Of a stretch of DNA of 32,139 nt, positions 1 through 32,139 are shown one piece after another (positions within the stretch are counted from its first letter, which is position 1; each line of letters opens with the position of its first letter). Below the pieces are notes generated by a model. It searched no databases and had not been told where the DNA came from. It saw nothing but the letters and a program-made list of their open reading frames with translations. The DNA is from Synergistota bacterium (lineage in GTDB: Bacteria; Synergistota; Synergistia; Synergistales; Aminobacteriaceae): contig JAKJGK010000013.1 of the NCBI GenBank assembly GCA_022704435.1, forward strand, positions 1 through 32,139, read 5' to 3'. Both the position numbers and the translations under genes were made by a program.

Positions 1-105
1 CGCAGAGGAGGGGTCATACCCGGTTCCATGCCGAACCCGGCAGTCAAGCCCTCCATCGCCGATGGTACTGCGGAGGCTATCCGTGGGAGAGCAGGTCGCC
101 GCCGG
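1..105 (+). rRNA. rrf: 5S ribosomal RNA, 3' part (5' end outside window)
   Basis: The first ~105 bases match the conserved 5S rRNA plan: the loop C region (GTTCCATGCCGAACCCGG), the following AGTCAAGCCCTCCATCGCC helix, GATGGTACTGC, and the closing GGGAGAGCAGGTCGCCGCC arm. About 10-15 bases of the 5' strand of helix I are missing, so the window starts inside the gene. A strong terminator-like hairpin follows about 20 bases later, so this is probably the last gene of an rRNA operon. The exact 3' end could be a few bases either side. Confidence 0.95.
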
Positions 106-125
106 AAATCCTGTTTGAAAGAAGA

Positions 126-157
126 GCTGCCGCCCCGAAATGGGCGGCTGCTTTATT
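126..157 (+). terminator. rho-independent terminator of the rRNA operon
   Basis: A GC-rich hairpin has a 7-bp perfect core (GCCGCCC at 129-135 with GGGCGGC at 142-148) and a 6-base loop. Beyond one T-T mismatch, two more pairs extend it, and TTTATTAT follows at once. Its position just after the 5S gene fits transcription termination of the rRNA operon. Confidence 0.85.
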
Positions 158-181
158 ATATCCCGAGCGCGGTCTCCCCTC

Positions 182-253
182 GTCATCGCGACTGCGGTCC
201 CTGCCGTCATCCCGACGACCGAATTTGCTGTCATCCCGACGACCGAAGGGAGG
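182..253 (+). repeat. three tandem 24-bp repeats (GTCATCCCGACGACCGAA core)
   Basis: Copies begin at 182, 206 and 230, exactly 24 bp apart. Copies 2 and 3 share an identical 18-base core (206-223 and 230-247). Copy 1 is diverged but keeps GTCATC.CGAC. The GTCATCCCGA...GGGATCC style resembles short intergenic repeats dispersed in many bacterial genomes. It lies between the rRNA terminator and the 3' end of a minus-strand gene and has no plausible coding content. Confidence 0.8.
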
Positions 254-291
254 AGGGATCCTACAGTGCGCGACCTCAACCTTGGATCCCT
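254..291. repeat. inverted repeat AGGGATCC / GGATCCCT next to the tandem repeats
   Basis: AGGGATCC (254-261) and GGATCCCT (284-291) are perfect 8-bp arms around a 22-base loop. The right arm continues as TTCGTCGCTTCGCTCCTCC, partly complementary to the GGGAGGAGGGATCC end of the third 24-bp repeat. The arrangement looks like a dispersed palindromic intergenic element. It could fold in the minus transcript just beyond the gene ending at 328, but no U-tract marks it as a terminator. Confidence 0.6.
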
Positions 292-327
292 TCGTCGCTT
301 CGCTCCTCCCCGAGGCTCAATTATCGA

Positions 328-732
328 CTACCGGACGACTATGAGGGGTCCCGGGTATGCCGCAGGCAACCTCATCGACGGAAGGGCGACTCCCGTCGCG
401 GGGACGTGCGTAATGTAGTACGGAGCGGCGGTGTAGCGCACTGGGAAAGCGAGGACTTGGGGAGCCAGAACGTATGACGGGGGCACGAAATAGTACCTCC
501 TACCAATCGTGTCGTATGTAAAAAGATAGCCGTCGGCCGACCTGAGCACCTGACCGGGCATCGAGAGGTGCGAAGGTGACGGGAAGGTAAAAGTGTTGAT
601 ATAGTCGGCCCTTGTTATGATCGCCGGGGCCGGGGCGGACACTATAATATAATTTGCCTCGGACGATTTGAGCGAGGCAAACAACGCACACAGACAGAGC
701 AGAAACCGCAAAGGGGTATGGAATCTTCTCAA
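328..732 (-). CDS. small exported protein of unknown function
   Basis: About 134 residues. The N-terminus has basic residues (LRRFHTPLR), a hydrophobic stretch (FLLCLCALFASL) and a likely cleavage region near SEA-N, typical of a signal peptide. I chose the TTG at 732 because the GTG three codons upstream is part of the Shine-Dalgarno sequence GGAGGTG itself, which leaves TTG about 8 bases after GGAGG. The mature part is rich in Tyr, Pro, Ala and Val, with no recognised domain. A stretch with PGQVLRSADGY and later FVPPSYV resembles a segment of the neighbouring exported protein at 767-1567, suggesting a shared small domain. It is the last gene of the minus-strand exported-protein cluster. Function unknown. 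Confidence 0.7.
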   Translation of the reverse strand: MRRFHTPLRFLLCLCALFASLKSSEANYIIVSAPAPAIITRADYINTFTFPSPSHLSMPGQVLRSADGYLFTYDTIGRRYYFVPPSYVLAPQVLAFPVRYTAAPYYITHVPATGVALPSMRLPAAYPGPLIVVR

Positions 733-766
733 GAACGCCACCTCCTAACTAATGGCTGAGTCTAGT

Positions 767-1567
767 CTAAAAGTCCGCAGGAGCTATCCTTCCCATCCAT
801 AAATATCCCCAGACCGCGGCCTGGTTGGCCAAAACCGCGCTATCCATATCCTTCCATACGAACGAGTTAGTGTTTATCATCCTCATAAGCGAATATAGAT
901 GGCCCTTTATCATCTCGGACGGAGGCTCGCGCATATCGGAACGCGCCTTGATCTGATACCAGCTCCTGCCGGTCCACACGAACAAGACCTCCGGCCAGTC
1001 ACCCTTCCAGGCGATCGGTGTTCGCGGTTTTTCTAGTATGCCCATCCTGTCGACTAACCTGTTCCACGCACCGATAGAGGTGAAGCTGGAAAGGGTGGCC
1101 CACTCCGGGACGTACGTGGGCGGAATCGTGCAGACTGGAGCCGGCGCAATGGCGTCGACGGGCATTCCCACGATGGAAGTGGTGGCGGGTGGAACTGGAA
1201 GTGGAGTCAAGGGCACGCTCTGTGTACTCGAGACCTTCGCATACCCGGCATATTGGACTAATGGAAGAGAGACCGGGTTTATCGAACCCACTACGTATGA
1301 TGTCGGAACCAGCGCCGAGCCCTGGTAGGTTCCGTAAACCCAAATATTCGAGCCATTCCTCGTTATGGGATATCCGTCGAAAGTTACGAACCAGCCCGGG
1401 GGCACATCATAAGGTCGATAGGCGTAGAAGCTCATTCCGGCATAGGCGGGTTGGGCGACGAGGACCGGTTCCGCTACGAACGTCGTTGCCGCGGCGGGAA
1501 TAGGGAACGTTAACGTGACCGTAAACGTTATCGCGATTAAAACCCTGATGACTACCGCTCTTTTCAT
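767..1567 (-). CDS. exported protein of unknown function
   Basis: 266 residues, starting at ATG behind AGGAGGTGACC. A clear signal peptide (MKRAVVIRVLIAITFTVTLTF, cleavage near AAA-T at ~27) sends it across the inner membrane. The mature protein has a Tyr/Gly/Pro-rich N-terminal part, a Pro/Val/Thr-rich linker at about residues 110-155, and a C-terminal region (about 165-266) rich in Trp, including WPEVLFVWTGRSWYQI. There are no cysteines or enzymatic motifs I can recognise. The segment PPGWFVTFDGYPITRNG...VPTSYVVG resembles part of the 328-732 product. It sits between the TPR/proline-rich protein gene and that small gene, so it is probably part of the same envelope-directed unit. It could be a surface or outer-membrane-associated protein; function unknown. 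Confidence 0.75.
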   Translation of the reverse strand: MKRAVVIRVLIAITFTVTLTFPIPAAATTFVAEPVLVAQPAYAGMSFYAYRPYDVPPGWFVTFDGYPITRNGSNIWVYGTYQGSALVPTSYVVGSINPVSLPLVQYAGYAKVSSTQSVPLTPLPVPPATTSIVGMPVDAIAPAPVCTIPPTYVPEWATLSSFTSIGAWNRLVDRMGILEKPRTPIAWKGDWPEVLFVWTGRSWYQIKARSDMREPPSEMIKGHLYSLMRMINTNSFVWKDMDSAVLANQAAVWGYLWMGRIAPADF

Positions 1568-1604
1568 TATTGGTCACCTCCTTTCATAAACTCTTGCTAA
1601 AGAA

Positions 1605-2606
1605 CTATGAGACGGGTTCTTCCGGCGACTCCGGCGGAGCCGGTGGAAAGTAGACAGGGGTCTCCTCCGGCTGAATAGCGGGCGCAACGTAATCCGGCGA
1701 CTTGGGTTGGACCTGCGGATTCTCCGGCAGATCAGCCGATTCCGGCGGAGCGGGAGGGTAGTAGACGGGCGCAGGCTCCTCCGAAGGCATCGGCGGAACG
1801 TACACCGGCGGGGTGTCAGACGATATCGTCTGGGTCGGCGGAGTGTACGCCGGACTATCCTTCTCCTTGCCTGGAAGTGGCTCGCCCGGCTTCACCACCC
1901 TCACCGGGATCCTCTTCGCTGGGGGAGGCGATTCCTGAGAGGGCGGAGAGGCCGCGTCAATCTCCTGGGGCAGCGGGGGTCTCGGAAGTGGAACAGGCCC
2001 GGGCAGAATTACGTCCGGTCCCGGCACGGGTGGAGTCAGTATCGAACTCTCCTCGTTCGACGGCGGCATTATGGTGAATCCGTCAATAGCCACGGGAATT
2101 TCCTCAATCCTGGCCGGTCGGCTGGGGTCCCACAAAGGTTTGCGATCTCCGGCACCGGGGTACTCCATGATCCTGGACAGGCCGCTGAAGGATGGGTCGA
2201 TCTCGAGGGTCCTGCGCATGGCGCGCTGTGCCTCCGGGAAAAAACCTCTGGCTTCGTATGCCCTGCCAAGGGCGTACCACGCGCCCGCGTTGAGGGGCTC
2301 CTCCTCCACGACGCGAAGCAGGAGCGCGGTAGCCTTGGTGAAATACCGCTGCTCCAATAGTACCAGCGCTTGCTCAAGAAGTGTCGGAAGCTGCACAACC
2401 TCGACGATCTCAGGCGCTGGAGGCGGGGTAGGCGTCGCCGGTTTTGGTGCTTTCTTCTTCGGCTGGACCTTTTTTGGAGTGGATCCCTCGGGCTCCGTCA
2501 CGATAACCCCATTGGCATAAGCAATCGACGTAGCTTCTCTGTGCGATCCGTAGAAAAGCGTCCAGGTGAACTGAAGTACGAAGAAAAATATGAGCGGCCT
2601 TTTCAT
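1605..2606 (-). CDS. exported TPR protein with proline-rich C-terminal repeats
   Basis: 333 residues. The N-terminus (MKRPLIFFFVLQFTWTLFYG) is a signal peptide or membrane anchor. Lys/Pro-rich sequence (~45-62) leads into a TPR-like helical region at about 75-150, with a TPR core (AWYALGRAYEARGFFPEAQRAMRRTLEIDPS). Residues ~185-333 are low-complexity and proline-rich, with imperfect repeats such as PVYFPPAPPESPEEP, PVYYPPAPPES and PVYVPPMPSEEP. Such tails are usually extended and may span the periplasm or bind partners. Its ATG overlaps the TGA of the upstream FlgT-like gene (ATGA at 2606-2603), so the two are translationally coupled. I infer a scaffold or assembly role in the envelope; no enzymatic function is visible. 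Confidence 0.8.
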   Translation of the reverse strand: MKRPLIFFFVLQFTWTLFYGSHREATSIAYANGVIVTEPEGSTPKKVQPKKKAPKPATPTPPPAPEIVEVVQLPTLLEQALVLLEQRYFTKATALLLRVVEEEPLNAGAWYALGRAYEARGFFPEAQRAMRRTLEIDPSFSGLSRIMEYPGAGDRKPLWDPSRPARIEEIPVAIDGFTIMPPSNEESSILTPPVPGPDVILPGPVPLPRPPLPQEIDAASPPSQESPPPAKRIPVRVVKPGEPLPGKEKDSPAYTPPTQTISSDTPPVYVPPMPSEEPAPVYYPPAPPESADLPENPQVQPKSPDYVAPAIQPEETPVYFPPAPPESPEEPVS

Positions 2607-3613
2607 CTCAACGGCGCCGCCTTTTTCTTCCCGTACGGGGGAGCGGTAACGAGGTCGTTCAGCTGTACCGGGTCGTTCTTCCTCTCGTTCAGAAGCCTTA
2701 CAACCGCCTGTTCGCTCATGGTCCTTACGACCCTGACGTTTCCAATAACCCTTGACATGACTACCACGGGGTTCTCCGGATCGACCGTGATGTAGGTGTC
2801 GCCCCTTATCACCTGGAGTATGTCGCCGACGGCTATGGCATCCTGTCTTCCCAGGGTGATTATGTACTCCCGGCTGCGCTTGGTCGAGTCGGCTGTCGGG
2901 GAAATAATCCGGCCGATAACGTACATCTCCCCGTCCCTCATGTTCGCGATGCCGACGGCTACGTCGTCGATGGCGTTTTTAAACGCCTGCCAGTAGGGAG
3001 TGGAGGAGAATTGCTGCCAGGTTGGGCGGCTCATCTTCTGCCCCTTGTATGGCGGGGTAAGGCGAAGAAAATCGAGCCCGTCCTTATACAGGATGTCGAT
3101 GATGCTCGTCCTCGTGTTCAGCAGATACAGGCGATCGTCTCCAGGGTCGAACGTATACCGCGCGTCACGTCCAGAGGAGACGAACGACTCCATTAGTCCA
3201 GTGTCCATGGGGTTGTAGATGCGCACTCGAAGGGAGACGTCCCCCTTCTCGTAAGAACCTAGCACCTCCCTCTGCTTGGCCAGGACGGAATGAAGCTCCA
3301 TTCTAACGGCGAAATCGCACTGCCTGAAGACCGGGTCATCCATCCAGCGGGCGGCCTGTCCCTCGTCGAGTATCGATACATCCGTGTAAGGATTGTCGCG
3401 GAGCAAGGATGCCAGGTACTCGGTCATCTTCTGTTCCAGCACGTTGACCGGGTAGTACTTGCTGTCCCACACCTCGTACTCGGTGTAGTTCAGTGTCGGG
3501 AGCAGAACAACATGCCTGACCGGGGCGGCGAACGAGGCACGCTCCGCCAGGAGCGTAATGAAGATAATGGCGAAGAGGATCTTGCCGAGCATTTTCCCCG
3601 GTTTATACCGCAC
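2603..3613 (-). CDS. exported protein with TolB/CsgG-like and FlgT C-terminal-like domains
   Basis: About 336 residues from GTG at 3613. An ATG at 3592 is an alternative, and the open frame to a TTG at 3688 is unlikely because the predicted transcription start lies near 3687. GGGAGGGGG precedes the GTG. The signal peptide is MLGKILFAIIFITLLAERASFAA. The next part (VVLLPTLNY..., then YLASLLRD...VSILDEGQAARWM) has the beta-alpha pattern of TolB-N/CsgG-like domains. The C-terminal part (YVIGRIISPTAD...YIITLGRQDAIAVGDILQVIRG...VIGNVRVVRTMSEQAVVRLL) matches the style of the FlgT C-terminal domain, with the LGxxxxIxxGDxLxV motif. It leads a four-gene exported cluster. No flagellar genes are in the window, so an outer-membrane or periplasmic assembly role is more cautious than a flagellar one. 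Confidence 0.78.
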   Translation of the reverse strand: MRYKPGKMLGKILFAIIFITLLAERASFAAPVRHVVLLPTLNYTEYEVWDSKYYPVNVLEQKMTEYLASLLRDNPYTDVSILDEGQAARWMDDPVFRQCDFAVRMELHSVLAKQREVLGSYEKGDVSLRVRIYNPMDTGLMESFVSSGRDARYTFDPGDDRLYLLNTRTSIIDILYKDGLDFLRLTPPYKGQKMSRPTWQQFSSTPYWQAFKNAIDDVAVGIANMRDGEMYVIGRIISPTADSTKRSREYIITLGRQDAIAVGDILQVIRGDTYITVDPENPVVVMSRVIGNVRVVRTMSEQAVVRLLNERKNDPVQLNDLVTAPPYGKKKAAPLR

Positions 3614-3689
3614 TGTTCTCGCCCCCTCCCGTTTATTATCGGCTTCTCTTGTGCCTAACCGTGCGAAATAATTGCAACGCCTCGGCAAG

Positions 3690-3705
3690 GTGCATTATAA
3701 TGCAC
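3690..3705. promoter_or_regulatory. perfect 16-bp palindrome carrying a -10 box for both strands
   Basis: GTGCATTATAATGCAC is its own reverse complement. It gives TATAAT on the plus strand (3696-3701), with TTGCAA 18 bp upstream (3672-3677), and TATAAT on the minus strand (3699-3694), with TTGTCG 17 bp upstream (3722-3717). So one site can serve as the -10 of a plus promoter toward the superoxide reductase operon and of a minus promoter toward the exported cluster. RNA polymerase could not occupy both at once. The symmetry also makes it a candidate operator. Its function is inferred. Confidence 0.6.
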
Positions 3706-3746
3706 GCGACAGATTGCGACAAGCCGATATAAAACGGGCCCAAGGG

Positions 3747-3763
3747 TGGTATAATGAATTATC
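3747..3763 (+). promoter_or_regulatory. extended -10 promoter and possible operator upstream of dfx
   Basis: TGGTATAAT (3747-3755) is a perfect extended -10 element with no good -35. The -10 overlaps an imperfect dyad, GTATAAT-GA-ATTATC (3749-3763). This recalls the ATAAT/ATTAT half-sites of PerR and Fur boxes but has a 2-base rather than 1-base centre. A peroxide- or iron-responsive repressor would suit the downstream genes; this is a suggestion only. Confidence 0.5.
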
Positions 3764-3802
3764 TTGCGAGATATAACGATTCCAAGGGAGGAAGGACGCT
3801 GA

Positions 3803-4165
3803 ATGAAGAGACTGGACATTTTTAAGTGCGAACTGTGCGGGAATATCGTGGAGCTCCTACACGTGGGCGGAGGGACTCTCGTCTGCTGCGGTCAACCCAT
3901 GAAGCTCCTTGAAGAGCAGACGGCGGATTCAGCCACCGAGAAGCATGTTCCGGTGGTGGAGGGAAACAGGGTCAAGGTCGGTAGCGTTCCGCACCCGATG
4001 ACCGAGCAGCATTACATCGAGTTCATAGAAGTGATATCGGACGACCGCGTATGCAGGCGCTTCCTTAAACCAGGAGAGGCCGCCGAGGCTGAGTTCGACG
4101 CGTTCGTCCCGGAGACGAGCAGGGAGTACTGCAACATACACGGGCTTTGGAAGGCGGGGCGGTAG
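3803..4165 (+). CDS. dfx: desulfoferrodoxin (superoxide reductase, 2Fe type)
   Basis: 120 residues, the usual family length. Superoxide reductase reduces superoxide to hydrogen peroxide without making oxygen, in the cytoplasm of anaerobes. The N-terminal desulforedoxin domain has its four Fe ligands as C9xxC12 and C28-C29. The catalytic domain shows E46-K47-H48, H64, H70, C110 and H113 (YCNIHGLWK), the full Fe(His)4Cys centre with the catalytic Glu/Lys loop. AGGGAGGAAGG precedes the ATG. It is the first gene of a run with ferritin and a flavin reductase, consistent with combined detoxification of superoxide and iron. Two candidate promoters lie upstream. Confidence 0.97.
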
Positions 4166-4167
4166 CG

Positions 4168-4662
4168 ATGATCAACAAGAAGATCGAGGATGCCATAAAC
4201 GACCAGATAAACGCGGAGCTTCACTCCGCCTACATATACCTCTCCATGGCCTCCTGGTTCGACTCCATGAACCTGAAGGGCATGTCGCACTGGATGAACA
4301 TCCAGGCGAAGGAAGAGGTGGAGCATGCGATGAAGTTCGCCGACTTCGTGATGGAGCGCGGCGGAAGGGTGCTCTACAAGGCTGTGGCCGCCCCTGAGAC
4401 TGAGTGGGCGTCGCCGCTCGAGGCTTTCCGGGGCGCCTACGAGCATGAGAAGTACGTGACGCGCAGGATCAACGACCTGATGGACTTGGCGGTGGCCGAG
4501 AAGGACTACGCCAGCCAGGTGCTGCTGCACTGGTTTATCTCCGAGCAGGTGGAAGAGGAGGCCAACGCGAGCGAGATAGTCGGGAAACTTGAGATGATGG
4601 CGGACGGCAAGCACGGCCTGCTTATGATCGACAGAGAACTCGGAGGCAGGGAGGACGACTGA
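4168..4662 (+). CDS. ftn: ferritin (non-heme, bacterial FtnA type)
   Basis: 164 residues. It stores iron as ferric mineral in a 24-mer shell. The ferroxidase residues line up with E. coli FtnA numbering: E17, E50, H53, E94 and E130 are all present, in AELH, EEVEH, HEKY and QVEEE contexts. I chose the ATG at 4168 (MINKKIEDAINDQINAE), just after the dfx stop, although the frame stays open upstream to 4147. The ribosome binding site is weak (GGGGCGG), suggesting translational coupling to dfx two bases upstream. Pairing with superoxide reductase makes sense: ferritin removes Fe(II) and can use the peroxide that the reductase produces. Confidence 0.97.
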   Translation: MINKKIEDAINDQINAELHSAYIYLSMASWFDSMNLKGMSHWMNIQAKEEVEHAMKFADFVMERGGRVLYKAVAAPETEWASPLEAFRGAYEHEKYVTRRINDLMDLAVAEKDYASQVLLHWFISEQVEEEANASEIVGKLEMMADGKHGLLMIDRELGGREDD

Positions 4663-4709
4663 CGAGGGCAACCGGAGCGATCTCTTGCCCGGTTCGGACG
4701 ACGATGACT

Positions 4710-4739
4710 GCGGCGCGGGGCGTCGATGCCCTGCGCCGC
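4710..4739 (+). other. GC-rich hairpin between ferritin and flavin reductase
   Basis: GCGGCGCGGGGC (4710-4721) and GCCCTGCGCCGC (4728-4739) pair over 12 bp, with one G-T wobble and a 6-base loop. No U-tract follows, so it is not a standard terminator. It ends about 10 bases before the Shine-Dalgarno sequence of the next gene. It could stabilise a processed mRNA end or attenuate expression of the flavin reductase. Confidence 0.55.
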
Positions 4740-4760
4740 GCTACGACTAGGGGGATGATT

Positions 4761-5288
4761 ATGAACGAAAGTATTGATCCGCGCGCCCTTTTTACTCTAA
4801 GTTACGGGGTCTACATACTCAGCACGGGCTATGAAGGAAAGTACAACGGACAGATCATCAACGCCCTGATGCAGCTTACCGGCGACCCCATATGCGTCGC
4901 CGCCTGTCTGCACAAGAACAACTACACCACGGAGCTGGTCGAGAAGAGCGGCCGGTTTTCAGTATCGGTGCTGGAGGACTCCGTCCCTCTGCAGTTTATA
5001 GGTATCTTTGGCTTCAGGTGCGGGAGGGAGTTCGACAAGTTCAAGGAGTGCTCCTACGAGGTGAGAGAGGAGGGACTTCCCCTTGTCGTCGATTACTCCC
5101 TGGCCGGGATCGAGGCCAAGGTGCTGTCGGTCCAGGATGTGTTCACTCACAAACTGTTCGTCGGCAGGGTAGAGAAGGCCGTTCTCCTGAAGGAGGGCTA
5201 CCCGCTTACCTACGCGAATTACCACAGGGTGAAGAAGGGCAAGTCCCCTGCCAACGCCCCGTCGGCGATCTTCAACAAGGTCAAGTAA
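4761..5288 (+). CDS. flavin reductase-like FMN-binding protein
   Basis: 175 residues from ATG 4761, placed 6 bases after AGGGGG; the ATG at 4755 is too close to that site, and the open frame upstream reads through a hairpin. The fold is the split-barrel flavin reductase family (flavoredoxin, N-terminal domain of high-molecular-weight rubredoxin): LSYGVYILST near the N-terminus, NGQIINALMQLT, VAACLHKNNYTTELVEKSGRFSVSVL, and LFVGRVEKA near the C-terminus. It probably binds FMN and passes electrons from NAD(P)H to a partner. No rubredoxin domain is fused and no rubredoxin gene lies nearby, so whether it feeds the superoxide reductase upstream is inference from gene order. Confidence 0.9.
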   Translation: MNESIDPRALFTLSYGVYILSTGYEGKYNGQIINALMQLTGDPICVAACLHKNNYTTELVEKSGRFSVSVLEDSVPLQFIGIFGFRCGREFDKFKECSYEVREEGLPLVVDYSLAGIEAKVLSVQDVFTHKLFVGRVEKAVLLKEGYPLTYANYHRVKKGKSPANAPSAIFNKVK

Positions 5289-5292
5289 CCGA

Positions 5293-6138
5293 TTGAGGCA
5301 GTCACCAGGGTACAGCGCTCTCGAGGGCGCTTTGCCCCGCTTGAACGAAGCCTACGGGCGCTACAACAGGAGGGAGTACGTCTCGCCCGACCCGTTGGAG
5401 ACCCTGTACGGTTTCCACCGGACGGCTGACCTGGAAGTCGCGGCGCTCGTAGTCTCTTCCATATCTTACGGGCGAGTGGCCTCTATCCTGGGCAGCGCGC
5501 GAAAGCTCTTGACGATCATGGGGGGTTCTCCCGCGGAGTTCGTCATGACAGCATCGCCGCGTGCACTGGAGGATGCTGTAGCGTCATTCCGGCATCGCTT
5601 CACCTCTGGATTGGAGATGGCCCTCCTCATGAGAGGGATCGGTAGAGTATTGCGCGAGTACGGCACACTCGAGCAGTTCATGGCGGCCTCGATGGAGAGG
5701 GCCGGAGGCCCCGTCGGAGGGCTGTCTCGATTCGTCGCGGAGTTGAGGGAGAAAAGCGCTCTCAATGGGAAGTATCTGCTCCCCTCGCCAGAGGATGGTA
5801 GCGCCTGCAAGCGCCTTTTTCTGTTTCTCAAGTGGATGGTGCGTCGGGACGAGGTCGACCCCGGCGGTTGGACCGCCGTCCACCCGCGCGACCTCGTGCT
5901 CCCCATGGACGTCCACATGTTCAGAAACTGCTCAGCGCTCGGGCTTACGGAGCGCAGGCAGCCCAGCCTCAAGGCGGCGGTGGAGGTAACGGATCTATTT
6001 CGCGAGTTCGTGCCGGAGGATCCGGTCAAGTTCGATTTCGTCATAACGAGGTTCGGAATAAGAAAAGAATTGAACCCCCGCTTGCTGGTCGAACTGTGCA
6101 GGGCCGGGGGAGATCCGGAGGGATCGCCGCCAGGCTAA
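5293..6138 (+). CDS. TIGR02757 family protein (DUF2400)
   Basis: 281 residues, close to the family norm. Family features seen in order: YVSPDPLETLYGFHRTADLEVAALVVSSISYGR near residues 29-61, HRFTSGLEMALLMRGIGRVLREYGTLEQF, the strongly conserved KRLFLFLKWMVRRDEVDPGGW, then LPMDVHMFRNCSALGLT and PVKFDFVITRFGI. The biochemical function of this family is not established. The start is TTG at 5293, five bases after the flavin reductase stop; the ribosome binding site is weak, so coupling to the upstream gene is likely. Its TAA (6136-6138) overlaps the stop of the convergent asparaginase gene, leaving no room for a terminator. Confidence 0.88.
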   Translation: MRQSPGYSALEGALPRLNEAYGRYNRREYVSPDPLETLYGFHRTADLEVAALVVSSISYGRVASILGSARKLLTIMGGSPAEFVMTASPRALEDAVASFRHRFTSGLEMALLMRGIGRVLREYGTLEQFMAASMERAGGPVGGLSRFVAELREKSALNGKYLLPSPEDGSACKRLFLFLKWMVRRDEVDPGGWTAVHPRDLVLPMDVHMFRNCSALGLTERRQPSLKAAVEVTDLFREFVPEDPVKFDFVITRFGIRKELNPRLLVELCRAGGDPEGSPPG

Positions 6139-7160
6139 GCTCTAGGGGCGCAGACCGGGGCCTCTATCTCGTCGCAGAAATTGCAGTGGAGGACGGACTC
6201 CAGGCTGGCCTTGGGCGTGTTCTTCATAACCGTCATGAGTTTCGTGATTATCGCCTCCCTGGTCATGTCCTTCCCGGAGATTACGCCAAGCTCGAGGGTC
6301 CTCCTCCCGACCTCGTACACGCTCAGGTCCACCCCGCCGTAGACGCACTGGGTGGTGATCACGACCGGTATGTCCTGTTCCCTGAACATCGCTATCGGCG
6401 GGAGGAGGTTCTCGCCGAGGTACGGGACCCCGCCCAGGCCGAGCGCCTCCAGCACGATGGCCTTCGGCTCCGCGTCGGCCAGGTGAAAGAGGTAGCGCGA
6501 ACGGAATCCGGGAAACAGGGTGACGAGGAAGATCGATGTCTCCAGCTCCATGGACGACACGTCGACCGGGTAGTTCTCCTGCAGTCGCGGGGTGTGCTCC
6601 AGGAAGACCTCTCCATTCTTTCTGCATCCGAGGTGCGGGTAGTTGATGCTTGAGAAGGCCGTGGTCTCGTGGCTTAGGATCTTCTGCGAGCGCGGCCCGT
6701 GGATGAGCCGGTTGTGAAAGGCGATCGAAACCCCCCGGAGGCCCCTGTCGTGCAGCCCGGAAAGGAACGAGAACGCGCACAGGATGTTGTCCTCGGCGTC
6801 GGACCCGGGGACGCCGATGGGCTCCATCGATCCGGTCAGTACGACCGGTTTCGCGAAACCAGGCAGCAGGAAGGAGAGGGCCGAGGCCGAGTAGGCCATG
6901 GTGTCGGTCCCGTGCAGGACCAGGAAGCCATCGTAGTTTGTCTCCTCCGCCCTCAGACAGGCGGCGATCATCTTCCAGTCCTCCGGGGACATATTCGAGC
7001 TGTCCTTGGAAAAAAGATCCAAAACCGTAATATCCCCGAACATCTCCACCCCGTCGGCGAAGGACAGCAACTCCTCTCCGGGCAGGGAGGGTGTCAGCCC
7101 GTTTGATCCCGCCCTCGACGCGATGGTGCCGCCAGTTGAAACTACCAGGAACGAAGCCAT
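6135..7160 (-). CDS. ansA: L-asparaginase, type I (cytoplasmic)
   Basis: 341 residues, without signal peptide. It hydrolyses asparagine to aspartate and ammonia. The active-site triads are visible: T12 in TGGTIAS, DSSN at 53-56 for substrate binding, T85-D86 in HGTDTMAYSASAL, and K160 in HGPRSQK. These correspond to the Thr/Tyr/Thr-Asp-Lys set of AnsA-type enzymes. AAGGAG precedes the ATG. It is the last gene of a minus-strand unit after an MFS transporter and a deacetylase, in an organism that seems to use amino acids. The C-terminal ~25 residues include two Cys (HCNFCDE) that I do not recognise from the family core. The stop overlaps that of the facing gene. Confidence 0.93.
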   Translation of the reverse strand: MASFLVVSTGGTIASRAGSNGLTPSLPGEELLSFADGVEMFGDITVLDLFSKDSSNMSPEDWKMIAACLRAEETNYDGFLVLHGTDTMAYSASALSFLLPGFAKPVVLTGSMEPIGVPGSDAEDNILCAFSFLSGLHDRGLRGVSIAFHNRLIHGPRSQKILSHETTAFSSINYPHLGCRKNGEVFLEHTPRLQENYPVDVSSMELETSIFLVTLFPGFRSRYLFHLADAEPKAIVLEALGLGGVPYLGENLLPPIAMFREQDIPVVITTQCVYGGVDLSVYEVGRRTLELGVISGKDMTREAIITKLMTVMKNTPKASLESVLHCNFCDEIEAPVCAPRA

Positions 7161-7210
7161 TCATCTCATCTCCTTATGGCATGGTCCTCAACGCCGCCCC
7201 GGCGTCGCGA

Positions 7211-7948
7211 CTACAGCGCGTGCGAGCCACACTCTACGGAAGGCGGTTCGTTGGCCGTATACTCGGAGAGCATCTCGTCAAGGGTTACGAACTCGAAGCC
7301 CTTCTTTCTGAGGGCATCCACTATAACGGGCAGGGCTTCGATGGTCGAGGTGACGCCCGAGTGAAAGAGCAGTATGGAGCCCGGCGCCGACTTGGAGATG
7401 ATCCTCTCGGCGAGCTTCTTCGTGGATACGCCTGTGTAGTCCCTGCTGTTGATATCCCACAGGACCGTGCGAAGCCCGGCCTTCTCCACCAGCGAGAGGA
7501 CCTCCTTCGTAAAATTACCCCCGGGAGGGCGAAAGAAGCGCACGCGGACCGGTATGTTTCTCTCTATCGATTCGCAGCAACGGTGGAGATCGTCGAGAAA
7601 CTCCTGCTGGGACAGTGCGGACGAGTTCCTGTGTTCGTAGGAGTGATTGGCCACGGTGTGTCCGCGGGCGTAAATCTCCCTGGTGATCTCGGGGTTTCTT
7701 TCCACCATCTTTCCGACCAGGAAGAAGCTGGCCCTTACGTCGAGTGAGTCGAGCATGTCCAGCAATTCGGTGGTCAGCCCCTGATGTGGCCCGTCGTCGA
7801 AGGTTATCGCGATCGTGCGGACGAGCCTGTCTCCGGAGGAGACTGCGGACCTGCCCTCGCCCGCGCGACACGGAACGGACGACAGGAGCAGCGCCAAAAG
7901 AAGCATGGTTAATCTTTGGGACGACAGTCTCATGACGGATTTATCCAT
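7211..7948 (-). CDS. exported polysaccharide deacetylase (NodB homology domain, CE4)
   Basis: 245 residues with an N-terminal signal peptide (MRLSSQRLTMLLLALLLSSVPC). The NodB motifs are intact: motif 1 TFDDGPH with D51-D52, motif 2 H102xxxH106 (NHSYEH) completing the metal site, motif 3 R140PPGG, motif 4 around W164-D165, and motif 5 LLFHSG with H196. A metal-dependent hydrolysis of N-acetyl groups on peptidoglycan or an exopolysaccharide is expected, outside the cytoplasm. Either ATG at 7948 or the one five codons later may be used. The first overlaps the end of the MFS gene by 8 bp, indicating translational coupling. The substrate cannot be told from sequence. Confidence 0.93.
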   Translation of the reverse strand: MDKSVMRLSSQRLTMLLLALLLSSVPCRAGEGRSAVSSGDRLVRTIAITFDDGPHQGLTTELLDMLDSLDVRASFFLVGKMVERNPEITREIYARGHTVANHSYEHRNSSALSQQEFLDDLHRCCESIERNIPVRVRFFRPPGGNFTKEVLSLVEKAGLRTVLWDINSRDYTGVSTKKLAERIISKSAPGSILLFHSGVTSTIEALPVIVDALRKKGFEFVTLDEMLSEYTANEPPSVECGSHAL

Positions 7949-9173
7949 CTACCTTTCGGAGGAGAAGAATACCCAGGATAAAAGTGTAGGACAGGATGGC
8001 GATCGCTGCGGAACTTGACTCCGTGACCTGGGTCACCATGCCGAATATCGCAGGTCCGAGGATTCCCGAGAACTTGCTCGAGATATCGTAGAAGCCGAAG
8101 AACTCCGCAGTCCGGCCGGGAGGGATCATCGACGCGAAGAAGCTTCTGCTGATGGCCTGGGTGCCCCCTTGCACCATGCCCACGGCCACCGCCAGGGCCC
8201 AGAAGTGCCATGGCCTGCTGATAAAAATCCCCGCGATGATCAGCCCCAGGTAGAAGTATAAACCGGCGAGTATCGCCCGCTTCGAGCCGATGCGGGACGC
8301 CATCGAGCCAAAGGCGATGGAGAACGGGATGCCGACGAACTGGGTCAGCAGAAGCGCTCCCACAAGATGATATATCGAGATGCCGAGCTGCGAGCCGTAT
8401 ATCGCGGCCATGCGGATGACGGTGCCGATTCCGTCGTTGTAGAACCAGAAGGCGACCAGGAAGAGGAACAGGTTTTTATACGACCTGATTTCGCGGAACG
8501 TCCTCTTTAATCTTCCAATGCTGTCTCTTATAGCATCCGCGCCCCCGCCGCCGGTGCCAGCGCCTGGCTCGTCCACGTAGACCATGATCGGTATCGTAAA
8601 TACGGCCCACCACACGGCGGCGGACAGAAACGACATCCTTGCCCCGATGGTGCCCGGGAGCGCCAGTATGAAGAGAAAATTGACGGCCAGCAACACACCT
8701 CCCCCGAGGTAGCCAAGGGCGTACCCCTGCGAGGAGATCATGTCTATCCTGTCCGGGGGGGCCAGGTGGGGCAGCAGGGCATCGTAGAAGACAATGGAGA
8801 TCGTGAATCCGATGGTTCCCCCCGCCAGCAGGAGCAGCGCCGGGAACCAGTCGCCGGGCCCGATGAGCGCCATGCATCCCGTGGAGACGACGCCGATCGC
8901 CGTGAAGACCGCGAGGAGTCGTTTTTTCATCCCCTGGCCGTCGGCCAGAGCCCCCAGGAACGGGGAGAAGAAGGCGCTCAGGAACAGCGAGGCGGATGCA
9001 GAGTAGGCCCAGTAGGCCGTGGATATGTTCGACGCAAGTCCCGATGATGCCACCTCGCGATAGTACACGGGGTACACGGCCGCCATGATGGTCGTGGCGA
9101 AGGCGGAGTTGCCGACGTCGTACGCGCACCATGACAGCACGTTTTTCTCCAGTCTGCGGAAATATGACAGCAT
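7941..9173 (-). CDS. MFS transporter of the UMF1/Atg22-like family
   Basis: 410 residues with about 12 predicted membrane segments. The N-terminus WCAYDVGNSAFATTIMAAVYPVYY and the central FWFYNDGIGTVIRMAAIYG are characteristic of the UMF1 (Atg22-like) branch of the major facilitator superfamily, as is the C-terminal QGGTQAISRSFFASMIPPGRTAEFFGFYDI. Substrates of bacterial members are mostly unknown; fungal Atg22 exports amino acids from vacuoles. AAGGAGCACTGA precedes the ATG. It opens the minus-strand run that continues with the deacetylase and asparaginase. Amino-acid transport would fit the asparaginase nearby, but that is inference. Confidence 0.92.
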   Translation of the reverse strand: MLSYFRRLEKNVLSWCAYDVGNSAFATTIMAAVYPVYYREVASSGLASNISTAYWAYSASASLFLSAFFSPFLGALADGQGMKKRLLAVFTAIGVVSTGCMALIGPGDWFPALLLLAGGTIGFTISIVFYDALLPHLAPPDRIDMISSQGYALGYLGGGVLLAVNFLFILALPGTIGARMSFLSAAVWWAVFTIPIMVYVDEPGAGTGGGGADAIRDSIGRLKRTFREIRSYKNLFLFLVAFWFYNDGIGTVIRMAAIYGSQLGISIYHLVGALLLTQFVGIPFSIAFGSMASRIGSKRAILAGLYFYLGLIIAGIFISRPWHFWALAVAVGMVQGGTQAISRSFFASMIPPGRTAEFFGFYDISSKFSGILGPAIFGMVTQVTESSSAAIAILSYTFILGILLLRKVDG

Positions 9174-9219
9174 TCAGTGCTCCTTGTCGGCCGGGTATAT
9201 GGTTCCTTGGCGCAATAGT

Positions 9220-9228
9220 ATCATACCA
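9220..9228 (-). promoter_or_regulatory. extended -10 promoter for the MFS-deacetylase-asparaginase unit
   Basis: On the minus strand TGGTATGAT forms an extended -10 element about 45 bases upstream of the MFS start. No convincing -35 is seen. Confidence 0.5.
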
Positions 9229-9279
9229 CGCTTCCCCGTGGTGCGAGCCTCTGACGGGGCGATAAGTGGCTGCGTGAAG

Positions 9280-9288
9280 TGTTATAAT
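9280..9288 (+). promoter_or_regulatory. extended -10 promoter upstream of dCMP deaminase
   Basis: TGTTATAAT (TGn plus a perfect TATAAT) lies 28 bases upstream of the ATG at 9316 and has no recognisable -35 at 16-18 bp. It is divergent from the promoter at 9220-9228. Confidence 0.6.
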
Positions 9289-9315
9289 CGAAAGCACGAG
9301 TTCGGGAGGATTGGC

Positions 9316-9840
9316 ATGGTATATTCAAGGCCTGATTGGGACGTCTATTTCATGATGATGGCCGGAGTGGCGGCCACCAGGAGTACCTGTCTGCGGCGCA
9401 GGGTCGGTGCCGTGATAGTGCGGGGCAGGCAGGTGGTGAGCACAGGGTACAACGGGTCCCCCAGGGGGCTCCCGCACTGCGCCGAGGTGGGTTGTCTGCG
9501 CGAGATCCTGTCCATCCCCTCCGGGGAGCGGCACGAGATGTGCAGGGGGTCGCACGCGGAGATGAACGCGATCTCGCAGGCGGCCGCCACGGGGGTGAGC
9601 ACGGAGGGCGGGCAAATATACTGCACCCACGAGCCCTGCTCCTACTGCACGAAGGCAATAATAAACGCCGGCATCGTCCGGCTGGTCTTTCTCCACCCCT
9701 ACCCGGACGAACTCGCCAGGGAGATGCGTTCACAGGCGTCCCTGTCGGTGTCGAGCGTCACCGTGGACCTGTTGGCCACGGCCGGGGCGCTGCTGGAGAG
9801 CATTATCCTGCCGGATGCACAATCAAGGAGGGGAAATTGA
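9316..9840 (+). CDS. deoxycytidylate (dCMP) deaminase
   Basis: 174 residues from ATG 9316, five bases after GGGAGGA; the frame is open far upstream, but that part lies in the facing MFS gene. It deaminates dCMP to dUMP for thymidylate synthesis. The catalytic zinc motif is H80-A-E82 with PC108xxC111. A second metal site of the dCMP deaminase type is suggested by H54, C60 and C76 around the GLPHCAEVGC and HEMCRG segments. The N-terminal YFMMMAGVAATRSTCLRRRVGAVIV and the YNGSPRG motif are typical of the family. The HD-domain gene starts three bases past its stop. Confidence 0.95.
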   Translation: MVYSRPDWDVYFMMMAGVAATRSTCLRRRVGAVIVRGRQVVSTGYNGSPRGLPHCAEVGCLREILSIPSGERHEMCRGSHAEMNAISQAAATGVSTEGGQIYCTHEPCSYCTKAIINAGIVRLVFLHPYPDELAREMRSQASLSVSSVTVDLLATAGALLESIILPDAQSRRGN

Positions 9841-9842
9841 AT

Positions 9843-10427
9843 ATGGATTACACGCGCGAGCGCGCTTTCGAGCTCCTGAGGAAGCACAACAAGGACGAAG
9901 GGCATATCAAGCACGCCATCGCCGTCGAGGCGACCATGAGATACTTCGCCGACCGGATGGGCGGCGACGTCGAGAAGTGGGGAATGGCGGGCCTGCTGCA
10001 CGACATTGACTGGGAAAAGATGCAGTCGACGCCTGAACGGCACACCCTGGAGGGTGCCAGGTGGCTCGCCGAGGACGGGTGGCCTGACGATATAGTCAGG
10101 GCGGTGCTCGCCCACGGCTGGGGCATGTGCTCGGACACGAAGCCCGAGAGCGACATGGAGAAGGTCCTGTACACCATCGACGAGCTGACAGGGCTGGTGA
10201 TAACTGCGGCACTCGTCCGACCCAGCCGCTCGGTCCAGGACCTCGAGGTGAAGTCAGTCAAGAAGAAATGGAAGGACAAGGCGTTCGCGAGGGGCGTCGA
10301 CAGGGATCTCATCGTCAAGGGAGCGGAGATGATACCCATGCCGCTCGACGAGGTCATTGAATGGGTCATACAGGCCCTGAGGCTCGTTGAACCGGAGCTT
10401 GGCCTGGGAGAGTCGGCGGGGGCCTGA
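9843..10427 (+). CDS. HD-domain (HDIG-type) hydrolase-like protein
   Basis: 194 residues from ATG 9843, which follows AAGGAGGGGA and the upstream TGA with two bases between. An HD metal-binding pattern is complete: H24, H53-D54 (LLHDIDW), H67 and H91 (LAHGWG), as in the small HDIG proteins usually annotated as putative hydrolases. Such domains generally cleave phosphate esters of nucleotides. The C-terminal half has a conserved IDELTGLVITAALVRPS segment followed by KSVKKKWKDKAFARGVDR, known from this subfamily. Coupling to dCMP deaminase hints at nucleotide metabolism, but no substrate is established. Confidence 0.88.
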   Translation: MDYTRERAFELLRKHNKDEGHIKHAIAVEATMRYFADRMGGDVEKWGMAGLLHDIDWEKMQSTPERHTLEGARWLAEDGWPDDIVRAVLAHGWGMCSDTKPESDMEKVLYTIDELTGLVITAALVRPSRSVQDLEVKSVKKKWKDKAFARGVDRDLIVKGAEMIPMPLDEVIEWVIQALRLVEPELGLGESAGA

Positions 10428-10483
10428 ACATAATAATTCGCCGTGCCTGAACCTTCCAGCGCACGGTATGAGAGGTGGGCTTC

Positions 10484-11119
10484 ATGGCAATCAGGGTCTT
10501 ATTGGCGGATGATCATCCACTGACGAGGGCGGGCATCTCCGCCTTTCTCTCCCAGGAGAGCTCTGTCGAGCTCGTTGGCGAGGCCGAGGACGGAATAGCG
10601 GCTTGGAAGATGATCTCCGAGATAAAGCCGGACGTCGCCCTTTTGGACATCAGGATGCCGGGGGAGGACGGCGTGTCGGTCGCACGCAGGGTTAAGGAGT
10701 CGGGGCTCCCGGTCGCGGTGATCATGCTGACGTCCTACGACGCCCAGCAGTATGTCCTGGCCTCCCTGAGGGCAGGTGCCAGGGGTTTTATCCTCAAGAC
10801 AGCCACGCCCGAGGAGATCGCAAGGGCCATAGGGACGGTGTCGAAGGGCGGCTTTTACCTCGACTCCGAGGTGGCTTCGGCCATGGGCAGCGGGGATTTC
10901 TCCCCCGAGCCGCTCTCCGCCAGGGAGAGGGAGGTCCTCGTGCTGGCCGCAAAGGGCCTCTCCAGCAAAGAAGTGGCGGCCAGGCTGTTCATAAGCGAGA
11001 GGACGGTTCAGACCCACCTGGCGTCCATATACGACAAGCTGGGTGCCAAGAACAAGACCGAGTCGCTGCTACTGGCGTTAAAGTACGGGGTCGTGATGCT
11101 GGAGGAGCTGCTTGAATGA
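10484..11119 (+). CDS. LuxR/NarL-family response regulator
   Basis: 211 residues from ATG 10484, eight bases after AGAGG; a GTG nine bases upstream overlaps the ribosome binding site. The receiver domain (1-~120) has D9-D10, phospho-acceptor D55 in LLDIRMPG, a Thr in IMLTSYD, and the invariant Lys in FILKTAT. The LuxR-type helix-turn-helix (~145-205) shows LSAREREVLVLAAKGLSSKEVA and ISERTVQTHLASIYDKLGAKNKTE. It is a DNA-binding transcription regulator activated by the kinase encoded next; the two genes overlap by 4 bp (ATGA). Targets are unknown; the downstream overlapping genes are obvious candidates. Confidence 0.95.
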   Translation: MAIRVLLADDHPLTRAGISAFLSQESSVELVGEAEDGIAAWKMISEIKPDVALLDIRMPGEDGVSVARRVKESGLPVAVIMLTSYDAQQYVLASLRAGARGFILKTATPEEIARAIGTVSKGGFYLDSEVASAMGSGDFSPEPLSAREREVLVLAAKGLSSKEVAARLFISERTVQTHLASIYDKLGAKNKTESLLLALKYGVVMLEELLE

Positions 11120-12549
11120 GAAGGCGCCTCCTTCTCTTCATAGTGTTCGCCCTGATGCTGCCGTCATTCGCCGTGCTGCTGGTGTCGGGGCTGGGTATCC
11201 TCCAGCACGAGTGGGCTATACGGTACGTAGCGCGGTCGTATGTCCAGGAGATGGCTGAGAACACCGCATCCAGGGTACTCGCCAACGAGCCCCTCGGCTG
11301 GGGGCTCGAGATGAACATGATGGGAATACGCGGCCTCAGGCTGTTTTCGTGGGGGCCGTCCGTGCCCGGCTGGATAGCGGTACTTCACGCGGACGGGCAG
11401 TTGCTCTTCGCCTCGCCGGGGGCCGACATCGCAGCCGTGTGGCGGCCTAACATACCGATAGGGCAGGCGGTGGAGATAAAGGACAAGGACGGAGATCTGT
11501 ACACTCTGGCGGTCTACCCGGTACGGGGCGGAGAGAAGTACGTCATAGCCGCGGTAGCCTGGGAGCAGCTCCTGGGGCCCTTGGCGAAGGGGAGCAGACT
11601 GTGGTCCGTGCTTGGATTGATAATGGGCATCTGTATCCTCCTCGCCCTGCTGGCGCTGTGGAGATGGCTAGTGAGCCCGCTCAGGAGGCTCGTCGCGGAG
11701 CTGGAGGAGCTCAACTGGGGTCGGGATCTGCCCATTCCGTCCGACACCAGGGCCGTCGCGGAGATCGACAGTCTTCGAGCCGTGCTGTACAAACTCGCCA
11801 GGGCCGCGCTGGAGCGCGCGGTTCTTCGCAACCGATACGTTAACGACATAGTCCGAGTGCAGGAGCGGGAGAAATCCAGGATTGCGCGGGAGCTGCACGA
11901 CGGCCCCCTGCAGAACATCACCGCGATGATTCAGCAGGTGCGCCTGTCCAGGATGACTCGGGACGAGAAATTGATCGGAGAACGCCTGCTGCTTGCGGAG
12001 GAGACAGCCCAGGTCGCGGTGCGGGAGTTGAGGGAGATGTGCGACGAACTCTCTCCCCCATGGATCGATCTCGGCCTGAAGGAGGCCATTACCGAGCAGA
12101 GCGAGCGTCTCGCAAGGCATTACAACATCGATATTTCAGTCGAGGTGGACGACTCGGTGGAGATTGAGCAGGAGAGACTTCTCCCCCTGTCGCGTATCCT
12201 CCAGGAGGCCGTCTCCAACGCGGTTCGCCACGGCAAGGCCGCCTTCATGACTGTAAGCATCGTCAAGGAGGGAGAGAATGCGGTCTTCGAGATAACGGAC
12301 GACGGCTGCGGGTTCAGTTTCGACCTGAACTACGAGAGATTGAGGGTCGAGGGACACAGGGGGCTGGCCAACATGCAGGAGCGAATGGCCATCGTCGGCG
12401 GCAGGATGGAGGTTTTCTCAGGCAGAGAGGGAGGAACTACGGTTCGATGCACTATTCCCCTGGCTTCGATGAGGGACGGCGAGGGGCACGGGGTGCCGTG
12501 CGCCGCGGAAGGAGGAGGAATCCCGGCAGGGAGAGCTTATGAGACTTAA
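11116..12549 (+). CDS. membrane sensor histidine kinase (HisKA_3 / NarX-DegS type)
   Basis: 477 residues. Two membrane helices (~5-29 and ~163-186) enclose a ~130-residue extracytoplasmic sensor of unknown ligand. A HAMP-like linker (~187-240) leads into the HisKA_3 dimerisation helix with phospho-acceptor H261 (RELHDGPLQN). The ATPase domain has N-box N368 (ILQEAVSNAVRHG), G1 box DDGCGF (395-400) and HRGLANMQERM. It phosphorylates the regulator encoded just upstream. The last ~25 residues, after the ATPase core, are Gly-rich and overlap the next gene by 11 bp, linking production of kinase and metallo-beta-lactamase protein. Confidence 0.95.
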   Translation: MRRRLLLFIVFALMLPSFAVLLVSGLGILQHEWAIRYVARSYVQEMAENTASRVLANEPLGWGLEMNMMGIRGLRLFSWGPSVPGWIAVLHADGQLLFASPGADIAAVWRPNIPIGQAVEIKDKDGDLYTLAVYPVRGGEKYVIAAVAWEQLLGPLAKGSRLWSVLGLIMGICILLALLALWRWLVSPLRRLVAELEELNWGRDLPIPSDTRAVAEIDSLRAVLYKLARAALERAVLRNRYVNDIVRVQEREKSRIARELHDGPLQNITAMIQQVRLSRMTRDEKLIGERLLLAEETAQVAVRELREMCDELSPPWIDLGLKEAITEQSERLARHYNIDISVEVDDSVEIEQERLLPLSRILQEAVSNAVRHGKAAFMTVSIVKEGENAVFEITDDGCGFSFDLNYERLRVEGHRGLANMQERMAIVGGRMEVFSGREGGTTVRCTIPLASMRDGEGHGVPCAAEGGGIPAGRAYET

Positions 12550-14143
12550 GGTACTGGGAGCTGCTGGTGAAGTCACAGGATCAAGCTACCTTCTGGAGTG
12601 CGGTGGCAGCCGCGTCATAGTCGATTGTGGCATGTTTCAGGGCAGGGACGACGAGAAGAAGAACCGCGAGCCGTTTTTATTCTCCGCCGCTTCGATTGAC
12701 GCGGTGCTTCTGACGCACGCTCACCTGGACCACTCCGGCAGAATTCCCCTGCTTGTGAAGGAGGGCTTCAAGGGCAAGGTTATGACCACTCTCCCGACAG
12801 TGGAGCTGGTCAGGGTGCTTTGGCACGATTCGGCCAACCTGATGAAAGAGGAGGCCGAATGGAAGACCAAGAAGAACTCCAGAAAGGGGCTTGCCCCGGT
12901 GGCGCCGCTGTACTCCGTGGACGACGTCGACTCCGCCGCAAAGTCCCTGACGGCGGTGGGCTACGATGAAAAGACCGGCGTGGCGCCCGGGGTGTCCGTG
13001 CGCTTCAGGGACGCCGGGCACATACTAGGCAGCGCGATCCTCGAGGTGTGGTTGGAGGAGGACGACAAGCAGGTCAAGATTGTATTCAGCGGCGACCTCG
13101 GACCGCAGAATACGGTCATGGAGAGGACCCCGGCCATCATCTCGTCCGCCGACTACGTCGTCATTGAATCCACCTACGGCGATCGTCTGCACAAGAACAC
13201 AGGGGAGAGCCGCGCGGAGTTTCACGACGTGATCACCAGCGCCCTGAAGGACAAGGCGAAGGTCTTCATCCCCAGCTTCGTCGTCGATCGCGCCCAGAGG
13301 ATCCTGTACGAGCTGGCCCTCTTGAAGGACGAGGGTGCGATGTCGTCCGGCGTACCGATTTTTTTCGATTCTCCCATGGGGGTCAAGGCAACGGAGATAT
13401 ACAGAAAACACATGAACCTCCTGTCCTCGGAGATGCAGCAGTATTTAAGCCAGGGGAAGGACCCGTTCGCGCCGGAGAGGCTGAAATACGTGTCGAGCGT
13501 CGAGGAGTCTCAGGCGATAAACTCGCTGAAGCATGGCGTGATAGTGGCCGGCAGCGGCATGGCCAACGGCGGGCGTATCGTTCACCACCTGAAACACGGC
13601 ATCTGGAACCCCAAGAATCACGTGGTGTTCGTCGGTTACCAGGCGCACGGGACGCTCGGCCGCAGGATCGTGGAGGGGGAGAAGAACCTGAGAATCGCCG
13701 GAGAGGACGTGACCGTGAAGGCGCAGGTGCATACGATAAACGGCTTCTCGGCGCATGCGGACAAGAACGACCTCCTAGCGTGGGCGGACAACTTCGCGAC
13801 TTCCCCCCTGTTCATCATAACTCACGGCGAGCCTGCGTCGTCGCTTGCGCTGTCCGAGGCCCTGAAGGATGCGGGCAGGACGAGCGCGATACCCTTCGCG
13901 GGGCAGGAGATAGAGCTGGAGCCCAACGGCTCGGCGAGCGTCCACAGGATGACTCCTCAGCCGATCGTCCTTGTAAAGGAGGAGGTCTCGGGTATCCTGA
14001 CGGACATCCAGTCGCTCGCTCTGAAACTGGAGAACAACTCCGTCTCTTCCGGTCTGGACAGCCTGGTCCCGTTGCTCAAGTCCAGCAAGATCCTCCTTGA
14101 GACAGCATACGACAGGATGACCGGCAGTCGGCCCACGGACTAG
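12539..14143 (+). CDS. beta-CASP metallo-beta-lactamase fold protein (RNA exonuclease/CPSF-like)
   Basis: 534 residues. MBL motifs: H60AH62LD64H65, H161 (DAGHILGSA) and D186 (FSGDLG). The beta-CASP insert begins at motif A E210STYGDR; SFVVDRAQRILYEL, GSGMANGGRIVHHL, GFSAHAD and HGEP motifs follow. Family members are zinc-dependent RNases related to CPSF-73 and archaeal aCPSF, acting in RNA processing or decay. A C-terminal extension of ~70 residues (VKEEVSGILTDIQSLALKLENN...) is helical and not part of the nuclease core. The ATG lies inside the end of the histidine kinase gene, so translation is coupled. Whether a two-component system controls this nuclease is unknown. Confidence 0.93.
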   Translation: MRLKVLGAAGEVTGSSYLLECGGSRVIVDCGMFQGRDDEKKNREPFLFSAASIDAVLLTHAHLDHSGRIPLLVKEGFKGKVMTTLPTVELVRVLWHDSANLMKEEAEWKTKKNSRKGLAPVAPLYSVDDVDSAAKSLTAVGYDEKTGVAPGVSVRFRDAGHILGSAILEVWLEEDDKQVKIVFSGDLGPQNTVMERTPAIISSADYVVIESTYGDRLHKNTGESRAEFHDVITSALKDKAKVFIPSFVVDRAQRILYELALLKDEGAMSSGVPIFFDSPMGVKATEIYRKHMNLLSSEMQQYLSQGKDPFAPERLKYVSSVEESQAINSLKHGVIVAGSGMANGGRIVHHLKHGIWNPKNHVVFVGYQAHGTLGRRIVEGEKNLRIAGEDVTVKAQVHTINGFSAHADKNDLLAWADNFATSPLFIITHGEPASSLALSEALKDAGRTSAIPFAGQEIELEPNGSASVHRMTPQPIVLVKEEVSGILTDIQSLALKLENNSVSSGLDSLVPLLKSSKILLETAYDRMTGSRPTD

Positions 14144-14172
14144 GGCGAACCAGGGCCGCAGGGAGGTGCTTA

Positions 14173-15669
14173 ATGGGTGGAAAGATGAAATCCTCGGGCC
14201 TGTTTATTGCCGTGACGAGCATTGTTCTTGTTTGTGCTGTCTACAATGTGCTCGGCCCGGAGGGCTCGCGGATGAGTTCGTTGATACCCGCCCCTTCGGA
14301 GGATGCGCCCTTCCTCTACTTGGAGTACTCCGCCGCTTCGGCGGTATTGCCGGTAGTCGGTGCCGCGGCTGATGTCCTCGCGGAGAGAGACGTGCCGACC
14401 GACTGGTTTTCCCTGCTGACCCCGATTCTTGGCGAAGCCGGGGAGACCGCCGCGTTGCTGACTTACTCGAAATACGGCGTTCACCTGTATCTAGCGGCGA
14501 GGCTAACCCGCACAAGCGTCGGTTCCTCGTCGGCGATCGGTCTTCAAGAGCTTGCGGACAGCCGCCGTGGCGACTCCTCCGTCCTGGTGCGCACCGAGGA
14601 CGACGGAGTGTTTGTTTTGACCACGGAAAACGGAGAAGAGGGGCTCTACCTCCGCGCCGAGCGAGGAGTCGCAATGGTCTCGTCCACGAGCGACGGGTTG
14701 AGTAGGATGGCGCTGGCTCTCAAGAATAAGCTGGAGCCAGTGGACCCACCTCCCTCGCGAGGACGGACGTGGCCGGGGCGGATGCTCCTCTCCGATGGCG
14801 GACTTGTCTCCGGCCTGACCTCCATCGAGGGCTTGCCAGTCGAAAAGGAAAGAGTCACTGTGTCCGCGGCGTGGAGGGAGAGGGCCGGCGGGGGCGAGAT
14901 GAGGTGGACTATCGAAGGACTTCCGGAGGTATTCCGCGGTCAGTTCGATGGCCTGCTTGACGAAGATCGCGGCGCCAACTACGAGTTCCCGGAGCCACTT
15001 GTGGCAGCGGCGGGTTTCATTCTCCCGGAGACACTGTTCAAAATCTGGAAGACAGCGAATGCGGCGTTGTTCCTGCAGGAGCACCTGGGCGACTCGTTCA
15101 ACTTTTTGGAGGGGCTGCTTCCGGGCCGATGCGTACTCTCGCTCTGCGGCACCGGCAAGTTCCTGCTGTTTACAATCCCCGGAATTCTGCTGGAGCTTCC
15201 GGGCAGAGGAGTCAAGGGCATGGAGTTCGCCGACCTGTTTTGGACAGGGTACCGTTGTTCGCAGGTGCCGACGGTGGAAAATGCCCCTGACTATCCAAGC
15301 GGCGGTGTCTCGTCGATACCCTTTTCTATACTGGCCGCGGCAAATCCCCGGGTGTTGAAGCTCGGAATGATCGAGGGCGACGCGATAAGGCCAGGGCGCA
15401 CCCGCCCCCTGGCCGACTACGCCAGCGAGTTGGAGGATGTCCGAGGCGCTTTTTTTTGGGCTTACCTCGACGTTGAGCAGGTGCTGTCCGCGATGCGGGG
15501 ACTCGAGAGGACAATCAAAGAAGCGGGCAAGGTCGTGCCTAGCTTAGAATCGAGCGTGATCGCGAGAGTCTCGCGGCTCCTAGGGAGCCTTGGCGCGCTG
15601 ACACTGGTAATGCCGACGCCGGCCGGCGGCAGGCTTGAGTGGGTGTACGCAAAGCCCGCGAGGCACTGA
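14173..15669 (+). CDS. membrane-anchored protein of unknown function
   Basis: 498 residues starting at ATG 14173, five bases after GGGAGGTG. A single N-terminal hydrophobic segment (LFIAVTSIVLVCAVYNVL) suggests a membrane anchor or signal peptide, leaving a large domain outside the cytoplasm. The opening of the mature part, LIPAPSEDAPFLYLEYS, is reminiscent of DUF3352-type envelope proteins, but this is a weak similarity. The rest alternates hydrophobic strands and short helices without Cys pairs or catalytic motifs. It follows the beta-CASP gene by 29 bp, probably in the same transcript as the two-component pair. A hairpin 45 bases after its stop may end this transcript. Confidence 0.75.
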   Translation: MGGKMKSSGLFIAVTSIVLVCAVYNVLGPEGSRMSSLIPAPSEDAPFLYLEYSAASAVLPVVGAAADVLAERDVPTDWFSLLTPILGEAGETAALLTYSKYGVHLYLAARLTRTSVGSSSAIGLQELADSRRGDSSVLVRTEDDGVFVLTTENGEEGLYLRAERGVAMVSSTSDGLSRMALALKNKLEPVDPPPSRGRTWPGRMLLSDGGLVSGLTSIEGLPVEKERVTVSAAWRERAGGGEMRWTIEGLPEVFRGQFDGLLDEDRGANYEFPEPLVAAAGFILPETLFKIWKTANAALFLQEHLGDSFNFLEGLLPGRCVLSLCGTGKFLLFTIPGILLELPGRGVKGMEFADLFWTGYRCSQVPTVENAPDYPSGGVSSIPFSILAAANPRVLKLGMIEGDAIRPGRTRPLADYASELEDVRGAFFWAYLDVEQVLSAMRGLERTIKEAGKVVPSLESSVIARVSRLLGSLGALTLVMPTPAGGRLEWVYAKPARH

Positions 15670-15713
15670 TCAACCGCAGGCTTTCACGATGAATGTCGGA
15701 ATGTTGATTTTGC

Positions 15714-15735
15714 CAGGCCTTCGGGCCTGTATTAT
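15714..15735 (+). terminator. UUCG-loop hairpin, possible terminator before tyrS
   Basis: CAGGCC (15714-15719), loop TTCG, GGCCTG (15724-15729) make a perfect 6-bp stem with a very stable UUCG tetraloop, followed by TATTAT. It could end the upstream operon or sit in the tyrS leader. The U-tract is weak and the hairpin lies only about 12 bases before the tyrS Shine-Dalgarno sequence. Confidence 0.4.
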
Positions 15736-15753
15736 CTGGCAGGAGGGGAAGGA

Positions 15754-17034
15754 ATGTTTGAGGACGCGCTATTAGTCCTGAAAGAACGAGGGCACGTGGA
15801 GTGGTGCAGCAACGAGGAGGAGCTGAGCGCCCTCTTCAAAAGTGAGATGGTGACCGCCTACGTGGGCTTCGATCCGACTGCGGACAGCCTACACGTGGGG
15901 CACCTGATACCAATAATGGCCCTGGCTTGGATACAGAGGTGCGGCCACCGTCCGATACCTCTGGCCGGGGGGGGGACCGGGCTGATCGGAGACCCGTCGG
16001 GGAAGAGCAAGGAGAGGGTCCTGCTCACAGTGGAGAAGACCAAGGAGAACATGGAGGCCGTGAAGAAGCAGCTGGCCCACTTCCTTGACTTTAATTGCGG
16101 GCCGTCGTCCGCCCTCATGATCAACAACTATGACTGGCTGGGAAAGCTGACGTTTTTGGAGGTCCTCAGGGAGGTAGGGAAGTTCTTCTCGGTCAACGCC
16201 ATGGTGTCCAGGGAGTACGTCAAAAGCCGCCTGGAGGATCCCGAGAAGAGCATCTCGTACACCGAATTCTCCTACGTGCTGCTGCAGGCCTACGACTTCC
16301 TGCACCTGTTCCAGCAGCACGGATGCCGTCTGCAGATGGGGGGGAACGACCAGCAGGGCAACATCATCTTCGGCGTCGACCTGATCAGGAAGAAGGCTGG
16401 CGGGACTGCCTTCGGGGCGACGCAGCCGCTGCTTCTTACCTCCTCCGGGAATAAGTTCGGCAAGACCGAGGAGGGCGCCGTCTGGCTCGACCCGGCCCGC
16501 ACGTCCCCCTACAAGTTCTACCAGTTCTGGATGAACGCCGAGGACCAGGCGGTGGAGAAGCTGCTGAAGCTTTTCACCTTCCTTTCCCTGGAAGAGATTG
16601 AGGAGATAATGGAATCGCAAAGAAAGTCCCCCGAACTCAGGAAGGCTCAGAAGAGGCTGGCGTTAGAGGTCACAACGATAGTCCACGGAGAGGAGAGCGC
16701 CAGGACCGCCGAGAGGGTGAGCCGCATTCTCTTCGGCGACTCCTTCGAGCCCAGGGATCTTTCACTTGATATACTTGAGATGTTGGCTGCGGAGACCCCC
16801 GGCGGGACGGCACCGAGGTCGTTCCCCGCCTCGTTGGCGGATCTGCTGGTATCCACCGGGGCGTGCCCGTCCAAGAGCGAGGTCCGTCGGTTGATAAGGG
16901 GCGGCGGGCTGTACGTGAACGGAGTGAAAATTCCGGACGAGGACGCGTCCGTCTCCGAGGACGCCCTTTTGGGCGGAAAATTCCTGTTCGTCCGACTTGG
17001 AAAAAAACGAGTGTTCATGATCCAGTTCGAATAG
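15754..17034 (+). CDS. tyrS: tyrosyl-tRNA synthetase
   Basis: 426 residues, normal length. A class I synthetase charging tRNA-Tyr. The Rossmann catalytic domain has YVGFDPTADSLHVGH with the HIGH-like motif H47-V-G-H50, GGGTGLIGDPSGK, the tyrosine/tRNA-binding region QMGGNDQQGNI (~194-203) and the KMSKS-like K234FGKT238. The C-terminal S4 RNA-binding domain occupies about 355-420 (SKSEVRRLIRGGGLYVNGVKI). GGCAGGAGGGGAAGG precedes the ATG. The leader is short (84 bases after the upstream gene) and has no T-box features. Codons 72-74 form a run of nine G residues within a conserved Gly motif. Confidence 0.98.
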   Translation: MFEDALLVLKERGHVEWCSNEEELSALFKSEMVTAYVGFDPTADSLHVGHLIPIMALAWIQRCGHRPIPLAGGGTGLIGDPSGKSKERVLLTVEKTKENMEAVKKQLAHFLDFNCGPSSALMINNYDWLGKLTFLEVLREVGKFFSVNAMVSREYVKSRLEDPEKSISYTEFSYVLLQAYDFLHLFQQHGCRLQMGGNDQQGNIIFGVDLIRKKAGGTAFGATQPLLLTSSGNKFGKTEEGAVWLDPARTSPYKFYQFWMNAEDQAVEKLLKLFTFLSLEEIEEIMESQRKSPELRKAQKRLALEVTTIVHGEESARTAERVSRILFGDSFEPRDLSLDILEMLAAETPGGTAPRSFPASLADLLVSTGACPSKSEVRRLIRGGGLYVNGVKIPDEDASVSEDALLGGKFLFVRLGKKRVFMIQFE

Positions 17035-17041
17035 AGAAGAG

Positions 17042-17929
17042 ATGGTGGCGCAGATGAAACAGACGGACTGTTACTGGTACCTGAGCGAGTCGCTCCGCCC
17101 GTGGGAGGCGGCTGTCGCAGGAGCGGTAGCCCGTGCCGCGATTCGTGACGGGGCCGTGATTCGCTCCTATTCCGGAGGAGGTACGGAATCCTTGGGGATA
17201 CCGGGCTTGCTGTCATGGAGGTCGCTGAACGCAATGGAACGCCTGTTCATCGTCGCCGCCAGGGGGAAGCTGTGGCATCTTTGGGGACAACCCCCATCCT
17301 GGTGGATGTTTGTCCGTGCGCGTTCAAGGACCGTCCATACCCGTTTCGACGAAGGCTCCAAATGGGAAGGGCATCCGACCACACTGTCCTCCGCCGCCCC
17401 CCGCGGCTACACCTATATACCTCCCGCGTTCGAGATGAAGATGAGCTGGGGGACGGAGGAGGGCAAGGATATATTCGACGAGTCCCGTCCCGCCCTCTTC
17501 CTCCTCACCGGAAGTGCGGACGACGGCCGCCTGTATGCCCAGGCAGCCGCCTCCCTTTCGAGCATGCTCATCGACTTCGATCGCGAGGAGGAGGAAATGA
17601 AGCTGTTCGCATCGGGAAATTGCGTCCTTCTGCTCCCTCGACCGACCGACTCGCTGGCTCTGCTGGCGGCGTTCGCCTCCCTGAGGGGAATACCGACCGT
17701 GGCGGCCCGCACCGCAGCCCTTGATGAATTAATCGGGAAGGATGGCTATGTTCCGTTGCTCTCCGAATCAGCCGAGGATGTAAAGAAAGCCTTCACGACG
17801 GTTCTGGGCGAGGGAGGAAGAGGCGCCTCCGCATTTGCGCGGCGCAATGTCACCGAGGCGTATCCGCCCGACAGGAGCGCGAGAAAACTAAGAGAGCTGT
17901 ACCGGGCCGTGTCCGAGGACGACAGTTGA
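17042..17929 (+). CDS. glycosyltransferase-like protein (divergent GT-B / GT4 type)
   Basis: 295 residues. I do not recognise a named family. The second half has the layout of a GT4 C-terminal domain: ALFLLTGSADDGRLYAQAAASL, then LLLPRPTDSLALLAAFASLRGIPTVAARTAALDELIG, VPLLSESAEDVKKAFTTVL and a helical end KLRELYRAVSE. This matches the nucleotide-sugar-binding side of GT-B enzymes, where the E-x7-E motif is common; here Asp and Ala replace those positions, so activity is uncertain. The first half is short for a full GT-B domain. ATG at 17042 or at 17054 could be used. It overlaps the next gene, an LpxL-type acyltransferase, by 4 bp, pointing to lipopolysaccharide or glycolipid synthesis. Confidence 0.65.
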   Translation: MVAQMKQTDCYWYLSESLRPWEAAVAGAVARAAIRDGAVIRSYSGGGTESLGIPGLLSWRSLNAMERLFIVAARGKLWHLWGQPPSWWMFVRARSRTVHTRFDEGSKWEGHPTTLSSAAPRGYTYIPPAFEMKMSWGTEEGKDIFDESRPALFLLTGSADDGRLYAQAAASLSSMLIDFDREEEEMKLFASGNCVLLLPRPTDSLALLAAFASLRGIPTVAARTAALDELIGKDGYVPLLSESAEDVKKAFTTVLGEGGRGASAFARRNVTEAYPPDRSARKLRELYRAVSEDDS

Positions 17930-18777
17930 GAGGAAAGGCCAGGGCGATCAACCTGCTGGCCCGGTTCAGCAGGCGCGGATGGCGTGCGAGCCTGTTGGCC
18001 GGAGTTCTGTCGGGAGGGCTGAAGTGCGTGCGTCCGAGGGGTCGAGTGGCAGTGGAAAACTTGCGGCTGGCGTACCCGGAGGCCATGGAGAGATGGATTC
18101 GCGCGACAGTGAACGGGGTTTACGAGCACATCGCCTGGATGACCGCCGAGTATCTTGCCCTCGTCAGGAACCCCTCCCAAGCCTTGGATTGGATAGTGAC
18201 CGTGGAGGGAAAGGAGATACTGGACCGGATAAAATCGACTGGCAGCGGCGCGATCATCCTCACCGGGCATATAGGGAACTGGGAACTCCTCGCGGCATGG
18301 CTCGCGCAGTCGGGCTACCCGCTTTCTGCGGTCGTGCGCAATCCCGACGACGAGGACCTGTCGGAGCTTATCTCGGTTTATCGCTCCAGTCTCGGTGTTG
18401 GAGTTTTCGAGAAGAAGTTCGTCATGAAGGATGCGGTCCGCTTCGCGCGCAACGGCGGTTTTCTTGGACTGCTGCCCGACCAGGCCTGGAACATCACGGG
18501 CGTCAGTTCGCAGTTTTTCGGCCGTACCTGCTATACTGCCCGCGGCCCCGCCGCAATAGCGAGGCTTAGCGGAGCGCCAGTGGTGCCGGTCGTGTCCTAC
18601 AGAATCGCCCCTTTCAAGCACGAAGTCCGGATCTGCGAGCCCCTCCCCATGGTAAAGACGCAGGACAGCGAGGAATCCCTCAGGGAGAACACCGCGACGA
18701 TGAACCGAGCCCTGGAGAAGATGATACTGGCGCGACCCGAACAGTGGCTCTGGTTGCACCGCAGGTGGAGGTACTGA
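17926..18777 (+). CDS. LpxL/HtrB-family lipid A acyltransferase
   Basis: 283 residues. Family members add a secondary acyl chain to lipid A at the inner membrane. The catalytic HX4E motif is H115IGNWE120; other landmarks are LLPDQAWN, ARGPAAIARLSGAPVVPV and the C-terminal signature PEQWLWLHRRW. The N-terminal membrane helix is weak compared with E. coli LpxL. The start is TTG at 17926, inside the TTGA overlap with the upstream glycosyltransferase-like gene. A GAGG-type ribosome binding site lies in the end of that gene. Together the two suggest envelope glycolipid synthesis, and the family supports an outer membrane in this organism. Confidence 0.9.
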   Translation: MRGKARAINLLARFSRRGWRASLLAGVLSGGLKCVRPRGRVAVENLRLAYPEAMERWIRATVNGVYEHIAWMTAEYLALVRNPSQALDWIVTVEGKEILDRIKSTGSGAIILTGHIGNWELLAAWLAQSGYPLSAVVRNPDDEDLSELISVYRSSLGVGVFEKKFVMKDAVRFARNGGFLGLLPDQAWNITGVSSQFFGRTCYTARGPAAIARLSGAPVVPVVSYRIAPFKHEVRICEPLPMVKTQDSEESLRENTATMNRALEKMILARPEQWLWLHRRWRY

Positions 18778-18850
18778 CCGCGCGCAGCGCTGTGTAGAAG
18801 CGCCCGAGCCTTCGTTGCGCTCGCCAAGCCCCGTAATGCGGGCCCCTCCC

Positions 18851-18879
18851 TTGATGCTTCAGAACAAACATGCTAATCT
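18851..18879 (+). promoter_or_regulatory. possible promoter upstream of the hypothetical gene at 18902
   Basis: TTGATG (18851-18856), a 17-bp spacer, then TAATCT (18874-18879) preceded by TG at the extended -10 position. The -10 is a poor match, so this is tentative. Confidence 0.35.
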
Positions 18880-18901
18880 AATGACAGAGGGGGGGATTCA
18901 C

Positions 18902-19819
18902 ATGATTTTCGAGCTTATGTCCAGGGGAGATCTGGCTAGGTTGCCTGATGACATGCTGTTGCCAGGATTGACCAATGTACCCGCCCCGAGGGTTATCCTC
19001 CTCCTTCCATATAACCGTTATATCCTCGGCACGGTCGACATGAGAGCCTATGAGCGCTGGGCTCTCGGAAAAATCGGGTCGGAGGATCTCCCCGAGGAGA
19101 TCTTCCTGTACGAAGAAAAGCCCAAGACGATCAACCTGGGGGAGGTCGGCAGCATCACGGTGTCGAGGGAATCCATCGACCTGCTGAAATCCTGCTTGCG
19201 GAGACAGATGCCCCCGCCGGGCGAGCACCAGCCGGCGATGCTCATACTCCGCGGTCTGCTCAAGGACGATTCCCGTATCGTCGATGACGCCATTGAGGAC
19301 GAAGGCCCGGCGCTCGAGCTCCTGGAGAAAGACGGGACGCTGCGCGCGGCCTACTGGGCGATGAGGTTCGCGCTCTCGAGGAACGACTACGATGCCGTCT
19401 CAAGGACGAAGACTTGGATCAGGACCGCGTCGGATGTCTTCGAGGGAGCCGCCCCATCCCCGCGAATATGGTTTTCTCTCACGGACCTGCCCGGCAGGAA
19501 GGATATCGAGGAGATCGAGGGTCTCGGCTACACCGTGGACGACCTTCAGAGGATGAACTCCCAGAGCTCGAGGCCGGTGGTCCTGTACAGCAAGTCGGGC
19601 TACCTGGTGCTGTCGGACTACGGCGGCGACTCCGCAGGATACAGAATTTGGCTGTATCTCCCGATTCCTCTATGGAACGAGATGCGCGAGAAGAGAAAGC
19701 TTTCAATAAGGGAGCTCGTCATGGCGACCTGGGGATACCTCGACGGGATGGCGGCGGACGCCGAGCGTTCATCCTTCGGGCAGAGGACCCTGGCGCCCGA
19801 GAAAAACGCCCTTGGATAG
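18902..19819 (+). CDS. conserved-looking hypothetical cytoplasmic protein
   Basis: 305 residues from ATG 18902, six bases after a GAGGGGGGG Shine-Dalgarno run; the frame is open upstream to 18815 but without a ribosome binding site. No signal peptide, membrane helix, metal site or nucleotide-binding loop is visible. The N-terminal ~100 residues look like a beta-rich domain (RVILLLPYNRYILGTVDM). The middle (~110-215) is helical and could be repeat-like (LLKDDSRIVDDAIEDEGPALELLEKDGTLRAAYWAMRFALSRNDYDAVSRT). The end contains RPVVLYSKSGYLVLSDYGG. I do not recognise the family. It ends 13 bases before a long convergent hairpin and has its own possible promoter. Confidence 0.8.
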   Translation: MIFELMSRGDLARLPDDMLLPGLTNVPAPRVILLLPYNRYILGTVDMRAYERWALGKIGSEDLPEEIFLYEEKPKTINLGEVGSITVSRESIDLLKSCLRRQMPPPGEHQPAMLILRGLLKDDSRIVDDAIEDEGPALELLEKDGTLRAAYWAMRFALSRNDYDAVSRTKTWIRTASDVFEGAAPSPRIWFSLTDLPGRKDIEEIEGLGYTVDDLQRMNSQSSRPVVLYSKSGYLVLSDYGGDSAGYRIWLYLPIPLWNEMREKRKLSIRELVMATWGYLDGMAADAERSSFGQRTLAPEKNALG

Positions 19820-19832
19820 TGCGATGGCATAC

Positions 19833-19880
19833 AGAAGCCGGGCGGTCAGGCTTTTTTTGCAATCTGACCGCCCGGCTTCT
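19833..19880. terminator. bidirectional hairpin terminator between convergent genes
   Basis: AGAAGCCGGGCGGTCAG (19833-19849) and its exact complement (19864-19880) form a perfect 17-bp stem with a 14-base loop. The loop contains a run of seven T on the plus strand (19852-19858). It lies between the stop at 19819 and the convergent ABC permease stop at 19902, so it probably ends both transcripts. Only a short T-rich stretch (TTCTTTG) follows on the plus strand. Confidence 0.8.
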
Positions 19881-19901
19881 TTGCGTCGCGCCCGTCTGCG
19901 G

Positions 19902-20555
19902 TCACGCCACCGTCCACTTCTTCTCGACGTATTGGAGGGCCAGGCTTGTGATGCTGGTCATGACAAGGTAGATGAGGCCGACTATGATGAAGGTCTCGAA
20001 GGAGGCGTAGGTAACGCTCCTGACCTGCTGGCCGACCATCGTCAGCTCGGTTATCGCGAGCGTGGACAACAGCGACGACTCCTTGATCAGGGTCACAAAC
20101 TCGTTGCCTATGGCCGGGAGCATGTTGCGTATCGCCTGGGGCAGGATGATAAAGCGCATAGTATGCATGTAGGAGAGGCCCAGCACCTTTGAGGCCTCCC
20201 ACTGCCCCTTCGGGACCGCCTCGATTCCGCCCCGCACTATCTCTCCGACGTAGCCTGATGAGTTGATGGTAAGGCCGATTACGCCTGCCGTGAAGGCCGG
20301 AAGGTTCAGCCCGAGCGACGGCAGGCCGAAGTAAATCAAGAAGAGCTGGATCAGAAGCGGCGTCCCGCGTATAACGTAGATGTAAGCGGCGGCTATCGAG
20401 CGCAGCGGTCCGAACGGCGCCACCCTGACCGCTCCGACAAATATGCCCAGGACCAACCCGCAGAACAGGGCGAACAACGAGGCCTGGATGGTTATCGACG
20501 CGCCCTTGAACAGCATGTGCAGGTACGGATAGATTGCCGAGAAATCAAGAGCCAT
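19902..20555 (-). CDS. polar amino-acid ABC transporter permease (HisM/GlnP type)
   Basis: 217 residues from ATG 20555, preceded by AAAGGAG. It forms the membrane channel of an amino-acid importer. About five membrane segments are visible. The N-terminal part has [23 protein letters not shown] and [20 protein letters not shown], typical of the His/Glu/Gln permease family. The EAA loop that docks with the ATPase is [28 protein letters not shown]. Its start lies 11 bp inside the end of the ATPase gene, so the pair is co-translated. The substrate cannot be fixed from sequence, and no binding-protein gene is adjacent. Confidence 0.95.
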
Positions 20556-21372
20556 GAGAGAATCTCCTTTCGTCTGCGGCGGCCTCGACCAGCTCCCTTC
20601 CCACGTGGGCGAGCATCCTCTGCAGGAACAGTTGCGTGCGGGGCAGCTTCGGAGCGGTGAAGATATCCTCGGGCGGCCCCTGTTCCAGGATCCTCCCGGC
20701 ATCCATGAAGAGCACCCGGTCGGAGACCTCCTTCGCGAACAGCATCTCGTGCGTGATTATCATCATCGTCATTCCCGAGCGGGCCAGATCCGCTATCACA
20801 TCCAGAACCTCCCCTACCAGCTCCGGGTCGAGCGCACTGGTGGGCTCGTCGAACAGCAGTATCCTCGGGTTCATCGCGAGCGCCCTGGCGATCGCGACCC
20901 TCTGGCACTGGCCTCCCGACAGCTCGCTTGGGCGCGCGTCTCTCTTGTCAGCCAGCCCCACCCGCCTGAGGAGCGCCATTCCTCTCTCCTCCGCCTCGGG
21001 CGCCGGGACTCCTAGTATGTTCACCGGGCTGAGGATGATATTCTCAATTACGGACAGGTGCGGGAAGAGATTGAACTGCTGAAAGATCATCCCCACAAGA
21101 CGGGCGATGTCGCGGTTTGAATGCCTGCCGCCGTCGATCCTGTCCCCCATCAGCAGGACCTCTCCCCTGTCGATCGCCTCGAGACGGCAGATGCAGCGCG
21201 CCAGGGTGCTCTTGCCGGAACCGCTTGGACCGATTACCGATATGACCTCCCCCTCTCTTATTGAAAGCGAGATGTCCTCCAAGACGGTAAGACTGCCGAA
21301 GGATTTTCGGAGCCCGCGCACTTCGAGCGCCGGCGCCGACGTGGAAGGTTTGTCGTTGAGGCTGTTTTGCAA
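20545..21372 (-). CDS. polar amino-acid ABC transporter ATP-binding protein (GlnQ type)
   Basis: 275 residues. Walker A G48PSGSGKST56, Q-loop Q98 in [16 protein letters not shown], signature LSGGQ 151-155, Walker [13 protein letters not shown] from 171 and switch H208 are all intact. FNLFPHLTV-like sequence is typical of GlnQ/HisP ATPases. The start is TTG at 21372, six bases after AGGAGGTGAG, with the poly-T spacing GCTTTT between. Extra residues at both ends (about 14 N-terminal, 20 C-terminal) exceed the usual ~245-residue length. It energises import together with the permease encoded next. Confidence 0.95.
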
Positions 21373-21404
21373 AAAAGCTCACCTCCTGGATTGTCTACGG
21401 CTTC

Positions 21405-21410
21405 ATTATA
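21405..21410 (-). promoter_or_regulatory. -10 box of the ABC transporter operon
   Basis: TATAAT on the minus strand (21410-21405) sits 33 bases upstream of the TTG start. A -35 is not clear. Transcription would begin near 21398. Confidence 0.45.
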
Positions 21411-21437
21411 CATCACGGATTGCCTCGGGGATGATAA

Positions 21438-21461
21438 ACTGTCCTCGATGAGAAGGACAGT
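21438..21461. promoter_or_regulatory. 8-bp inverted repeat in the divergent ABC/MBL region
   Basis: ACTGTCCT (21438-21445) and AGGACAGT (21454-21461) are perfect complements around 8 bases. They overlap a possible extended -10 (TGATAAACT, 21432-21440) of the plus-strand MBL gene. The site could be an operator or a leader hairpin. Confidence 0.4.
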
Positions 21462-21481
21462 CTGGAAGGAGGTGTGAAGGT

Positions 21482-22366
21482 ATGGAAATACAACATCTGG
21501 CCGGAGCGACCTCTTTTTTCCCAGGGAAAGTAAATGTGGGATGCTTTGAAAGAGAGGGCGAAGTGTGGTTCGTGGACAGCGGACTGGACGATGAGGCGGG
21601 CCGCAGGCTCGCCCGTTGGGTTGAATCCGAGGGTAAAAAGCTCCGGTGCGTGGTCACCACGCACTCCAATGCCGATCACTGCGGGGGCAACGCATTCCTG
21701 AGGAGGCGCACCGGGTGTTCGGCCGCCGCCACCCCGCTTGAGGCGTGCATAATCGAGAACACCTTCATGGAGCCGCTGCTCCTGTGGGGAGCGTTCCCGT
21801 TCGCCGAGATCACCAACAGGTTTTTGCAGGCCAAGCCGTCCCGGGTGGACGTACTGATAATTGCCCCCGGTGCCTTCGACGACAGCGGTCTGAAGGCCGT
21901 CCCCCTGCCGGGGCACTTCCTCGACATGGTGGGGATTCTGACCCCCGACGACGTGTTCTTCGTGGCGGACTCGGTCTTCTCCGAGGCGTTGCTCGAGAAG
22001 TACCGGATAATGTTCGTCATGGACGTGCAAGCAGAGCTCGAGACCCTCGACCTCCTGGAGAGGACCAGTGCGGCCTGGTTCGTGCCGAGCCACGCTGATG
22101 CGACCCGGGACATCGGCCCTCTGGCCGCCGCCAACAGGAGGACGCTGATGATGGTGAGCGAGGCCGTCCTCGACTGCTGCAGCGAGCCCGTCGCGAGGGA
22201 CGAGATAGTCAAGAGGCTCGGCCAACGATTCGGACTGTCCATGACGATAAGCGAGTTTCTGCTGAACAGCGCCGCGGTCGCCGCCCATCTTACATGGCTA
22301 AGGGGGCAGGCTCAAGTTGCGCCGGTGGTCGAGGACGGGCTCCTCCTCTGGAGGCGGACGCCCTGA
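21482..22366 (+). CDS. metallo-beta-lactamase fold hydrolase (variant HxNxDH site)
   Basis: 294 residues from ATG 21482 behind AAGGAGGTG. An MBL-fold metalloprotein of unknown substrate, with C-terminal ~90 residues forming a helical, winged-helix-like module (ARDEIVKRLGQRFGLSMTISEFLLNSAAVAAHL). The signature reads H61-S-N63-A-D65-H66, so the usual second His of HxHxDH is Asn. Later metal-site candidates are H in PLPGHFLDMVG, D in FVADSVFSE and H in VPSHAD. The loss of one zinc-site-1 ligand may mean a single metal ion or altered chemistry. It stands alone between divergent and convergent genes. Confidence 0.9.
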   Translation: MEIQHLAGATSFFPGKVNVGCFEREGEVWFVDSGLDDEAGRRLARWVESEGKKLRCVVTTHSNADHCGGNAFLRRRTGCSAAATPLEACIIENTFMEPLLLWGAFPFAEITNRFLQAKPSRVDVLIIAPGAFDDSGLKAVPLPGHFLDMVGILTPDDVFFVADSVFSEALLEKYRIMFVMDVQAELETLDLLERTSAAWFVPSHADATRDIGPLAAANRRTLMMVSEAVLDCCSEPVARDEIVKRLGQRFGLSMTISEFLLNSAAVAAHLTWLRGQAQVAPVVEDGLLLWRRTP

Positions 22367-22381
22367 CCCGTCGAGGAGTCG

Positions 22382-23317
22382 TCAGACGTTGATAATACGA
22401 AGCCATAGGGGGAGGGTGAGGGCTGACAGGATCGTGGAGGCGGTGATAACCTCGCCGGCGTACTTTTCGTCCATTCCCATCCCCTGTGCGACCGCGAGGG
22501 AATTGACCGCCACCGGCATCGCCGAGGTGAGGACGACCACCTGCATCATGGTGTTTTCGACCGGAAGCGCGATGAAGAGCAGATATGCTACGGCTGGGTT
22601 CACTATTAGCTTTATTGCGCAATCCCTCCAGGTGGCCCCCAGGAGACCCCTGAGGGAAGAGAGGTCTATGCCGGCCCCGAGCGACAGCAGTGCCAGGCCG
22701 GTCCCCATGTCCCCGAGCACCTTCAGGGTTACATCCAGCCAGTGGGGGAACTGGTCAAGCCCGGACCAGGAGCAGGCGAGGCCGGCTATGCAGGCGAGTA
22801 TCAACGGATTCTTCAACAGCTTCAGGAATGTGTCCATCACGGATCGAGAGGACAGTCTGCCCGACAGTACCAGCTGAGATGACGACACCGACAGTATGTG
22901 ATATCCGACCTGGCTCATGGCCAGGAAGAGGGAGAGCGCCCTGAGACCGGGATCTCCAAGGGCGATGGATACGGCCGGCAGGCCCATGAACACCTGGTTG
23001 GATCTCATGGAGACAAGGGCCGAGATCGACAGTCGGCCGCGTTCCTCGCCCGCCAGTTTCCCGGCGCACCAGGCTATGAACGGGAGAATGAAATAGGTGG
23101 CGTGCACCGACAGCAGCAGGTTGAGGTTCCCCGACGATCCCAGGTCGGCCTGGGCGGTCAGTCTGAGCAGCATGGCCGGGATGGAGATCCAGTACAGGAT
23201 CTTGTTGGTCTCCCTGAAGGTGAGAGGCGATACCGCTCCCATGCCGGCTATGATCTTGCCGAGCACGATGATCGCGGCTATAGGGGCAATTATCATTATC
23301 TCGTTCACGAAAAGCAC
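22382..23317 (-). CDS. AEC-family (auxin efflux carrier-like) transporter
   Basis: 311 residues with about ten hydrophobic segments in the two five-helix halves expected of this family. Typical features are the N-terminal NKILYWISIPAMLLR, the central FMGLPAVSIALG with the broken-helix Gly-Pro region, and the C-terminal half with MPVAVNSLAVAQGMG. Bacterial members export or exchange organic acids such as malate or malonate; the substrate here is unknown. The longest start is GTG at 23317, but its AAGGGA site is only one base away. A GTG three codons downstream (23308) has better spacing and may be the real start. Confidence 0.92.
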   Translation of the reverse strand: MLFVNEIMIIAPIAAIIVLGKIIAGMGAVSPLTFRETNKILYWISIPAMLLRLTAQADLGSSGNLNLLLSVHATYFILPFIAWCAGKLAGEERGRLSISALVSMRSNQVFMGLPAVSIALGDPGLRALSLFLAMSQVGYHILSVSSSQLVLSGRLSSRSVMDTFLKLLKNPLILACIAGLACSWSGLDQFPHWLDVTLKVLGDMGTGLALLSLGAGIDLSSLRGLLGATWRDCAIKLIVNPAVAYLLFIALPVENTMMQVVVLTSAMPVAVNSLAVAQGMGMDEKYAGEVITASTILSALTLPLWLRIINV

Positions 23318-23392
23318 GTCCCTTGTTCAACTGCCTGTAGTTTGCTTTCTGCCCGGTCGCCGCATTGGCTGCGAAACGGAAAAACACGCAGA

Positions 23393-23401
23393 TGATACAA
23401 T
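23393..23401 (+). promoter_or_regulatory. extended -10 promoter upstream of the phosphomannomutase gene
   Basis: TGATACAAT forms an extended -10 element with no clear -35. The same nine bases occur upstream of the gene at 30750. Transcription would begin near 23408. Confidence 0.5.
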
Positions 23402-23429
23402 GAAGGCCCGCCGCAGGCAAGGAGCCAAT

Positions 23430-23519
23430 ATGGCGGGAAAGATATCAAAGGCGCGGAAAGGGGATACGAGATGCAGATTTCGCCGACGATTTTTAGGGAG
23501 TACGACATACGCGGGGTAG
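23430..23519 (+). CDS. possible 29-residue leader ORF overlapping the phosphomannomutase start
   Basis: ATG at 23430 has an AAGGAG site five bases upstream and lies inside the predicted leader mRNA. It encodes a very basic peptide (MAGKISKARKGDTRCRFRRR..., TAG at 23517-23519) that runs 49 bases into the next gene in another frame. It might couple or limit translation of that gene. It could also be chance; the peptide resembles nothing I know. Confidence 0.25.
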   Translation: MAGKISKARKGDTRCRFRRRFLGSTTYAG

Positions 23520-24853
23520 CCGACAGCGACTTGACCTATGACGTCGTCATGTCGATAGGGCGGGCCTTCGGGACCTGGCTGCTCCGCCGCGGCGTGAATA
23601 AGACCGCCGTTGGCGGAGATGTCCGCGAATCCACGCCAAGACTATCGCGGACCCTGATAGAGGGCCTGTTGCGAGCCGGCCTCGATGTGGTGGATATCGG
23701 GGTGGTAACCACTCCGGTATTGTACTGGAGCCAGTACAGGCTCGATGCAGGCGGCGCGGTCATGATCACCGGCAGTCACAACCCTAAGGACATGAACGGA
23801 TTGAAGTTGGCCTTCAACGGTGCCACCCTTTACGGGGACGAGATACAGGAGATCCTCCGCATGATACTGGCGGACGACATGGCCGATGCGAAACGACCGG
23901 GGGAGCTGTCGAGCGTTGACCTCAAGCCCGATTACATCGACATGCTGCTGTCGAAATGCGCGCTCGGGCCAAGGCGTCTGAAGGTGGTCGCGGACAGCGG
24001 GAACGGCACGGCCGGTCTGATGATCCGGGAATACCTGGAGGCGCTCGGGTGCGAGGTCGTCTCCCTGTTCGACGAGCCGGACGGCTCCTTCCCGAACCAC
24101 CACCCCGACCCGCAGCAGAGGAAGAACCTGGCGGCCCTCATCGAGGCCGTCCGACGCGAGAAGGCCGACGTCGGAGTCGCGTTCGACGGGGATGCGGACC
24201 GCCTGGGAGTAGTGGACGAGCGGGGCGAGATGATCTGGGGAGATATCCTGATGGCCCTCTACTGGAGAGAGATACTCCCCAAGCACCCGGGTGCCGACGT
24301 GATTGTCGAGGTCAAATGCTCGCAATCGCTTGTCGACGATGTCAAGAGACACGGCGGCAGGCCCCTCTTCTGGAAGTCCGGCCATTCCGTCATCAAGGCC
24401 AAGATGAAGGAGATCAAGGCCGTGTTCGCAGGCGAGCTTTCGGGTCACTTCTTCTTCGCCGACGAGTACTACGGGTTTGACGACTCCTTCTACGCCGCCG
24501 CAAGGCTTCTCCGGATCCTCTCTTTCACGGACTCGACTCTGTCGGAGCTCCTCTCAGACATTCCCCACTACCCCAGTACCGCCGAGGTTAGAATCGACTG
24601 CGCAGACGAGAGGAAGTTCGATGTAGTGACCTCTCTGAGGGACAAGGCTCTGAAGGATCACGAGGCCATCACCGTCGACGGCGTTCGCATTCTGTATCCG
24701 GGCGGATGGGGGCTGATCCGCGCCTCGAACACCCAGCCTGTGATCGTCACGAGGTGCGAGGGGAGGACGGAGGCGGACCTGGAGAGAGTGTCGTCGGACG
24801 TTCGCCGGAGGCTCCTGGACGAGGGGCTGCCCGCGTTCGAGTGGACGTACTGA
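23471..24853 (+). CDS. phosphomannomutase/phosphoglucomutase
   Basis: 460 residues, alpha-D-phosphohexomutase family. It interconverts hexose 6- and 1-phosphates, feeding nucleotide-sugar synthesis for envelope glycans. Motifs: FREYDIRG at 8-15; phosphoserine loop TGSHNP with S102; metal loop D239GDADR; sugar-recognition GELSGH (321-326); phosphate-binding RASNTQP (417-423). All key residues are present. The FREYDIRG and GELSGHFFF patterns are closest to the bifunctional ManB/AlgC branch, so either sugar may be used. GGAAAGGGGA precedes the ATG. Confidence 0.95.
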   Translation: MQISPTIFREYDIRGVADSDLTYDVVMSIGRAFGTWLLRRGVNKTAVGGDVRESTPRLSRTLIEGLLRAGLDVVDIGVVTTPVLYWSQYRLDAGGAVMITGSHNPKDMNGLKLAFNGATLYGDEIQEILRMILADDMADAKRPGELSSVDLKPDYIDMLLSKCALGPRRLKVVADSGNGTAGLMIREYLEALGCEVVSLFDEPDGSFPNHHPDPQQRKNLAALIEAVRREKADVGVAFDGDADRLGVVDERGEMIWGDILMALYWREILPKHPGADVIVEVKCSQSLVDDVKRHGGRPLFWKSGHSVIKAKMKEIKAVFAGELSGHFFFADEYYGFDDSFYAAARLLRILSFTDSTLSELLSDIPHYPSTAEVRIDCADERKFDVVTSLRDKALKDHEAITVDGVRILYPGGWGLIRASNTQPVIVTRCEGRTEADLERVSSDVRRRLLDEGLPAFEWTY

Positions 24854-24931
24854 TGCTCAATGCGGCTCGGCCGGCGTGAAAACGTTCGATAATCGATTAC
24901 ACTGCGGACTTGAGCAGAAGGGGGAGGCGAA

Positions 24932-26578
24932 ATGGCGTTTACAATCGAAGTCGTTGATGGACCCGTTTTTTCGAGCGATGTTCCCATCACCGGAAAGGCA
25001 GTGCTCTCAGAGGCCGTCCCGGACGGAACCAATAAGAATATCGTGGCCTGGAGGGTGAACAACTACCTGCGTCCCCTGGATTGGGTCATAGAGGACGACT
25101 CCAGGGTGGTGTTCGTGGACACATCCTCCTTCGAGGGGATGGATGTCTACCGCCGTTCGCTCAGCTTCCTGCTGGCACTGGCGTGCAAGAAGGGGCTTTC
25201 CAAGGATATTTACGCCCGTCACTCGATAAGCGAGGGGTGCTACTGGGAGTTCCTCGACGGGGAGGTGTCCGAGGAGGAGATTGTCGCCATCAAGGCGATG
25301 ATGGCTGAACTGGTCGAAAGGGACCTCCCCTTCATTCGCAAGATAGTCTCGCTCGACAAAGCAAGGAGGGTCTTCGAGAGGCAGGGCAGCGGGGAGGTCG
25401 CGAGGCTGTTCCAGTGGGGCGCGGTCGACCCGGTTGAACTGTATCGGTGCGCGGACATGTACGGTTATTTTTACGCCCCGCTTGCTCCGTCGACGGGTTT
25501 CCTTAAACTCTACGATCTGAAGAAGCTGGGACCTGGGATGGTGCTCCAGTTCCCGACGGTCAGCCACCCGGCCTCGCTGCCTCCGTTCAGGGCCTCGAAG
25601 AACCTCTCGGGCGTCTTCCTCGACTACGCCAACTGGTTGGAGGTCCTGGGCCTCCGTACGATGGACAGCCTCCACAAAAAAGTGGCCGAAGGCAAGACCA
25701 ACGAGCTGATCCTTCTGTCGGAGGCGTTCCACTCGAACAGGCTGGGCAGGATAGCAGATGAGATAGTCTCGCGCACCAAGGTCAAGGTGGTGGCAATCGC
25801 GGGGCCCTCGGGGTCCGGGAAGACGACATTCTCGGAGAGACTCAAGATACAGCTCCTGGTCTTCGGCAGGAACCCCGTCACCCTTGCGATGGACAACTAC
25901 TTCGTCGACAGGGAGAATACCCCCCGCGACGAGGAGGGCAACTACGACTTCGAGGTGGTGGAGGCGCTCGACCTGGAGCTGCTTGAGGAGCAGCTCGGGC
26001 GTCTGCTCGCGGGGGAGGAGGTGGTGACGCCAAGGTTCGACTTCATCGAGGGAAGAAAGAAGCCGGGCAAGAAGATCAAGCTCGGCCCGAGGGACGTCCT
26101 CATTATGGAGGGCATACACGGCCTCAACGCCAAGGTGACCTGCGCCGTGCCGAAGGACGAGAAGTACGGCATCTTCGTATCCCCGCTGACCGGGGTGAAC
26201 TTCGACAATCACAACAGGACCAGCACCACCGACAATCGCCTGCTCCGACGCCTGGTCAGGGACTCGCGCACCAGAGGCCATTCGGCCGAGGCGACTCTAT
26301 TGATGTGGCCGAAGGTTATTAGGGGGAGCATGCAGTATGTATTCCCGTACCAGAAGAGGGCGGACGCGATGTTCAACTCGTCCCTGCCCTACGAACTTCC
26401 GGCCCTTCGCGCCTATGTCGACCCTATCCTGCACACTGTACCGGAGGCCTCGCCGGTGTACGGCGAGGCGCAGAGGCTGCTGTCGATGGTGAAGTACGTC
26501 CCGATGATTCCTACAGAGAACATCCCGAACAATTCGATAATAAGGGAGTTTATCGGGGGCTCCTGCTTCGATGTCTAG
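24932..26578 (+). CDS. nucleoside (uridine) kinase-like protein with ThrRS-like N-terminal domains
   Basis: 548 residues. About 1-65 resemble a TGS domain (ITGKAVLSEAVPDG...VAWRVNNYLRPLDWVIEDDSRVVF). About 75-170 resemble the second additional domain of threonyl-tRNA synthetase (HSISEGCYWEFLDGEVSEEEIVAIKAMMAELVERDLPF). From ~285 a phosphoribulokinase/uridine kinase domain begins with the P-loop G290PSGSGKTT, AMDNYFVDR and DVLIMEGIHGLN. Such fusions are known in several anaerobic phyla and are annotated as nucleoside kinases; substrates are mostly unproven. GGGGGAGGCGAA precedes the ATG. The role of the tRNA-synthetase-like half is unknown. Confidence 0.93.
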   Translation: MAFTIEVVDGPVFSSDVPITGKAVLSEAVPDGTNKNIVAWRVNNYLRPLDWVIEDDSRVVFVDTSSFEGMDVYRRSLSFLLALACKKGLSKDIYARHSISEGCYWEFLDGEVSEEEIVAIKAMMAELVERDLPFIRKIVSLDKARRVFERQGSGEVARLFQWGAVDPVELYRCADMYGYFYAPLAPSTGFLKLYDLKKLGPGMVLQFPTVSHPASLPPFRASKNLSGVFLDYANWLEVLGLRTMDSLHKKVAEGKTNELILLSEAFHSNRLGRIADEIVSRTKVKVVAIAGPSGSGKTTFSERLKIQLLVFGRNPVTLAMDNYFVDRENTPRDEEGNYDFEVVEALDLELLEEQLGRLLAGEEVVTPRFDFIEGRKKPGKKIKLGPRDVLIMEGIHGLNAKVTCAVPKDEKYGIFVSPLTGVNFDNHNRTSTTDNRLLRRLVRDSRTRGHSAEATLLMWPKVIRGSMQYVFPYQKRADAMFNSSLPYELPALRAYVDPILHTVPEASPVYGEAQRLLSMVKYVPMIPTENIPNNSIIREFIGGSCFDV

Positions 26579-26603
26579 CCGGAAGGCCTGGGAGGCGGCT
26601 AGA
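26574..26603. terminator. inverted repeat spanning both stop codons of convergent genes
   Basis: TCTAGCCG (26574-26581) and CGGCTAGA (26596-26603) are perfect 8-bp complements with a 14-base loop. The plus gene stops with TAG inside the left arm and the minus gene with TAG inside the right arm. There is no U-tract, so a termination role is only possible. Confidence 0.4.
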
Positions 26604-28251
26604 AGGACCGCTTGAATCCGGGCAGGTCCACCGGCAGCCGTCCCCTGGCGGGGGACACTCCCTTAAGGACTTCGCCGAGCGCCTGCAGCGATGGGGGGTT
26701 GTCGCTGTAGGCGATCGCGGCGGCCGCGACATCCGGCGTTGAGATGAGAGAGTAGGGCGTCCGCAGGGCGAGCAGTATCACCCGGTCGGGCCCTATCCTG
26801 CGGATCATCTCTAGCCACGCCGGGTTTCTCCAGCCGTCGTAGTCGGCGACGAGCACGTAGTCGAACCCCTCGGACCGTTTTAGGGCCTCCGCTATGTCGG
26901 CCTCCTCCGGTTTCCCCGGGAGAAGCGCCAGGTCGACGGGAAATAGGTTCCGGACAAGCCCCTCCGCGGCGGAGGCGCGTTCCGAGGGCCATAACAGCGG
27001 ACGAACCCTGCCGTCCCGCACGGAGGCAAGAGCACCGCGAATATCGCGCGCTACGGTTATGCTCTTCAGGGCGGCCTCGCGCGCGACCTCGGCTCCCTCG
27101 GCCGCCCTCGTCGGGGCGAACTCCGGCTTCCAGCCTTCATGGAGAAGCCCGAGTGAACACTTGGCTTCAAGGATCCTGCCGACGGCCTCGTCCAGACGCC
27201 AGGACGGTATTCTCCCCGTTCGACAGGCCTCGAGGAGTGCCGAATAAACGCCGAAGTGCTCTGTCTCTTCGTGCCCCTTGTCCGCCCCGAACAGCAGGAT
27301 GTCCGCGCCGGCGTTGAAAGCTGCTATCGCAGCGTCCTCGAGAGTTCTCCCCTCGGCGAGAGCCCCCATGCCCATGGAATCCGTGACGATGAGGCCGTTG
27401 AATCCCATTTCGTCCCGAAGAACGCCAAGGATGGCCGGGGACAGGGTGGCCGGGTTGGCCGGGTCGATCGAGGGGACGAGCACGTGCGCCGTCATGACGA
27501 TAGGCACCCCCGCCTCGACCGCCGCCCTGAAGGGGGGAAACTCGACCGAATCCAGCCGCTCCCTGGTAGCCTCGATCACCGGAAGCCCCGTGTGCGAGTC
27601 TACCGACGTGTCGCCGTGGCCCGGGAAGTGCTTCGCCGCGGGCAGAACGCCTTCGGCGAGACTGGCGCGTATCGTCTCGACCCCGAGCCGGGAGACGAGA
27701 GCGGGGTCGGACCCGAACGAGCGCACTCCTATGATCGGGTTCGACGGGTTGTTGTTGACGTCCATCACCGGCGCGAAATTGACGTTTATTCCGAGCGAGG
27801 CCAACTCCCTGCCCGATACAGAGGCCACTTTTGAGGCTAGGGCCGGGTCGTCGGCGGCGCCGAGCGCCATATTGCCGGGGAACTGGGTCACCCCTTCGCG
27901 AATGCGCGCGATCAGTCCGCCCTCCTGGTCGATCGCTATAAACAGGGGAAGAGTGCCGGTGGAGAGGGCCGTCCGCTGGATTTCAGCGTTCAGTTTCGCC
28001 ACTTGTTCCACGGACGCGATATTCTCCCTGCTCGAGTACAGGATCACCCCTCCCACCCTTAGCTCCGCCACGAATTTTTCCAGGTTTTCCGAGATTGCTC
28101 CCCCCTCGAAGAAGACGAGCATAATCTGCCCGACCTTCTCCTCCAGTGACATCTCGGACAATCTCCTTTCGGAGGCAAAACCGGGGTTACTGACCGCGGA
28201 GATGCAAATAGCAGTGCAAAGGACTGCGACAAGCCGCTTGACTGAACTCAT
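26599..28251 (-). CDS. nagZ: secreted glycoside hydrolase family 3 beta-N-acetylglucosaminidase (NagZ-like)
   Basis: 550 residues with signal peptide (MSSVKRLVAVLCTAICISAVSNPGFA). It probably removes beta-linked N-acetylglucosamine from muropeptides. The catalytic TIM barrel has IAIDQEGG (~106-112), NFAPVMDVN, KHFPGHGDT (207-215), the general acid/base dyad D218-S-H220 and the nucleophile D291 in VTDSMGMGA. A second alpha/beta domain (~400-550) makes it a two-domain enzyme like B. subtilis NagZ rather than the short cytoplasmic E. coli type. Export fits cell-wall recycling outside the membrane. Its ATG overlaps the stop of the upstream gene (ATGA), with GGAGGTG as ribosome binding site. Confidence 0.93.
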   Translation of the reverse strand: MSSVKRLVAVLCTAICISAVSNPGFASERRLSEMSLEEKVGQIMLVFFEGGAISENLEKFVAELRVGGVILYSSRENIASVEQVAKLNAEIQRTALSTGTLPLFIAIDQEGGLIARIREGVTQFPGNMALGAADDPALASKVASVSGRELASLGINVNFAPVMDVNNNPSNPIIGVRSFGSDPALVSRLGVETIRASLAEGVLPAAKHFPGHGDTSVDSHTGLPVIEATRERLDSVEFPPFRAAVEAGVPIVMTAHVLVPSIDPANPATLSPAILGVLRDEMGFNGLIVTDSMGMGALAEGRTLEDAAIAAFNAGADILLFGADKGHEETEHFGVYSALLEACRTGRIPSWRLDEAVGRILEAKCSLGLLHEGWKPEFAPTRAAEGAEVAREAALKSITVARDIRGALASVRDGRVRPLLWPSERASAAEGLVRNLFPVDLALLPGKPEEADIAEALKRSEGFDYVLVADYDGWRNPAWLEMIRRIGPDRVILLALRTPYSLISTPDVAAAAIAYSDNPPSLQALGEVLKGVSPARGRLPVDLPGFKRSF

Positions 28252-29378
28252 TCACTGACACCTCCAAGAGATGAGTAGAGCTTCTGCATAAACTGTTCGT
28301 ATGTCAAAGGGTAGTTTCCGCTGTAGTACATAAACCCGTACTGAATGTCGACGGAGAAGGGGAGGTCCCCTTTAAGCTCCAGCAGCTCCTCCGGAAGATC
28401 GACCAGTCTGAGCGAAGTCTCCTTGGCCCCCTGCTGCGGCGTCTCGGGCAACAATAGCAGGATCTCGCGATCGCCAAGGTAGAAGCCCATGTCGCTATCC
28501 CGAATCTCGGCTTTGACATACTGGGCGTAGGCCGAGAAAAAGGCCTCCTCCAAGTCCGGGCGCCTGCCCAAACCCGGAAAAGAGGTAAAGGTCACCTTCA
28601 GCAGAATGCCGCACAGCCAGCGGCGGTAGCGCCCTGCCCTGCCTAGCTCCTCAGGGACTCTTTTGGTCGAGTATTTCTTCGAGTAAAGACCCGTGTCGGC
28701 GTCCATCAGGTCAGGGTCGGGCCTTTGCGGCGGCGCGGGGGGGGCGGTGGACTTGGGGGGGTCTACCAGCAGAAAGTAGAAGAGCTCCCCGTTTGCCTTC
28801 TGAAAGACGCTCTGCCTTTTGCCTTTAATGGTCACCTCGTCTTCTCCCGGCGTGAAGAAGTCGGTGACGATCTTGCCCTCCGGCTCTTCCACGCCGACGA
28901 TCTCCTTGAAAGGGTCGTTGGCCATGAAGATTACGCCGTCATCGTCCGCGGCGGCCTGGGGAAAGGGGGAACTGTCCAGCGTGTCCAGTGCGCCGGCGGC
29001 CGGGGCGATCCTTGCCTCGTCGTGCGCCCCGCCGGATTTCCGCTCTCGCCTCTGTCCGAAGAAAAGATGTACTATCAGGGCGAAGCCGGACACCGCGATC
29101 GCCACGCCCGCCCATGGAGTGATGGGCGGCGCCCCGGCCTCAAGCGAGATTATGCAGATGATAATCCCCTGCGATGCCATCTGAAGGGGGAGGAGGTGAG
29201 ATGAAAGGCCGTTTTTAATGGAGAATGCGTACATCATCGTCAGGGCGGTGTAAAGGACTATCATGAGCAACCACAGCGGTGCACCTGCATGAATCCTGTG
29301 CGCGTCGCTCCCGAAGGCCGCGAGTGCGAGTGCGATTGGTAGAGAGACAAGTGGCGGGATTGTAAACCACACATACAT
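28248..29378 (-). CDS. four-helix membrane protein with degenerate GGDEF domain
   Basis: 376 residues. Residues 1-110 form about four membrane helices. After a basic stop (FFGQRRERKSG) and a flexible linker, ~140-205 resemble a PAS-like module (GVIFMANDPFKEIVGVEEPEGKIVTDFF). A proline-rich linker leads to ~220-370, which follows the GGDEF outline: MDADTGLYSKKYSTKRVPEELGRAGR, LLKVTFTSF, then SDMGFYLGDREILLLLPET. The GGDEF active site is replaced by YLGDRE and the FKxxND metal residues are absent, so cyclase activity is not expected. It may sense or bind nucleotides. GGAGGAATATAGG precedes the ATG; it is coupled to the nagZ-like gene. The assignment to GGDEF is my inference. Confidence 0.75.
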   Translation of the reverse strand: MYVWFTIPPLVSLPIALALAAFGSDAHRIHAGAPLWLLMIVLYTALTMMYAFSIKNGLSSHLLPLQMASQGIIICIISLEAGAPPITPWAGVAIAVSGFALIVHLFFGQRRERKSGGAHDEARIAPAAGALDTLDSSPFPQAAADDDGVIFMANDPFKEIVGVEEPEGKIVTDFFTPGEDEVTIKGKRQSVFQKANGELFYFLLVDPPKSTAPPAPPQRPDPDLMDADTGLYSKKYSTKRVPEELGRAGRYRRWLCGILLKVTFTSFPGLGRRPDLEEAFFSAYAQYVKAEIRDSDMGFYLGDREILLLLPETPQQGAKETSLRLVDLPEELLELKGDLPFSVDIQYGFMYYSGNYPLTYEQFMQKLYSSLGGVSE

Positions 29379-29446
29379 CCTATATTCCTCCAGGCGCTAT
29401 CCCTGAAACGCAAGCCTCTTTTCAGTTTTGTCCGGACAGATGTTGA

Positions 29447-29466
29447 TTCCCGTCCCGGGACGGGAA
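29447..29466. promoter_or_regulatory. perfect 20-bp palindrome in a divergent intergenic region
   Basis: TTCCCGTCCCGGGACGGGAA is completely self-complementary. A smaller perfect palindrome, TGTCCGGACA, lies at 29429-29438. Both sit in the 228-bp gap between the GGDEF-like gene (minus) and the YchF-family gene (plus). An operator for a dimeric regulator, or a hairpin in the minus transcript leader, would fit. No known regulator site is recognised. Confidence 0.5.
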
Positions 29467-29548
29467 ATACGGAACGATGATACCAGAAAAACGACCGGCT
29501 GTGGCAGTCCCTGTTCCGTTATGGGGAAGCCATTTCCGGAGCGGAGAG

Positions 29549-29554
29549 TATAAT
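29549..29554 (+). promoter_or_regulatory. -10 box upstream of the YchF-family gene
   Basis: A perfect TATAAT lies 53 bases upstream of the TTG start at 29607. No TG extension or good -35 accompanies it. Confidence 0.4.
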
Positions 29555-29606
29555 GACGTTGTTGGATTGCCCGATCTTCGATATGAAAGGGTAGGGAGGG
29601 TGCGAT

Positions 29607-30698
29607 TTGCTCAAGTGTGGAATAATAGGATTGCCGCTCTGCGGAAAGAGCACGGTGTTCAACGTGGCGACAAATGCGGGCGCCGAGGTCAAGCCTTATG
29701 CCGGTGGGAAGACAGATCCCAACAGGGCGATTGTCAGCGTGCCGGACAGTCGTTTCGACAGCTTGGCGCGTCTTTACGAGCCAAAAAAGACCACGCCCGC
29801 GACCGTGGAGTTCGTCGACCTTGCGGGCCTGTCTCGCAACGCAGGAAAGGGCGAGGGGCTCGGCAACTCGTTCCTTTCGTTCGTGGCGGAGTCCGACGCC
29901 CTGGTCCACGTGGTGCGACTGTTCGAGAACGCGGAAGTCCCGCACCCGGAGGATACGATAGACCCGGTCAGAGACTGGAACATCGTGGAGATGGAGCTGA
30001 TCTTCCGCGACCTGGGAGTCATCGAGGCGCGACTCTCGAGAATACTCGCCAAAAAAAAGACCGGCGCCGCCGAGGAGTGCGAGAAGGAACTCCTGGAGAG
30101 GTGCCAGGCCTGCCTGCTGGAGGAGCGCCCCCTGCGGGAGATGTCTCTGTCGGCCGAGGAGCTGCGCGTGCTGAGCGGGTTTTCGTTCGTGACGCTGAAG
30201 CCGGAGCTGCTGGTGGCGAACGTCGACGAGACGCAGACGGACGATGCCCTGCCATCATTCGCTGCATTGAAGGAGCTCGCCGGGGAAAAGGGGATACAGC
30301 TGATAAGGGTCTACGGCAGGATGGAGATGGAGCTCGCGGAGCTCTCCAGGGAGGAGCAGACCGAGTTCATGGACGAGCTCGGCCTGGTGGAGCCCGGGCG
30401 GAACCGACTAGTGTCCGGGGCATACGCCCTGCTCGGACTCATCTCGTTTTTTACGACAGGCAAGGACGAGGTAAAGGCGTGGACCCTGCTGAAGGGAAAG
30501 ACCGCCGTCGACGCCGCGGGGGCGATTCATTCCGACTTGGCGAGAGGGTTCATCAGGGCCCAGGTTGTCTCCTACGACGACTTCATGGCCAACGACCAGT
30601 CTCTGCCCAAGTGCCGGGAGAAGGGCGTGCTGAGACTCGAGGGAAAGGATTACATAGTGGCCGACGGGGATATGATTGAAATCCGCTTCAACGTATAG
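29607..30698 (+). CDS. YchF/Obg-family P-loop NTPase with C-terminal TGS (DUF933) domain
   Basis: 363 residues from TTG 29607, a few bases after GGGAGGGTG. YchF proteins are ribosome-associated ATPases of the Obg group. The P-loop is G8LPLCGKST16, where classical YchF has GLPNVGKST. The G3 region is D71LAGLSRNAGKGEGLGNSFL, and the base-specificity motif is N205VDE208, as in ATP-preferring YchF. A helical insert spans ~120-190, and the last ~85 residues form the TGS-like domain (AWTLLKGKTAVDAAGAIHSDLARGFIRAQVVSYDDFM). The altered P-loop suggests a YchF-like paralogue rather than the universal ychF, so no symbol is given. Confidence 0.9.
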   Translation: MLKCGIIGLPLCGKSTVFNVATNAGAEVKPYAGGKTDPNRAIVSVPDSRFDSLARLYEPKKTTPATVEFVDLAGLSRNAGKGEGLGNSFLSFVAESDALVHVVRLFENAEVPHPEDTIDPVRDWNIVEMELIFRDLGVIEARLSRILAKKKTGAAEECEKELLERCQACLLEERPLREMSLSAEELRVLSGFSFVTLKPELLVANVDETQTDDALPSFAALKELAGEKGIQLIRVYGRMEMELAELSREEQTEFMDELGLVEPGRNRLVSGAYALLGLISFFTTGKDEVKAWTLLKGKTAVDAAGAIHSDLARGFIRAQVVSYDDFMANDQSLPKCREKGVLRLEGKDYIVADGDMIEIRFNV

Positions 30699-30700
30699 TG

Positions 30701-30709
30701 TGATACAAT
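30701..30709 (+). promoter_or_regulatory. extended -10 promoter upstream of the small helical protein gene
   Basis: TGATACAAT, identical to the element at 23393-23401, lies 41 bases before the ATG at 30750, just past the stop of the preceding gene. Confidence 0.5.
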
Positions 30710-30749
30710 ATATTATGGAAATTTCCGATGAAAGGGGCGCATTGAAAAC

Positions 30750-31193
30750 ATGGCTATGCCTGTACAGATAGGCCTTGACGAAATTATCTCCATGCTGCTG
30801 GCCAGGGTTGACAGCCTGACGATCAACGACGAGAACTCAAAGAGCAGGTTCAACATCGTGGCTCGCGTGCTCTACAAGAAGGGCATCCTCACGGAGGAGG
30901 ATATAGTCGAGTCCATCAAGGACGAGCACAAGATGCTGAAGGAGCTGGGCGCCATACAGGAGGAGCCGTCGGATGAGCTTGTTCAGACAATCGCGGACGG
31001 CATCCTCCAGTGGATCAAAGGAGACGTGGCCTCCCTTAAAAAAGGAATGGAGGAGTACGAGCGGCGGTTGCAGGAGGCTATGGCCAAGCAACAGGCCCAG
31101 AAGCCCAGGATAGACGTGGCATCGCCCGCCGTGTTGCAGCAGTTGAACCGACTGGGCGGGAAGGGACAGGGCGGGGGCAAGTTAATTATTTAG
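30750..31193 (+). CDS. small helical protein of unknown function
   Basis: 147 residues from ATG 30750; AAAGGGG lies about 12 bases upstream, a rather long spacing, and an ATG two codons later is possible. There is no signal peptide. The first ~70 residues are amphipathic helices (LDEIISMLLARVDSLTINDENSKSRFNIVARVLYKKGILTEEDIVESIKDEHKML), with a segment resembling the YKKGILTEED helix-turn found in small regulatory or adaptor domains. About 85-115 may form a coiled coil (SLKKGMEEYERRLQEAMAKQQAQ). The C-terminus is Gly/Lys-rich. I do not recognise the family. It is probably cytoplasmic. Confidence 0.75.
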   Translation: MAMPVQIGLDEIISMLLARVDSLTINDENSKSRFNIVARVLYKKGILTEEDIVESIKDEHKMLKELGAIQEEPSDELVQTIADGILQWIKGDVASLKKGMEEYERRLQEAMAKQQAQKPRIDVASPAVLQQLNRLGGKGQGGGKLII

Positions 31194-31216
31194 CGGATGG
31201 TCCGCATACCAGACCG

Positions 31217-31245
31217 CCGGTCCGGCACTAATTGCGCCGGGCCGG
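31217..31245 (+). terminator. GC-rich hairpin after the small helical protein gene
   Basis: CCGGTCCGGC (31217-31226) pairs with GCCGGGCCGG (31236-31245) over 10 bp, with one wobble and a 9-base loop. It is followed by TTCGCTGTT rather than a real U-tract, so it may be a weak terminator or an mRNA-stabilising hairpin. Confidence 0.35.
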
Positions 31246-31313
31246 TTCGCTGTTGCGGAGGCTGTGATATCAGGCACCGGTATCGACGTGCGCGGCATTG
31301 GAGGCAGAATGAC

Positions 31314-32139
31314 ATGAAAACCACCGATAAGATCGAGAGACTGCTCGACCAGGCTTACGACTCCGACGACCCCGAAATCGTCCGGCGACTGGCCGAGAGG
31401 GTGTTGAAGCTGGACCCGACTAACATGGAGGGGATGATCCTGCTCTCCGACGTGACGGACGACCCCGAGCGAAAGATCACTCTCCTCGCGCTAGTAAAGA
31501 GAATGCTGAAGGTCTGTATTGGCGAAGACGAGCAGGACGCAGGCCAGGAGTTTATCTACAGTGAAACAGGCATGCTTTACGTCTCTGTCCTTTTGAGACT
31601 GGCGTTCGCCCTCTTCTCCGAGGGCTTTCTGGGAAAGGCCCTGGACGAATCTCAGGAGGCAATGAGCTACGACGCCGACGAAGTCACGCCCGCGAAGATC
31701 CTTTTCTACCGCATCCTGTTGGAGATGAAGGAGTACAGGAGAGTTCTCGAGGAGGGCATGAAGGAGACGGATCCCTCCGCCGGAACGCTGTATGCCATCG
31801 CGATCGCGACGTTCAAGCTATTCGGCGCGGGGCACCGCGCCTACGACGCCCTCTGGGCCGCCATCGACGCCGATCCGGAAGTCCCGTTCTACATCATGGG
31901 CTACCTCGACGAGCCTGAGGACGATGCGGATGACGATATCATAGAGACCTTCAACATGGCTATGCTTTACGAGGATGCCTGGCTCTCGGGAGATGACATC
32001 AAGCTGGGCAACTGGCTGGCCTCGGCTACGATCCTGCTTGGGCTGACTCTGTCGCTCTTCGCGGGGGAAGAAGAGGAAAAGATGTTGGTGCTGGCGGATG
32101 CACTGGGGGTAGGGGGACAGGTCGAGGATATCATGGTCA
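31314..32139 (+). CDS. TPR-like protein, 3' end outside window
   Basis: An open frame runs from ATG 31314 to the window edge (275 codons, no stop). GGAGG lies nine bases upstream. The start reads MKTTDKIERLLDQAYDSDD, followed by PEIVRRLAERVLKLDPTNMEGMILLSDV, which has the spacing of a TPR unit. Further helical pairs follow (LRLAFALFSEGFLGKALDESQEAMSYDADEV; FYRILLEMKEYRRVLEEGM). There is no signal peptide or membrane helix. It is very acidic in the visible part, with DEPEDDADDD near residue 205. It resembles cytoplasmic TPR/ST7-type proteins annotated as hypothetical. Function unknown. Confidence 0.75.
   Translation, partial: MKTTDKIERLLDQAYDSDDPEIVRRLAERVLKLDPTNMEGMILLSDVTDDPERKITLLALVKRMLKVCIGEDEQDAGQEFIYSETGMLYVSVLLRLAFALFSEGFLGKALDESQEAMSYDADEVTPAKILFYRILLEMKEYRRVLEEGMKETDPSAGTLYAIAIATFKLFGAGHRAYDALWAAIDADPEVPFYIMGYLDEPEDDADDDIIETFNMAMLYEDAWLSGDDIKLGNWLASATILLGLTLSLFAGEEEEKMLVLADALGVGGQVEDIMV

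Follow-up and report, generated by a model that had tools for sequence, protein, structure and literature searches.

A membrane protein encoded in the Synergistota DNA analysed here is probably a membrane-anchored receptor of c-di-GMP and not a cyclase, as judged from its sequence and predicted structure. Its gene lies at positions 28248-29378 on the minus strand of the window (the whole stretch of 32,139 nucleotides that was analysed) and encodes 376 amino acids from an ATG start, which a GGAGG ribosome site precedes. The enzyme site of its GGDEF domain has been lost and the c-di-GMP pocket kept, and thus the protein probably receives c-di-GMP rather than making it. What the analysis shows is a predicted GGDEF fold, an active site (A-site) that is gone, an I-site retained phylum-wide, and a genome that also has GGDEF, EAL and PilZ genes.

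The protein belongs to a large family. At E<=1e-20 the family profile matched genomes of 30 among 62 Synergistota genera, 113 of the 185 genomes in all; in this count two genomes (G060 and G062) match over the GGDEF part only and may be non-members, and several others are represented by fragments. Thus, the open reading frame is neither a chance frame nor a decayed one. For residue counts we used 122 distinct members (130 sequences less 8 duplicate contig copies), leaving out a few fragments and second copies (for example G102, G107, G116, G145, G149, G151, G153 and G154) as well as the GGDEF-only matches G060 and G062.

Fold and active site of the GGDEF domain

The C-terminal domain (residues 222-370; 28269-28715, minus strand) was assigned to the GGDEF fold with AlphaFold2, Pfam, Foldseek and VIA-align. 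The AlphaFold2 model, built from the window protein aligned to 15 others encoded at loci that a peptide-pattern scan had found, reached a mean pLDDT of 79.6 overall and about 90 in the C-terminal domain; as the pTM was only 0.43, the relative placing of the domains is uncertain. Diguanylate cyclases were the Foldseek and VIA-align matches of this domain (VIA-align Z up to 18.2; rmsd 2.5-2.7 over 147-151 residues), and c-di-GMP-bound structures were among the top VIA-align rows. The GGDEF frame that a preliminary description had read in this domain is thus borne out, structure prediction and VIA-align both returning a GGDEF fold and no other. The Pfam GGDEF model gave 22.5 bits against a curated cut-off of 23.8, and a six-frame search of the genome gave 23.1 bits (25.4 with frame neighbours), marked as above the cut-off. 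Lying at this edge, the protein would probably be missed by routine annotation or called a diguanylate cyclase.

Ahead of this domain the model places a PAS-like alpha/beta part (residues 128-205; 28764-28997, minus strand), recognized with AlphaFold2 and Pfam, and four membrane helices joined by very short loops (residues 8-114; 29037-29357, minus strand), as the preliminary description had proposed. The helices span residues 8-21, 33-55, 59-81 and 86-114; by hydropathy three membrane segments are clear and helix 59-81 is not marked. Helix 1 carries a conserved PP and helix 3 a conserved QG, whose glycine (G71) is present in 122 of 122 members. PAS_8 scored 18.4 on the window protein against a cut-off of 21.8. 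When 24 family members were searched at E<=0.1, GGDEF matched in 20 and PAS_9 in 19, and the ten families listed included PAS-type models and no GAF.

The active site is degenerate throughout the family. In the window protein the sequence GDREI (residues 302-306; 28461-28475, minus strand) replaces the GG[DE]EF signature, the first metal-site position is K261, and position 304 is R304. The motif [GAS]G[DE]EF occurs in none of the 122 members, which rules out an active or near-active cyclase and upholds the earlier proposal that the active-site GGDEF and metal-binding residues are gone. The first metal position is D in 4 members and K or R in 98; an acid stands at the third signature position in 14, and acids at both metal positions in one. 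More than 29 of the 130 rows, counted before duplicates were removed, have no residue at that third position. By comparison, among 41 other GGDEF domains (13 from the window's genome and the 28 best-scoring from 20 genomes, a set that is not a random sample), 40 have D at the position of 261, 39 have G at 303 and 39 have D or E at 304. The basic swap at the first metal position could matter for the emptied pocket, and R304 is also basic in the window protein.

These counts bear on another reading, in which the old active-site pocket would retain residual enzyme activity or sense GTP or (p)ppGpp, with basic residues taking the place of magnesium. We take positions 269 and 278 to be equivalent to the guanine contacts, just as the metal-site positions are our assumed assignments, and only 3 of the 122 members have N at 269 and 10 have D at 278. 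This loss, together with the frequent absence of the third signature position, speaks against such a pocket. The basic residue that most members have at the first metal position would suit it, and precedents exist in the degenerate GGDEF domains of CC3396, which senses GTP, and YybT, an ATPase, as described in passages of PMC7288161. We consider this reading highly improbable.

Retention of the I-site and a model for c-di-GMP reception

The I-site has fared differently from the active site. In the window protein its RxxD motif is R293-D-S-D296 (28491-28502, minus strand). Across the 122 members R293 is invariant and D296 is present in 121, the sole exception reading RxxE, and in 121 the RxxD lies five residues ahead of the signature slot. 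Ranked by conservation, the columns of the domain are headed by these two positions and R250 (28629-28631, minus strand), which is also present in 122 of 122; the domain has a median pairwise identity of 24% among the members.

Excerpts from PMC7288161 describe the I-site of PleD as R359 and D362 of the RxxD, R390, and R313 contributed by an adjacent molecule. The window protein reproduces this arrangement, as residues 247-293-296-324 have the same spacings (46, 3 and 28) as 313-359-362-390 of PleD. R247 (28638-28640, minus strand) is thus the spacing equivalent of R313, the partner-domain arginine, and R324 (28407-28409, minus strand) that of R390. Of the 122 members, 105 have arginine at 247 and 17 lack it, and 118 have K or R at 324. 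All four I-site positions are kept jointly in 103 of 122 members versus 15 of the 41 background domains. In addition, when DgcR structures are aligned to the family profile, the RxxD columns fall on R and D in 6zxm and on A and A in 6zxb, which the Foldseek listing titles an I-site mutant of DgcR. R250 is not among the four PleD residues and may either have taken over as an I-site contact or play a structural part.

The RxxD was also found in 38 of the 41 background domains, and we therefore regard it as an inherited state. The informative point is the contrast: the RxxD is kept in 121 of 122 members, whereas all of them have lost the active site, which in the background is just as conserved. 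Selection is argued solely from this contrast, and family members are related by descent. At large, RxxD occurs in just 44-57% of GGDEF proteins according to excerpts of PMC3974145, so that the fold does not appear to need it.

The main rival of the receptor reading is retention of the RxxD for structural reasons, with the GGDEF fold serving as a ligand-free scaffold for dimerization or protein contact and the RxxD as a structural salt bridge. Structure could explain the retention, since two of the three background domains without an active signature also keep the RxxD (L041 and L043; L066 keeps the R only). R250, Y251, E244 and E312, none of them PleD I-site residues, are strongly kept as well, and passages of PMC3974145 describe the degenerate GGDEF of CdpA as acting without c-di-GMP. 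However, the limited occurrence of RxxD among GGDEF proteins and the retention in most members of basic residues at 324 and 247, at PleD spacing, argue against this rival, and we judge a scaffold to be unlikely. L066 resembles a different cyclase-type domain.

We therefore favour the receptor reading, in which c-di-GMP is probably bound at the I-site. The preliminary description had proposed that nucleotide binding or protein contact replaces catalysis; the idea of binding probably stands in a changed form, the kept site being the RxxD of the I-site, and the positions of the active-site pocket are lost. We infer the binding and its stoichiometry, the bridging of dimers, the membrane topology, the direction of control and the target in the model that follows. 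The four helices would anchor the receptor in the inner membrane, with the PAS-like part as the linker to a cytosolic GGDEF fold. The true cyclases of the cell would supply dimeric c-di-GMP, which would bind an I-site formed by R293, D296 and R/K324, with R247 supplied by a partner domain. Once bound, the ligand could form a bridge between two receptor domains and, in a manner close to that of PelD, turn the PAS and membrane part; an envelope protein in contact with the helices would change its activity as a result. This target may vary by lineage and could be found among the neighbouring NagZ, DUF4139 protein, LptF/G or phosphoesterase.

Family distribution and gene neighbourhoods

The setting in which such a receptor would work is present in the window's genome, which has 14 GGDEF matches (the receptor's own reading frame included), 2 EAL and 2 PilZ. 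Across 59 genomes (this one and 58 relatives), the 37 that carry the family have 3-43 GGDEF matches (median 12), a number to which the family protein itself can contribute, versus 0-11 (median 4) in the 22 that lack it (Mann-Whitney p about 1e-5, uncorrected for kinship or genome size). The two genomes with zero GGDEF matches (G036 and G054) are both without the family. A limited literature search found no paper on c-di-GMP receptors of Synergistota.

A contig scan with two peptide patterns, which is not exhaustive beyond Synergistota, returned 17 loci, 16 of them titled Synergistota and one Bipolaricaulota, the last matching in the GGDEF part only. Some genomes carry two or three copies of the family (G025, G026, G034, G039, G056 and several of group f4). 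In f4 genomes the score of the second copy is much lower, and this copy may represent a paralogous subfamily.

The gene lies directly upstream of a GH3/NagZ-like glycosidase gene (26599-28251, minus strand; 550 amino acids). The receptor's TGA stop overlaps the ATG start of this gene by the four bases ATGA (28248-28251, minus strand), and a GGAGG-type ribosome site for the glycosidase sits within the receptor's last codons. PF00933 matched the glycosidase with 307 bits and the motifs KHFPGHG..D.H and VTDS are present, while the NCBIfam equivalog PRK05337 scored 183 bits, below its cut-off of 207. The recycling enzyme NagZ is cytosolic. Unlike that enzyme, the glycosidase has an N terminus that reads by eye as a signal peptide.

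From this overlap the preliminary description had proposed a wall-recycling signal system, in which the receptor would control the secreted NagZ. The overlap is real and identical in 7 of 7 NagZ-adjacent loci (two genera), which fits translational coupling. Neighbours were counted in 40 loci of 35 genomes, in addition to the window, by tblastn searches that used single queries and a threshold of 1e-6; as several loci are cut by contig ends, all such counts are lower bounds. NagZ is directly downstream in 6 of these 40 loci (7 of 41 when the window is counted), and these loci come from two genera only. Neighbourhood conservation with nagZ, which had been suggested as a check, is exceeded by that of DUF4139, phosphoesterase and LptF/G genes. 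Additionally, a NagZ match at E<=1e-20 is present in 22 and absent in 15 of the 37 genomes that carry the family, many of these assemblies being incomplete; the congener G003 has no NagZ next to the receptor and no match anywhere in its genome. The GGDEF domain is also expected in the cytosol, whereas this NagZ is apparently exported. A general partnership with NagZ is therefore rejected, wall recycling is not supported, and control of the downstream glycosidase by the receptor seems quite improbable. The NagZ link is a local, lineage-specific feature of two genera.

Other neighbours are more frequent. The gene of a secreted-looking DUF4139 protein immediately precedes the receptor gene, in the same orientation, in 15 of 40 loci, and it lies no more than 2.6 kb away, to either side, in 20; Pfam made the assignment for one representative, and the others were assigned by their similarity. 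A calcineurin-like phosphoesterase, whose N terminus looks membrane-bound, is found downstream in 9 of 40 loci (10 within 1.3 kb). LptF/LptG genes come next in 7 of the 40, and some of these loci also have LpxI or LpxB beyond them. This placing of LptF/LptG behind the receptor recurs in several genera (L111, L112, L114, L118, L121, L122 and L132), suggesting an envelope or LPS context.

YchF is divergent within 2.5 kb in 12 of 40 loci. In the window, the ychF gene for the YchF GTPase (29607-30698, plus strand) is separated from the receptor gene by a divergent intergenic region (29379-29606). A secreted-looking DUF4139 gene occupies the site between receptor and ychF in 3 of 4 sampled congeners and in three g3 genomes (L094-L096 and L098-L100), and is absent there in the window's genome and in congener G003. 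With the L094 protein as tblastn query, the window gave chance matches only (best E 0.34), and a DUF4139 remnant is therefore rejected; the genome's one DUF4139 match lies on another contig, where the L094 protein also gave chance matches only (best E 1.4). No relevant paper on DUF4139 emerged from the literature search.

Beyond ychF, the window encodes a 147-amino-acid protein (D147; 30750-31193, plus strand) that is also found beyond ychF in many relatives and has no Pfam match above the cut-off. A c-di-GMP riboswitch near the receptor gene was considered and rejected, as Rfam at gathering cut-offs returned only 5S rRNA in the whole window. The 5S rRNA gene lies at 1-107 (plus strand), its 5' end cut by the contig start.

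We treat envelope biogenesis as a lead to the receptor's role. It is conceivable, if rather doubtful, that a Synergistota-wide membrane receptor links c-di-GMP to envelope assembly, and not to an exopolysaccharide synthase, with partners swapped between lineages. The same tentative reading would cover LPS export via LptF/G, the lipid A genes, the DUF4139 protein and the periplasmic glycosidase.

Comparison with known c-di-GMP receptors

The best-supported placement, by analogy, is that the Synergistota proteins form a new family of the receptor kind known from PelD and PssE, and would likewise bind c-di-GMP. In both of these, c-di-GMP is bound via the RxxD of an inactive GGDEF domain, as passages of PMC7112168, PMC4125290 and PMC8461298 describe. 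In PelD (excerpts of PMC8461298), a GAF domain and a degenerate GGDEF domain accompany four membrane helices predicted at the N terminus, and the GGDEF domain binds dimeric c-di-GMP through the RxxD and a further arginine; in the Bacillus cereus protein, alanine variants of these three residues gave no detectable binding (excerpts of PMC7112168). The likeness to PelD of Pseudomonas aeruginosa and B. cereus thus extends to the four N-terminal helices, the small cytosolic sensor-type domain, and the inactive GGDEF with its RxxD and further arginine (passages of PMC8461298 and PMC7112168).

The two differ in the sensor domain, which is GAF in PelD and PAS-like in the Synergistota receptor. PelD_GGDEF (PF16963) had no match above the cut-off in the 59 genomes and none at E<=1 in the window's genome, with sub-threshold matches in two family members (G010:C245, E 0.14; G025:C4, E 0.07). 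An orthologue of PelD is ruled out by these domain matches, and Pel genes were absent from the window's open reading frames and from the ten neighbour representatives scanned. We therefore describe the receptor as PelD-like in its probable working and do not file it as PelD.

PssE of Listeria monocytogenes is likewise a c-di-GMP receptor with an inactive GGDEF and an RxxD five residues before the signature slot, according to excerpts of PMC4125290. It differs in its setting, since PssE belongs to an exopolysaccharide synthesis cluster, whereas the Synergistota receptor lies beside DUF4139, LptF/G, phosphoesterase or NagZ genes. The active I-site cyclases PleD, WspR and DgcR share the fold (Z 17-18) and the I-site residues at PleD spacing, but the Synergistota family has lost GG[DE]EF and the metal-site acids. 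If c-di-GMP is bound, these proteins would represent a receptor family across 113 of 185 Synergistota genomes (two of them over the GGDEF part only). The family offers a clean natural case of an I-site that has outlived the active site, and may help to separate the two roles of the GGDEF fold.
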